From the IMG/VR virus record IMGVR_UViG_3300047551_001636, positions 1-46,516 of that record: a DNA stretch of 46,516 bases. One strand, given 5' to 3'. The notes under the pieces were generated by a model, which searched no databases, had not been told where the DNA came from, and was given only the letters and a program-made list of their open reading frames with translations. The translations under genes and the position numbers were made by a program. This DNA comes from a virus. Position 1 is the stretch's first letter; every line of letters starts with the position of its first letter. Shown here one piece after another: positions 1 through 46,516 of the stretch.

Positions 1-959
1 TTTGTCTTCAGCTTCTCCTGGAGGATTTGCTGAACGTTATTAATGTATTGACTTTTAATTGCTTGTTTCTGTTGAAGTTCTTGCTCAGCTTGCTTTTCCA
101 TTTGGGCCAGCTTTTGAGCTTCCTTCTTAACCAACACTTTGTGGTGTTTTGTAGCTACTGTCTCTAAATCACCGTAGTTCTTGAGTCTTTCAACTTCTGT
201 ATCAATGTCTTCAGGCTCAAAACCTTGGTCTGCCAGAGCTTGCTTAATAACTGTCACTTGATTGTTCTCTTGTGACAAATCCATTTCAGCAAAATTCACT
301 ACAGTGTTATAAGTACCAAAATACTCTTTTGGATTAACACCTTTTACGAATATAGCTTCAAACGCTTGTTGATAGTCTTCACCAAATTGACCAATGAAGT
401 TCTGTACCATTTCTACAGCACCTTTTTTCTTCTCGCTTTGGAAGCGCTCAAGAAATTCTTCAGGAGTTGAGATGTTTACATCTTCTTCATCTTCGTCTTT
501 TGAAAAGACACCTAACTTGAAAAGATCACGTGCGAGTGCAGAAAACTGACTACCTTCTTCACCTGCATCATCAGGATTATCATCATCTGCAGGAGGAGTG
601 TCTTCTTCTTCACCCTCTTTCTTTTTAGTAGGTTTGGGAGTTGGAGGAACTTCCTCTTCTTCCTCTTCTTCATCACCACCACCAAGGAAACTGGAAATTA
701 ATTCTTGACCACTAGGAGGTGTATCTTTCTCACCTTCTGGTTTTGGAGGATTTACTTCTTTACCCTTTGGACCAGCAGGCTTAGGGGGTTCAGGATCACC
801 GTCAACTGTCTTAACGATTTTTTCCAAACCATCAGCACTACCTGTAGAGGTTTCTGGAGAAAGCAGACCTTCTAAAAGTTCTGCACCACCAGGACCCATT
901 TCCATAGTGTTTTCAATACTGAAATTTCCAAATGATGGAGTTTCAAGGTTCTCAGCCAT
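1..959 (-). CDS. Head/scaffold-like structural protein (3' end cut by window edge)
   Basis: At least 319 residues are visible; the start is the ATG at 957-959 (MAENLETPSFGNF) and the reading frame stays open to base 1. The N-terminal half is disordered and very acidic, rich in Pro, Glu, Asp and Gly (about residues 55-160), followed by a folded helical part and a Lys/Gln/Glu-rich coiled-coil-like region near the visible end. An acidic linker plus coiled coil directly after the portal gene fits a scaffold or capsid-assembly protein, as found upstream of the major capsid gene in many phages. This is inferred from position and composition, not from a recognised domain. It is the last visible gene of the leftward packaging/head operon; 123 bp separate it from the SPFH gene. 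Confidence 0.6.
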   Translation of the reverse strand, partial: MAENLETPSFGNFSIENTMEMGPGGAELLEGLLSPETSTGSADGLEKIVKTVDGDPEPPKPAGPKGKEVNPPKPEGEKDTPPSGQELISSFLGGGDEEEEEEEVPPTPKPTKKKEGEEEDTPPADDDNPDDAGEEGSQFSALARDLFKLGVFSKDEDEEDVNISTPEEFLERFQSEKKKGAVEMVQNFIGQFGEDYQQAFEAIFVKGVNPKEYFGTYNTVVNFAEMDLSQENNQVTVIKQALADQGFEPEDIDTEVERLKNYGDLETVATKHHKVLVKKEAQKLAQMEKQAEQELQQKQAIKSQYINNVQQILQEKLKT

Positions 960-1082
960 ATGTAGTTTATTTTATTATTGGTTTATGTAATGTAAAAGTA
1001 GACGAAAGGTGTTGAATCACAAAGAGTTAGACAGCTATATGGGTGATTTTGAACGATAATATAGCATTAATATTTTTTTACT

Positions 1083-1613
1083 CTAATCAAGTTTGTTTAC
1101 AACTGTATCATTTATGATTCTGAAAGATCGAAGAGGAGCAAGGTCCGTAAGTGTCACTTGCTGTATCTCTACTCCCCATTTCTTTGCTTCCACTCTAGCT
1201 TTCTTTGTCAGGGTGTTATCTATCTCAGAATCAATGCAGTCATTCAAAGTTTTGTCCATAACAATATTCTTAATGATGGATTGAGTCATGTCTGATATTG
1301 CATCTTGGGCATCATACACCTCCAGAAGGAAAGTTTTTACGTCCGAGATTCTGTATTTTACCACCCCTTTAACCACTATGTTCTGTCTATCCTTTGTATA
1401 TAACGATTGAGGTGGTAAACTCAAGGTGGTTACAACAACATGTTGGTTAATCACCTCATCAAAGAATGGTATCTTAAAACACACTCCAGGAGAAAGCGTC
1501 TTTTTGTACTTACCAAATCTAAGCAGTACACCCATCTCATAGTCACGAACTATGAAGATGGGTATAATCTGTTCAATCCAATTTGATAAAAGGTCTATTA
1601 GTTTATCAAACAT
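1083..1613 (-). CDS. SPFH/band-7 (stomatin/prohibitin-like) domain protein
   Basis: 176 residues. The N-terminus has a hydrophobic, amphipathic stretch (about residues 5-24, LIDLLSNWIEQIIPIFIV), followed by a typical SPFH core: 'YEMGVLLRFGKYKKTLSPG' matches the band-7 start, then 'LPPQSLYTKDRQNIVVKGVVKYRI' and 'LTDLAPLRSFRI'. It lacks the long C-terminal coiled coil of cellular stomatins or HflK/C, so it is a minimal version. SPFH proteins build membrane-associated rings that scaffold lipid microdomains or restrain FtsH-type proteases; a role at the host membrane is inferred. Its ATG overlaps the portal stop by one base (TAATG), so the two are translationally coupled, which is an odd position for a membrane-type protein. 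Confidence 0.8.
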   Translation of the reverse strand: MFDKLIDLLSNWIEQIIPIFIVRDYEMGVLLRFGKYKKTLSPGVCFKIPFFDEVINQHVVVTTLSLPPQSLYTKDRQNIVVKGVVKYRISDVKTFLLEVYDAQDAISDMTQSIIKNIVMDKTLNDCIDSEIDNTLTKKARVEAKKWGVEIQQVTLTDLAPLRSFRIINDTVVNKLD

Positions 1614-4210
1614 TATTTCTTTTTAGGAGTTTTGGCAGCTCTACCTTTAGCGTTCAACTTAGCAATCTCTAAGTCGTTCTGCTGGTTTTCTCTAGCCACC
1701 TTTAATTTCTCTCTTTCCAAATCTAGCTTTTGAGCATTCTGTACCATTTTAGACTGAATGTCAGCCATCTTAGCAACATGTTCTTTCATTGTTCTAGACT
1801 GTTCTGCAGCTAACTTATTGATTTCCAATACATCAGGAACACCTGAAGCATCTGCATCTGTTAAGCCAGCACCCATAGATTTAGCTTCGGCATTGATCAG
1901 TGCAATCTCCTTCTTATTGATTCTATCCAGTTCTTTCTGAGTGTTATCATTAACAATTTCTTGTTCTGCCTGAAGCTGAGCTTGTTGAAGCTGAGCAGCA
2001 GCGATTTCTCTTTGTTGTTCAAGTTGTTGCTGCTGTTGTTGCATTTGCTGATTCTCCATCATGAACTGTCTGTCTCTCAAGTCTTTAAACACCTTCTTCA
2101 TTTCTCTCATAGACTTGGTGCTGTACAGTTCAATTACATCATACAGAGAACCACCGTTCTGCATCAATGGTTGAGCCAATTGACGCAATTCGTTAAACAT
2201 CTGTGTATCCTCAGGACGATTAGTCAAGAACACTTTCAGGTCACGGAATTTCAGGTCACTACCATTTACAGAAACAAATGCTGATTCACCTTCACTGGTG
2301 ATATAACTCAGTGTAGATTGAGGCTTCTTACTTTCTACGTACAGAGCAGCGTCAATAATAGCTTGATACAACTGACCCATTACATACTCGTGAGCAATAA
2401 ACAATGGTTCTGTCTGAGCATATGATTGAGAAACAGCAGTGTTTACGCCTGTAGCAGATTCACTAGAAGTGATTGATCCTAAACGTTGTCTAGACAAACC
2501 TACCAGTTCCCAACACTCATTCTTTAACTGTTGAGCCAGGGTGTATCTAGATTGTATTTCTTGTGTACGTGTAAGGTCAATGTCTCTGAACTGATTAAAG
2601 CTAGATGGACTCTTGAGGTTCTCAGGACTATCATCAATGAACACCACACCTCTGTTACGAGCTTCCATTTCCCAGATGTCTAATGCATCTTGAGCATCAC
2701 CATCCTTAGGAACAGGAATGTGTCTGATGGATGTCAAATACACCTTACCCACTTCTTTCTCTAACAGTTTGTAGAGCTGGTTCATACAAACATTGTACAA
2801 CACCTGGAAAGGTTTCATGAGGTCAACCAAACTCTTTGCCTCTGTGTTCTTCACTTCAAATGTTGTACCAATAATAGGACAGTAGTTGAGGAGTTTGAAA
2901 GGTTTGACATGATAGATGTCTGGACCAATTTTAATACCCTGGTACCACTGATTAATCCAACCCCATTCCAAAGACTGTTGTGTAGGAATTGTACCAGACT
3001 TGTAGTTTTCATCTACAAGCATGGATTGCTCGTTACCAAGCTCATCCAAATATATCACCTTACCAATCTTTTTCTTACTAATCCAATAAGCTCTCACTAC
3101 AACATACTTGTAACCAAAAGAAGAAACATTGGATGTGAGTCCTAAGAAATCCTTGAGACCATCATTGTTCTCCTTCATTTCACTCTCGATAATCATACGA
3201 GTCTGAAGAACCAGTGGATCAAACGTATCGTATTGAACTGAGTCAATACCTGGTGTCACATTAGGATTACCCAAGTTTGATTCACGGACATTAATAAGTC
3301 CATAATCTTGGAGAGAACTTCTTAGATGATCAATCTCTTCTTTAGTGAGGTCAGGAATACTTTCAATAATCTCTGAAAGCTCCATAACTTGAACAGTACC
3401 TGCAGCATAAGCACCTTGAGCTCTCCCTGTAGGGTCAGAGATATACTTTCTATCAGGCGTTGTAAGAAACCATGTATTTTTTGGGTTAGCCACTTCAATA
3501 TTAAATCCAAGCTTTGAGTTGTCTTCATAGATGTGATAAAATTCTCTAGCTGAAATCAATAAGTCACGGAAAGCATCTTCACTCTTTTCCTTCAAGTTAA
3601 ACTCTGCCTTTTGACATGTCAGTACATGGTTTGCCCATTTTTCAGCAACAGATGTGTAGCTGTCCAGACTTTCTTTCACCTGTTCAAAGGTGAGTTGCTC
3701 CAATTCCTCTTCATCAATTTCTACACCTTCAATAGCAGCTTTCTCAAGAATTTTTTGTTTAGCCTGAGCTAAAACATACTGTTGCAGAATTTCAGTTTTG
3801 AACTGCAATTCTTCAGCCTTACTATCATCATCAAACGCCTTCACCCTGAATGTATCAGGGCGCTTGGAAATCTCACCCACCAGATTGTTCACAGGTGTGG
3901 TGATGATTGAATACATTTTTACGTATGCAGGAAGTTGCAAATCAGCTGTAAGTACATCTGTGAAACTTCTCACCTCTGGTTCCTGATAGAAATCTTCCAT
4001 TCTCAGGATACCTTTCATCAGGTCATAGTTCTTCACAAAGGTGTCACGATTCTTCACATACTCAGCATACGCCTTGTTTGCAAAGTAGTCCATCGTGTTC
4101 TTTATCCAACTCTCATCCTGTTTTTCCTTATCAGTTTTGAACTGGTCAGGAAATATGTTCAAATAGGCATACCTGATGGTAGCGTCTTTTGTATATCTAA
4201 TTATTGCCAT
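1613..4210 (-). CDS. Portal protein
   Basis: 865 residues, directly downstream of TerL, in the size range of portals in crAss-like phages. The protein is mostly alpha/beta with a long central body. A Gln-rich helical segment (about residues 700-760, a run of MENQQMQQQQQQLEQQ type) is followed by a Lys-rich C-terminus ending in TPKKK. Portals form the dodecameric ring at one capsid vertex through which TerL pumps DNA, and the C-terminal helices fit the crown/barrel. The identification rests on length, the TerL-portal order and the overall look, not on a short diagnostic motif. Its start codon lies inside the TerL stop region (shared base 4210), so translation is coupled. Confidence 0.8.
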   Translation of the reverse strand: MAIIRYTKDATIRYAYLNIFPDQFKTDKEKQDESWIKNTMDYFANKAYAEYVKNRDTFVKNYDLMKGILRMEDFYQEPEVRSFTDVLTADLQLPAYVKMYSIITTPVNNLVGEISKRPDTFRVKAFDDDSKAEELQFKTEILQQYVLAQAKQKILEKAAIEGVEIDEEELEQLTFEQVKESLDSYTSVAEKWANHVLTCQKAEFNLKEKSEDAFRDLLISAREFYHIYEDNSKLGFNIEVANPKNTWFLTTPDRKYISDPTGRAQGAYAAGTVQVMELSEIIESIPDLTKEEIDHLRSSLQDYGLINVRESNLGNPNVTPGIDSVQYDTFDPLVLQTRMIIESEMKENNDGLKDFLGLTSNVSSFGYKYVVVRAYWISKKKIGKVIYLDELGNEQSMLVDENYKSGTIPTQQSLEWGWINQWYQGIKIGPDIYHVKPFKLLNYCPIIGTTFEVKNTEAKSLVDLMKPFQVLYNVCMNQLYKLLEKEVGKVYLTSIRHIPVPKDGDAQDALDIWEMEARNRGVVFIDDSPENLKSPSSFNQFRDIDLTRTQEIQSRYTLAQQLKNECWELVGLSRQRLGSITSSESATGVNTAVSQSYAQTEPLFIAHEYVMGQLYQAIIDAALYVESKKPQSTLSYITSEGESAFVSVNGSDLKFRDLKVFLTNRPEDTQMFNELRQLAQPLMQNGGSLYDVIELYSTKSMREMKKVFKDLRDRQFMMENQQMQQQQQQLEQQREIAAAQLQQAQLQAEQEIVNDNTQKELDRINKKEIALINAEAKSMGAGLTDADASGVPDVLEINKLAAEQSRTMKEHVAKMADIQSKMVQNAQKLDLEREKLKVARENQQNDLEIAKLNAKGRAAKTPKKK

Positions 4211-6240
4211 TACGAGAACAATTTATTTGTTTTTCTTCTTTGAAATAATCCTCTGGACTCAGTGAATAGTTGGTTCTTTTTGTTTGGTTTGAACAATGCA
4301 GCCACTCTTCCATCCCCACTACCACCCACTTTACCAATTATTGGATCCATTCTATACGCCTGTGCAAGAGCTAGTTCAGCAGCTACAATTCGGTCAAAGT
4401 TGTCTGTATCATTGTATTGAATAATCTCTTCCAACAATACAGGGTCAAATATCCTTGACAATCCTGTCACTTCTTTAATGACATTCCCTTGATCATCAGT
4501 TTCTTTGTATATAACTTCCTCCATATACTTCTTCAAGCAGGAATGAAGGTAGTCTCTGATTTTCTCAGCGCTTCTATGAATACCATATTCACGTTTCACT
4601 GTAGTTCCTGGCACCACTTCTTTTAACCACTCAGGTTGCTTTTCAAGATAGTGAGCATCCCCTTTTGCTTTCATGTATTCAATGAACGAAATATCATCAT
4701 TTTCACAGAGCGTACGTGCATTGTAATACTTGATGAGCAGTCTTGCCTGTTCTTCCCAGGTTTCCTTCTTATCAGGTCTTGCACAATACGAAGCTACGAA
4801 CATATCTTGATATTTCTCACCAGAAATGTCGTGCATTCGTTTATAAATATAAACAGACCCCAACGAACTACTGTAAGCAGCCTGTCCTTGTCTGTAGGGG
4901 TCAACTCCTGCCACATATAATCCATATGGAGGATTTTCTACAGGAAACTCATATATCACCACTGGAGCATCCTTCAGATCATCAGTTTTCAGGGGGAAAT
5001 TGGTGATTGGCAACTTGTCTGTAAACTCGTGTGTAATCTTTTCCCCATCATGCACCATTATAACTGGCACACCTGTTCTTTCCTGATAGAGCAATCTAGA
5101 CTTCTGTCGTTTTGCTCCCTCTATGTCAAATATGTTTTGACTTGCTGAAAGGAAACACTCATCCACAGTGATAGGATAGTACATCACCTGCTTGAGGTAG
5201 AGTGTTCTATCTGGGTTGAGTTTGGCTGCAGCTCTTTCCTGATTGATTTTCTCCAGAGCTTTCTCCTTGTCAGAAACAAACATTTCTATCTTGGACAGCT
5301 CTGAAACATCAGGCAGATTCATACCTCTTACATTAATAAGGTAGTCAGCCAGAGTGGATTTGTATTTACAATCCTGTCTATATAAACCAGACAGGAACAA
5401 TCCAGTTTTCTTGTTATCCTCTGTATCAAATGCCAAGAAGTTGTTTGCTTCTGGGTTGTAGAAGAAGTTCTCAGCATCCTTTCCGTTTTCAAAACTACCA
5501 CCTGTACCAACAAGAATAGGAACAGCTCTCCAGCCATTCTTACCTTTGAACGCAGGTTCAGCAGCCTTAAATGCAGATGAGAATGGATACTTACCCACCT
5601 CATCCATAATGAAACTCTTTGCTGTTGTACCAGCAGCCACCTCTGTGTTGTGACCATCTTTGGCGTTACGTATTACAATATAGCTCCATATCTCATCTTC
5701 ACCATCAGGACGCTTATATCCAAGTCTCACCTGATTAGATCTCCATGTTTTATCCAGACGTGGAATTGCAATACCCTTCCAGAGTTTCTTCAGACCGAAG
5801 TCCACTTTATCCTTCAGCAAGGACAAGTCATTATCATTACCACAGACAATTACATTCTGTGTGTTCTTAAACATTGTGGCGTTCATGCCAAAATAGGAAG
5901 CCTCCATTTCAGACTTACCACCCTGACGACCACCCACCTCAATATAACCAGTACGAGTTTCTTTAGCTTTCTCCAGTGCTTCAGCTCTAATCCATTCATT
6001 ATCACGGAGTTCTGGAAGCAGCTCTCTACGAATGTCATTCGCATATTCATCCACATCATCAATCCTAATCCACCAATGGTTCAGGTGCCAATACAACCAT
6101 CCAGAAATATACACCCCGTTAATTGTAACACCCCCTAATATCTTCTCCTCTTCCCACTTTATTAATTGACGAAACTCTTCCGTACCAGGAGATGGAAGAG
6201 TTTTCATATTTCTAAAAAATTCTGTAGATTTGATTTCCAT
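4210..6240 (-). CDS. terL: Terminase large subunit (packaging ATPase and nuclease)
   Basis: 676 residues. The N-terminal ATPase domain shows a Walker A-type loop GGRQGGKS at about residues 103-110 and a Walker B FIMDEVG near residue 210. The C-terminal RNase H-like nuclease shows the first acidic site in 'YVAGVDPYRQG' and a late acidic site in 'YNDTDNFDRIVAAE'. TerL docks on the portal, drives genome packaging and cuts concatemers. It follows the 103-residue gene by one base and overlaps the portal gene. Family membership is clear from the order Walker A, Walker B, nuclease Asp; the closest relatives are probably crAss-like terminases (inference). Confidence 0.93.
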   Translation of the reverse strand: MEIKSTEFFRNMKTLPSPGTEEFRQLIKWEEEKILGGVTINGVYISGWLYWHLNHWWIRIDDVDEYANDIRRELLPELRDNEWIRAEALEKAKETRTGYIEVGGRQGGKSEMEASYFGMNATMFKNTQNVIVCGNDNDLSLLKDKVDFGLKKLWKGIAIPRLDKTWRSNQVRLGYKRPDGEDEIWSYIVIRNAKDGHNTEVAAGTTAKSFIMDEVGKYPFSSAFKAAEPAFKGKNGWRAVPILVGTGGSFENGKDAENFFYNPEANNFLAFDTEDNKKTGLFLSGLYRQDCKYKSTLADYLINVRGMNLPDVSELSKIEMFVSDKEKALEKINQERAAAKLNPDRTLYLKQVMYYPITVDECFLSASQNIFDIEGAKRQKSRLLYQERTGVPVIMVHDGEKITHEFTDKLPITNFPLKTDDLKDAPVVIYEFPVENPPYGLYVAGVDPYRQGQAAYSSSLGSVYIYKRMHDISGEKYQDMFVASYCARPDKKETWEEQARLLIKYYNARTLCENDDISFIEYMKAKGDAHYLEKQPEWLKEVVPGTTVKREYGIHRSAEKIRDYLHSCLKKYMEEVIYKETDDQGNVIKEVTGLSRIFDPVLLEEIIQYNDTDNFDRIVAAELALAQAYRMDPIIGKVGGSGDGRVAALFKPNKKNQLFTESRGLFQRRKTNKLFS

Positions 6241-6241
6241 G

Positions 6242-6553
6242 TTACATCATCCTTTCGGGGACTTCCCCACTACCACGAGCTTCCTTCTTAGCTTCCTCTT
6301 TCTCACGTAGTTTCTCCACCACTTCCAGAAGAGCTAGGTAGTTCTTCATGGTTTCCTGTATAAACTTACCCTGGGCCTCAATAGATGCAATCACCATAGG
6401 AAGCATCCCACCCTTAGCTGTAGGTTTCCACTCTATTCTATCCTTCAATTCATGAAGGGGATTGGCATCCACATAAGCTTTCCAAGAAGCCAGTTGTTGT
6501 TCTGCCCAATCCAATTCAGCATTTACATATGTAGTTTTAGTAATCTTCGCCAT
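6242..6553 (-). CDS. Small helical protein next to TerL, unknown function
   Basis: 103 residues, mostly helical and highly charged, with 'ELDWAEQQLASWKAYVDANP' in the N-terminal half and a Lys/Glu-rich coiled-coil-like C-terminus (about residues 65-97). No catalytic motif or clear helix-turn-helix is visible. It ends one base before the terL start codon and begins inside the previous gene (17-nt overlap). Immediate adjacency to TerL makes a small-terminase or packaging accessory role possible, but nothing in the sequence proves it. Confidence 0.75.
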   Translation of the reverse strand: MAKITKTTYVNAELDWAEQQLASWKAYVDANPLHELKDRIEWKPTAKGGMLPMVIASIEAQGKFIQETMKNYLALLEVVEKLREKEEAKKEARGSGEVPERMM

Positions 6554-6818
6554 CTTCTTCTTTGAGTATGTTAGCTAAATCCATCCCATCCTTCAAAATC
6601 TCATCAATCTCCTTGTCGTCTGTATGAGGAATATCAAGTTCTAATTGAGATTTGTATTTCTCCAGAGCAAACAGTAGCTCCTTATCTGTCAATCCCCAAA
6701 TATCACCATATCCGTCCAGAGCTGTTGAAAGGTGTCTTCCCATATTGTATGTTGGGAAAGCTGTCTTCAACTGTTGTAACAGTTTAATCACCTTGCTGTA
6801 GTTATCTGTTCTTGTCAT
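6537..6818 (-). CDS. Conserved small protein of the packaging operon, unknown function
   Basis: 93 residues. The central segment 'MGRHLSTALDGYGDI' followed by 'LTDKELLFALEKY' looks like a structured, conserved core, and the C-terminus is acidic (ILKEEDGEDY). No enzyme motif is seen. It overlaps its upstream neighbour by 4 bases (ATGA type) and its downstream neighbour by 17 bases, so it belongs to one tightly coupled operon. I recall similar small proteins upstream of terL in crAss-like phages, but cannot confirm this here. Confidence 0.75.
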   Translation of the reverse strand: MTRTDNYSKVIKLLQQLKTAFPTYNMGRHLSTALDGYGDIWGLTDKELLFALEKYKSQLELDIPHTDDKEIDEILKDGMDLANILKEEDGEDY

Positions 6819-7048
6819 ATCAATTCATTAAGCATGTCTCCGTCCAGAGAAGTTGATTCAGGAGGAGGAGGGTTATCAGTTTGTTCAATACAATATTCTG
6901 GAAGAATAACAATCTCGATTGAGTCCTGAGCATCACCAGGTTTACCAACAATGTCAACATAGTCAGCACCTCTATCCCAAGCGGCAGCTAACACTTCCAT
7001 CAGTGCTCGTATGGGAATCTTTCTTATTGTCAGTTTGTTATCTTCCAT
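6815..7048 (-). CDS. Small protein of the packaging operon, unknown function
   Basis: 77 residues. The N-terminal half forms an alpha/beta pattern ('IRKIPIRALMEVLAAAWDRGADYVDI'-like, then 'SIEIVILPEYC'); the C-terminus is a Pro/Ser-rich tail. The pattern suggests a small compact fold, but no family is recognised. It overlaps the zinc-ribbon gene by 11 bases and the 93-residue gene by 4 bases, consistent with translational coupling. Confidence 0.7.
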   Translation of the reverse strand: MEDNKLTIRKIPIRALMEVLAAAWDRGADYVDIVGKPGDAQDSIEIVILPEYCIEQTDNPPPPESTSLDGDMLNELI

Positions 7049-7331
7049 TACTTTTAATTTCTTCCTCTTGATCAGCTGTCATTAGGGCTACCCATTTGTT
7101 TAAGGGACAGCTGCAAGACAGACATTTTGTTTTTGCAGAAAGGGTGCATCCACAATGTGTACAGTGTTTATCCACTCTAATTGTTTTGTACCCCTTCCTA
7201 TTGTCAGAATGGTAGGGACATCCGTTACAGATTTCCAATCTCTCCTGACTGGTCTTCTTGATGAGTTGTTTCAACTCCTTCGGGGGAAGCAGGTTGTTCC
7301 TCCACCCCTCGTAAATCTGTGACACATTCAT
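7038..7331 (-). CDS. Zinc-ribbon protein
   Basis: 97 residues. Cysteine/histidine clusters CNGCPYH, CTHCGC and CLSCSCPL, spaced over about residues 34-78, predict one or two bound zinc ions. The N-terminus 'MNVSQIYEGWRNNLLPPKE' is a predicted helical arm. Such small zinc-ribbon proteins sit upstream of terL in crAss-like phages and probably bind nucleic acid or a protein partner (inference). The first 107 bases of the gene lie inside the 3' end of the IHF-like gene in a different frame of the same strand, an unusually long overlap. Confidence 0.8.
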   Translation of the reverse strand: MNVSQIYEGWRNNLLPPKELKQLIKKTSQERLEICNGCPYHSDNRKGYKTIRVDKHCTHCGCTLSAKTKCLSCSCPLNKWVALMTADQEEEIKSNGR

Positions 7332-7701
7332 ATAACCTTGGTTTTAAATCTCTTACACCGTAACAAGCCATCTCATATTTGAGAGCAGAAGATTTTCGTT
7401 TTGCCTCTGGTAAATTCTCATCTACCATCCTTTCAGCAAATAGGCGTTCCTGGCTTTCCAGCTTCTCCAACAACTTCTGTGCCTTCTTTGTATTAAACAG
7501 AAATTTACCAAACCCACTAATTTCCAAACTCTTATGTTTGGCAAGGGCTTCATGTGCACTCTGAAACTGATGGTTGACAACAGCCTCAATAGTCTTTTCA
7601 CTAACCATCATTTTGACAGCCATTTTCCTAATCAGATAGTCCTTTATGGAAAGACTAACTGGTTTGTCTGTGAACAAGCTTGAGCTCAAGAGTGATGTCA
7701 T
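7225..7701 (-). CDS. IHF/HU-like DNA-binding protein
   Basis: 158 residues from the ATG at 7699-7701; a TTG two codons upstream is less likely. The core resembles IHF/HU: 'SLSIKDYLIRKMAVKMMVSEKTIEAVVNHQF' predicts the N-terminal helical dimer part, and 'SLEISGFGKFLFN' is the typical HU/IHF beta strand motif (usually 'I.GFG.F'). The DNA-binding beta-arm is not obvious and the C-terminal half is an added helical region plus a Glu/Gln-rich tail. Such proteins bend DNA and are recurrent just upstream of terL in crAss-like phages. The acidic tail is encoded in the region overlapping the zinc-ribbon gene, and the start overlaps the winged-helix gene by 47 bases. Confidence 0.8.
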   Translation of the reverse strand: MTSLLSSSLFTDKPVSLSIKDYLIRKMAVKMMVSEKTIEAVVNHQFQSAHEALAKHKSLEISGFGKFLFNTKKAQKLLEKLESQERLFAERMVDENLPEAKRKSSALKYEMACYGVRDLKPRLYECVTDLRGVEEQPASPEGVETTHQEDQSGEIGNL

Positions 7702-8008
7702 TGTCAAAATTTAATACAATTTGAGGATTCACTTTCACCTTCCCACCGTCCTTTACCAACACCTTCAGCTTCTTCAGCTTAGAAATAATGTTGTTAATAG
7801 ACTGATTGGTGGTTTTATGCTTTTCACAAAAGTCCTTACGGTTGTTAGCATAAGAGATGTTACCCCTAATAGCTGTAAAAGCTACTAGCTGTATCTCTCT
7901 AGGTGTAAGCTTGAGATCATTGATAGCAGATAGAATGGTATAATATCTCTCAGCTAAGAGATAGCTATCCATTTCAACTTTCTTCAATTTTTGTAATATG
8001 ATCTTCAT
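7655..8008 (-). CDS. Winged-helix DNA-binding protein, first gene of the leftward operon
   Basis: 117 residues. The segment 'LTPREIQLVAFTAIRGNISYA' with 'KHKTTNQSINNIISKLKKLKVLVKDGGKVKVNPQI' has the pattern of a winged helix: a recognition helix around residues 66-80 followed by a two-strand wing. It is the promoter-proximal gene of the packaging/head operon, 12 bp from a TATCTTTG box, so an autoregulatory or late-gene regulator role is plausible (inference). The ATG is at 8006-8008. Confidence 0.75.
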   Translation of the reverse strand: MKIILQKLKKVEMDSYLLAERYYTILSAINDLKLTPREIQLVAFTAIRGNISYANNRKDFCEKHKTTNQSINNIISKLKKLKVLVKDGGKVKVNPQIVLNFDNDITLELKLVHRQTS

Positions 8009-8020
8009 ATGTAATTAATA

Positions 8021-8051
8021 CAAAGATAAACCAGTTTCCAACACATTCAAA
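8021..8051 (-). promoter_or_regulatory. Bacteroidetes-type promoter for the leftward packaging operon
   Basis: Reading the minus strand, TTTG (8048-8051), a 19-bp spacer and TATCTTTG (8021-8028) match the Bacteroidetes sigma-ABfr consensus TTTG-N17-20-TAnnTTTG exactly. The start codon of the winged-helix gene lies 13 bp downstream, giving a short leader. Confidence 0.8.
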
Positions 8052-8561
8052 TACAATCTTTTATACTATTGCTATATTATGCTCCATTTTCACCATTATA
8101 TCTAAAGGAACATCTATATCCCTACCCCACCCAACCACCCCAAAGTTATAGCTCCTCAGGAATACAATCCAAATATTTCTATTAACAAATACTAACTGTC
8201 AGGGAATAGCCTGACAAATCCCTAATAAAACGCAGGATATACCCTGACAATTTCCACGTGAAACATTCCCAAAACTATATGCAAACGCATACCCCCAATG
8301 TAAAAACACCCCCTCCTATATGCCTTTACATATAAACACTCCCCCCAAAAAATTTGATATGTGAACGATGAAGGAGGTTACTCCACCCTAAATCCCCCAG
8401 TACATTTTGAGTGATCGGGGTATCCCCCCAGTCACACTCACAGAGCGAAAGGATTTGCTCAGGAGGAATCGTGCTAAAAAACTTTAACAGCACACCAATT
8501 CCATCCCAAATCCTTTTGTACGTTTCGTTTATTAATTTCAAACCATAAAAATCAAAGAACG
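8052..8561. promoter_or_regulatory. Divergent control region between leftward and rightward gene blocks
   Basis: About 510 bp with no convincing gene; the plus strand is rich in C runs. It holds an inverted repeat TGTCAGG (8197-8203) / CCTGACA (8210-8216), a third CCTGACA copy at 8243-8249 and, immediately after it, a parS-like 16-mer at 8250-8265. The repeats look like operators. A weak minus-strand frame at 8326-8541 begins only with TTG and was not accepted. An origin or partition function is possible but unproven; no clear TAnnTTTG box for the rightward gene at 8562 was found. Confidence 0.55.
8197..8249. repeat. TGTCAGG inverted repeat with third half-site, probable operator
   Basis: TGTCAGG (8197-8203) and CCTGACA (8210-8216) are a perfect 7-bp inverted repeat around a 6-bp centre; a third CCTGACA lies at 8243-8249. 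The helical spacing of roughly three turns between the second and third half-sites suits a cooperative repressor. Confidence 0.55.
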
Positions 8562-8963
8562 ATGAAGAATTATGTCATCAACAATGGTAGTTTCACAGCG
8601 AGTGGAAACTTTTCAGGCTACACAGCTTTAGGTGAGCGTGTGCACATTCACAGTCGTCAAATGCAAGCATTGGGTTGGTCCAAGCAGGAAGACGTTCAGT
8701 TTCCTTTCTACGTGATTGGTGCTACCAAGCAGATTGGTCAGTTGGGTGCAGACGGTAAACCCCTGAAGAATGCAGACGGTACAGACGTACTTGTTGACCG
8801 TTTGACAGCTTTGAGTGCGTTCAAGACACGCAACGAAATCAAACAGGCTCATGCTGATGCAGCATTGCTTGACATTGAGATTGCTCAGGAAATCTCTGCC
8901 CAAGCTACAACAGCTGGTCTCAGCGAGCAGGCTGTTAAGAACTTGCTGTCAGTAGCAGTTTAA
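8562..8963 (+). CDS. Conserved phage protein with beta-rich N-terminus, unknown function
   Basis: 133 residues, ATG at 8562. The N-terminal part 'NGSFTASGNFSGYTALGERV' and 'HIHSRQMQALGW' reads as a small beta-rich domain, followed by 'FPFYVIGATKQIG' and a predicted helical C-terminus (about residues 90-133) that includes 'TTAGLSEQAVKNLLS'. No catalytic motif is visible. It is the first gene of the rightward block, stands alone, and is closed by a strong intrinsic terminator, which suggests a separately regulated and perhaps highly expressed early product. Codon use (many CGT, GGT) is richer than in its neighbours, which fits high expression. Confidence 0.8.
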   Translation: MKNYVINNGSFTASGNFSGYTALGERVHIHSRQMQALGWSKQEDVQFPFYVIGATKQIGQLGADGKPLKNADGTDVLVDRLTALSAFKTRNEIKQAHADAALLDIEIAQEISAQATTAGLSEQAVKNLLSVAV

Positions 8964-8971
8964 CATTGATT

Positions 8972-9010
8972 GAAAGTCCTCTTGAGAACATCAGGAGGAC
9001 TTTCTTTTTC
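8972..9010 (+). terminator. Intrinsic terminator after the 133-residue gene
   Basis: GAAAGTCCTC (8972-8981) pairs perfectly with GAGGACTTTC (8995-9004), a 10-bp stem with a 13-nt loop, followed by a T run (TTTTTCTT). Confidence 0.9.
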
Positions 9011-9480
9011 TTACACACCACATTATATATATGGGTGGGAATACATGGAGTGTTTCGTAGGGTGGGAGTTTGTTTAACGTAAAGTGCAAAAAACACGGGA
9101 AAAACTTAGTTGTCGTTAAACAAAATAATAGAGATGAAAAGTTTTTACGGCTATCATATATACTTTTTTCATAATGCATTCATTGATAATCAATGAGTTA
9201 TGAAGATTTTATGTGAGAATGAGAATGGTGGTATGTACCATCATGGAATAAAAGGCTCTATAAAGAGCCACAAACAAAACAGAAATAACACGCAATAAAT
9301 ATAGCATTTACATTAAACAATGTGCATACAATAGAGATGATGATGATGATGATGGTTATTCCTATATAGAGAAATAGATGTTTGTATGTATTGGAAGATT
9401 ATATTAAGCTCTTGAACGGGCTCTTTTCTTTTGTCTTATTATCCCAATCTATAAAATGGCTGTATACAGCCGCTAACAAC
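9011..9480. other. Non-coding stretch with inverted repeats, no supported gene
   Basis: About 470 bp with only very short frames. Visible structure: GTTTAACG...CGTTAAAC (about 9072-9121, 8-bp stem), TCATTGAT-A-ATCAATGA (around 9178-9195, near-perfect palindrome), GGCTCT (9254-9259)/AGAGCC (9264-9269), and a GAT trinucleotide repeat near 9335-9353. A 32-codon frame at 9199-9297 spans the third hairpin and has no good leader. This could hold small RNAs or operators; nothing is assignable. Confidence 0.5.
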
Positions 9481-9675
9481 ATGAAAAAGTATGTATTGCT
9501 TCAGATGCCAGACAATTCTTATTCTGTTAACACTTTTGAACAGTGGGAAGCCAATCCTGTTGGTAAGGTGGTGGACACGAGTTCTAACAGACAAGTTCTT
9601 GAGAATGAAGCTGATCAACGTAATTACGAGCGTGAACAGCAATTGGAATTTGATTTGTATGATTATAGCTTCTAA
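9481..9675 (+). CDS. Small acidic protein, unknown function
   Basis: 64 residues starting MKKYVLLQMPDNSYSVNTFEQW and ending in the acidic/aromatic tail 'LEFDLYDYSF'. The frame is open further upstream to 9382, but the ATG at 9481 is chosen because it sits behind 'aacaac', the same leader as the gene at 9887, and the upstream part has no protein-like composition. It is followed by an intrinsic terminator. Confidence 0.65.
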   Translation: MKKYVLLQMPDNSYSVNTFEQWEANPVGKVVDTSSNRQVLENEADQRNYEREQQLEFDLYDYSF

Positions 9676-9691
9676 ATCAATTAGTTATAAG

Positions 9692-9722
9692 AAAAAAGAG
9701 CCTATTACAGGCTCTTTTCTTT
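9692..9722 (+). terminator. Intrinsic terminator
   Basis: AAGAGCCT (9696-9703) and AGGCTCTT (9709-9716) form an 8-bp stem with a 5-nt loop, flanked by an A run and followed by TTTTCTTTC. Confidence 0.85.
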
Positions 9723-9744
9723 CTTCAATCAAAAACCAATCTAT

Positions 9745-9882
9745 ATGTACGAATTCATCACAATGTACACAACGTTCAGAGTAACGGATGTGTACCCATC
9801 AGCACTCAATCCAACTTTTGATGCTGTTTGTCTCGTTTATCCTAATGGAATGCCATCAATTTTTTACCTATCTAAAAACTAA
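9745..9882 (+). CDS. 45-residue small protein, unknown function
   Basis: ATG at 9745-9747, stop at 9880-9882. The product begins MYEFITMYTTFRVTDVYPSA and ends NGMPSIFYLSKN. It fills the gap between a terminator and the next gene and ends four bases before that gene's ATG, which supports it as a real small gene. The amino acid mix (aromatic, beta-prone) is protein-like, but no family is recognised. Confidence 0.55.
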   Translation: MYEFITMYTTFRVTDVYPSALNPTFDAVCLVYPNGMPSIFYLSKN

Positions 9883-9886
9883 CAAC

Positions 9887-10105
9887 ATGAAAAACAAAAT
9901 CATTGGAGCAATTTCCTTACTAATCGCATTTGTTATTATGTTCACCTCACCAGTGATATATGATAACTATTTTAGTTATTTCCAACTGGAGAAAACAGGT
10001 GGAGCAGGTTTGGTTGTAAGTCTTTCTCTTGCATTTGCAATTTACATCTTCGGTGGAATTGCATTTGAATTTCTCACCAAAAAACAGGACAATCATGAAA
10101 GCTGA
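9887..10105 (+). CDS. Small membrane protein with two predicted TM segments
   Basis: 72 residues from the ATG at 9887 (leader 'aacaac'). Two hydrophobic segments, about residues 5-22 (IIGAISLLIAFVIMFTSP) and 43-62 (GLVVSLSLAFAIYIFGGIA), flank a short aromatic loop; the tail is charged (TKKQDNHES). It is probably an inner-membrane protein. The frame extends upstream to 9788, but that part overlaps the 45-residue gene. The 3' end overlaps the next gene by 11 bases. Confidence 0.65.
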   Translation: MKNKIIGAISLLIAFVIMFTSPVIYDNYFSYFQLEKTGGAGLVVSLSLAFAIYIFGGIAFEFLTKKQDNHES

Positions 10106-10394
10106 AAGAAAACGTATGGCTGCTCTGTTACAGAGAATGCTAGACCATGAAGAATTGTTTAATGTAGGACTTTGCTTGTGGGCTGGTGCTATGGAATGTG
10201 CTGGCTATTTCACACTCAGAGAAGAAACTGATGTACGAGATTACATCAAAAGGAACAGACCTACAGAGAGATGGACATATGATGCTCTGTTCTATCAAAA
10301 TGGACCAGAGAGTTTATACTACTGGAAGAAGCATGAAAAAGGTCCAAGAAAACGCTGGCTCAAGAAACATATCAAATTACTCTTAAAAGATTGA
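10095..10394 (+). CDS. Small basic protein, tandem paralogue 1
   Basis: 99 residues from the ATG at 10095 (MKAERKRMAALLQRML), overlapping the membrane-protein gene by 11 bases; an upstream extension of the frame to 10029 is unlikely. It shares with the next gene the pattern 'LL..ML.H..LF..GLC.WA', a Trp/Tyr-rich middle, and the C-terminal 'PR.RW.KKHIK', so the pair is a tandem duplication. Many Trp, Arg and Lys residues suggest RNA or protein binding, but no family is recognised. Confidence 0.7.
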   Translation: MKAERKRMAALLQRMLDHEELFNVGLCLWAGAMECAGYFTLREETDVRDYIKRNRPTERWTYDALFYQNGPESLYYWKKHEKGPRKRWLKKHIKLLLKD

Positions 10395-10396
10395 CA

Positions 10397-10687
10397 ATGA
10401 GAAACATAGTCGAACTACTTGAGATAATGCTTAAACATAAAGACCTGTTTTATACAGGTCTTTGTGGTTGGGCAGAAGACCTTGCTTATGAAGGCATTAT
10501 TACATATGATGAAAAAGAACGTTTGCGTGATTTCATCCAACAAAATCCACCAGGTTTATGGAGTTTTGATAGAATATGGTATTGGGCTGGTGATAGTGAT
10601 GGGTTTTATTGGGAATATGGAGAAATAGCTCCAAGAGAACGTTGGATTAAGAAACATATCAAAAAACTCAAAAAGCTAAACAAATAA
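10397..10687 (+). CDS. Small basic protein, tandem paralogue 2
   Basis: 96 residues from the ATG at 10397. It aligns along its whole length with the preceding gene product: 'LLEIMLKHKDLFYTGLCGWA', then 'LRDFIQQNPPG', then 'PRERWIKKHIKKLKK'. Identity looks only moderate, so the duplication is not recent. The copies are two bases apart. Function unknown. Confidence 0.7.
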   Translation: MRNIVELLEIMLKHKDLFYTGLCGWAEDLAYEGIITYDEKERLRDFIQQNPPGLWSFDRIWYWAGDSDGFYWEYGEIAPRERWIKKHIKKLKKLNK

Positions 10688-10698
10688 AATATCAAAAC

Positions 10699-11091
10699 AT
10701 GAGAAAGCGTACAATTCCATCAGACGATTATGTGCTGGCTGTAAAATCACCTGTTGCACAAAAAGCAGTTATTGATTTTTTCAATGTTAACAGTATTGAT
10801 GTCTATGAAGACACAACTGAATTTGATCCTAAATATCCCTATTTATATTGGGATGCTGATAATAACTATTTGTGTCAGACAGAAGATCTTGATGATGATG
10901 ACAAGATTGTCGTTAACACTGTTGAGGAGTTTCTGGAGCTGTTCTTCAGCTACTATCCATCATTGCAATTGAATGAAGAATATACAGCATACATTGATCC
11001 TAAAAAGGAAATAGTTACCATTGGCAGTGAGGAAATTCCTTTTGAAAAGATCATGGAGCTTGCAAAAATTGTAGATAACACAAAATCGTAA
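10699..11091 (+). CDS. Acidic protein with C-terminal 'IPFEKI.EL' module, unknown function
   Basis: 130 residues. The N-terminal part contains 'YPYLYWDADN'; the middle is very acidic (EDLDDDDK); the C-terminal module reads 'LQLNEEYTAYI', 'TIGSEEIPFEKIMELAKIV'. This C-terminal module (beta hairpin, then IPF.K.E plus helix) recurs in the products at 11094, 11933, 13620 and 28469, defining a phage paralogue family. No catalytic residues are evident; a protein- or peptide-binding role is only a guess. It ends three bases before the next gene. Confidence 0.7.
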   Translation: MRKRTIPSDDYVLAVKSPVAQKAVIDFFNVNSIDVYEDTTEFDPKYPYLYWDADNNYLCQTEDLDDDDKIVVNTVEEFLELFFSYYPSLQLNEEYTAYIDPKKEIVTIGSEEIPFEKIMELAKIVDNTKS

Positions 11092-11093
11092 TT

Positions 11094-11477
11094 ATGAAGC
11101 TGAAAAAGCACTTGCCTGAATTCAGTATTGGATTTAATAATCCAAGCGCAATTGAACAGGAAGCATTAGTGGACCTCTTACGCAAGTATGGGGTCTGCAT
11201 TTATGCTGGCACAGAATTTCCTGATGATGAATATCCATACATCTATTGGACTGGAACAAAGATTGTACAAACAAAGTATGGTACTGGCAAATATAAAACT
11301 GTCTCAACCATTTCTGAATTTGCATCATACTTCCTAGAATCTTCTACACAGGAACTAGAGCTCAATGAGAATTACAAAGCTGTCATCAATTATGAGACTA
11401 AGACAGTTGTTGTGAACGGGGGAATGACTATTCCTTTTGAAAAGATTCTCGAACTCGAAAAACTCATCAATCAATAA
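11094..11477 (+). CDS. Paralogue of the preceding gene with 'IPFEKILEL' module
   Basis: 127 residues. It matches the 130-residue neighbour in 'YPYIYWTGTK', 'LELNENYKAVINYETKTVVV' and 'MTIPFEKILELEKLI', indicating tandem duplication with strong divergence of the N-terminal third. It is spaced two bases from its paralogue. Function unknown. Confidence 0.7.
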   Translation: MKLKKHLPEFSIGFNNPSAIEQEALVDLLRKYGVCIYAGTEFPDDEYPYIYWTGTKIVQTKYGTGKYKTVSTISEFASYFLESSTQELELNENYKAVINYETKTVVVNGGMTIPFEKILELEKLINQ

Positions 11478-11495
11478 TCTCAAAAACCACAAATC

Positions 11496-11882
11496 ATGAA
11501 AACGTTTAAAGTAGACGAAGCATTTATTAAAGAAGCATACAAAGTTGCAAACGGAGAATGGAGAGAGAAACTAGAAGAACAATTTCCAGAGGCGTTTAAG
11601 AAGGAAACCTTCTTGGACAAAATTTACAAAACAGTGAATAAAAAGCCATACGATAATTCAAAACAATACATTTTCATCCAAAATGGCTATCTGGCAGTGA
11701 GAATGCCTACTGCTAACAGAGAATGGTCTATGGAAAACTTCGCATTCATCAACGATGTGTGTACCAAGTTTCCTGAAGCCTATCCTGTTCATGGTGAGCA
11801 ATATCTTAATGAAGTTAAAGACCATGAAAAGTATATGCGTGATGAAACCTATCAGCTGGTAAACATTATGCATTACGTTTAA
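11496..11882 (+). CDS. Protein with N-terminal 'FI.EAY..A..EW' helical module
   Basis: 128 residues. The N-terminal helices 'VDEAFIKEAYKVANGEW' and 'KLEEQFPEAF' match the C-terminal part of the 263-residue product at 12766 ('VSEKFIQEAYTSACSEW', 'KIKEKFPEAI'), so both carry the same module. The middle is beta-rich ('YIFIQNGYLAVRMPTAN'). Function unknown. It is followed by a strong terminator. Confidence 0.7.
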   Translation: MKTFKVDEAFIKEAYKVANGEWREKLEEQFPEAFKKETFLDKIYKTVNKKPYDNSKQYIFIQNGYLAVRMPTANREWSMENFAFINDVCTKFPEAYPVHGEQYLNEVKDHEKYMRDETYQLVNIMHYV

Positions 11883-11898
11883 CACAACATTTACAAAT

Positions 11899-11922
11899 AA
11901 AGGGCCTTCGGGCCCTTTTTAA
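11899..11922 (+). terminator. Intrinsic terminator with UUCG loop
   Basis: AAAGGGCC (11899-11906), loop TTCG, GGCCCTTTTT (11911-11920): a perfect stem with a stable tetraloop followed by a T run. Confidence 0.93.
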
Positions 11923-11932
11923 ATTTCATTTT

Positions 11933-12439
11933 ATGGCAGTGTATGAATCATTCAATAGTCTTAACGGTAGGACGTTAAAAGCAAATGATCAGCTCATTTT
12001 TAAAGATGGAGTAGGGAATGTGCAACATACTTATGTCATGTTCTATCATTCAAAAAACAATCGTATTGTATTTACCGCAATGGGATTAGATGTAGAAAAA
12101 CTTGCATCAAAAGTATATGGTTATGGATATCGTCCACTTGGTAGCTGGCCTACAACAAACGGTAGGGATTTTGAAGCACTCACCAGACTTGCACTTGTTG
12201 TATTTGCATTTGAAGAAGGTGCAGAATCTGTAAAATTGAAAATGCCTGATGGTAAATGGGTGAATATAAATCGTAACAAATTCATCTTGAAGAATCCACC
12301 ACCAACTTTTGATATTAGAGTGGGTACCTATGGTGCTAAATACAGTGGTAATGAACTTCATGTAGGTTGTCAGAAGATTCCTTTCAAGAAGGTAGAAGAG
12401 GTGTATAAGAAAATGCTTTCACTCAGAAAAACCAAATAA
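11933..12439 (+). CDS. 168-residue protein with C-terminal 'VGCQKIPFKKVEEV' module
   Basis: 168 residues starting MAVYESFNSLNG at 11933, the first gene after the terminator. The N-terminal half is beta-rich and ends with a predicted helix. The C-terminus 'YSGNELHVGCQKIPFKKVEEVYKKM' is the same module as in the products at 10699, 11094, 13620 and 28469. The large N-terminal domain is unique in the window. No function can be assigned. Confidence 0.7.
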   Translation: MAVYESFNSLNGRTLKANDQLIFKDGVGNVQHTYVMFYHSKNNRIVFTAMGLDVEKLASKVYGYGYRPLGSWPTTNGRDFEALTRLALVVFAFEEGAESVKLKMPDGKWVNINRNKFILKNPPPTFDIRVGTYGAKYSGNELHVGCQKIPFKKVEEVYKKMLSLRKTK

Positions 12440-12440
12440 C

Positions 12441-12740
12441 ATGTATCAATGTATTAAAACTTTCACTGCAAGTAATGGTAGACAATATGTTAAAGACCAA
12501 GCAGTTAGCGTGTATGGATATAGAGAACTTTCCTCTCTAGAACAAAGAAACTTTGTCATCATGCCTGAACGCAGATCAGATGATGATGATGATAGTGGTA
12601 TTGGTAGTATCATTGATACGGCTGTAGCAGTTTCATCTCTGTTCAACACTTTCAGTGGTGGTGGCAGTTCATCTTCTGATACCTTTGGAGGATTCGATGG
12701 TGGTGATTCAGGAGGAGCAGGTGCATCTGGTGACTGGTAA
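12441..12740 (+). CDS. Gly/Ser-rich small protein ending GDW (paralogue 1)
   Basis: 99 residues. An N-terminal beta-rich segment 'KTFTASNGRQYVKDQAVSV' is followed by an acidic patch (RRSDDDDDSG), a predicted helix 'IGSIIDTAVAVSSLFNTF' and a Gly/Ser/Asp-rich tail ending GGDSGGAGASGDW. The layout and tail are duplicated in the product at 17514. The tail resembles flexible C-termini seen in small phage and Bacteroidetes proteins; the helix could insert in or lie on a membrane. Function unknown. Confidence 0.7.
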   Translation: MYQCIKTFTASNGRQYVKDQAVSVYGYRELSSLEQRNFVIMPERRSDDDDDSGIGSIIDTAVAVSSLFNTFSGGGSSSSDTFGGFDGGDSGGAGASGDW

Positions 12741-12765
12741 TTTTCTCATTCAAAAAACCCAAATT

Positions 12766-13557
12766 ATGCAAAATAAATTTGTTATAAGCGGTAAGTACCG
12801 TATTAAGTCTAAGTCAACTGGATGTACAATTGAAAAATCTTCTATGTTGAGAGTAGCAAAAGAAAATGGACAAGAGTTTTTATATTTTACTGGAATAGAT
12901 GAAAATGGATTAGTTTTCAATCATGAATTTATAAAAGATGACGGAGATTACTTTCTTCCTCAAGATGTAGAAGTGTATCTAGAAGTTGGAGGTAAATACA
13001 CTCCAATTGACAAAACAGCTTATGGATTTGAAGGTCTTGAGCAATCTGAAAACTGGAAAGATGCAAAGATACTAAATCAACCTTTTCTGTATTACGTTGG
13101 TGCAGAAAAACCACGTGATTTCCACATATTTTCTTACAGAGAAGATAAGAAATTCGGGGACTATTTCATGATAGACGACATCATTCCTTATGTTGAGGGA
13201 GCAGAAATCGTAGAATTCAACATCGAAAACAATACCACTAACACACAAAATCAAAAAGAAATGGAAAGAACTTTTGAAGTGAGTGAAAAATTCATTCAAG
13301 AAGCTTATACTTCAGCATGCAGTGAATGGAAACAAAAAATCAAGGAGAAGTTTCCAGAAGCCATTTTAGAAAAGCCATTTAATTTTGATAAGTCTTGGAC
13401 AGTTACAACAAGTAATCAAGGTGACAGACCAATTATAATTGGTCAAGGTTGGGCACCTGATGGTAAAGAATTTGAGTGCTTGGTTGTGAATGATGGCTGG
13501 GAAATGAGAGTTTCAGAACATAATGGTCGTCAAGTGCTGGAATTCTTCAGAAAGTAA
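12766..13557 (+). CDS. 263-residue probable fusion protein with C-terminal 'FI.EAY' module
   Basis: The ATG at 12766 (MQNKFVISGKYRIK) is chosen because the frame upstream overlaps the previous gene. Residues 1-145 form a beta-rich domain; a linker 'NNTTNTQNQKE' leads into MERTFEVSEKFIQEAYTSA, the same helical module that opens the gene at 11496. The linker, including its DNA ('acaaaatcaaaaagaaATG' at about 13245-13263), looks like a former intergenic leader, so two genes were probably fused by loss of a stop. The internal ATG at 13261 may still be used. Function unknown. Confidence 0.65.
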   Translation: MQNKFVISGKYRIKSKSTGCTIEKSSMLRVAKENGQEFLYFTGIDENGLVFNHEFIKDDGDYFLPQDVEVYLEVGGKYTPIDKTAYGFEGLEQSENWKDAKILNQPFLYYVGAEKPRDFHIFSYREDKKFGDYFMIDDIIPYVEGAEIVEFNIENNTTNTQNQKEMERTFEVSEKFIQEAYTSACSEWKQKIKEKFPEAILEKPFNFDKSWTVTTSNQGDRPIIIGQGWAPDGKEFECLVVNDGWEMRVSEHNGRQVLEFFRK

Positions 13558-13567
13558 ATCAATTCAT

Positions 13568-13593
13568 GCTCCAGGGGATTATTCCTCTGGAGC
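13568..13593 (+). terminator. Hairpin in leader of next gene, weak terminator
   Basis: GCTCCAG (13568-13574) pairs with CTGGAGC (13587-13593). The stem is perfect but has no T run, so it may be a weak terminator or an mRNA-stabilising hairpin. Confidence 0.4.
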
Positions 13594-13619
13594 TATTCAC
13601 ATCAACAAAAGAAAATAAC

Positions 13620-13979
13620 ATGGAATACTCATTCAGAATCAACGAAGAACATGAATGGTTAACAATCATTGCATTAGCCAAGTCTCAGAACATCAAGTTT
13701 TGTAACACATACCTGCAAGAAGGATATGGAGAATACCCAACTTGTGTTCTCAACTTAGCAGTTCCTGAAATCTTTGGATCAAAAAGCACAAGTTACAAAA
13801 CTGTCACTTTTGAAAGATTTCTGAAACTGATGGTTCAGACAAAAGTGGTTCAGATGCAACTCACAGATAATTACGAAGCAAAAATCATCACTAGTGAAAA
13901 TGTGGTGAAGGTTGGTTGTCAAACTTTCTCATTTGACAAGGTGAGAGAACTTGCTACTTTGGTAAAAGAACATATGTAG
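13620..13979 (+). CDS. 119-residue protein with 'VGCQTFSFDKVREL' module
   Basis: ATG at 13620 (MEYSFRINEEHEW). The frame upstream to 13566 encodes a hairpin and is not counted. The C-terminal part 'MQLTDNYEAKI', 'VVKVGCQTFSFDKVRELATLV' belongs to the same family as 10699, 11094, 11933 and 28469. It is the last gene before the tmRNA and is closed by a perfect terminator. Function unknown. Confidence 0.7.
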   Translation: MEYSFRINEEHEWLTIIALAKSQNIKFCNTYLQEGYGEYPTCVLNLAVPEIFGSKSTSYKTVTFERFLKLMVQTKVVQMQLTDNYEAKIITSENVVKVGCQTFSFDKVRELATLVKEHM

Positions 13980-14000
13980 ATTTGGGTTATGATGAGGAAG

Positions 14001-14033
14001 AAAACAGCCCTTGAAATATAGGGCTGTTTTTAT
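14001..14033 (+). terminator. Intrinsic terminator overlapping the tmRNA promoter
   Basis: AAAACAGCCC (14001-14010) and GGGCTGTTTT (14021-14030) form a perfect 10-bp stem with a 10-nt loop, followed by TATT. The TTG of the tmRNA promoter lies in its loop. Confidence 0.88.
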
Positions 14034-14041
14034 TATCTTTG
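14011..14041 (+). promoter_or_regulatory. Bacteroidetes-type promoter of the tmRNA gene
   Basis: TTG (14011-14013), a 20-bp spacer and TATCTTTG (14034-14041) match the Bacteroidetes consensus. The mature tmRNA 5' end (14055) is 14 bp downstream, so a very short 5' leader is expected for RNase P removal. Confidence 0.75.
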
Positions 14042-14054
14042 TCAAAAAGCATAT

Positions 14055-14454
14055 GGGCCCGTATTGGTTTTGACAGCAAAGGAGTGGGTATGTACACATG
14101 CAGAGAGATGATACTGTCTCTTAATACTGTATCGAAAAACAAATGCTAAGACTCGTTCTCAGCGTGTAGCAGAAGGTGAAGCTATCCTGGCTTCTATCTT
14201 CCAGACTGAAGCAGTAGCTGCCTAAGTCCTACGGGGTAGTTCATACCTGGCAACATAAACTGAACAAACTGTTTTCCTGGTTTTCTCAAAACTAGGTGGT
14301 GGAGCAGTCACAAACCAGTGACTCCAAAATCCTTACCGCACTCTTAGGATATAAGTGAGTGTTTACGGTGCAGCAGCAATGCAGTACTAAGCATGTGAGA
14401 CGTTGTATGTACAAACTATTTGTTTGGACAAGGGTTCGACTCCCTTCGGGTCCA
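14055..14454 (+). ncRNA. ssrA: Phage-encoded transfer-messenger RNA (tmRNA)
   Basis: The 5' end GGGCCCG (14055-14061) pairs with CGGGTCC (14447-14453) in a 7-bp acceptor stem with the G3-U70 pair that specifies alanine; A at 14454 is the discriminator, and CCA is not encoded. The T-arm is AAGGG, TTCGACT, CCCTT. CACATGC near 14096 pairs with GCATGTG near 14391 in the long P2 helix. A tag frame ends at TAA 14223-14225; if resumed at GCT 14145 it encodes 26 residues, beginning AKTRSQRVAE and ending TEAVAA. That is much longer than the 9-residue tags of Bacteroides I recall, and the end is VAA rather than LAA. tmRNA with host SmpB rescues stalled ribosomes and tags the product for proteolysis. 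A hairpin AGTCAC/GTGACT near 14306-14324 fits the pseudoknot ring. Confidence 0.92.
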
Positions 14455-14480
14455 CTTAGTTGTTAGTAGATTGGTAACAA

Positions 14481-14516
14481 ACCCCACTGTATTTCTATAC
14501 TGGTGGGGTAATTTTA
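14481..14516 (+). terminator. Terminator after the tmRNA
   Basis: ACCCCAC (14481-14487) pairs with GTGGGGT (14503-14509), with an inner GTAT/ATAC helix, followed by AATTTTAAA. The T run is modest. Confidence 0.75.
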
Positions 14517-14534
14517 AATCATTAATCAAAAGAT

Positions 14535-14738
14535 ATGACAAACAAAATTTGGCATAAAGTTGAAATAGCAACAGAAGATCAAAATGTTTCAATCTATCCT
14601 ACAGAAGGATTTAATGGACTTGTTATTGAAGCAAAAGAAATGAATAATTCTCCAAGTCCAAGACTCTATCTCAACAGGAACGAAATGGAACTGTTGATAT
14701 TGAAAATGAAAGAGATGATGGATTATGTAGAATCTTAA
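14535..14738 (+). CDS. 67-residue protein inside the RNA locus, unknown function
   Basis: MTNKIWHKVEIATEDQNVSI at the start reads as beta strands, followed by 'LYLNRNEMELLILKMKEMMDYV', a C-terminal helix. The fold resembles small beta-beta-alpha phage proteins. It is the only protein gene between the tmRNA and the structured RNAs. Its stop codon lies one base before the closing stem of the RNA element at 14740, so the transcript continues from mRNA straight into structured RNA. Function unknown. Confidence 0.7.
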   Translation: MTNKIWHKVEIATEDQNVSIYPTEGFNGLVIEAKEMNNSPSPRLYLNRNEMELLILKMKEMMDYVES

Positions 14739-14739
14739 A

Positions 14740-14854
14740 TATCTATGGGTGTATGTGTTTATTGCGTTGGGCGATGCCCATAAATACAATTTCAACTGGG
14801 GTTTCTGGGAAACACGCAAACCAAGTGAATAGCCCACACAAAAGCCCATAGATA
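14740..14854 (+). ncRNA. Compact multibranched structured RNA (element A)
   Basis: TATCTATGGG (14740-14749) pairs perfectly with CCCATAGATA (14845-14854). Inside, TTGCGT (14762-14767) pairs with ACGCAA (14814-14819) and encloses two hairpins: TGGGC/GCCCA (14768-14772 and 14776-14780, GAT loop) and GTTTC/GAAAC (14801-14805 and 14809-14813, TGG loop). Possible long-range TTCA/TGAA contact. All helices are exact and nested, which is not expected by chance. No known RNA class was recognised; it could be a processing signal, an exonuclease-blocking fold or a regulatory RNA. Confidence 0.65.
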
Positions 14855-14871
14855 TATAAGATAAGTTCTTT

Positions 14872-14947
14872 GTAGTTGGTGTGGCCATAGAAGTGCAGGC
14901 TGCTGGATTTATTCAGTCGGAGTTAACCCAACCCTGCCACCAACTAC
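14872..14947 (+). ncRNA. 76-nt stem-loop RNA with 10-bp terminal helix (element B)
   Basis: GTAGTTGGTG (14872-14881) pairs perfectly with CACCAACTAC (14938-14947); an inner helix GCAGG (14895-14899) / CCTGC (14933-14937) follows after an asymmetric internal loop. The 76-nt length is tRNA-like, but there is no T-loop or anticodon arm, so it is not called a tRNA. The 10-nt sequence TAAGTTCTTT occurs just before it and again just after it, as direct repeats. Confidence 0.5.
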
Positions 14948-15017
14948 ATTTTTAAGTTCTTTAACAACTACTGATTGACTACAAACAAGCTCTTGAGCAG
15001 TTATCAACGGCTGTCAA

Positions 15018-15546
15018 CCCTAGTTGAATAGGGTGAGTCTTAACCATGTCAGAGTAAGGAGAGTATTCTCACAGTTCTAAGATGTGAGTAGTTTGGGTTG
15101 ATGTGGCAAGCGGTTACCCGAGGTAACTTAATCATGAATAAACATGAGTAACGCTTACTACCCTACTTAGAAGGCAGTAGTTGTTATCTTCTATGTTGTC
15201 TGTGAATCACATTAAACAGTCAGTCGTTAAACATTGATACGACTTTAAACAAAGAAGGTTACCCTGATGACAGGGTTGCCCACGCTAAGAGAGTAGGTTT
15301 ATACCACGCTTAGAAAGTCGGGAAGGAGTAATCCACACGTGTTGTTCCAAGGGCATGGAACTCTCGATTAAAGTAACAGATGGGTCTTCTACGTGATTTC
15401 CCAGAGACTGTACAACACGAATGAGTGCCAAGCAAGCGTAGTTATCAGAGGAACGATCACCTCTTTGGGTTCCCAGCCCATAATACAACGAGATATATAA
15501 CTACGTGACCCTACTCTTACAGAGGTAGGTGTAATCAACTAAGACT
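15018..15546 (+). ncRNA. Large (about 530 nt) highly structured non-coding RNA (element C)
   Basis: No protein frame is plausible, but exact helices fill the region: CCCTA/TAGGG (15018-15022, 15029-15033); closing helix AGTCTTA (15036-15042) / TAAGACT (15540-15546); CTCACA/TGTGAG (15068, 15083); a three-way junction closed by AAGCG (15108-15112) / CGCTT (15152-15156) with GTTACC/GGTAAC and TCATG/CATGA hairpins; ACTAC/GTAGT (15157, 15177); CGTGTTGT (15338-15345) / ACAACACG (15412-15419); CGTAGTTAT (15437-15445) / ATAACTACG (15497-15505); CCTAC/GTAGG (15510, 15525). Size, ornate fold and position beside tRNA-like genes in a phage recall the GOLLD and ROOL classes; membership in either is unproven. 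Ends are approximate. Confidence 0.7.
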
Positions 15547-15584
15547 TGAAAGCATAATGTAAGACAAGAGGGTGCTAAACAAAC

Positions 15585-15757
15585 AGTCAGGTGGTGGAAT
15601 TGGCAGACCGTCTCTTGGTTGAGAAGGCTTATAGTCCATGTTCGGGGATTAACTCTTTGGCGTACCGACAACTACAGTGAAGTACTGAATGTACCTCTCC
15701 TGATGTAGCGACAGAGTTTTAACTATAAGTATACATGTTCGAATCATGTCCTGACTA
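15585..15757 (+). tRNA. tRNA-like RNA with giant variable arm (element D)
   Basis: Acceptor AGTCAGG (15585-15591) pairs perfectly with CCTGACT (15750-15756), discriminator A 15757. The T-arm is ACATG-TTCGAAT-CATGT (15733-15749). The D-arm 'TGGTGGAATTGGCAGA' is of class II (Leu/Ser) type. The anticodon hairpin is abnormal: TCTC-TTGGTT-GAGA, a 6-nt loop on four pairs. The variable region is about 110 nt, closed by CTTATAGT (from about 15628) / ACTATAAG (15722-15729), with nested AACTCT/AGAGTT, GTAC/GTAC and CAGT/ACTG helices. A normal class II tRNA is about 85 nt, so this is either a derived tRNA without decoding function or a new tRNA-mimic RNA. Type 'tRNA' is used for want of a better class. 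Confidence 0.55.
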
Positions 15758-15791
15758 CAGCGCAGTTTTTAGAATGATTAGGTTGTTCTAT

Positions 15792-15832
15792 ACCCGTTAT
15801 TTCTGCGGATACTAAATTAAAAACTAACGGGT
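15792..15832 (+). repeat. Spacer hairpin between the two tRNA-like RNAs
   Basis: ACCCGTTA (15792-15799) pairs perfectly with TAACGGGT (15825-15832), 8 bp, loop 25 nt. It has no T run and is probably part of the same precursor transcript rather than a terminator. Confidence 0.5.
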
Positions 15833-15836
15833 AAAC

Positions 15837-15971
15837 AGTCAGGTGGTGAAAGTGGTAAACACGCAAGGTGCAGGGACCTTGTGAAGATAAAGCGAAATGT
15901 CGCCCCGTACAGCTTATAGCTGGTGACACATATGAAAGCTCTTCTTGCAGGTTCGATTCCTGCTCTGACTA
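15837..15971 (+). tRNA. tRNA-like RNA with giant variable arm (element E)
   Basis: Acceptor AGTCAGG (15837-15843) pairs with TCTGACT (15964-15970; one G-U), discriminator A 15971. The T-arm is GCAGG-TTCGATT-CCTGC (15947-15963), perfect. The D-arm GTG-AAAGTGGTAAA-CAC is normal for class II. The anticodon stem CAAGG/CCTTG is perfect but the loop has 8 nt (TGCAGGGA) without U33. The variable arm of about 60 nt is closed by GAAGA/TCTTC and holds GCGA/TCGC or alternatively TGTC/GACA, plus CAGCT-TAT-AGCTG. The acceptor is identical to element D and both follow AAAC. If it decodes, CAG (Leu) is the only obvious anticodon; a non-decoding role is more likely. Confidence 0.6.
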
Positions 15972-15985
15972 CTAAAACAACAAAC

Positions 15986-16126
15986 ATGTTACCAACACAA
16001 AAGAATGCTTTGAGCTGGTACAACACTCACCTACAGATCATCAGAAAGTATGATGAGCACAATAGCCCATTGGCTACTAAGTACAAGACCTGGTGCTTTA
16101 AACACAGGTTATTACGTCATCATTAA
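15986..16126 (+). CDS. 46-residue basic protein, unknown function
   Basis: MLPTQKNALSWYNTHLQIIR at the start, then Lys/Arg/His-rich to 'KHRLLRHH'. The ATG at 15986 lies just 3' of the tRNA-like RNA behind 'aacaaac'; the frame upstream is inside the RNA gene and is not used. It is helical and positively charged, perhaps an RNA binder, but no family is recognised. Confidence 0.55.
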   Translation: MLPTQKNALSWYNTHLQIIRKYDEHNSPLATKYKTWCFKHRLLRHH

Positions 16127-16138
16127 ATCAAAAATCAA

Positions 16139-16480
16139 ATGAAATTACCTTTCTACAAGAAGGAGGGCAGATGGTATGCTGACCTTCCAGAGTATATTCA
16201 TGCAGGTGGCACAGAAGCAGATTGTGAAATGGTTGCTGGTGCTGACACATGGTTAGACTTTCTTTCCAATAATGGGACAAACATCACATTAGAGATTGAT
16301 CATCAAGAACCTTTGTCTAACAAGATTACAAGAATAGGTATTGATGACTTTGGTGCTACATACATTGCACATGAGTACAATGAGGAAATTGTTAATCATG
16401 TCCTCTGGATATGTCCTGTGACACTCTTTGTGTTTGGGGAATACCCTGAAACCATTTATTTTCAAATCGTAAATGAATAA
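16139..16480 (+). CDS. 113-residue conserved-looking protein, unknown function
   Basis: MKLPFYKKEGRWYADLPEYI at the start, then 'ADCEMVAGADTWLDFLSNNG', 'ITRIGIDDFGATYIAHEY' and 'LWICPVTLFVFGEYPETIYFQI'. The beta-rich pattern with the 'RWY.DLPE' opening and 'MVAGADT..D.LS' resembles a small family common in Bacteroidetes genomes as I recall; its function is unknown. It is followed after two bases by a membrane protein gene. Confidence 0.75.
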   Translation: MKLPFYKKEGRWYADLPEYIHAGGTEADCEMVAGADTWLDFLSNNGTNITLEIDHQEPLSNKITRIGIDDFGATYIAHEYNEEIVNHVLWICPVTLFVFGEYPETIYFQIVNE

Positions 16481-16482
16481 CC

Positions 16483-16689
16483 ATGACAATACATTACGCA
16501 GACATCATCATCTACTTCATAATTCTCATGCTCATCTGGTTCCTTTTTGATAATGAACGTGATAGTGAATTAGCAATAGTAATTAGCATAATATTCACTC
16601 TCATTTACATAGTGGTGTTTGCAATACTGCCATATAATTGGGATGATATATTTCGCTACATTAAGAATGACGTAAAATTTGTACCATGA
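16483..16689 (+). CDS. Small membrane protein with two TM segments
   Basis: 68 residues with hydrophobic segments at about residues 5-21 (ADIIIYFIILMLIWFLF) and 29-49 (LAIVISIIFTLIYIVVFAIL), separated by a charged loop (NERDSE). It is likely an inner-membrane protein, and overlaps the next gene by four bases (ATGA). Function unknown. Confidence 0.7.
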   Translation: MTIHYADIIIYFIILMLIWFLFDNERDSELAIVISIIFTLIYIVVFAILPYNWDDIFRYIKNDVKFVP

Positions 16690-17180
16690 CACAACAAGAA
16701 ATACTTGATTACAACAAAAGATGTGCTGAGTTATTGAACTTAAAAAAGTGGATTGATTCAAACGAACATATTGGATTTCATGTTAATCCAAAAGTATTGA
16801 ATGCTCAACAAGAAGGTGATGGGTCCAGTCCTTGGGCAGTATTGTTTTCTGAACTTAAATTCCATTCAGATTGGAACTGGATAATGGAAGTAGTTGAAAC
16901 TATTGAAAAATTAAGGGTATTACTACCTGAAAAATATAAAAAGGGATTTTTAAAGAATTCCACTCACGGAAACATAATAATAAATTCAGATTATGATCCG
17001 AGAGAAGAATTTGAAGGTTGGAGTTCTTCATGTTCAATAGAATTAGAACAACCTTTTATATATTCTTCTTTAAACCACGAACCAAAAAGATTTGATTCTA
17101 AAAAAGAAGCGGTAGTACAAGCAATCAATCAATTTTTAATTTGGTACAATGAACACACCAGTAAATTACCCAATAGCTAA
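16686..17180 (+). CDS. 164-residue protein, unknown function
   Basis: An N-terminal helical region (MTQQEILDYNKRCAELLNLK) is followed by a mixed alpha/beta middle and the C-terminal helix 'SKKEAVVQAINQFLIWYNEH'. It has the look of a small protein with a C-terminal dimerising helix, shared in style with the next gene ('PTEAYEAAIEYVL'). Start overlaps the membrane protein gene; the end overlaps the next gene by 32 bases. No family recognised. Confidence 0.72.
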   Translation: MTQQEILDYNKRCAELLNLKKWIDSNEHIGFHVNPKVLNAQQEGDGSSPWAVLFSELKFHSDWNWIMEVVETIEKLRVLLPEKYKKGFLKNSTHGNIIINSDYDPREEFEGWSSSCSIELEQPFIYSSLNHEPKRFDSKKEAVVQAINQFLIWYNEHTSKLPNS

Positions 17181-17502
17181 ATTGCTAAAAGAAAAAGGGT
17201 ATAACGAACCGTGTGCGTTATTATACGATGAGAACGGTAAAATAAGTGGGACCAAGATGAGTATGGCTGGTCATCCAAACATCTACATAAACAAATACTC
17301 AGCTCCCACCATTGCAGAAGTAGTAATGTGGTTGTATGAGAAGCATGGAGTTTGGATTAGTGTAACTCAAGGGAAAGCCTCTGAAAATTTTGGTTACAGA
17401 ATACAAGGGAGAGAGTCCTTTTTTGAAGTTAATTATACTAGAACAACACCAACCGAAGCCTACGAAGCAGCTATTGAATATGTATTAACTAACTTAATCT
17501 AA
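17149..17502 (+). CDS. 117-residue protein of a type common in Bacteroidetes phages
   Basis: Sequence features: 'AKLLKEKGYNEPCALLYDENG', 'APTIAEVVMWLYEKHGVWISV' and a C-terminal helix 'TPTEAYEAAIEYVLTNLI'. I recall this architecture from many Bacteroides phage and prophage genes, always without known function. It starts inside the previous gene (32-nt overlap). Confidence 0.75.
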   Translation: MNTPVNYPIAKLLKEKGYNEPCALLYDENGKISGTKMSMAGHPNIYINKYSAPTIAEVVMWLYEKHGVWISVTQGKASENFGYRIQGRESFFEVNYTRTTPTEAYEAAIEYVLTNLI

Positions 17503-17513
17503 AACCAACAAAT

Positions 17514-17825
17514 ATGACAATTTTTAAATGCAAACAAACATTCAGTTCAAAGAACGGAAAGTACTATCGCACTGAACAAACAATCAGTGAGAGTGAATTT
17601 CTCAAACTAGATGGTTGGGAAAGAAACAACTTCAAACAAGTTATTGTTGATGAGGAAGATGTTACGTCTAGCATCATTGATACAGCAGTTGCTGTAAGTA
17701 GTTTATTTAACACATTCACTAGCAGTTCACCAAGCAGCAGCGATAATGATGGTGGTAGTGGTAGTATTTTTGATGGATTTGATGGTGGTGATTCTGGTGG
17801 TGGTGGAGCAACTGGTGACTGGTAA
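17514..17825 (+). CDS. Gly/Ser-rich small protein ending GDW (paralogue 2)
   Basis: 103 residues, same design as the product at 12441: N-terminal 'CKQTFSSKNGKYYRTEQTIS', acidic patch, helix 'SSIIDTAVAVSSLFNTF', low-complexity Ser/Gly/Asp segment and C-terminus DGGDSGGGGATGDW. The helix and tail are nearly identical between the copies while the N-terminal part has diverged, so the helix-tail is the conserved functional element. The two copies flank the RNA locus at 14-16 kb. Confidence 0.72.
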   Translation: MTIFKCKQTFSSKNGKYYRTEQTISESEFLKLDGWERNNFKQVIVDEEDVTSSIIDTAVAVSSLFNTFTSSSPSSSDNDGGSGSIFDGFDGGDSGGGGATGDW

Positions 17826-17847
17826 GATTATTTAAAATCAACAGATT

Positions 17848-17940
17848 ATGACAATTGTATACGCATTGCTTGCAGCATATTTACTCTTCCTCTATTTAGC
17901 ATACAGAGGAGCCAGAAGTATGGATGAAGACATTGATTAA
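17848..17940 (+). CDS. 30-residue single-TM peptide
   Basis: MTIVYALLAAYLLFLYLAYR followed by GARSMDEDID: one hydrophobic helix with a positively charged then acidic tail, typical of a small inner-membrane peptide. It has the usual AT-rich leader (aacagattATG) and fits exactly between its neighbours. Function unknown. Confidence 0.55.
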   Translation: MTIVYALLAAYLLFLYLAYRGARSMDEDID

Positions 17941-17949
17941 ATTAATAAT

Positions 17950-18168
17950 ATGATAGGAACAATCTTTAGAAAACATGTAGACAGACATGAAATGGGTACA
18001 GCTGGTAAGTCCATGTACCAATCATGGAAAGTGGTTGCTGATATGGGAGATGGTGTATATTCTTGCGTTCGTGTAGATAGTACACAAGATCCAATGGGTG
18101 CAGCCAGTCCTCAGAAAAGAACATTCAAAGAGAAAGACATTCTTAACTACTTGAAAACCAATCAATAA
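17950..18168 (+). CDS. 72-residue protein, unknown function
   Basis: MIGTIFRKHVDRHEMGTAGK at the start, then a beta pattern 'YQSWKVVADMGDGVYSCVRV' and 'KRTFKEKDILNYLK' at the end. A small beta-barrel-like fold (SH3 or KOW type) is possible. The stop overlaps the start of the next gene by one base (TAATG). Confidence 0.68.
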   Translation: MIGTIFRKHVDRHEMGTAGKSMYQSWKVVADMGDGVYSCVRVDSTQDPMGAASPQKRTFKEKDILNYLKTNQ

Positions 18169-18662
18169 TGTATTTTCCCGTAGAACTCGTGCTAAAAAGC
18201 TACATGCCCAAGCAGCTTGAACCAGGAATGTGGTTCATTACAAAGCTCAATCAGGGCACACATAAAGAATATGTTGAAATCTGGGCTCTGGATAAATATC
18301 CTATTGAGTCTATGGAAGACTTTATTGTTAAAAATGGGGCTCCTGTAGAACCCTATCTAATTTATGATGAGCAAGTGATTGCTGAACCTCATGAAATTGG
18401 ATGGTGGGATGAAGGTGACCACACTGATGAACTCAGAGACATCACTCTCAAAGACATCAATTACATTCTATCTGAATGGGATGGTGCAGTGTATATTGAA
18501 ATAGATGATGATGATTATGAAGAAGAGGATGAAATAAATCCCATCATGTATGCTGATAAAGTTACATTAGCGCTTCCTTTCTTTGAAAATGAAGAAGAAG
18601 ATGATGATGATGATGAATTTCTTGATGAAGAAGAACAAATTGATGAACCAGAAACCCTCTAA
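18168..18662 (+). CDS. Acidic 164-residue protein, unknown function
   Basis: The first 115 residues are a mixed fold (MYFPVELVLKSYMPK...); the C-terminus is extremely acidic with Glu/Asp runs (about residues 108-160). Acidic tails of this kind occur in DNA mimics and in inhibitors of host nucleic-acid-binding proteins, but the evidence is only composition. Its stop codon is inside the terminator hairpin. Confidence 0.7.
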   Translation: MYFPVELVLKSYMPKQLEPGMWFITKLNQGTHKEYVEIWALDKYPIESMEDFIVKNGAPVEPYLIYDEQVIAEPHEIGWWDEGDHTDELRDITLKDINYILSEWDGAVYIEIDDDDYEEEDEINPIMYADKVTLALPFFENEEEDDDDDEFLDEEEQIDEPETL

Positions 18663-18675
18663 TAAGAGGGTTTTT
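18652..18675 (+). terminator. Intrinsic terminator overlapping a stop codon
   Basis: AAACCCTCT (18652-18660), 4-nt loop, AGAGGGTTT (18665-18673), then TT and AAATTT. The upstream gene's TAA falls in the loop. Confidence 0.85.
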
Positions 18676-18688
18676 AAATTTAAAAACT

Positions 18689-18937
18689 ATGGCAATTAAC
18701 GTAACATTTGAAAGATGTAATTTTCAAAGTAAGAACACCTTTCCTAAACTTATGGTTGTCAGAACTGCATGTTGTAACGCTGGCACAATTGTCTTTTTTG
18801 AAAAAGAGTGTTCAGGTACAGTGCTATTTGGCACAGGTCATTGGAAAGATAGAGTTGGTCACTTTAGTGATAGTTGGTGTATGGCTGATTTTGAAGAGTT
18901 CAATGAAGCTCTTAAACTAAAAAATGAAAAATCATGA
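18689..18937 (+). CDS. 82-residue cysteine-containing protein, unknown function
   Basis: MAINVTFERCNFQSKN at the start; 'VVRTACCNAGTIVFF' and 'WCMADFEEFNEALKL' follow. Five cysteines are present but not in a classic zinc-finger spacing. A beta-rich core with a C-terminal helix is likely. It overlaps the next gene by four bases. Confidence 0.68.
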   Translation: MAINVTFERCNFQSKNTFPKLMVVRTACCNAGTIVFFEKECSGTVLFGTGHWKDRVGHFSDSWCMADFEEFNEALKLKNEKS

Positions 18938-19125
18938 ATGTAACATTAGAAAGAATGCAACAAATTGAGCAAGAGAGAGCTCAGGTGCAATCTGATCCAG
19001 AATTTCGTAAATGGGCTGAAGAGCTCAATGTTGGAAGAATGTATGTAGACAGAGAAGGCGCTATCAAAGCCAATCAAATGATGTCTATGTGGAATGTCAA
19101 TCCAAAAAGAAAACTTTTTTCATAA
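18934..19125 (+). CDS. 63-residue helical protein, unknown function
   Basis: MNVTLERMQQIEQERAQVQS and 'EFRKWAEELNVGRMYVDREG' predict a helical, charged protein. The start overlaps the previous gene (ATGA). No family recognised. Confidence 0.65.
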   Translation: MNVTLERMQQIEQERAQVQSDPEFRKWAEELNVGRMYVDREGAIKANQMMSMWNVNPKRKLFS

Positions 19126-19144
19126 TTATCAAAACTTCATCCTT

Positions 19145-19360
19145 ATGTCAGCTACGTTAGTTTATCGCTCCTCTTGGAGCCAAGTTAAACCATTGGTTTA
19201 CACAGACGATTCCTGTCTTGACTCAGTTAACAAATTTGTAGATTCCGTTTTCAAGAAGAAAATGAGAACCAATCGCTTAGTGAGTGATGGTCAGAAGATG
19301 TATTACAAACCTTCTGAAGAGTACAAACAATATGTTGTACGTTTTCGCAGAACTAAGTAA
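19145..19360 (+). CDS. 71-residue basic protein, unknown function
   Basis: ATG at 19145 (MSATLVYRSSWSQVKPLV); the frame upstream to 19094 overlaps the previous gene and is not preferred. Lys/Arg-rich C-terminus (YKQYVVRFRRTK). Function unknown; followed by a terminator. Confidence 0.6.
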   Translation: MSATLVYRSSWSQVKPLVYTDDSCLDSVNKFVDSVFKKKMRTNRLVSDGQKMYYKPSEEYKQYVVRFRRTK

Positions 19361-19368
19361 TTTTACAT

Positions 19369-19394
19369 TGCCCTGCTCCATTAGGAGTGGGGCA
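19369..19394 (+). terminator. Intrinsic terminator
   Basis: TGCCCTGCTCC (19369-19379) and GGAGTGGGGCA (19384-19394) form an 11-bp stem with two G-U pairs and an ATTA loop, followed by TTTAAA. Confidence 0.82.
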
Positions 19395-19408
19395 TTTAAA
19401 CCTAAATT

Positions 19409-19606
19409 ATGGAAAATATGTTCAATTGGGTGTTTCATTACAACCCATATCTAAATCTTTGGAATGCTATTCCAAGGCATAAATATCAAGAATATTGGTC
19501 AAATTTAACTGCTGATGAGGTGTTAAAATCAAAAGACCTGAATGTTTTAATTGAAATGATTAACAAGGGAGAAGATTTCATTAAGTCTATTCCTGAGGAA
19601 AAGTAA
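19409..19606 (+). CDS. 65-residue protein, unknown function
   Basis: MENMFNWVFHYNPYLNLWNA at the start, then 'ADEVLKSKDLNVLIEMINKG'. Aromatic-rich N-terminus and helical C-terminus. It lies between a terminator and the polymerase gene. Similar short proteins (aromatic 'FNWVFHYNPY' start) are widespread in gut phages as I recall; function unknown. Confidence 0.68.
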   Translation: MENMFNWVFHYNPYLNLWNAIPRHKYQEYWSNLTADEVLKSKDLNVLIEMINKGEDFIKSIPEEK

Positions 19607-19624
19607 CTGTTTAAAAATAAACAT

Positions 19625-20609
19625 ATGAAGGTGGTGATTTACGACATAGAAACTATGAAGGAACTGTTCCTTGTAGGAGTGATGGTTCCTGATATAGCTG
19701 TCTATTTTGAGTTTGAAGTGAGTAAGCATTCAAATGATTTGGACAAGTTTGCAAGATTTACAGAAGAGTACAAAGACCATTATTGGGTAGGATATAACAA
19801 CTTACGCTTTGACTCTCAAGTAGTTGAATGGGTGCTACGTAATTATGAAAACTGGCATGAACTCAGCGCTATGGAAATCACCTCTAAAATTCACCAAAAG
19901 GCTCAGGACGTTATTCATGATGCTAATTTTGATGTATTTCCTGAATACAGAGAGTCAGATTTGTCTCTGAAACAGATTGATTTGTTTAAGGTGCACCATT
20001 TTGATAATAAGAATAGAAGAGTGAGTCTCAAACGATTAGAGTTTGAGATGGACCTTGAGAACATTGAAGAAATGCCTATTCACCATGATAAGAAGGATAT
20101 GACATTTGAAGAGGTTTCTCTAACAAAGTCTTATTGTAAAAATGATGTGCATGCCACATATGAATTCTACAAAATCACAATAGGCGATACAGATCATCCT
20201 CTCTATAAAGGCAATAATCAGCTTGAGTTGAGGAAGGATATTGAAGAGGAGTTTGGAATTCCATGTCTTAACTATTCAGACAGTAAGATTGGTGATGAAA
20301 TGATTAAAAAGTTTTATTGCCAACAGAAAGGAATTGAATACAAGGAGCTTCCTAAAAAGGGATTCTTCAGAAAATCAATTGATGTAAAAAACTGTATAGC
20401 TAAGTATGTTACGTTCCAAACTCCTGAGCTTCAAGCATTTCTGAAGAAAATCAAAAAGCTTCAACTCGGTCTCCAGGATGATTTCAAAGAAGAACTTCAT
20501 TTCTATGGAAATGTTTATTCCTTTATGAAAGGTGGTTTGCACTCTGAGAACAAGCCTAAGATATTTGAAGCTGATGATGAGTATGAAATAATTGATTGGG
20601 ATGTTTCGT
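19625..20609 (+). CDS. polB: DNA polymerase family B, exon 1 (exonuclease and start of palm)
   Basis: Residues 1-328 of a 652-residue protein made by joining 19625-20609 with 21561-22534. Exo motif I is 'VVIYDIETMK' (residues 2-11). 'WVGYNNLRFDSQVVEWVL' fits Exo II, and 'SYCKNDVHATYEFY' fits Exo III (Y/C...ND). The exon ends at ...DWDVS within polymerase motif A; splicing restores DVSSYYPAIIINNERYP, a proper family B motif A. Enzyme: template-directed DNA synthesis with 3'-5' proofreading. The shortness relative to T4-type PolB (about 900 residues) fits the compact crAss-like polymerases. The unspliced frame ends soon after 20609. Confidence 0.9.
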
Positions 20610-20829
20610 TAACAGTATGGCGAAACTAAAATTCCTTAAATTGACGGGAACCTCCTTAGAGCTTAACCTACCAAGTTGTGGTAGAAATACACACAATGGC
20701 TGAAGTAACTACTCAGGTATGGTAAAAAAGGTTAAGATTGGACAATCCGCAGCCAAGGGTCTATAGTGAAATAGATCAAGGTTCAGAGACTAAACAGGGA
20801 ACATTTAACAATTTCTTAAAATGAGTGTC

Positions 20830-20860
20830 TTGGTTCTATCCATGTAACTGTTTACATTTG
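20830..20860 (+). promoter_or_regulatory. Promoter of the intronic GIY-YIG gene
   Basis: TTGG (20830-20833), 19-bp spacer, TACATTTG (20853-20860). The ATG at 20865 is only four bases further, so the transcript would be nearly leaderless. Confidence 0.6.
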
Positions 20861-20864
20861 TAAC

Positions 20865-21521
20865 ATGAAACTGAATAGAAAAGAACACTTGAACAAAAGT
20901 GGAATATATTGTATACGAAACAAAGTAAATAATAAGGTTTACATAGGAAAAGCTAAATGTATTTATAGAAGAATCAGACAGCATATCAACAACCTCAATA
21001 AAAAAAATAGAAAAGAGGAAAACGATCATCTGATAAATGCATGGCATAAATACGGAAGACTTAATTTTGAATACTTTGTTATAGAATATATTCCACTTGA
21101 CACACTGAAAGAACGAGAATTATATTGGCAGAAAGTCTATAAATGTACAGATAGAAAAAGAGGATATAATTTTAGAGAAGATTCTGAAACAGGTTGTGTT
21201 GTTTCTCAAGAAACAAGGAAAAAACTTAGTGAGGCTCAAGTTAAAAGATTTTCAGATCCAAAAGAAAGACAAAAAGTAAGTCATACTTATTGGAAAGATA
21301 ATCCAGAAGCAACTAAGCAAATGGCAAAAAAAGTTTCAGAAGCTACTATTAAATATTATATAGATCAGTACACTAAAGATGGTCAGTTTATAAAAAGATG
21401 GAATTCAGTAAAAGAAATAATAGAAGAAAATCCATCTTATAAATGGCAGCAAATATATTCTGTTTGTTCAGGTCACAAACCTTCAATTTATGGGTTTGTT
21501 TGGAAGAAGATAGTTAAATGA
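20865..21521 (+). CDS. GIY-YIG homing endonuclease in the polB intron
   Basis: 218 residues. The N-terminal nuclease has 'SGIYCIRNKVNNKVYIGKA' (GIY and YIG motifs, residues 12-30), with the catalytic Arg in 'IYRRIRQHI' and the Glu in 'LKERELYWQ'. NUMOD3-type DNA-binding repeats follow ('SEAQVKRFSDPKERQKV', 'KVSEATIKYY'), and the C-terminal 'DGQFIKRWNSVKEI...IYGFVWKK' is a NUMOD1/helix-turn-helix-like unit. Such enzymes cut intronless alleles and spread the intron. Complete, apparently active; has its own promoter. Confidence 0.92.
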   Translation: MKLNRKEHLNKSGIYCIRNKVNNKVYIGKAKCIYRRIRQHINNLNKKNRKEENDHLINAWHKYGRLNFEYFVIEYIPLDTLKERELYWQKVYKCTDRKRGYNFREDSETGCVVSQETRKKLSEAQVKRFSDPKERQKVSHTYWKDNPEATKQMAKKVSEATIKYYIDQYTKDGQFIKRWNSVKEIIEENPSYKWQQIYSVCSGHKPSIYGFVWKKIVK

Positions 21522-21560
21522 TGATATAGTCCAGCTATAGTTGAAAGATTATAGATTAAG

Positions 21561-22534
21561 CGTACTATCCAGCAATCATCATTAACAATGAACGTTATCC
21601 ATACCATTTAGGAAAGGAATTCCTTGCAGGTTATAAGGAAATGTTCAATAAACGATTGGAACTCAAGCCTTTAGCTAAAAAAGACAAGAAAATCAAAGGT
21701 ATTGTAGGTGCACTGAAGCTTGCTGTAAACTCTGTTTATGGTAAAAGCTCAGACATGCAAAGCTGGATATATGATAGACAGCTCACCATGTTCACCACCA
21801 TCACTGGAGAGCTTAGTCTGATGATGCTTATTGAGGCATATGAACTACGTGGCATTCATGTCATTTCAGCAAATACAGATGGTGTTACCATCATGGTAAA
21901 GAAAACTGATTTAGAGGTGATGAAAGCCATCAATAATTGGTGGTCAGACCTTACCAAGTATGAGTTGGAAAGAACTGATTACAAGAAAATCATATTTTCT
22001 ACAGTTAATGACTATATTGCAATAAAAACAGATGGAGAAGTTAAAAAGAAAGGCGATTTTCTCACGGATTTCGAGCTTCATAAGAACAAGTCAGCAAGGA
22101 TTGTCCCAATGGCTCTTGAACAATATTTTGTTAATGATATACCTGTTGACCATACTATTAAGCGTCATAATAATATCTTTGACTTCTGCTTAAGACAGAA
22201 AGCAAGTAAAGATTTCCATTATGAAGGAATAAGTAGATCCTCTGGAGATAAGACAGTGTATCACAAACTGATTCGCTATTACATTTCTAACACAGGAGAA
22301 AAGCTCTTGAAGGTTAAAAATGAAGACAGCGATAGTACAGCACCTGATATCTCTCAAGTGGAAGCAGGTGAATGGGTAGCTACAGTTTGTAATTATTTGG
22401 ACAAAAGTCATCCTATGGATAACATCAATTATGCTTATTACATAGAGAGAGCTGAAAGAATCATTAGTAAGATTGAGTCTGAGGGTAAGAAACGAAAGGT
22501 GGTAGTGAATCCAAATCAGCTTTCCCTCTTTTAG
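21561..22534 (+). CDS. polB: DNA polymerase family B, exon 2 (palm, fingers, thumb)
   Basis: Residues 329-652 of the spliced protein. It opens with the rest of motif A (YYPAIIINNERYP), has motif B 'LKLAVNSVYGK' (K...NS.YG) and motif C 'SANTDGVTIMV' (D-T-D variant NTDG). The final residues 'NPNQLSLF' are a near-ideal bacterial beta-clamp-binding motif, suggesting the phage polymerase uses the host sliding clamp. An alternative in-frame ATG at 21641 opens the frame, but the conserved motif A lies upstream of it, so exon 2 must start at 21561. Confidence 0.9.
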
Positions 22535-22542
22535 AAAAAAGA

Positions 22543-22574
22543 TTTGGTAGTTTGTTTTAAATTACATATATTTG
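22543..22574 (+). promoter_or_regulatory. Promoter of the NUMOD4-HNH gene
   Basis: TTTG (22543-22546), 20-bp spacer, TATATTTG (22567-22574), 16 bp before the ATG at 22591. Good Bacteroidetes consensus. Confidence 0.75.
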
Positions 22575-22590
22575 CAGAAAATATACAATC

Positions 22591-23280
22591 ATGAAACCGC
22601 TGCAAGTAAATTTTAAAGATCAAACCTATAATCTAATTGAAGAAGCTGCAAAGCTACGTTCTAAGTCCTTATCTGACATGGTGGATGAGATAGTTTCAGA
22701 CTACTTTTTCAAAGAAAAGAAGACTGAAGCTCCTCAGATAGTATTTGATGAGTCTAAGGAAGTTTGGAAAGACATTCCTGGCTTTGAAGGATTATATCAA
22801 GCTAGTAATATGGGAAGAATAGCATCTATTAGATATGGATTTAAACTAATGTCTTTAGTTAGAAACCCTACTGGATACCTACAAATTGCTTTTAGAGTTA
22901 ACAACTCTATTAAAAGAGGATTAGTACATGTTTTTGTTGCTAAAACTTTTTTAGATCAATGTGATGGCTGCACTCAAGTTGATCATATTAATCATGTTAA
23001 GACTGATAACAGGGTAGAAAATCTACAATGGATTAGTAGAAGTGATAATATGAAGAACAACTATTCTAGAGGTATTACATCTGTTGATAAACTTAGATCT
23101 AAAGGTAAACGTGTAGAACTTTTTGATAAGAATGGTAAAAGTATTGGTATCTTTGATAAGTTAAGAGATGCTGCAAAATACTTAGGAGTCCAACATGGTA
23201 ACCTTTCAGCACTTGTTAATGGTAAACATAGAGTAAAAAGTTTAACTAAAGACAAAATTACAGCAAAGTTGATTAATTAA
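22591..23280 (+). CDS. Free-standing HNH endonuclease with N-terminal RHH-like domain
   Basis: 229 residues. Residues 1-45 ('VNFKDQTYNLIEEAAKLR', 'SLSDMVDEIVSDYF') look like a ribbon-helix-helix DNA-binding domain. Then come NUMOD4 ('EVWKDIPGFEGLYQASNMG', about 55-75), an HNH core ('HVFVAKTFLDQ', 'VDHINHVKTDNRVENLQW', about 113-150) and a C-terminal NUMOD1 ('SIGIFDKLRDAAKYLGV'). This is a homing endonuclease layout with an unusual extra N-terminal domain, so it may have captured the start of a phage regulator gene. It lies just after polB and is not inside an intron. Confidence 0.88.
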   Translation: MKPLQVNFKDQTYNLIEEAAKLRSKSLSDMVDEIVSDYFFKEKKTEAPQIVFDESKEVWKDIPGFEGLYQASNMGRIASIRYGFKLMSLVRNPTGYLQIAFRVNNSIKRGLVHVFVAKTFLDQCDGCTQVDHINHVKTDNRVENLQWISRSDNMKNNYSRGITSVDKLRSKGKRVELFDKNGKSIGIFDKLRDAAKYLGVQHGNLSALVNGKHRVKSLTKDKITAKLIN

Positions 23281-23290
23281 ATCTACTCTA

Positions 23291-23563
23291 ATGATACATA
23301 AGAAAAGAAAACCTATACCAGACAATCATCCTAGACAAAGAATACTGGCTGAGATAGAAAAGGTTAAGGAAGAAGGTATAAAGTTTCCTGAGTACAATCC
23401 TCCTCCTAAGAGAGAAATAGAAATGAAAAGCTCTGAAAAGAGGGTTTATAACTCTTTAAAACGTAAAGAGTGGAAACGTAAGAATTCAGCACCTAAACCT
23501 TTTATCGGTTGGGAGTATGCTGATAGATATGTACATAGAAAAGTAGAAACAAATGAAACTTAA
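23291..23563 (+). CDS. 90-residue very basic protein, unknown function
   Basis: Lys/Arg/Pro-rich throughout ('RKPIPDNHPRQRILAEIEKV', 'VYNSLKRKEWKRKNSAPK'), likely disordered or nucleic-acid-binding. It overlaps the next gene by 11 bases. No family recognised. Confidence 0.65.
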   Translation: MIHKKRKPIPDNHPRQRILAEIEKVKEEGIKFPEYNPPPKREIEMKSSEKRVYNSLKRKEWKRKNSAPKPFIGWEYADRYVHRKVETNET

Positions 23564-23984
23564 AAAAGGAGAACGATACAGAGATTACATTGGTAATCTC
23601 TGTTTCATTAGCTACATTAGAGGAGATGTAGTGAAGCTTACATTCATTGACACTCCTTCTTATACAGAGGTTTGGGATAAGAAAGATTTTATGAACGAAG
23701 TGTGGGGAAACAGATTCTTCCATCAACCTCAAGAGCCTATCAACAGAACCAACATATCTGAACATTTGATTGAGTACCAATTGAATATAATTGGTAAAAC
23801 AACAGAGCAAGCAAAATCAGTTAAAGAATGGTATTCCAAATGGACCATGACTTCTAAGCAACATGAATTATTCAAAGCATATACAATTCCTTTGTTGCGT
23901 AAAGTGTTCAAAATCAATAAGAAAAAAGCTGAAGAAATTTTCAATTGGTTTGACTTATCATTTGGCCTTCGTATAAAAGATTAA
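23553..23984 (+). CDS. 143-residue protein, unknown function
   Basis: The N-terminal part has a beta pattern ('GERYRDYIGNLCFISYIRGD', 'KLTFIDTPSYTEVW'); the C-terminal half is helical and basic ('FKINKKKAEEIFNWFDLSFG'). A small domain plus helical tail is likely; no catalytic motif. Part of the run of small genes between polB and the helicase. Confidence 0.68.
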   Translation: MKLKKGERYRDYIGNLCFISYIRGDVVKLTFIDTPSYTEVWDKKDFMNEVWGNRFFHQPQEPINRTNISEHLIEYQLNIIGKTTEQAKSVKEWYSKWTMTSKQHELFKAYTIPLLRKVFKINKKKAEEIFNWFDLSFGLRIKD

Positions 23985-23997
23985 AACCCCAACTCAT

Positions 23998-24144
23998 ATG
24001 GCTTACATTTTTATTGCTATCCTCATAGCAGGATGGGCATGGTTTGGTTATGAGATAAACAAAGCTCCTTTGATAGAAGATGAAGATGCTCCTAAGACAG
24101 CAGAATGGCACGATGATGATTATCATCCAGATGTAAAACTTTAA
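23998..24144 (+). CDS. 48-residue single-TM protein
   Basis: MAYIFIAILIAGWAWFGYEI is one hydrophobic N-terminal helix; the rest is acidic/hydrophilic (NKAPLIEDEDAPKTAEW). It is a probable membrane-anchored peptide with the soluble part in the cytoplasm or periplasm. The ATG at 23998-24000 lies 13 bp after the previous stop. Confidence 0.6.
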   Translation: MAYIFIAILIAGWAWFGYEINKAPLIEDEDAPKTAEWHDDDYHPDVKL

Positions 24145-24148
24145 GCAT

Positions 24149-24361
24149 ATGCACAGACAAAAACCTTTCATTGAATTACATGAAGATTTTGAAAGAGAGC
24201 ATCTGAAAGATTTAGTATATTTGCAGGCACAGCAGGCTGAAGAAGAACAAAGAATAATGAAAGAGATTAACGATACTGAGAATCGTTTACCTGCTATAAT
24301 TAAATTAGTTACTCCAGTTGAACACTATGATGAACTTAAAATTAACTCCCTTCCATTTTGA
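24149..24361 (+). CDS. 70-residue helical protein, unknown function
   Basis: MHRQKPFIELHEDFEREHLK and 'YLQAQQAEEEQRIMKEIND' predict a coiled coil. It overlaps the next gene by about 30 bases. No family recognised. Confidence 0.6.
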   Translation: MHRQKPFIELHEDFEREHLKDLVYLQAQQAEEEQRIMKEINDTENRLPAIIKLVTPVEHYDELKINSLPF

Positions 24362-24956
24362 AGAATTGATTAAAAAGAGTTATTCTTTAGACATCATTTT
24401 CTTATTAAAACTGATAGATGAGCAGTATGATGTAAAACCTCTCTGCGAAGAAAGTGCTAAAATCAAAGCTCTCTATCAGTCTTTAATAAGAAAAGGGTTG
24501 ATTTCTGAAGCAGATGAGAAGGTGACTACCGTTGGTAAAGAATTATTGGTATTTATTTCTACAAAAGAACCAAATAAGATTGTAAAGCGTAAGCCTGCTC
24601 TCACAGAGTTTGAAGAGTGGTGGAAAGTGTACCCTGGAACAGATACATTCACACACAATGGTAGAAAGTTTGTTGGTTCTAGAAGTTTGCGACAGAATAA
24701 AGAAGAATGTAGGCTCAAATTTGACAAAATCCTTCTAGAGGGAGAATATACAGCCAAGGATTTGATAGAAGCTTTAGTGTTTGATGTAGAGCAAAAGAAA
24801 GCTAATTCTATTAAAACAGGAATGAACAAGCTCACATACATGCAAAATTCTCTCACCTATCTGAACCAACGTAGCTTTGAGGCATTCATAGAGCTTATTA
24901 AAGATGGAGCTAAAGTTGAAGAAGCTCCTAAAGTTGCTGGAAGTACAGATATTTAA
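24330..24956 (+). CDS. Winged-helix protein, possible helicase loader or replisome organiser
   Basis: 208 residues from the ATG at 24330; ATG 24327 or TTG 24318 are alternatives. The N-terminal half ('FHFEELIKKSYSLDIIFLLK', 'LYQSLIRKGLISEADEKVTT', 'GKELLVFI') reads as a winged helix. The C-terminal half has 'FEEWWKVYPGTDTF' and 'ALVFDVEQKKANSIKTGMNK', a pattern seen in phage replication-organiser proteins. It lies two genes upstream of the DnaB-like helicase, so a loader role is a reasonable inference but is unproven. Confidence 0.6.
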   Translation: MNLKLTPFHFEELIKKSYSLDIIFLLKLIDEQYDVKPLCEESAKIKALYQSLIRKGLISEADEKVTTVGKELLVFISTKEPNKIVKRKPALTEFEEWWKVYPGTDTFTHNGRKFVGSRSLRQNKEECRLKFDKILLEGEYTAKDLIEALVFDVEQKKANSIKTGMNKLTYMQNSLTYLNQRSFEAFIELIKDGAKVEEAPKVAGSTDI

Positions 24957-24963
24957 AACTTAA

Positions 24964-25197
24964 ATGATGGAAAAACAACAGACAGCCGTTGAATGGTTAG
25001 AAAGTGAACTTTATTCAAGAGGGCCTATTGGAGAAGACGCTCCCGTTTGGTTAAAAGAGTTGTTTCAAAAAGCCAAACAAATGCACCGTGAGCAGATTAT
25101 TGATGCAGTAGGTGTTGGCAGCCAGTTTGATAGAGATTACCTTTATGGCTATCACGATAAAGCAGAACAGTACTACACACAAACATACGGAGAATAA
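24964..25197 (+). CDS. 77-residue phage protein of the 'AVEWLE..L' type
   Basis: MMEKQQTAVEWLESELYSRG, then 'LKELFQKAKQMHREQIIDAV' and 'GYHDKAEQYYTQTYGE'. This pattern (AVEWL start, KAK.ME..QI.DA, AE.YY..TY.) is common to small phage proteins of unknown function. The gene at 38091 has a related opening (ASEWLLEHYPHGPID). Confidence 0.75.
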   Translation: MMEKQQTAVEWLESELYSRGPIGEDAPVWLKELFQKAKQMHREQIIDAVGVGSQFDRDYLYGYHDKAEQYYTQTYGE

Positions 25198-25207
25198 AAC
25201 ATAAATT

Positions 25208-26269
25208 ATGAGTTTTGAACTACTAAAACATGAGGTTGAACTTGGTCTTACTGGTAGGAATAGTGGCATTCCAATGGGATTCAATAGGTTGAATAGATAT
25301 ATTGGCATTAGAAAGAGCATGTATTTCCTTATTGGTGGTTTAACAGGCTCAGGTAAAACTTCTTTTGTAGATGATGCATTTGTTCTCAATCCTTTTGACT
25401 GGTATATCCGTCAAAAGGACCAAAAACTCAAATTACGCATCATATATCGTTCAATGGAGCGTTCCAGAACATATAAACTTGCCAAATGGGTAGCAAGAAG
25501 AATATTCTTAGACCACGGAAAAATCATTCCTGTGAGCAAACTATTGGGTTGGAATGAGAAGCTAACACCAGATGAGCATGATTTATTCCTTATGTATGAG
25601 GAATATATGGGACTGATGGATGAAACAATCACCATCATAGATGGTCCAGAAAATGCTGTAGGAATAGCTAAAGAGTTAAAAGCACATGCAGTGAAACATG
25701 GTAAGATTGAACAGGTAGATGATTATAACAAACGTTATTTCCCAAATGATGAGAACGAGATAACAATTGTTGTGATTGACCACATAGGTTTATTAAAGAC
25801 CACCAAGGACCAACCTACAAAAAAGGCTGCAATTGATAAAATGTCAGATGAGCTCAGATATGCTCGTGACTTTTATGGATATACGCCTGTTGTAGTGAGT
25901 CAGTTCAATCGTGACATTAGCAACCCTATCAGGATTAAGAATGGTGATGTAGAGCCCCAATTGGAGGATTTTGCAGAATCAAGCACCACTCAAAATGATG
26001 CTGATGTTGTATTGGCATTATTTGACCCAATGCGTTATAAAGTAGCTGATCCATCTGGATATAATCTTGAAAAGCTCAAAGATGAATTTGGCGCTAAGTA
26101 TTTCAGAAGCTTGAGACTTATCAAGAATTCCTATGGAGAAGATGATGTACGTATTGGTCTAGGTTTCCTTGGTCAGATTGGTATGTTTAAAGAACTTCCT
26201 AAACGTAAAGATATGACAGATGGTGATTATGATTCAGTGATAAACAAAACTTTCTTTTTAAACACATAA
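25208..26269 (+). CDS. dnaB: DnaB-like replicative helicase (RecA-fold ATPase)
   Basis: 353 residues, shorter than bacterial DnaB (about 470) because the N-terminal domain is absent. Walker A GGLTGSGKT at residues 43-51; 'LRIIYRSMERSR' fits the catalytic Glu region (usually 'SLEMS'); Walker B 'ITIVVIDHIGLL'; DnaB motif 3-like 'VVVSQFNRDI'. It unwinds DNA ahead of the polymerase as a hexamer. Neighbours (loader-like gene upstream, SF2 helicase and Sak4 downstream) fit a replication cluster. Confidence 0.85.
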   Translation: MSFELLKHEVELGLTGRNSGIPMGFNRLNRYIGIRKSMYFLIGGLTGSGKTSFVDDAFVLNPFDWYIRQKDQKLKLRIIYRSMERSRTYKLAKWVARRIFLDHGKIIPVSKLLGWNEKLTPDEHDLFLMYEEYMGLMDETITIIDGPENAVGIAKELKAHAVKHGKIEQVDDYNKRYFPNDENEITIVVIDHIGLLKTTKDQPTKKAAIDKMSDELRYARDFYGYTPVVVSQFNRDISNPIRIKNGDVEPQLEDFAESSTTQNDADVVLALFDPMRYKVADPSGYNLEKLKDEFGAKYFRSLRLIKNSYGEDDVRIGLGFLGQIGMFKELPKRKDMTDGDYDSVINKTFFLNT

Positions 26270-26270
26270 T

Positions 26271-26432
26271 ATGTACCCGAAATTATTTTCAACTACCCCT
26301 CATAACAAAGATCCTCAATGGCAGATTGTATTGATTCCCACAATTTCTATCGTTCGTGATAAGAGAGAGCGATATACAATAGTGAATCTAGAATGGTTAT
26401 TTTGGAACCTTTCATTTATGAATTATGACTAG
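26271..26432 (+). CDS. 53-residue protein, unknown function
   Basis: MYPKLFSTTPHNKDPQWQIV, then 'IPTISIVRDKRERYTIVNLE' and an aromatic end 'WLFWNLSFMNYD'. It has a beta-prone, protein-like composition and starts one base after the helicase stop (TAATATG); it overlaps the next gene by eight bases. Real but unassigned. Confidence 0.6.
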   Translation: MYPKLFSTTPHNKDPQWQIVLIPTISIVRDKRERYTIVNLEWLFWNLSFMNYD

Positions 26433-26670
26433 AGAAGAATATCTCACACTTAGAAATACAAATCCAGCAATGGTTTTATATCAATACTACGTGGAGAAAT
26501 TTGATGACACAAAGCATAAGCAATTATTGAATTTTAATGAGTTTTTCATCTATGTAAGAATGTGGACAAATGTTGACTTTCTTCTTGAATATATTATAAG
26601 AGAATATGATATAATGTTCTCTATAATATTTGTCAAAGATAGAGATGGAAACTATATAAAAATGCTATGA
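26425..26670 (+). CDS. 81-residue protein, unknown function
   Basis: MTREEYLTLRNTNPAMVLYQ with further helical, aromatic-rich sequence ('FLLEYIIREYDIMFSIIF'). It overlaps both neighbours (8 and 4 bases), so it is coupled to the helicase genes. No family recognised. Confidence 0.68.
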   Translation: MTREEYLTLRNTNPAMVLYQYYVEKFDDTKHKQLLNFNEFFIYVRMWTNVDFLLEYIIREYDIMFSIIFVKDRDGNYIKML

Positions 26671-27746
26671 CACTAAGAGATCAAAGGCAAAAAGAATTTG
26701 CCAAAGCATGGATTGATGGAGGTAAACATGGTATTCTGAATCTATGTCCTAGATTTGGAAAAATCAGAACCTCCATCAATGCTATGGAGGAGATTAAGCC
26801 AAAGGAAGTGTTAATTGCCTACCCTGATTCTAAAATCAGAGATTCTTGGATAGCTGACTTTGAAAATCTAGGATATGATGCATCAAATGTAACATACACT
26901 ACACATCTATCTATCCACAAGCATAAAGATCTTTCTTTTGACATGGTGATAATTGATGAGATTCACCTATTATCAGAAGCTCAGATAGAAGCTTGTAAGG
27001 AACTGCTTGAAAATAATAAAGTGGTGCTAGGACTTACAGGCACACTTTCTAGCTGGACAGAGAAGACTCTCTTAGAGGAACTAGGATTAGTGGTAATTGC
27101 AGAATATCCAATTGACAAGGCTATTGAGGAAGGTGTAATCACAGACTATGAAATCACAGTGGTTAGAGTTCCTCTGGACAACAAGAGAAAGAACAATTAC
27201 AAGGGTAAACTTCGCACTGAAAAAGCTCAGTTCGATGCTTATGGTTGGGTGATTAGCTCTCTTGAGGAACAAGGAAGAAACACTATGTTTTTAAGATTAG
27301 CCAGGATGCGAATAATTCAGAATAGTGTAGCTAAGATGGAAAAAACCAGAGAGCTCATTAAAAAGCATAAAGATGAACGCATTCTTGTATTTTGTGGTGT
27401 AACCAAAATAGCAGACAGTCTAGGCATTCCTTCCTATCACAGTAAGAAAGAAGAGAAGGACATGTTTGACAAATTTGTTGCAGGAAAAGATGTAAATCAC
27501 ATGGCTGTAGTGAAGATAGGTAACACAGGTGTCACCTACAAACCACTTAACAGAGTGATAATCAACTATTTTGACAGCAATGGTGAAAATCTTGCTCAGA
27601 AGATAAACAGATGTATGGCTATGGAATATGATAATCCAGATAAGAAAGCCCATATATACATTGTGTCTTCTAATGAGTCTGTTGAAGCTAATTGGTTGAA
27701 GAAAGCTTTAGAATTTTTTGATCCAAAAAAGATAAAGTATGTGTAA
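26667..27746 (+). CDS. Superfamily 2 helicase (DEAD/DEAH-type ATPase)
   Basis: 359 residues, compact. Motif I is atypical: 'NLCPRFGKIRTSINA' (residues about 23-37) in place of GxGKT, but retains G-K and T. Motif II is 'MVIIDEIHLL' (DEIH); motif III-like 'VLGLTGT'; motif VI region 'AQKINRCMAM' (Q...R). 'KHKDERILVFCGV' fits motif IV. It resembles UvsW/SNF2-like phage helicases that remodel replication forks or recombination intermediates. Start overlaps the previous gene (ATGA). Confidence 0.82.
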   Translation: MTLRDQRQKEFAKAWIDGGKHGILNLCPRFGKIRTSINAMEEIKPKEVLIAYPDSKIRDSWIADFENLGYDASNVTYTTHLSIHKHKDLSFDMVIIDEIHLLSEAQIEACKELLENNKVVLGLTGTLSSWTEKTLLEELGLVVIAEYPIDKAIEEGVITDYEITVVRVPLDNKRKNNYKGKLRTEKAQFDAYGWVISSLEEQGRNTMFLRLARMRIIQNSVAKMEKTRELIKKHKDERILVFCGVTKIADSLGIPSYHSKKEEKDMFDKFVAGKDVNHMAVVKIGNTGVTYKPLNRVIINYFDSNGENLAQKINRCMAMEYDNPDKKAHIYIVSSNESVEANWLKKALEFFDPKKIKYV

Positions 27747-27753
27747 GTTTTCG

Positions 27754-27761
27754 TAAATTTG
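27754..27761 (+). promoter_or_regulatory. Probable -7 box TAAATTTG upstream of the Sak4-like gene
   Basis: TAAATTTG at 27754-27761 lies 24 bp before the ATG at 27786. No clear TTTG element is found 18-20 bp upstream, so the call is tentative. Confidence 0.4.
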
Positions 27762-27785
27762 ATAAATTAAAATAAGAAAAAAAAC

Positions 27786-28457
27786 ATGGCAAGTAAACTA
27801 ATCGGGATTGTAGGTCCAACTGGTACAGGTAAATCAACCTCTATCAAACACCTTGATCCAAAAGAAACGTACATTATTAACGTAGCAAAGAAAGAACTCC
27901 CATTCAAAGGTTCAGAAAAACTCTACAACGCAGAAAACAAGAATTACAAAGAAGTGGATGATGCGAACGAAATTATTCGTTTGTTGAGAACCATTTCAGA
28001 AAAAGCTCCTCATATCAAGAATATCATTATTGAGGACAGTAATTACATCATGGGTTTCAACCTTGTAGCAAAGGCTACAGAAACTGGTTTCACCAAGTTT
28101 TCACTGATGGCTAAAGAAATGGTTGATTTGTTTAGAGAAGCACGTAAATTGCGTGATGATTTGAAAGTGTTCTATTTCACCCATCCTGAAACAATTGAAG
28201 ATGGTGGTGAGATTGTAGGATATAAGATTAAAACAGCAGGTAAAATGCTTGATAATCAAATCAATTTGGAAGGTTTATTCACCGTGTGTTTATATACACA
28301 TGTTGAAGAAGATAAGAATGGTGCTTGTACGTATCATTTTGTAACCAACAGATTTAAGAAATATCCAGCAAAGAGTCCAGATGGAATGTTCTCTGAAATC
28401 AAAATTCCTAACAATCTACAGGCAGTTGTAGATACAGTGAATGAATATTATAATTAA
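27786..28457 (+). CDS. Sak4/AAA-type single-domain RecA-like ATPase
   Basis: 223 residues. Walker A GPTGTGKST at residues 10-18; Walker B 'IKNIIIEDSNYIM' near 80-92; a sensor-like 'KVFYFTHPET' near 131. Length and layout fit Sak4-type annealing/recombination ATPases (RecA core only) found next to an SSB gene in many phages; here the SSB-like gene follows after one small gene. The likely role is single-strand annealing during recombination-dependent replication. A generic phage nucleotide-binding protein (AAA_24) is the alternative. Confidence 0.75.
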   Translation: MASKLIGIVGPTGTGKSTSIKHLDPKETYIINVAKKELPFKGSEKLYNAENKNYKEVDDANEIIRLLRTISEKAPHIKNIIIEDSNYIMGFNLVAKATETGFTKFSLMAKEMVDLFREARKLRDDLKVFYFTHPETIEDGGEIVGYKIKTAGKMLDNQINLEGLFTVCLYTHVEEDKNGACTYHFVTNRFKKYPAKSPDGMFSEIKIPNNLQAVVDTVNEYYN

Positions 28458-28468
28458 AACAAACATTT

Positions 28469-28732
28469 ATGGAGTACGGTCCAGTTCCAACAGAACTAAC
28501 TAGAAGAGCTGTAGCTGATGCTGTAGAAAAAGTATATCAAGCATCAAGAATAGAGTATTTAAGAGAGCACGATATTACAATCGAGTTTCTTTCAATGGGT
28601 TGCGTTATAAAAGTGGGATGTAAGAAAATTGCTTTTACAAATATTGACGAAGCTATGAAAGAGCTTACAGAATATGTAAAAGATCCGTATACAGCAAGAG
28701 AAAAATGGTTCAAAATCTTTGATGCACAATAA
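28469..28732 (+). CDS. 87-residue protein with 'KVGCKKIAFTNIDEA' module
   Basis: The C-terminal part 'IEFLSMGCVIKVGCKKIAF' plus helix 'NIDEAMKELTEYV' matches the module found in the products at 10699, 11094, 11933 and 13620, far away in the small-gene block. Here it sits between the Sak4-like and SSB-like genes, so this family member may act in DNA metabolism. Function unknown. Confidence 0.68.
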   Translation: MEYGPVPTELTRRAVADAVEKVYQASRIEYLREHDITIEFLSMGCVIKVGCKKIAFTNIDEAMKELTEYVKDPYTAREKWFKIFDAQ

Positions 28733-28759
28733 TTAAAAACACACTAAAAACAAAACAAA

Positions 28760-29623
28760 ATGGCAATCCAAGGAGAAAAGAGAGAAAGACAATCGTTACC
28801 AGAAGTAAGTAAGAAAGTAGGTTTATTTGAGGCAACTGTAGTTGCAATCAACCCTACAGCAGAAGAATTCAAAGAAATGACAGGTGTAGACCTGCCCGAA
28901 GACAGTAAATTAACTGAGTATTTAGGAATAAGTAGAGATGGTAACACAAATCTGCGTGTAGATATTTGGTTAGAAGAAGTTAAAAACAAAGACCGTTTCA
29001 AAGTGACATTCTTCATTGAGGACAAGGAGCGTGAAAACAAAGACGGTAGTAAGAAGCAATATATCAACAACATTGGTAGCTGTACATGGGCTGCAGATGT
29101 AAATGATTTGCCCGAATGGTTCACAAAACGTGAATATCGTGTAGCAAATGTTGGTGAAGAAGAATTGTACAATTTCTTGCGTACATGGTTAGAGTTCGAT
29201 TACACTAAACTGGACACTGAAATTTCTCTTGATTGGAAAAAACTAATGAAGGGTAATTTAAGAGAGTTGAAAGAGCAAGTTGATGGTGCATATTGCACAA
29301 ATGTTCTTGCATTAGCCACTATTTCTGTTAGAGAGAAAGATGGTGAAACCAAAGAGTATCAGGGTGTGTACAACAAAGGTTTCTTACCTGCGTATTACAT
29401 GAAGAACTTCCGTTTGGTGAACTATGGTGACCCCACTGTTCAGAGTGGTTTGCGTACTAAGAAACCAAAAGATCTGAAGCCTGTAGAACGATTTGTTCTG
29501 AATGTTTCAGGTGAATATGGATGTAAAGATTATTACATTCTGCGTGAGTTACAGGAGTACAATCCAGACGATAATCTGGTAGCATCAGATGCTCCTATCT
29601 CTACAGATGGTGATGATTATTAA
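28760..29623 (+). CDS. Putative single-stranded DNA-binding protein
   Basis: 287 residues. The N-terminal two thirds are beta-rich ('VGLFEATVVAINPTAEE', 'LRVDIWLEEVKNKDRFKVTFFI'), compatible with an OB fold. The C-terminus is acidic and ends 'SDAPISTDGDDY', as in T7 gp2.5- and T4 gp32-like SSBs, where the tail recruits replisome partners. It stands between the Sak4-like ATPase and the primase and is closed by a strong terminator, suggesting high expression. The assignment is by pattern and context. Confidence 0.7.
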   Translation: MAIQGEKRERQSLPEVSKKVGLFEATVVAINPTAEEFKEMTGVDLPEDSKLTEYLGISRDGNTNLRVDIWLEEVKNKDRFKVTFFIEDKERENKDGSKKQYINNIGSCTWAADVNDLPEWFTKREYRVANVGEEELYNFLRTWLEFDYTKLDTEISLDWKKLMKGNLRELKEQVDGAYCTNVLALATISVREKDGETKEYQGVYNKGFLPAYYMKNFRLVNYGDPTVQSGLRTKKPKDLKPVERFVLNVSGEYGCKDYYILRELQEYNPDDNLVASDAPISTDGDDY

Positions 29624-29629
29624 TTAACT

Positions 29630-29681
29630 GCCCCCTATAACAGCCCTCATTAGATAATATCTGGTGGGGGCTTAATTTTTA
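29630..29681 (+). terminator. Intrinsic terminator after the SSB-like gene
   Basis: GCCCCC (29630-29635) pairs with GGGGGC (29666-29671), enclosing a 30-nt loop, followed by TTAATTTTTATTTT. Confidence 0.8.
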
Positions 29682-29685
29682 TTTT

Positions 29686-30066
29686 ATGGTAACAATTCCT
29701 GTAAGCGTAGGAGAGCTGATTGATAAATACAGTATCTTACAAGTAAAGAAAGCAAATGTTCCTCTTGATAAGATGGAAAATGTTCATCGTGAAATGAGAG
29801 CTCTTGCTGGTACAGTGAGTAAATTCTTGTCTATTGATGCCATATCTGTTCTTTATGAAGATCTTATTGGTATAAACTCCCAACTGTGGACTGTTGAGGA
29901 CAAACTTAGAGTGTTAGAAAAAGAGGGAACCTTTGATCAAAATTTCATAACTTTAGCTAGGTCTGTATATCATTTGAATGATGAAAGATTTAGTATCAAG
30001 AACAAGATTAACATCTTGACAGATTCAGATATTAAAGAAGTGAAACATTATATTGATTACAAATGA
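29686..30066 (+). CDS. DUF6165-like coiled-coil protein
   Basis: 126 residues: 'IPVSVGELIDKYSILQVKKA' is a characteristic opening of a small helical family (as I recall DUF6165), followed by long helices with heptad-like spacing ('LYEDLIGINSQLWTVEDKLRVL', about residues 65-86). Function unknown. The stop overlaps the primase start (ATGA). Confidence 0.7.
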   Translation: MVTIPVSVGELIDKYSILQVKKANVPLDKMENVHREMRALAGTVSKFLSIDAISVLYEDLIGINSQLWTVEDKLRVLEKEGTFDQNFITLARSVYHLNDERFSIKNKINILTDSDIKEVKHYIDYK

Positions 30067-31067
30067 TTAGAGGAGAAAGAAAGGTAAGACTAACACCAGA
30101 AGCTGTTCTCAAAAAGATATCAGAGTATGATATATTCAGGTTTTACATGCCAGACAAGTCCTGGAAAATTAATCAAGCCACTCTATCACCCTTTAGACAT
30201 GAAAACAATCCTTCTTTTGTAATAGGTAACAAGAGAGGGTATTTGTCTTTTATAGACTTTGCTGACACTTCCAAACGTGGAGACTGTTTTACATTTGTCA
30301 AACTTCTCTACAATCTAAGCACAATGGATGATGTCCTGAGGATGATAGATAGAGACTTTGGTTTAGGCTTTTCTTTCAAGCAAGATGTTGGTAAATATAA
30401 AGAAATTGTCAAAGAGTATAAACAACCTGAAGATGTGGGTAAGAGATATTCTTTGATACAAGTAATCACTCGTAAGTTTACCAACGAAGAGCTTGCATAT
30501 TGGGCCCAGTATTATCAAAGTTTGGATGATTTGAGAGCTGAAAATATCTATTCTATCAAAAAACTCTATCTGAATAGGCAATTGTTTCCATTAAAGGAAA
30601 CCGAACTCAGGTTTGGTTATTTCTATGATGGTCATTGGAAGATCTATCGTCCTTATGCAGATAAGAAAAGCAAATGGCTACCTAACAATGTTCCTATTAC
30701 CACTATGGATGGAAAGCAGAACATCATAAATTGTGATGTTGCTTTCATAAATAAGAGTAAGAAGGACTACATGGTGATGAAGAAGGTGTTCCCCTGCTCT
30801 TGTGCTGTCCAGAATGAGGGCATTGGCTGTTTCTCTGATGAGAACGTAGAATTCCTGAAAGCTAATTCTGATAGACAAATACTAAGCTTTGATAGCGATG
30901 AGACAGGTGTCCAGAATTCCATACAGATTACAGAACTGTTTGATTTTGAATATACTAACGTCCCACGTAAGTATCTATCTGAAGGAATTAAAGATTGGGC
31001 AGATCTTGCAAAGAATCATGGATTGGAAACAATCGAGTCTTATTTAAAGCAAAAACAGTTGATATGA
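30063..31067 (+). CDS. dnaG: DnaG-type DNA primase
   Basis: 334 residues. The N-terminal part 'LSPFRHENNPSFVIGNKRGYL' with 'FADTSKRGDCFTFVKLLY' is a CHC2-type zinc-binding domain shape, but the usual cysteines are largely missing, so it is a zinc-less variant. The TOPRIM core shows 'DRQILSFDSDETGVQNS' (DxD) near residues 274-290. Primases make RNA primers for lagging-strand synthesis with DnaB. It is translationally coupled to both neighbours (four- and four-base overlaps). Confidence 0.8.
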   Translation: MIRGERKVRLTPEAVLKKISEYDIFRFYMPDKSWKINQATLSPFRHENNPSFVIGNKRGYLSFIDFADTSKRGDCFTFVKLLYNLSTMDDVLRMIDRDFGLGFSFKQDVGKYKEIVKEYKQPEDVGKRYSLIQVITRKFTNEELAYWAQYYQSLDDLRAENIYSIKKLYLNRQLFPLKETELRFGYFYDGHWKIYRPYADKKSKWLPNNVPITTMDGKQNIINCDVAFINKSKKDYMVMKKVFPCSCAVQNEGIGCFSDENVEFLKANSDRQILSFDSDETGVQNSIQITELFDFEYTNVPRKYLSEGIKDWADLAKNHGLETIESYLKQKQLI

Positions 31068-31249
31068 CATTAAATAGATACAAAGAGAATCTAAGAGTGG
31101 TGGATAACAAGGTTTATTCATACAACACTCACGTAGCAACAATCCATCATGATGAACACACTGTTCAAATACTTGGTTGGTGGAGCGTCACTACAAGCAA
31201 ACATATCAATTATGTTGCAAGTGTTCTGAATTATAAAACAATAAAATAA
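31064..31249 (+). CDS. 61-residue 'SYNTHVATI...TTSKHINYVA' protein
   Basis: ATG at 31064 overlaps the primase stop. The core 'VYSYNTHVATIHHDEHTVQ' and 'LGWWSVTTSKHINYVAS' matches a small beta-rich domain widespread in gut phages as I recall (SY.T.VA ... TT.KH.NYVA); function unknown. The frame upstream into the primase gene is not used. Confidence 0.72.
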   Translation: MTLNRYKENLRVVDNKVYSYNTHVATIHHDEHTVQILGWWSVTTSKHINYVASVLNYKTIK

Positions 31250-31476
31250 TGGCACAGAAACCTAAAAGCCTGAAAGACATGGTTGAAGCTATTCGTGACA
31301 ATACAGAATGGCTTGAAACAACAGAACAAGACACGGTGGAATGTATCTCTATTGAGAATCTTGAGGGTGTACTAAGTAAATATTTCAACAGACCCATTAA
31401 GATTTCAGAAGATATAGAGGAAGAACCACCTAGTAGATTTACACAATTAGAAATGTTTAAAGATGAATTGGGATAA
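31249..31476 (+). CDS. 75-residue protein with a C-terminal clamp-binding-like motif
   Basis: MAQKPKSLKDMVEAIRDNTE at the start; the C-terminus is acidic with 'RFTQLEMFKDELG'. QLEMF resembles the bacterial beta-clamp pentapeptide (QL.LF) also seen at the PolB C-terminus, suggesting a replisome-associated adaptor. Its start overlaps the previous stop (TAATG) and its end overlaps the UDG-like gene by 14 bases. Confidence 0.65.
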   Translation: MAQKPKSLKDMVEAIRDNTEWLETTEQDTVECISIENLEGVLSKYFNRPIKISEDIEEEPPSRFTQLEMFKDELG

Positions 31477-32185
31477 GTTCAGTGATAAGTTTCACGAAAG
31501 CTGGCATGAAAAAGTGAGACCTTTCATAGAGAGCGAAGAATGTGATAAGATATATGAATTCCTTAAGAAGGAAAGTAAGAGGGGCAAGAAGATTGCTCCT
31601 ATTTCGTCTAATGTATTCAGAGCATTTCAAGAGACCACATTTGACAACCTGAAAGTTGTACTGCTTGGTATGTGCCCCTATCACACAATGTCTTCCTTAG
31701 GAGAACCTGTTGCTGATGGGTTATTGATGGGATGTTCTGTTACAGGTAGATTGCAGCCTTCTCTAGAACAATTCTATGGAGCCATTGAAAGAGAGCTTTA
31801 TGATGGGCTGAATCTTCAATACATCAAAACTCCAGATGTGACCTATTTGTCAAGCCAGGGTGTACTAATGCTTAACGCAGCCCTCACTACAGAAATCAAC
31901 AAAGCTGGTTCACATATGCAGCTTTGGGAACCCTTCACACGCTATTTCTTTGAAGAAATAATAGCCACATCAGGAGTTCCCATTGTATTCTTAGGTAAAG
32001 AAGCCTCTAAATACAAGCGTTATGTAGCACCTTTCACTTGGCATTTTGAACTCAGTCATCCAGCTTCAGCAGCATATAAGAATACAGACTGGGATAGTGA
32101 AGGAGTGTTTGGAAAAGTGAATGAAATTCTTAAACAAAACAACGGATATACAATCAATTGGTTGTGTGAAGAAGCTCCGTTCTAA
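31463..32185 (+). CDS. Uracil-DNA glycosylase-like protein with altered active site
   Basis: 240 residues. Family 1 UDG layout is clear: 'VVLLGMCPYHTMSSLGEPVADGLLM' (residues about 65-89) aligns with GQDPYH...A.GL, 'GVLMLNAALTT' with the 'GVLLLN..LTV' strand, and 'ELSHPASAA' with the HPSP motif. The key change is GQDPYH to GMCPYH: the catalytic Asp (E. coli D64) is Cys71 here and Gln63 is Met. Uracil excision would normally be lost, so it may be a uracil-DNA-binding accessory factor. Position next to primase and rIIA fits replication. Confidence 0.85.
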   Translation: MNWDKFSDKFHESWHEKVRPFIESEECDKIYEFLKKESKRGKKIAPISSNVFRAFQETTFDNLKVVLLGMCPYHTMSSLGEPVADGLLMGCSVTGRLQPSLEQFYGAIERELYDGLNLQYIKTPDVTYLSSQGVLMLNAALTTEINKAGSHMQLWEPFTRYFFEEIIATSGVPIVFLGKEASKYKRYVAPFTWHFELSHPASAAYKNTDWDSEGVFGKVNEILKQNNGYTINWLCEEAPF

Positions 32186-32195
32186 AACAATTATT

Positions 32196-32585
32196 ATGGA
32201 AATAGATGGTCGTGAGTTACAATTTGGTGACTTTCTAGTAATTGCATCAGCAAATGCTCTGGACTTTGGATGGTATGCAGGGACAGGTAAAACTGGCACA
32301 TTGCAATATTATTCAGTGTGGCACCCTCGTTATGTTTATGAGCAATGGTTAGAATATAAAAGAACCGAAGCTCTTGGAAATCCTAAATACAAATTTCTTT
32401 TTGAGGAGAGTAAAGGTCAGCTTCTTGTAAAACATTTCTACAAAAGCTATATCAATACACCAGATGGATATAGAGTGTTATATGTAAAGAATCCAGACGA
32501 ATTATTTAATGATAACAGCGAAAGAAAACAAAGATACGAAGAATCCAAACAAGCATTAATTGAAGCAAAATTCCTACAACCATGA
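32196..32585 (+). CDS. 129-residue protein, unknown function
   Basis: ATG at 32196 (MEIDGRELQFGDFLVIASAN); the frame upstream to 32121 lies inside the UDG-like gene. The beginning reads as an SH3-like small barrel ('FGDFLVIAS', 'LDFGWYAGTGKTGTLQYYSV'), followed by a charged helical C-terminus. Note that 'GTGKTG' is not in a P-loop context. Overlaps the rIIA start by four bases (ATGA). Confidence 0.68.
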   Translation: MEIDGRELQFGDFLVIASANALDFGWYAGTGKTGTLQYYSVWHPRYVYEQWLEYKRTEALGNPKYKFLFEESKGQLLVKHFYKSYINTPDGYRVLYVKNPDELFNDNSERKQRYEESKQALIEAKFLQP

Positions 32586-32945
32586 TTTTAGAAAAACAAA
32601 CAGAAGCATTTGTACAACAAGAAGGTGATACCCAAGAATCAATTGGGATGTCCTTAGACTTAGATTCTGCTCAAGTTTTGATGCAGATGTTAAGTAAGAA
32701 TCTATATTCAGATCCAATAGGCTCTACTATCAGGGAGTGTGCAAGTAACGCTCTAGATAGTCACAGAAGAGCTGGTACGGACAAACCTATTGTTGTATCC
32801 TTAGGAAAGAATGATGAAAGCAACTACGAATTCTCTGTAGAAGATTTTGGTATTGGTTTAGATGCTGAAGATGTAAAGAATATTATCAGCAAGTATGGTA
32901 AGTCTACTAAACGTAACAGCACTACAGAACTTGGTATGATGGGGT
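32582..32945 (+). CDS. rIIA: RIIA-like GHKL ATPase protein, exon 1
   Basis: Residues 1-121 of a 770-residue protein made by joining 32582-32945 with 33311-35259. GHKL ATPase motifs: N box 'TIRECASNALDSHRRAG' (catalytic E and Mg-binding N) and G1 box 'FSVEDFGIGLDAEDV' (D.G.G), then 'SKYGKSTKRNST'. Exon 1 stops at ELGMMG; splicing gives ELGMMGLGFKAPLAYS, the ATP-lid G2 motif. T4 RIIA (725 residues) protects against superinfecting or resident phages and affects the membrane and replication; the exact role here is inferred. Confidence 0.85.
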
Positions 32946-33310
32946 TAATTTGACTAGGTTATTTGGCACAATTTTTATTGTGGCAAAAGATTTTCAGTCC
33001 CAGCCCCATGTAAAAAACAGGGTGAATTGCTGGAAACTCCTGCAGTGAAGCAGGACAATCAGCAGCCAAGCTTGGATAGTAATATCCTTGAAGGTTCAAC
33101 GACTAACAACCGAGTCCTACCAAGTAAAGTTGAGGACAGTAATGTTGACACGAGTGCCCTGCAACAGACAGTAAATATTAAGTCCAGAGGACTTACCATC
33201 TATCCTGGTGGTATAGTTTCTGGAGGACTTAAGTCTGTTGATGATATAGTCTGAGCTACATGGTAACATGTAGAATTTAGGGATAAAGAGCCCTAAAGAT
33301 AACAGAATCG
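32946..33310 (+). mobile_element. Small ORF-less group I intron in rIIA
   Basis: 365 nt. P1: exon ATGGGGT (32939-32945) pairs with intron GCCCCAT (from about 33002) with U-G at the splice site. P10: exon 2 TGGGATT (from 33311) pairs with the bases just 5' of the guide (AGTCCCA). The final intron base is G (33310). Core motifs 'AATCAGCAGCC', 'GGTTCAACGACTA' and 'GATATAGTC' match the RNR intron closely. The only frame inside (33027-33254) is low-complexity core sequence and no endonuclease is present, so mobility would need help in trans. Confidence 0.88.
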
Positions 33311-35259
33311 TGGGATTCAAAGCTCCTTTAGCATATTCATCAAGCTTCTATTTTATATGTCGTAAGGATGGTATGGAACGTAAATACATGATGTATGAAG
33401 GAGAAGAAGTGAATACAATTGACCTTCTTTATGAAGCTCCTACAGATCAGCCTAATGGTGTAAAGGTGATTGTTCCTATCAATTATTATGATCGTTACGC
33501 ATTTGAGAGTAAGATTAAAGAGCAACTTGCTTATTTTGAGAAGGTGTTCTTTAATGTAGATGGTATTAGTAATGATTTTATAATTGTTCGCAGTGAACAT
33601 TTCCAGTTCTCTGAACTAGGAAGAGATTCGTACATGCACATCTGTCTGGACAATGTTTACTATCCACTTGATTTCTCAAAACTGGAAATTCCAAGGATTA
33701 ACATTCCAGTTGGTTTGAGATTTAGCCTCACCGATGGTATCTATCCAACTCCTAACCGAGAGTCTATTAGATATACACAGGAAGCTAAGGAAGTGATTCT
33801 CAACAAGATACGTGAAGTGGCTAACTACTTTGTTCAGAAGTATAATGAAACTGTAGAAGATACAGCTGATTTGAAAACAGTCATTGAACACTATACCTCT
33901 AAGCGTAGAAATGTGCCACTTTCTATCAAAGGGAATGTAGATGTTAACCAACTTTTTGAATTTGCTACAATTCAAGAGAAAAATCCTACAGTTAAGGATG
34001 TTAATTTGTTGGATGTACAGCGCTTGATTAGAATTCAGGAGTATATTCTTGGTGAATATAAACTTAAGTTTCTTGTAAATAACAAATCTATTAGAGATGG
34101 TAAGCGCTACTACTGGTATTTATCACACTTAAATCGTATTCCAGAGACAGTGTACATTTATTCTGGAGATAAGCTACCTGGCATTAAGAAGGACTACATT
34201 AAGTATATTCATACAGGAAAAGACGCTATTGTTTTAAAAAAGACAAAACCATTTCCTTTATTTGGTCAATATCATAGAGGTAACTATGATAATTATTGTA
34301 GACTTCTTGAGCTTAAGCAGTTTCCTAAAACTCAATGGAGACAACGTATCCAAGAATTCCAATCAATCATCAACTCTTACGCAGCAACGTTTATTAATCT
34401 GGATGAGATGGTAGTTCCTCAGGATTTCATTGAGATGAAGAAGAAATCTAAGCCTGTAAGTACATTAACGACAGTTGTTAAGACAAAGAGAGTGAAACTC
34501 CAAGGTGAACTCATTTGTAAAGAAGCAACTAATCTGGAAAGATGGGTAGATGGAAAAACCTGTAAGTGGGTTAGCAAAACCTATGACATGGCTAATTTCC
34601 ATAAGAACGCATTCCTGATGGTGTATGGTAAACATGAAGATGCTGCAGAGATGGATAAGTGGTACAAGTATATCAAGCACAGAAAGATGAAGCTTGTAAC
34701 ATTTAGCGAAAGAGAGCTCAAGCTTGTAAAAGGACTAGATTTACATAACTTAATTTCATTTAGTGACTTTATGAAAGGAGATAATAAACCGTTCCAAAGA
34801 ATAGCAACGGCATGTTTGATTGATCAGCTTAGAGATAAATATCCTCATGTATTTAGTGAATACATGGCTATTAATGATATTTCTGAAGATTTGTATAAGA
34901 GAATTTCAAATCTAAGAATCTATCTTAATAAAAACTTTGAAGATGTTAGCAATGTTGTAAGAGACATTATTGTTGAACATGCAAAAGAGATTAATAAGTT
35001 TGATCCAACAATCTATGATGATATCAAGGCTGTCGAAGAGGTTTGTGAAAAGCTTCCTTTCTTAAATGTAATGTTTGATGTTATGCCTTCATACAACCCT
35101 ACTAAAAGGGAAATGCTTATGAAGAGCCTGATAGACCTACTCAAATACCACAAGCATAGAGTGAATTGGAAACATTACAAAATTACATTGAATGAAGACG
35201 CTCCTTTAGAAGATGAACTTTCAGAAGAAACTGTAGAAACATTAATTGAACAAAATTAA
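33311..35259 (+). CDS. rIIA: RIIA-like protein, exon 2
   Basis: Residues 122-770 of the spliced protein, opening with GFKAPLAYSSSFYFICRKDG, the conserved ATP-lid/transducer region of GHKL proteins. The rest is a long alpha/beta region without further enzyme motifs and ends in an acidic tail (EDELSEETVETLIEQN). A rIIB homologue follows, as in T4, which supports the assignment. A start inside the track-like frame is not needed because exon 2 is joined by splicing. Confidence 0.83.
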
Positions 35260-35267
35260 GTAACTTA

Positions 35268-35296
35268 GGAGGGGAGAAATCCCCTCCAAATTTTTA
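35268..35296 (+). terminator. Intrinsic terminator after rIIA
   Basis: GGAGGGG (35268-35274), 6-nt loop, CCCCTCC (35281-35287), then AAATTTTTAAA. Either a terminator or an attenuator ahead of rIIB. Confidence 0.82.
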
Positions 35297-35307
35297 AACC
35301 CAATCAT

Positions 35308-36678
35308 ATGAGTATTTTTAGTTTGAACTGGTTCAAGTCAAAAAAGCAAAGAGAAATTGATGAACTCAAACACAGAATTGAAATCGAGAAGCTAGAAAAC
35401 AAGCTTCGTGAAACAATTGTTGAAGAAAAGCCTTACAAAAAGGTAAAATTAGTGAACAATGTGCTCACCGTAGTGATGCATGATGGTTCTATTCTTACAA
35501 AAACTAAAGCCACTCCTGAAGACTTCAAAGCAGTGAGAGAAGCTGTTACAGAAATGGCTGTACTAAATGCCATGATTTCTCCTGAGGTATTACAAGAAAA
35601 GCAAAAAGTTGAAGCAGAAATCAAAAGAGTGAAAGCTCTTACAGAAGGTGTTGAAGTGTTGAAAAACCTTAATGACTTTGATGTTCAAGAGAATGTTGTT
35701 TATTTGAAAGGTATCAATCGCACTCTTCCACAAATCCTTGTTGAGGAATTTATTCAGATTGTTCAAGAGGTTAAGACAAACTCTACTGGAAATCTTGAAC
35801 AAGACCTTGCAGAACATGAAAAATATCAGTCTCTGAGAAGATTCTTCATGTGGTGCTGCTTGAATCCAAGAGCTGAAGTGGCTGATGAACTGTATCGCTT
35901 TCTGAAGGAAAACAGTTTCCGTATTACCAAACAAGGGTTCTTTGTTGCCCTGAGGAATGTTGTTACCCTTCGTAAGGATAATGAGCTCATCCAGTTTGTA
36001 AGTAATTCTTACAATAAAATCAAGGCTGTTTGGAAGAAGAATCCAGCAGTATTTGAGGTGTATAATAGACTGGGTGAATACAAACTTATCAATACAGAGA
36101 AACATGTTGGTCCTTTGGAAAATGAACATTGGACTCACGTAGGTAATCTTAAAGAGCTGTATCTAGAACTACCAAACATGGCAGAGAACCGTTTTACAGA
36201 CGATTGGACAAAAACATTTGACATTCGTGTAGGTAAGGTGGTAAATATGCCTATGGAACAATGTAACTGGAGCACACAAGATTGTGCTGCAGCAGGTTTG
36301 CACTTCACAGCAGATCAAATTCACTATGTAGGATGTGGTGACCAGTCTGTACTGGTGTTAATCAATCCTATGAAGGTGGTTGGTATTGGTCAGCATAAAG
36401 GTAGATGTTATGAGTATTTACCAATTATGACTGTTCCTCGTGAAGAAGCAACGCAAATTCTTCATGATTTGGACTTTGATACACTTGAGCTGGATGAAGA
36501 TTATGCTGTTCGTGAACTGGAAAACCTAGCTGAAAAGGTTAAAGAAGGTTTTGCTGAAGAAGCTAAGAAGCATGCATTCAACATTCCTCAGATTTCTACA
36601 ACAGAAATCTACAAAATTGTATTCAGTTTGGAGGAGATGAAAGCTAGTATTGATGAGCGAGTTGTTTCTTTAGATTAA
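35308..36678 (+). CDS. rIIB: RIIB-like protein
   Basis: 456 residues. It has an N-terminal charged coiled coil ('KKQREIDELKHRIEIEKLEN', residues about 11-32), then 'KVKLVNNVLTVVMHDGSILT' and 'DFKAVREAVTE', matching the RIIB opening domain. The C-terminal half contains 'WSTQDCAAAGLHFTADQIHY' and 'GDQSVLVLINPMKVVGIG', a domain that I recognise from RIIB homologues in several phage groups. T4 RIIB (312 residues) acts with RIIA in rapid-lysis/exclusion phenotypes; this version is longer. It directly follows rIIA. Confidence 0.8.
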   Translation: MSIFSLNWFKSKKQREIDELKHRIEIEKLENKLRETIVEEKPYKKVKLVNNVLTVVMHDGSILTKTKATPEDFKAVREAVTEMAVLNAMISPEVLQEKQKVEAEIKRVKALTEGVEVLKNLNDFDVQENVVYLKGINRTLPQILVEEFIQIVQEVKTNSTGNLEQDLAEHEKYQSLRRFFMWCCLNPRAEVADELYRFLKENSFRITKQGFFVALRNVVTLRKDNELIQFVSNSYNKIKAVWKKNPAVFEVYNRLGEYKLINTEKHVGPLENEHWTHVGNLKELYLELPNMAENRFTDDWTKTFDIRVGKVVNMPMEQCNWSTQDCAAAGLHFTADQIHYVGCGDQSVLVLINPMKVVGIGQHKGRCYEYLPIMTVPREEATQILHDLDFDTLELDEDYAVRELENLAEKVKEGFAEEAKKHAFNIPQISTTEIYKIVFSLEEMKASIDERVVSLD

Positions 36679-36684
36679 TAAACA

Positions 36685-36721
36685 TTGGGCTGTCGTAAAT
36701 ATTTACTAAATTTGCGACAGC
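36685..36721 (+). promoter_or_regulatory. Composite hairpin-promoter between rIIB and an HNH gene
   Basis: Promoter: TTGG (36685-36688), 18-bp spacer, TAAATTTG (36707-36714). The hairpin GCTGTCG (36689-36695) / CGACAGC (36715-36721) encloses the spacer, and the -7 box fills the 3' end of its loop. The upstream RNA would fold there, as for a terminator, while the DNA serves as promoter for the next gene at 36737. Confidence 0.75.
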
Positions 36722-36736
36722 TCATTTTATAAACCT

Positions 36737-37153
36737 ATGGCAACAAAAAAGAAACGTACAGCTAGAAAACCTAAAGAACCTAGAGTGGTAAGAACCAGAA
36801 ACGCTGGTACTATGACAGAATCAGCATTCTGGTCTTTTATTCGTAGTGCACTTAGAAACAAGTCTATGTGGTGGAAACCTATATTACAATGCAAGTTGAG
36901 TGCTAAAAGAATCTACAAAGGTCCTAATAAGAGGCAAAAGTTTGAATATCAATGCAATAAGTGTAAAAATTGGTTTCCAGAAAAGAAGGTTCAGGTAGAT
37001 CATATTATTCCAGCAGGTTCTCTTAATTGTGCAGCAGACCTTCCAGGATTTGTAGAAAGACTCTTTTGTGAAAAAGAGCATTTACAAGTGCTTTGTACTC
37101 ATTGTCATGACATTAAGAGCAAAGAAGATAAGCTAAAATTAATAAAGAATTAA
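36737..37153 (+). CDS. HNH endonuclease (free-standing)
   Basis: 138 residues, Lys/Arg-rich N-terminus. Zinc-binding pair 'CNKCKNWF' and 'CTHC' plus the HNH core 'KVQVDHIIPAG' (DH) and 'HLQVLCTHCHDIKSKED' (N replaced by H in the last motif region). It resembles small phage HNH nucleases of the homing type that sit between structural or replication genes. It is not in an intron and has its own promoter. Confidence 0.88.
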   Translation: MATKKKRTARKPKEPRVVRTRNAGTMTESAFWSFIRSALRNKSMWWKPILQCKLSAKRIYKGPNKRQKFEYQCNKCKNWFPEKKVQVDHIIPAGSLNCAADLPGFVERLFCEKEHLQVLCTHCHDIKSKEDKLKLIKN

Positions 37154-37185
37154 TTTGTTATATATGTAATAATCCTATAACTTTG
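37154..37185 (+). promoter_or_regulatory. Promoter of the free-standing GIY-YIG gene
   Basis: TTTG (37154-37157), 20-bp spacer, TAACTTTG (37178-37185); the ATG at 37202 is 16 bp downstream. Good consensus match. Confidence 0.75.
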
Positions 37186-37201
37186 TACAAAACATAAAGT
37201 T

Positions 37202-38101
37202 ATGGGATATTATATATATCAGCATGTAAGACTTGATAGTAATGAGATTTTTTACATCGGTAAAGGAACTAAAAAGCGCAAAGGAAATGTGTATTTTAGA
37301 GCTTTTACTAAAAATTCTAGAAACCAGTATTGGAAAAACATTACGCAAACAACTTCTTACAAAGTAGAAATTCTAGAAGAGTATGAGTCAGAACAAGACT
37401 GTCTAAAAAGAGAGACAGAATTGATCAGACAACATGGTTATTCTTGGAATGGAACTGGTACTTTGTGTAACATGATTGAAGATACTGACCAAATTAGAAA
37501 GTTAGCTAGAATCCAGTCAAAGAAGAAAAACTCTAAGGAGGTTCATCAGTATGATTTGAACGGCAACTATATAAAATCTTTTCCAAGCATTAAAGATGCT
37601 AAGAAATATTATCCTTGTGATATATATAATGCTGCTTCTGGAAGATCAATAACTGCTGGTGGATTCCAATGGAGAACTATTAAGTATGATAAGTTATCAC
37701 CACACAATGAAACACTGAATGAAATAGAAAAAAGTAAGGTGGTATATCAGTATGATATAGACAACAATCTTATAAAAGAATGGAAAGGTACAAAAGAACC
37801 CTCTTTAAAACTAAATATAAATAGAGGAGCTATTAGAAATTGTTTGTCTAACTTAGCAAAAACTGCTGGTGGCTTTAAATGGTCTTATTCTAAGCTTTTA
37901 AAAGATGACAGTATAAAGCGATATGGAGTGTACAAAGAAGATCAGTTAATCTTCTCTAATAACAATTTAAAAAACTGTGCAGAATACTTAAACTTAAATC
38001 CTTATTCTGTTTCTGTCTTCTTAAATAGACAAAAACCTTATAAAGGGTATATATTTAAGTGTCACGATGAAAAAACTAAATCTGAAAAACATGGAAAATA
38101 A
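37202..38101 (+). CDS. GIY-YIG endonuclease with NUMOD1 repeats (free-standing)
   Basis: 299 residues. N-terminal nuclease: 'YYIYQHVRLDSNEIFYIGKG' (GIY variant YIY and YIG), Arg in 'KRKGNVYFRAF', Glu in 'CLKRETELIRQHG'. Three NUMOD1-type modules follow: 'YDLNGNYIKSFPSIKDAKKY', 'YDIDNNLIKEWKGTKEPSLKL' region, and 'KEDQLIFSNNNLKNCAEYL', each ending near a 'GGF.W'-like strand. The layout is of a homing endonuclease. It overlaps the next gene by 11 bases and has its own promoter. Confidence 0.88.
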   Translation: MGYYIYQHVRLDSNEIFYIGKGTKKRKGNVYFRAFTKNSRNQYWKNITQTTSYKVEILEEYESEQDCLKRETELIRQHGYSWNGTGTLCNMIEDTDQIRKLARIQSKKKNSKEVHQYDLNGNYIKSFPSIKDAKKYYPCDIYNAASGRSITAGGFQWRTIKYDKLSPHNETLNEIEKSKVVYQYDIDNNLIKEWKGTKEPSLKLNINRGAIRNCLSNLAKTAGGFKWSYSKLLKDDSIKRYGVYKEDQLIFSNNNLKNCAEYLNLNPYSVSVFLNRQKPYKGYIFKCHDEKTKSEKHGK

Positions 38102-38318
38102 ACCAATAATGAGTGCCAGTGAATGGTTGCTCGAACATTATCCACACGGTCCTATAGACGATGCTGAATATAGAATAGCAATGGAAAGGTATGCTAATTA
38201 CAGAACAAGAGAGTTGGAAAGTAAGATACTTGATTTTAGAACAAAAATGTCTTTATATACATTTCTTACAATAAAAGAAAAGTATGATGAACATTTTCAA
38301 ATACAAGTAATAAGATGA
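38091..38318 (+). CDS. 75-residue protein with 'ASEWLLEHYPHGPID' start
   Basis: ATG at 38091 (MENKPIMSASEWLLEHYPH), overlapping the GIY-YIG gene end by 11 bases; the frame further upstream is inside that gene. The N-terminus resembles the 77-residue product at 24964. The rest is helical and basic. Function unknown. Confidence 0.65.
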   Translation: MENKPIMSASEWLLEHYPHGPIDDAEYRIAMERYANYRTRELESKILDFRTKMSLYTFLTIKEKYDEHFQIQVIR

Positions 38319-38398
38319 TTATGAACACATTAACTTTTAATGGAAGAGTGTATGAATTGATTGAAGTGGATATTCCAGCTTTCCAATTTATTGTATAA
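38315..38398 (+). CDS. 27-residue peptide, tentative
   Basis: MIMNTLTFNGRVYELIEVDI and a short hydrophobic end. The ATG overlaps the previous stop (ATGA), which supports translation, and the composition is beta-prone and protein-like. No relatives are known to me, so the call is tentative. Confidence 0.4.
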   Translation: MIMNTLTFNGRVYELIEVDIPAFQFIV

Positions 38399-38444
38399 GA
38401 ATAAAAGATAAGTTTTATGGACTTAAATTTAAGGAGGATGTCAA

Positions 38445-38807
38445 ATGACAAACTTATATGGTAATATCGAATTGATCTTCAATGGAGAGAAGATTGATTA
38501 TGTACTATCCGTAGGGATAGATTTAGAAAGAGAAGGTCATCCAAGATATATGCCTTCTTTAGCATTTTATAAAAACTATGGACTAACTCATGAGCAGAAG
38601 CAGATAGAAGTTTGGGACTCCGAAGATTATCTAATCAACAAGCTGTATAAAGGTGTGTTGGTTCCTTGGCAAAACAATGAGATTAAAGACAAAGAGTGTC
38701 TGGTTGAATTAGTGAAAGATATAGAGGGTATATCTCTATCTGATTTTGATGGTTTGAAAAGACTATTTGAAATCTCTTTTACTATGAACTTTTTTAATAA
38801 TGTGTAA
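38445..38807 (+). CDS. 120-residue protein with a strong Shine-Dalgarno site
   Basis: MTNLYGNIELIFNGEKIDYV at the start; mixed alpha/beta ('KLYKGVLVPWQNNEIKD', 'GISLSDFDGLKRLFEI'). The ATG at 38445 follows AAGGAGG (38431-38437) with 7-bp spacing, a textbook Shine-Dalgarno that is otherwise absent in this window, which suggests a recent arrival or unusually efficient translation. Function unknown. Confidence 0.68.
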   Translation: MTNLYGNIELIFNGEKIDYVLSVGIDLEREGHPRYMPSLAFYKNYGLTHEQKQIEVWDSEDYLINKLYKGVLVPWQNNEIKDKECLVELVKDIEGISLSDFDGLKRLFEISFTMNFFNNV

Positions 38808-38810
38808 CTT

Positions 38811-39053
38811 ATGGAAAATCAAGTGAATCAAATTGTAATCAACAAAGAGTCTTCATTCACAGAAGTGTGGCATGAAGGTTATGTTGAGGTTGGTAAAGAG
38901 CGTCATTACTTCTGGCTTATTGATCCTCAGGGTGTAGATCCTAGAGGTAATGAATATGCTCCAGAGGTGAGATGGTTCTTTGCTCGTGTACCTAGAGAGG
39001 TGAGAGTTATGTATAATTCTATTATTGAAGCATTTAAACAAACACAAAAATGA
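38811..39053 (+). CDS. 80-residue protein, unknown function
   Basis: MENQVNQIVINKESSFTEVW with a beta-rich body ('YVEVGKERHYFWLIDPQG', 'VRWFFARVPREVRVM'). Four-base overlap with the exonuclease gene. It could be a small accessory factor of that nuclease, by position only. Confidence 0.65.
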   Translation: MENQVNQIVINKESSFTEVWHEGYVEVGKERHYFWLIDPQGVDPRGNEYAPEVRWFFARVPREVRVMYNSIIEAFKQTQK

Positions 39054-40099
39054 TTAAAGGTCAATTGAAAACAGAAGCTACCTATAGAGCAAAAGCAATA
39101 GATAGCTCGTCCAGTTTGAAAGAGTTCAGCATGGACAGAAAGAAGTATTACAGAAAGTATATCCTGGGTGAAGATGTAGATGATAAAGACACCCAAGCAG
39201 CAACAATGGGTAGAATTGTAGAAACATTATTAATGGAACCTGAGCTCTTTGATGAGAGATTCTATATGTCTTCTTGTGTAAGCGCTCCATCAGGACTAAT
39301 GCTTGCGTTTGTAGAAGCATTGTACAAGTTTACAAAAGAAGCTACAGATGATGCTGGTAATGTAACCAGAAGCTTTGAAGAAATCTCTAAAGATGCTTAT
39401 GTAGAATCTGGTTTTAAAATCAAATATGAAGCTGTTATTAGTAAGTTTGTAGGCAGTGATGCAGAAATTTTCTATAATGAATTACGCAAGGTGAGAGGTA
39501 TGAACCTCACCGTAGTTACAGCAGAAGATGTCTCTAATGCTGAGAAGATTGTAGAAGAACTGCGTAACAATCCTGTTACAAAGGATGTAGTGAGTCTGGT
39601 GAATAGTCCACGTTTTTCTGTGTACAATCAGCTTCAGGTGGAGGGTTATACCCTTGATAATCATGAGTTTAAGAGCATGATGGATAAAGTGATTGTTGAC
39701 CATGAAGAAAAAACAATCCAAGTGTATGATTTGAAGTGTACATGGAGTGTTGAGAACTTCCTTGAAGAATACTATCTCTATCGTAGAGCATATATTCAAG
39801 CGCTGTTGTATTACAAAGCAGCAATTCATTTCATGAATAACAACGAAGAGCTTCGTGGTTATCGTGTAGAACCTCCACGTTTTATTGTTTGTGACAGCAC
39901 AAACTATTACAATCCGTTGATATACACTCTCACAGATAAGGATCTTGAAGATGCCTATAATGGCTTCACTCACAAGAACAGAGAATATCCTGGTGTTGGT
40001 AAACTCATCAAGGACCTTCAATGGGCTATTGAGAACAACACATGGAATATTTCTAGAGAGAATAGTATTAATAACGGACTTGTAAACATTAGAGGATAA
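39050..40099 (+). CDS. PDDEXK-family exonuclease (Cas4/RecE/lambda-exo-like)
   Basis: 349 residues. The N-terminal part 'LKEFSMDRKKYYRKYILGED' and 'TMGRIVETLLMEPELFDERF' matches the RecE/PDDEXK entry helix (G..H/E in the usual G..vH.l). The catalytic core is 'NHEFKSMMDKVIVDHE' (D) and 'IQVYDLKCTWSVENF' (D-x-K, the EXK variant DLK), with the motif helix 'YIQALLYYKA' (Q...Y). It should be a 5'-3' DNA exonuclease making single-stranded ends for Sak4/RecA recombination. Part of the crAss-like core set as I recall. Confidence 0.82.
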   Translation: MIKGQLKTEATYRAKAIDSSSSLKEFSMDRKKYYRKYILGEDVDDKDTQAATMGRIVETLLMEPELFDERFYMSSCVSAPSGLMLAFVEALYKFTKEATDDAGNVTRSFEEISKDAYVESGFKIKYEAVISKFVGSDAEIFYNELRKVRGMNLTVVTAEDVSNAEKIVEELRNNPVTKDVVSLVNSPRFSVYNQLQVEGYTLDNHEFKSMMDKVIVDHEEKTIQVYDLKCTWSVENFLEEYYLYRRAYIQALLYYKAAIHFMNNNEELRGYRVEPPRFIVCDSTNYYNPLIYTLTDKDLEDAYNGFTHKNREYPGVGKLIKDLQWAIENNTWNISRENSINNGLVNIRG

Positions 40100-40650
40100 T
40101 GGAGATTAAAAAGACGATAACTAGTATCTTCATGGTGCCCACTCTAGGTGTTCCTAGAGGGGCGCTTGTGGAGAATGGATTTATTAATGGGTATAGTAAA
40201 GACGATAGTAAGGATGTTCAGTATGAGAATTCAATATATCTGTTATTCAAACCAAAGAACCTTGACAAATTCAGAGAGTTCTTAGATAGTGAGTATGAAA
40301 GAACCAAAGCTATAGTTGATGATTATGATTATGAGGATGGTTATGTAGTGGTTGTATATGAGCTAGATAAGAAGTTCTCAAAAGACTTTGATTTAGTTAG
40401 AAAAGGTAAGTATTCTAAAACTTCTAAACCTTTTCAAGCGCTGTTTCCAAAGGTGATCAAGCTTGTTAGAAATGGACTGCACAAAGATGAAATCAGTTTG
40501 CAGTATAGAGTTTTTAATAAAACAGAAGATTTGGTCAAGTTTTGGGAAGACAAACTAGATGTAGAGTTTGATGAAGATCAGGAGGTTTGGCATGGATATA
40601 TAGAAGAGGATGAAGTTTTAAACATCGAAAAACTGAAAGAGTATGTATAA
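40099..40650 (+). CDS. 183-residue conserved-looking protein, unknown function
   Basis: MEIKKTITSIFMVPTLGVPR at the start; beta-rich middle ('EDGYVVVVYELDKKF'), 'KTSKPFQALFPKVIKLVRNG' and an acidic C-terminus. Similar products accompany the PDDEXK nuclease in related phages as I recall. It overlaps both neighbours (1 and 8 bases). Confidence 0.7.
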   Translation: MEIKKTITSIFMVPTLGVPRGALVENGFINGYSKDDSKDVQYENSIYLLFKPKNLDKFREFLDSEYERTKAIVDDYDYEDGYVVVVYELDKKFSKDFDLVRKGKYSKTSKPFQALFPKVIKLVRNGLHKDEISLQYRVFNKTEDLVKFWEDKLDVEFDEDQEVWHGYIEEDEVLNIEKLKEYV

Positions 40651-40846
40651 CAAAGAGCTTTTTGAACAAATGCTCACCGAATTCGGTAGTGAGAAAATGA
40701 TCTTATTTGCTGAAATGATGGTATTTAGATATAGTGTTATATGTAAAGAAACTTCAACAAATAAGTTCTTTAATCATGAATGCGAGTTTGAGCACGATTG
40801 GTGGAAAGAAAAATTAACAACACTTAAAAAACAAATAACACAATGA
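40643..40846 (+). CDS. 67-residue protein, unknown function
   Basis: MYNKELFEQMLTEFGSEKMI followed by 'MMVFRYSVICKETST' and a Lys-rich end. Helical N-terminus. It overlaps its neighbours by eight and four bases, so it belongs to the same operon. This 'LFEQML.EFG.EKM..FAEMM' pattern is common in small phage proteins as I recall; function unknown. Confidence 0.68.
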   Translation: MYNKELFEQMLTEFGSEKMILFAEMMVFRYSVICKETSTNKFFNHECEFEHDWWKEKLTTLKKQITQ

Positions 40847-41292
40847 GTATCAATGAGTTACTGCAAAATCACCCTGCTGCAAAAGAAGTGGTGAAGTCTT
40901 GGTTTATGGAAAAGATGATAGAATCATTCAAAGATCAAGCAGTTCCTGAGGAAGTCAAACAATTTATGCTACAACAAGGTGTTCCTGATGAGCAGTTGGT
41001 AGCTGTGATTGGTGATAATCCTAGGGCCCTGTTTGATGTATTTGATGAAAATGAAGTGTACATACACGTAGAACCATTTAGTAATGCTCTAGAAAATGAC
41101 TTAGAGTCTTTTGGTTGGAGAATTCTCGGAGAAGAGTACTCCAATTTAGATTGCAAAACAAGAAAAGAGGCAGAAAATCAAGCAGTTACAAAAGCTTTTA
41201 GTATCCTAGAGGAAAAATTAACTCCACAATTAAGCATGATAGAAGATGGACCAGATAGTACAACAAGTAACGAACAAGTACAAACAGCGTAG
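40843..41292 (+). CDS. 149-residue protein, unknown function
   Basis: MSINELLQNHPAAKEVVKSW opens a helical region with 'EEVKQFMLQQGVPDEQL'. The middle 'NPRALFDVFDENEVYIHVEP' and 'ESFGWRILGEEYSN' suggest a small alpha/beta domain, and the tail 'RKEAENQAVTKAFSILEEKL' is helical. The N-terminal third looks like an oligomerising module. It overlaps the next gene by 47 bases. Confidence 0.7.
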   Translation: MSINELLQNHPAAKEVVKSWFMEKMIESFKDQAVPEEVKQFMLQQGVPDEQLVAVIGDNPRALFDVFDENEVYIHVEPFSNALENDLESFGWRILGEEYSNLDCKTRKEAENQAVTKAFSILEEKLTPQLSMIEDGPDSTTSNEQVQTA

Positions 41293-41494
41293 TGATGTGG
41301 GATTTGCCAAGTATGGGACCACTTTACAAGAAAATAACAGAGACAGTTATTTAAAGCACCTTCAAGAGGAGCTTATGGATGCCACTCTGTACATAGAAAA
41401 ACAAATGATGTTAGACGCTGAAATGAAAAGGCTAGCAAAACTCTACCCTAATGACCAAGAATTAGGTGCTGCAATAAGGAAACTTGTTAGTTAA
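41246..41494 (+). CDS. 82-residue MazG-like or phage helical protein
   Basis: 'YKQRSDVGFAKYGTTLQENN', 'YLKHLQEELMDATLYIEKQM': the pattern KYGT.L...(S/Y)L..L.EEL.DA..Y is typical of short phage proteins related to all-alpha NTP pyrophosphohydrolases, though the full EEXX...EXXD set is not complete here. Position before ribonucleotide reductase fits nucleotide metabolism. Start at the ATG 41246, inside the previous gene. Confidence 0.68.
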   Translation: MDQIVQQVTNKYKQRSDVGFAKYGTTLQENNRDSYLKHLQEELMDATLYIEKQMMLDAEMKRLAKLYPNDQELGAAIRKLVS

Positions 41495-41509
41495 AATTTT
41501 CAGATTGTC

Positions 41510-41555
41510 TTGGAACTTAAAGGGTAGTAAATTAAATTTGCTGCCCTTTATTTTT
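41510..41555 (+). promoter_or_regulatory. Composite terminator-promoter before ribonucleotide reductase
   Basis: Terminator: AAAGGGTAG (41519-41527) / CTGCCCTTT (41541-41549), nine pairs with one G-U, then TATTTTTTC. Promoter: TTGG (41510-41513), 19-bp spacer, TAAATTTG (41533-41540). The -7 box exactly fills the 3' part of the 13-nt hairpin loop. One DNA segment thus ends upstream transcripts and starts the RNR transcript. Confidence 0.85.
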
Positions 41556-41578
41556 TCACATTAAAAATACAAATTATT

Positions 41579-42551
41579 ATGGATTTAGGATTGGAAGCGT
41601 TAAGTAAGATTACGGTGTTTAGTAAGTATGCAAAGTATGTTCCTGAGCTAAAGAGAAGAGAAACTTGGGAAGAGATTGTTGCAAGGTATCAGCAGATGAT
41701 GATTAAGAAGTATCCAAAGCTGGAAGAGCAGATTATGCAGACTTCCCAGTTCATTTTGGACAAGAAAGTGCTTCCTTCAATGAGAGCTCTTCAGTTTGCA
41801 GGAGCTGCAGCTGAGGTGAATAACTCTCGTATTTACAACTGTTGCTATCTTCCAATTGATAGTATACACAGCTTTAGCGAAACAATGTTCCTTCTTTTAG
41901 GTGGTACAGGTGTGGGCTATAGTGTTCAGAAACAACACGTTGCACAGCTTCCTGACATTAAAAAACCAGGTAAAGCTCGTAACTATCTAGTTGAAGATAG
42001 TATTATGGGTTGGGCTGATGCTGTGAAGGTGTTGATGAAAGCCTATCTGGAAGGTGGTTTTATGCCCAAGTTTGATTTCAGAGCTATTCGTAAGAAAGGT
42101 GCCAGACTGATCACTGCTGGTGGGAAAGCGCCTGGTCCAGAACCTCTGAAGATGTGTTTAGCTCACGTACAGGCTATTCTGGACAGAAAACAAGAAGGTG
42201 ATAAACTTTCTCCTCTGGAGTGCCATGATATCCTGTGTCATATTGCAAATAGTGTTCTAGCAGGTGGTATTCGTAGAAGCGCTATGATAAGCCTGTTCAG
42301 TCATGATGATGAAGAAATGATTACCTGTAAGTATGGTAATTGGTGGGAAACCAATGAGCAGCGTGGTAGAGCTAATAACTCAGCTGTATTGCTTAGAGGA
42401 TCTGTAGGTAAAGAGGAATTTGACAGCCTCTGGAAGCGCATCGAAGCTTCTGGATCTGGTGAGCCTGGCATCTATTGGACCAACAATCTGGATTGGGGAA
42501 CCAACCCATGTTGTGAAATTGCTTTGCGTCCATACCAGTTCTGCAATCTCT
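41579..42551 (+). CDS. nrdJ: Class II (B12-dependent) ribonucleotide reductase, exon 1
   Basis: Residues 1-324 of a 641-residue protein made by joining 41579-42551 with 43282-44234. Signatures: 'PSMRALQFAGAAAEVNNSRI' with the first active-site Cys in 'YNCCYLP', 'LLLGGTGVGYSVQKQH', 'ANSVLAGGIRRSAMISLF' and the radical-site motif 'TNPCCEIALRPYQFCNL' (N.C.E). It reduces ribonucleotides to deoxyribonucleotides with adenosylcobalamin. The intron interrupts right after CNL in the active-site region. The product has no cone-type ATP domain. Confidence 0.88.
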
Positions 42552-42750
42552 AAACTACCTCATGGAGATTTAAAACCCTGAGAATTGCTGGGAAGTCTGA
42601 CCACATAAAGGTGAAGATAATCAGCAGCCGAGCCTAGAAATAGGAAGGTTCAACGACTAGTCGAAAGACGTACACTCAAGTGAGTGGAAGCACAGGGCCC
42701 CGAAAGGGTGATGATATAGTCTGAACTCTATAGAAATATAGAGATGAAAA

Positions 42751-42782
42751 TTTGGAAATCTCAAATAAGTTATGTAACTTTA
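42751..42782 (+). promoter_or_regulatory. Probable promoter of the intronic HNH gene
   Basis: TTTG (42751-42754), 20-bp spacer, TAACTTTA (42775-42782; one mismatch to TAnnTTTG), 16 bp before the ATG at 42799. Confidence 0.55.
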
Positions 42783-42798
42783 TAAAAATACAAAACTT

Positions 42799-43260
42799 AT
42801 GAGAGTAAATAGAGAAGGTTATAAAATATCTGAGACAGAACGAGAATGTACTAATTGTGGTACAATGTTTCTTAAAACCTCAAAAACAGTAACTCTTTGT
42901 AACAAGTGTAACTCTGAAAGAGTTAAATGCACAAACCCTGAGTCTAAAATGTTTCAAAGAGCAAAATGTCGAGCTAAAGTAAAAAATTTAGAATTCGATT
43001 TAACTGTAAAAGATATTATTATACCAAAACATTGTCCAATTTTAGGAATAGAATTAGTTTGTAAAAGTGGAGCACCAGGAGGACAGAAAAATTCTCCTGC
43101 TTTAGATAGAAAAGATTCAAAAAGGGGCTATACTAAAGATAATGTGCAAGTGATTAGTCATCTAGCAAACATGATGAAAAGTCACGCTAACGAAAGAGAA
43201 CTAATAAGATTTGCAAATTGGGTAATAAATTCTCTACCAAAAGATTCTAATCAAGAGTAA
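42799..43260 (+). CDS. HNH-type homing endonuclease in the nrdJ intron
   Basis: 153 residues. A zinc ribbon 'CTNCGTMF...CNKCNSE' (residues 14-37) is followed by 'HCPILGIELVCK', 'SPALDRKDSKRGYTKDNVQV' and 'SHLANMMKSHANEREL'. The 'ALDRKD...GYTKDNVQVIS' signature is the phage homing HNH variant in which the first His is replaced (D-R-.D...N). It should cut intronless nrdJ alleles and spread the intron. Complete frame, own promoter. Confidence 0.85.
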   Translation: MRVNREGYKISETERECTNCGTMFLKTSKTVTLCNKCNSERVKCTNPESKMFQRAKCRAKVKNLEFDLTVKDIIIPKHCPILGIELVCKSGAPGGQKNSPALDRKDSKRGYTKDNVQVISHLANMMKSHANERELIRFANWVINSLPKDSNQE

Positions 43261-43281
43261 CGAACTTGATTGAACATGATG

Positions 43282-44234
43282 GCGAGGTGAATGTGAGCAA
43301 TGTAACCAGTCAGGAAGACCTGAACAACCGTGTTACAGCTGCTGCATTCTTTGGAACATTACAGGCTGGATTTACAGATTTCCACTATTTGAGACCTATT
43401 TGGCAGAAAACAACTCAAAAAGATGCTCTGTTGGGTATTGGTATGACAGGTATTGGTAGTGGTGAAATCCTTAAATATAACTTACAGGCTGCTGCTCACG
43501 TAGCAAAACTCACAAACAGCCTCGTTAGTGAAATGATTGGAATCAATGAGGCAGCTCGTGTAACCTGTATTAAGCCTTCTGGTACAACTAGTCTTGTTCT
43601 GGGAACAGCTAGTGGTATCCATGCATGGCATAATGATTACTATCTGCGTACAATGCGTTTTGGTAAGAACGAGGATATTGCTAGCTATCTGATGGTAAAC
43701 CATCCAGAACTGGTTGAAGATGATGTACTTAGACCTCATGATACCATCTGTGTACGTATCCCTGTTAAGGCTCCTGAAGGATCTATTTTCCGTACAGAAA
43801 CAGCTATTGATACATTGGAACGTGTTAAGAAGTTCTCTATAGAATGGGTAAGAGCAGGACATGTTACAGGTAACAATACACATAATGTAAGTGCTACAAT
43901 TTCTATTGATAAAAATAGAATGTATTACAAATCTGCTATAGAAAATAAGTATTATCACGACAATGAAGAATATGATGCTACTCACAATGAGTGGAAAGTT
44001 GTAGGAGAATGGATGTGGGAAAACCGTGAGCATTATAATGGACTGAGTGTGTTGCCTTATTTTGGAGGTACTTACAAGCAAGCTCCTTTTGAAGACATCA
44101 CTAAGGAGGAATATGAATCACGCAGTCAAGCGCTGAAAGAGATTGACCTTACCAAAGTTATTGAACTAGATGATAGTGTAGACTTTGGTCAAGTGGCAGC
44201 TTGTGCAGGCGGTGCTTGTGAAATCAACATCTAA
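43282..44234 (+). CDS. nrdJ: Class II ribonucleotide reductase, exon 2
   Basis: Residues 325-641. It starts EVNVSNVTSQEDLNNRVTAA after the spliced Cys codon and contains 'FFGTLQAGFTDFHYLRPIW', 'LLGIGMTGIGSG', 'RVTCIKPSGTTSLVLGTASG' (the P-S-G-T substrate loop) and the C-terminal redox pair 'ACAGGACEI'. All match class II RNR. The in-frame TTG at 43266 is not the start because it lies in the intron. A DUF5522 gene overlaps the stop by one base. Confidence 0.88.
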
Positions 44235-44401
44235 TGAGTAAGAAAGAATTTATAGAAGGTGTGCATTACTACCTTGAGAATGGTTTGGTAGTGTTTACAG
44301 AGAAGTATCACTTACAGAAAGGTAAGTGTTGTGGAAACAAATGTAGACACTGTCCTTATGAACCAGCTCATGTGAAGGGTAATACTAAACCTAAAAGATA
44401 G
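44234..44401 (+). CDS. DUF5522-type cysteine-rich protein
   Basis: 55 residues: 'FIEGVHYYLENGLVVFTEKY', then 'HLQKGKCCGNKCRHCPYEP'. The CCG..CRHCPY cysteine cluster and the VFTE.YH segment are the signature of the DUF5522 family, known mainly as short bacterial proteins and probably binding a metal. Its start overlaps the RNR stop (TAATG), so it is co-expressed with nrdJ; a redox link to RNR is tempting but unproven. Confidence 0.82.
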   Translation: MSKKEFIEGVHYYLENGLVVFTEKYHLQKGKCCGNKCRHCPYEPAHVKGNTKPKR

Positions 44402-44425
44402 TTCTGTTTTTTGATTTATGGTTAA

Positions 44426-44461
44426 AGCCCTGATGTTTCTACATTGGGGCTATTTTTTTTT
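44426..44461 (+). terminator. Intrinsic terminator after the RNR operon
   Basis: AGCCCTGATGT (44426-44436) and ACATTGGGGCT (44441-44451) form an 11-bp stem with G-U pairs and a TTCT loop, followed by A and a run of T. Confidence 0.92.
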
Positions 44462-44495
44462 TCAACAATCACAAGGTTTTCAGAGTAAAAATGAT

Positions 44496-44503
44496 TAAAT
44501 TTG
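44496..44503 (+). promoter_or_regulatory. Probable -7 box TAAATTTG upstream of recA
   Basis: TAAATTTG at 44496-44503 lies 21 bp before the recA ATG and after the terminator. The upstream element is weak (TTTT at 44477-44480, 15 bp away). Confidence 0.5.
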
Positions 44504-44524
44504 TAGACAAAATTTCAACTAAAT

Positions 44525-45562
44525 ATGGCTAAGACAAAGCAAGAAAATGCTGAAGGAAAAAGCAAATTCCAAGAAGCATTAGACAAATTAAACAAATCTT
44601 ATGGCGTAGGTACTATCCTTGCATTGGATAGTAAAACAAGTGGTGATTATGACATAATCAGCACAGGATCAATTGGTTTTGATCATATTACATTAGGAGT
44701 GGGTGGCTTTGTGAAAGGTAGGTTATATGAACTGATGGGATGGGAAGGCACAGGTAAGTCAACTATTTGTGGTCATGCAGCAGCAGAGTGTCAAAGAAAA
44801 GGTGGTACAGTGTTGTACATAGATGGTGAACATGCTGTTGATAAAAACTATTTCCAAGCATTGGGTGTAGACACTACAAAAATGCTAATTGCTCAACCAA
44901 GTTGTGGCGAAGAAGGTTTCAACATTGCTATGGAAATGATTAATACAGGTGAAATTGACCTGGTTATCATTGATTCAGATAGTAGTTTAATTCCTAAGAA
45001 GGTGTTAGATGGTGAGGTGGGTGATAGTGCTATTGGTAAAAAAGCTGTATTGAACAGCAATGCCTATCCAAAACTCAAGACAGCACTGTCAGCAAACAAT
45101 GTTTGTATGATTGTAATCAGTCAGTATCGTGAGAAGATTGGTGTCATGTTTGGTAATCCCACTACAACGCAAGGTGGACATGCATTAAAATTCTATTCAG
45201 ATGTTCGTATCGAGGTGAGTAGAAGTTTAGCAAAAGAAGGCGATGTTACCTATGGTAATCTCACTAAAGTGAAAGCTACAAAGAATAAGTTGAATCCTCC
45301 TTATAGACAAGCATCATTTGAGATTGTATATGGTGAGGGTATTGATAAGGTGGGTGAAGTGCTTACACTTATGAATGACTTTGAAGTGGGTAGAAAGTAT
45401 GGTAAAACTATGACTTTCAATGACACAAAGTATGATCTGGAAGAGTTCAAAAAGATGTTAGTTGATAATCCAGAGTTTTACGAAGAGATTAAGCAATCAA
45501 TTGTTAACAAAATTAAAGCGTTAGATAATGGCAAAGAAGAGCCCATTGAAAATCAAATTTAA
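44525..45562 (+). CDS. recA: RecA recombinase
   Basis: 345 residues, normal RecA length. Walker A GWEGTGKST at residues 72-80; catalytic Glu region 'VLYIDGEHAVDKNYFQALGV'; Walker B 'IDLVIIDSDSSLIP'; L1/L2 region 'EVGDSAIGKKA' and 'GNPTTTQGGHALKFYSDVRI'. The 'GSIGFDHITLGVGGF' N-terminal segment is also typical. It drives strand exchange in recombination-dependent replication and repair. It overlaps the dUTPase gene by 35 bases, and that gene starts inside its end. Confidence 0.92.
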   Translation: MAKTKQENAEGKSKFQEALDKLNKSYGVGTILALDSKTSGDYDIISTGSIGFDHITLGVGGFVKGRLYELMGWEGTGKSTICGHAAAECQRKGGTVLYIDGEHAVDKNYFQALGVDTTKMLIAQPSCGEEGFNIAMEMINTGEIDLVIIDSDSSLIPKKVLDGEVGDSAIGKKAVLNSNAYPKLKTALSANNVCMIVISQYREKIGVMFGNPTTTQGGHALKFYSDVRIEVSRSLAKEGDVTYGNLTKVKATKNKLNPPYRQASFEIVYGEGIDKVGEVLTLMNDFEVGRKYGKTMTFNDTKYDLEEFKKMLVDNPEFYEEIKQSIVNKIKALDNGKEEPIENQI

Positions 45563-45977
45563 GAAAAAAGATGAGCAGAGCAAGCTTCCTGTAAAAGGAA
45601 GCGCTCATGCTGCATGTTTTGATGTATTTGCACATAGTGTAAAGATTGAACGTCCCAATAAGATGATTATTGGACTAGGATTCAGTACAGAAATCCCTGT
45701 AGGGTATAAAGGAATCATTGTTCCTCGTAGCAGTATTTCTAAAACCAATTGGGTATTAGCCAATTCAATGGGTGTAATTGATGCTGATTACAGAGGAGAA
45801 TGGATGTTGGTATTGAAATGTTTAGGTGAAATGATCTATGAACCAGTTCCTTACGGTATTGGAGAGCGATGTGCACAAATCTACTTTGAGAAGATTGAAG
45901 ACTTTGAAATTGAAGAAGTGGATGAACTCTCAGATACAGAAAGAGGAGAAGGAGGTTTTGGTAGTACGGGAAAATAA
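45528..45977 (+). CDS. dut: Trimeric dUTPase
   Basis: 149 residues with all five dUTPase motifs: I 'AACFDVFAHS' (D conserved), II 'VPRSSISKT', III 'GVIDADYRGEW' (catalytic D and Y), IV 'GERCAQIYFEKI', V 'RGEGGFGSTGK'. It hydrolyses dUTP to dUMP and pyrophosphate, limiting uracil in DNA and feeding dTMP synthesis. The presence of dUTPase together with an altered UDG suggests active control of uracil in the phage genome. Confidence 0.93.
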   Translation: MAKKSPLKIKFKKKDEQSKLPVKGSAHAACFDVFAHSVKIERPNKMIIGLGFSTEIPVGYKGIIVPRSSISKTNWVLANSMGVIDADYRGEWMLVLKCLGEMIYEPVPYGIGERCAQIYFEKIEDFEIEEVDELSDTERGEGGFGSTGK

Positions 45978-45983
45978 AACCTT

Positions 45984-46163
45984 ATGGAAGCTGAAAAGTT
46001 GGTTGTAGAAATGCAAGAAGAAATAGAAAAGCTGTTTGAGGAAGGAGATAAAATAGACAAGCGTAAGAAAAAGCTCTATCAAGAGTGGAAGGACAATATT
46101 AATGCATTGATTATCAAGCACAACGATAAGGTGGGATTCAAATGTTATTCAAAAATAAAATAA
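45984..46163 (+). CDS. 59-residue coiled-coil protein
   Basis: ATG at 45984. 'KLVVEMQEEIEKLFEEGDKI' with 'RKKKLYQEWKDNINALI' predicts one or two long helices with heptad spacing. The stop TAA overlaps the start of the next gene by one base (TAATG). Function unknown. Confidence 0.65.
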   Translation: MEAEKLVVEMQEEIEKLFEEGDKIDKRKKKLYQEWKDNINALIIKHNDKVGFKCYSKIK

Positions 46164-46516
46164 TGGACGCTGTAGAATTATTAGCAATTAAGAACTATCA
46201 GAGAGATTTTGAAAAGAGATTTAAGAAGAAACTTGAGATTGATTGGTTGACAATGAAAGGTGCTAAAATGAAACTTGATGATGAAACCAAACCTTCTTCA
46301 GAAGAACTTCTTAAACAAGCATTGGTTAAATACGGAGCCTCTATAGATGTAATCAGAAGTGGTAAAAGATTGTTGAACAGACTGCATAGAAGAGAGCGCC
46401 TTGCTGTTGAGGAATATTGCAAGAAAATAGTGGCTTATCAGATTGATCTAAAGGAAGCTGCTGATTTAATTAACAGGGACCGTTCACTTATTTACTACTA
46501 TGTCAAAAAAGTGTAA
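46163..46516 (+). CDS. 117-residue protein with DnaA-like C-terminal helix-turn-helix
   Basis: ATG at 46163 (MDAVELLAIKNYQRDF), coupled to the previous stop; an ATG at 46142 is the alternative. It ends at the TAA on the last bases of the window. The C-terminal 'DLKEAADLINRDRSLIYYYV' has the shape of the DnaA domain IV signature (e.g. 'RDHSTV.Y..' ), suggesting a DNA-binding helix-turn-helix. It could be an origin- or operator-binding phage protein; no ATPase domain is present. Confidence 0.65.
   Translation: MDAVELLAIKNYQRDFEKRFKKKLEIDWLTMKGAKMKLDDETKPSSEELLKQALVKYGASIDVIRSGKRLLNRLHRRERLAVEEYCKKIVAYQIDLKEAADLINRDRSLIYYYVKKV

Follow-up and report, generated by a model that had tools for sequence, protein, structure and literature searches.

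Large ornate RNAs encoded by phages, such as ROOL and GOLLD, are to our knowledge few, and have not yet been assigned a function. ROOL forms an octameric RNA-only cage, and both RNAs can reach high cellular levels where this has been measured. They are RNA-only oligomers that are found in phages, near tRNA islands and without a protein partner, and GOLLD combines a conserved region with a less conserved one (PMC12286853).

The window analysed here (the whole stretch of 46,516 nt) is a 46.5-kb IMG/VR contig of a tailed phage, with a P22-like portal, a phage large terminase, rIIA/rIIB and a UvsX-like recombinase as markers; relatives found via rIIB include contigs of 110–119 kb. At 14055–15971 it carries an island of structured RNAs that comprises, in order, a tmRNA, two short helix-closed RNAs, a region in which the initial annotation had placed a single large RNA of about 530 nt (15018–15546, hereafter the reported region), and two tRNA-Leu-like genes. 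The proposal was right in substance, in that a new class of large ornate RNA does lie next to tRNA-like RNAs and a phage tmRNA, the last of them at 14055–14457; the region holds two RNAs, however, of which RNA-1 extends 55 nt further 5′ and RNA-2 about 32 nt further 3′ than the proposed unit. We regard it as near certain that these are two separate RNA families, both absent from Rfam. The members of the island are as follows.

14055..14457, + strand: tmRNA, the first member of the island (Rfam RF00023, 78.5 bits; ARAGORN)
14739–14855 and 14871–14948: two short RNAs closed by 11-bp helices (AUAUCUAUGGG/CCCAUAGAUAU and UGUAGUUGGUG/CACCAACUACA)
14963..15185, + strand: RNA-1, complete, 223 nt, closed and multi-branched with a probable pseudoknot (14 homologues aligned)
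15186..15221, + strand: linker between RNA-1 and RNA-2, in which conserved structure was not found
15222..15578, + strand: RNA-2, complete, about 357 nt (covariance model R1; more than 100 IMG/VR loci)
15585–15757 and 15837–15971: two tRNA-Leu-like genes whose acceptor, D and T arms are normal and whose interiors are abnormal and very long

The suggestion that the region is a divergent GOLLD or ROOL found no support in covariance-model searches. A cmscan against all 4227 families of Rfam 15 gave nothing at E ≤ 5 in the reported region, and the same search of 12 homologous loci gave nothing at E ≤ 0.5; membership of either family is ruled out by the absence of an Rfam match in the window and these loci. 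The verdict on GOLLD rests on these full Rfam scans, and the ROOL model (RF03087) matched none of 50 phages that carry RNA-2, in a search in which the controls gave no match either. Like ROOL, RNA-2 is an ornate non-coding RNA that is encoded by phages or prophages, often near tRNA islands, and has no protein partner, but it is much shorter and has another conserved core. GOLLD is likewise a phage RNA that lies beside tRNAs and has conserved and less conserved parts; it usually exceeds 800 nt, whereas RNA-2 measures 214–477 nt among 50 members. The variability of GOLLD covers a whole 5′ domain and its 3′ region is universally conserved, whereas RNA-2 varies in four arms that are interleaved with a conserved core. 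The tmRNA is a neighbour in the same island and also a large structured phage RNA, but RNA-2 has no tRNA-like domain, tag frame or match to the tmRNA model, and tRNA-like ends together with a tag frame occur only at 14055–14457. Group I introns, which are common in such phages, share compact folds and GNRA loops with RNA-2, but the reported region has no intron-model match and no exons. Neither ARAGORN nor Rfam called a tRNA cloverleaf over RNA-1 or RNA-2. The window itself has two group I introns (32960–33273 and 42511–42743; Rfam 96 and 68 bits) and an HNH/homing endonuclease gene (37202–38101).

BLAST of the reported region returned 25 consecutive identical bases in Cellulophaga phage phi14:2; they lie in a stretch beside the tmRNA of that phage that is annotated as small proteins on the opposite strand. 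Three 'hypothetical proteins' (gp007–gp009; L002 3106–3431) lie there opposite RNA-2; they are probably spurious, and RefSeq marks features as removed. Given such wrong-strand annotation, similar RNAs are probably hidden elsewhere. Among 50 related contigs, one (G001) is 94% identical to the window across 14949–15276 and replaced beyond, and another (G004) contains fragments of the reported region. DNA patterns built from blocks common to the window and its relatives or phi14:2 were scanned through IMG/VR. The pattern GACCCTACTC-gap-GAGGGTGC was found in 98 stretches and ACAACACRAATGAGTNC in at least 119, and the two occur in order in 39 locus pairs. The third pattern, TCTAAGATGTGAGTRGTTT, was found in 18 stretches without the other two; these 18 loci hold a compact RNA with the end CAGTAGTTGTT, and tRNA or tRNA-like genes frequently come after it. 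Because the RNA-1 pattern occurs without the RNA-2 patterns, we divide the region into RNA-1 and RNA-2 with a 36-nt linker between them. When run against a set of phages that carry RNA-2, the RNA-1 model matched only G001 and G086; the two RNAs adjoin in the window and G001 and lie 52 kb apart in G086. The 7-bp helix (15036/15540) that had been proposed to close a single RNA joins a variable arm of RNA-1 to an exchangeable arm of RNA-2, and in G001 its 5′ strand reads AATCTTA and its partner is absent; we reject this helix. An earlier description of these RNAs was not found in the open-licence PMC literature.

Folding energies give modest z-scores (−2.5 for the region as a whole, −3.2 for RNA-1 and −2.1 for RNA-2). 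Unlike folding energy by itself, the comparative evidence for structure is overwhelming. The elements of RNA-1 are listed below.

14963..14973 (AACAACUACUG) with 15175..15185 (CAGUAGUUGUU), + strand: closing helix P1, covarying in alignment A2
14974..14986 / 15091..15102, + strand: helix P2, covarying in A2 (14974–14979 with 15097–15102; 14982–14986 with 15091–15095)
14988..15066, + strand: variable arm P3, with a covarying closing stem and a sequence unlike that of most homologues
15068..15088, + strand: hairpin P4 (CUCACA..UGUGAG), near-invariant
15076–15081 (UCUAAG, P4 loop) / 15166..15171 (CUUAGA), + strand: probable pseudoknot, six pairs that can form
15103..15161, + strand: variable arm P5, found in the window, G001 and L329 only and replaced in other homologues

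In the trimmed alignment of RNA-1 (A2, 14 sequences), 90.6% of cells are paired compared with 32–46% for slid partners, 19 of 45 pairs show double changes and the covariation score was reached by none of 500 shuffles; RNAalifold applied de novo to A2 returned identical nested helices. P1 is 99.4% paired, with both sides changed in 6 of its 11 pairs, and P2 is 96.4% paired, with 5 pairs double-changed. The stem of P3 is 87.8% paired and shows double changes in 6 of 7 pairs; the inner hairpin of this arm (ACCCUA/UAGGGU) becomes AUCCU/AGGAU in G001. P4 and the pseudoknot are paired in 98.6% and 98.8% of cells, respectively. Both are almost invariant, and covariation is therefore silent on both, neither for nor against the pseudoknot, which we consider probable. 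The three-way junction noted earlier at 15108–15156 is present; it is peripheral, lying within P5, where most homologues have another sequence, and covariation specific to it is absent. The RNA-1 model had no match in cultured phages.

RNA-2 consists, from 5′ to 3′, of hairpin A, variable domain V1, ACAUAAAGAUA, hairpin C, helix D (which encloses hairpin E and V2), AAUGAGUUCUCAGC, helix F with V3, and a 3′ module.

15222..15244, + strand: hairpin A (helix 15222–15227/15239–15244; loop UAAACAUUGA at 15228–15237)
15245..15324, + strand: variable domain V1, including the hairpin ACCCUG-AUGA-CAGGGU (15261–15276)
15325..15334, + strand: hairpin C (GGA-GUAA-UCC) with a GNRA tetraloop, covarying in A3
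15338..15345 (CGUGUUGU) with 15412..15419 (ACAACACG), + strand: helix D, covarying in the seed set and A3
15345..15360, + strand: hairpin E (UUCCA/UGGAA in the window)
15361..15411, + strand: variable cassette V2, swapped among phages
15420..15436, + strand: invariant single-stranded core (AAUGAGU..AGCAAG; AAUGAGUUCUCAGC in most members)
15437..15505, + strand: helix F (15437–15445/15497–15505), with the V3 cassette within
15507..15578, + strand: 3′ module (GACCCUACUC..GAGGGUGCUAA) with the V4 cassette

The seed alignment of RNA-2 (A1), from which the variable loops were excised, is 87.2% paired with double changes in 26 of 46 pairs; slid controls reach 40–51%. Model R1, run on 87 loci outside the seed set, gave 50 matches with 44 distinct sequences (A3), in which 89.5% of cells are paired compared with 33–47% for slides. 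As A3 was fitted to R1, which favours the pairing percentage, the stronger measure is the count of compensatory changes: both sides changed in 40 of 46 pairs, in 231 cells. Covariation across homologues, the absence of which had been named beforehand as telling against a structured RNA, is thus present in both RNA-1 and RNA-2. The region had also been described as having no credible protein frame, and a conserved one had been named as evidence to the contrary; none of 50 RNA-2 members has any of the six frames open throughout, and the spacings between conserved anchors represent all three phases.

The individual helices bear this out. Hairpin A, whose loop UAAACAUUGA was found at 55 of 81 loci, has double changes in 4 of 4 stem pairs in A3, and we place the 5′ end of RNA-2 at this hairpin because conservation is absent upstream. 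V1 ranges from 2 to 191 nt across homologues and is closed by UGUAAAU/AUUUACA in most members. Hairpin C is 91.2% paired, with double changes in 6 of 6 pairs (A3). Helix D, the 8-bp helix (15338/15412) of the initial annotation, pairs in 99.0% of cells of the seed set, where 6 of 7 pairs are double-changed, and in 97.7% of those of the non-seed set; it is sometimes replaced whole, for example UGUGUUG/CAACACA by ACGUGAG/CUCACGU. Hairpin E (98.3% paired, double changes in 4 of 6 pairs in the seed set) reads UUCCCUU-GAGA-AAGGAA in most members, with a GNRA loop. The predicted 9-bp helix (15437/15497) corresponds to helix F, which is 90.6% (seed) and 95.6% (non-seed) paired; the arm is missing in some members. 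The 3′ module has two helices, ACCCU/AGGGU (15508–15512/15569–15573) and UCUUAC/GUAAGA (15515–15520/15559–15564). Its invariance in the seed set follows from the choice of the seeds by that motif, and the independent set has double changes in 4 of 5 of its pairs. A pairing of the RNA-2 ends (AGG/GCU) suggested by RNAalifold had no covariation and was dropped.

Concerted exchanges among homologues demonstrate, at the level of sequence, a two-base tertiary contact in RNA-2, in which CA of loop A (15232–15233) would pair with UG of the core (15422–15423). The main type combines CA in the loop of hairpin A with AAUG in the core. In L165 (loop UGAAUGUCGA) the two change in concert to UG and AACA, a combination also found in L146 and L218 (loop UUAAUGAAAU), and L155 (loop UUAACGAAGU) combines CG with AACG. 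The prediction of CG for AACG was met by L378 (loop UUAGCGAAGU), which came from a later scan; the scans for the altered core bases AACA and AACG returned mostly chance matches. In this comparison, which includes L193 without a recognisable hairpin A and omits the ambiguous L151, the contact comprises two base pairs and has three largely independent origins.

The arms behave differently from the core. When the four variable segments are compared across the 50 RNA-2 members, 38 pairs of members have one or two segments in common at ≥80%, and every one of these pairs is unrelated in one or more of the remaining segments. The window and G001 have flanks that are 96–97% identical but entirely different RNA-2 arms and tRNA-like interiors. 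As read from these sequences, RNA-2 is demonstrably a fixed core with four arms that are swapped as cassettes. It is unusual for RNA arms to be traded in this way around a fixed core, and the pattern points to an RNA surface under selection. The most conserved site of RNA-2 (AAUGAGU/UCUCAGC) is itself interrupted by an insertion at seven loci:

L169 (− strand, ORF 9558–10043), L236 (+ strand, from 6719), L083 (+ strand, about 1990–2145), L137, L192, L219 and L274

The insertion is conserved in its 5′ hairpin (ACUUACCCUAGU..GGGU) and at its 3′ end, and it contains an HNH (HNH_3) gene in L169 and, by sequence, in L236. It matches no Rfam group I or group II intron model and appears intron-like.

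RNA-2 was found at more than 100 IMG/VR loci, in phi14:2 and in one contig of a Sphingobacteriales MAG (L343), the only one of ten bacterial genome contigs with pattern matches that contains it. The RNA-2-bearing contigs reach 373 kb. RNA-2 is usually single-copy: 42 of 50 contigs were matched, and second matches are mostly pieces of one locus, G075 excepted. Among cultured phages, the full RNA-2 occurs only in the crAss-like phi14:2, at 2908–3359 and about 0.7 kb upstream of the tmRNA. In phi4:1 and phi17:2 (L346 and L347, about 2963–3095), the 3′ module (GACCCUACUC..GAGGGCGCUAA) stands alone in intergenic sequence before gp172 and gp176, respectively.

RNA-2 resides in tRNA/tmRNA islands of large phages. 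tRNA genes terminate directly before it at L173, L177, L187 and L202, and a tmRNA begins 16–150 nt behind it at L122, L130, L134, L139, L185, L198 and L207. At about half of 66 RNA-2 loci, ARAGORN found no tRNA or tmRNA within up to 5 kb per side, in a survey in which some flanks are short and odd tRNAs are missed. Within 50 relatives of the window phage, ten have a tmRNA and five have RNA-2, and all five carriers of RNA-2 have a tmRNA (hypergeometric P = 1.2 × 10−4). It is on the same strand in these carriers, within 130 nt in G046, G024, G040 and G049 and within about 850 nt in G001; in the window the distance is 760 nt. This co-location may reflect only a common island that gathers mobile RNA genes. 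No protein family recurring beside RNA-2 was found among its neighbours.

What these RNAs do can be addressed at present through their anatomy and surroundings. We would put at about even the chance that RNA-1 and RNA-2 are two new trans-acting families cut from a phage RNA island, taking identity and mechanism jointly; for the mechanism itself our view is tentative and falls short of even. On this view, both RNAs would be transcribed together with the rest of the tmRNA/tRNA island, host nucleases of tRNA maturation would release them, and in the infected cell they would work in trans in their folded form. The core of RNA-2, with its GNRA hairpins, loop–core contact, AAUGAGUUCUCAGC and GUGCUAA end, would form a functional platform that binds a component shared by many Bacteroidota hosts. 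The linkage to tmRNA and tRNAs makes the translation or RNA-decay machinery the most plausible partner, and diversification of the arms would be either unconstrained or driven by host RNA-targeting defences. We infer the trans-acting role, processing route and binding partner from anatomy only. A bolder form of this reading, in which RNA-2 is a modular machine with a fixed, pseudoknotted core that docks on one conserved host component and with four sockets into which phages would shuffle prefabricated RNA arms, is unlikely; if true, RNA and not protein would be the fast-evolving host interface of large Bacteroidota phages. Alternatively, RNA-2 could be a functional analogue of ROOL and GOLLD, an RNA-only homo-oligomer (cage or ring) in which the arms fill the shell and the core contacts are intermolecular. 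By analogy this is possible, if doubtful: RNA-2 occupies the same niche (PMC12286853), folds ornately, with invariant loops, hairpins of the GNRA type and, as in GOLLD, both a conserved and a variable part, and occurs in phages of which none of 50 tested has ROOL, although the controls of that search were silent too, and it is half the size or less (214–477 nt compared with about 600–800 nt) and homologous to neither. The tmRNA adjacent to all five RNA-2 carriers of the window's phage group, and the tandem of RNA-2 then tmRNA in unrelated phages, would fit an accessory of trans-translation that tunes the rescue of stalled ribosomes or protects tmRNA/SmpB. We give this little credence, as most RNA-2 loci have no tmRNA in the flanks examined and a shared insertion island may explain the linkage.

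The exchangeable arms could instead be baits or evasive surfaces against host RNA-targeting defences, held on a fixed scaffold. Their hypervariability and swapping as cassettes, and their replacement together with the tRNA-like interiors between the near-identical flanks of the window and G001, are consistent with such a counter-defence decoy, but structured RNAs normally vary in their peripheral stems, recombination that joins conserved anchors may be neutral and no defence protein is linked to the arms; we consider a decoy improbable. A cis-acting leader or gene-linked regulatory element is more improbable still: although the 3′ module alone precedes gp172 (phi4:1) and gp176 (phi17:2), and some loci have an ORF whose start lies a few dozen bases past RNA-2, no downstream gene family is common to the loci and a tRNA or tmRNA often stands there instead. 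A self-splicing intron or its relic would fit the ornate fold and the presence of phage group I introns in the window, but the region has no Rfam intron match, conserved exons are absent on both sides and RNA-2 is itself the target of an HNH-associated insertion, which makes this reading highly improbable. Least probable of all is one 530-nt RNA, a divergent GOLLD or ROOL. Its two halves adjoin in the window and G001, but they occur apart in other phages, which refutes it, and it has neither an Rfam match nor, in G001, a closing helix. Compared with these readings, we favour two trans-acting families released from the island. What is new is the two covariation-supported families; their niche, the phage RNA island, was already known. 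As RNA-2 occurs in a cultured phage–host pair (phi14:2 and Cellulophaga baltica), the function of such RNAs is testable by deletion.

Several further observations concern the island. The tag encoded by the window tmRNA is unusually long (AKTRSQRVAEGEAILASIFQTEAVAA, 26 residues). One match to a Bacteroidota-type promoter (14011–14041) lies directly before the tmRNA; such matches number 21 on one strand, too frequent for meaning. The sequence TAAGTTCTTT (14861–14872 and 14953–14962) stands before two of the structured RNAs and is possibly a promoter or processing signal; it is absent from most RNA-1 homologues. ARAGORN called neither tRNA-Leu-like gene of the window, and in the second of them (15837–15971) a candidate anticodon loop of 8 nt contains CAG and the variable arm is giant. 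The counterpart of the second short RNA (14871–14948) in G001 keeps its stem around a different interior, and extra helix-closed units are inserted alongside. The acceptor and T arms of the tRNA-Leu-like genes recur in G001 and further relatives, where they surround wholly different interiors.
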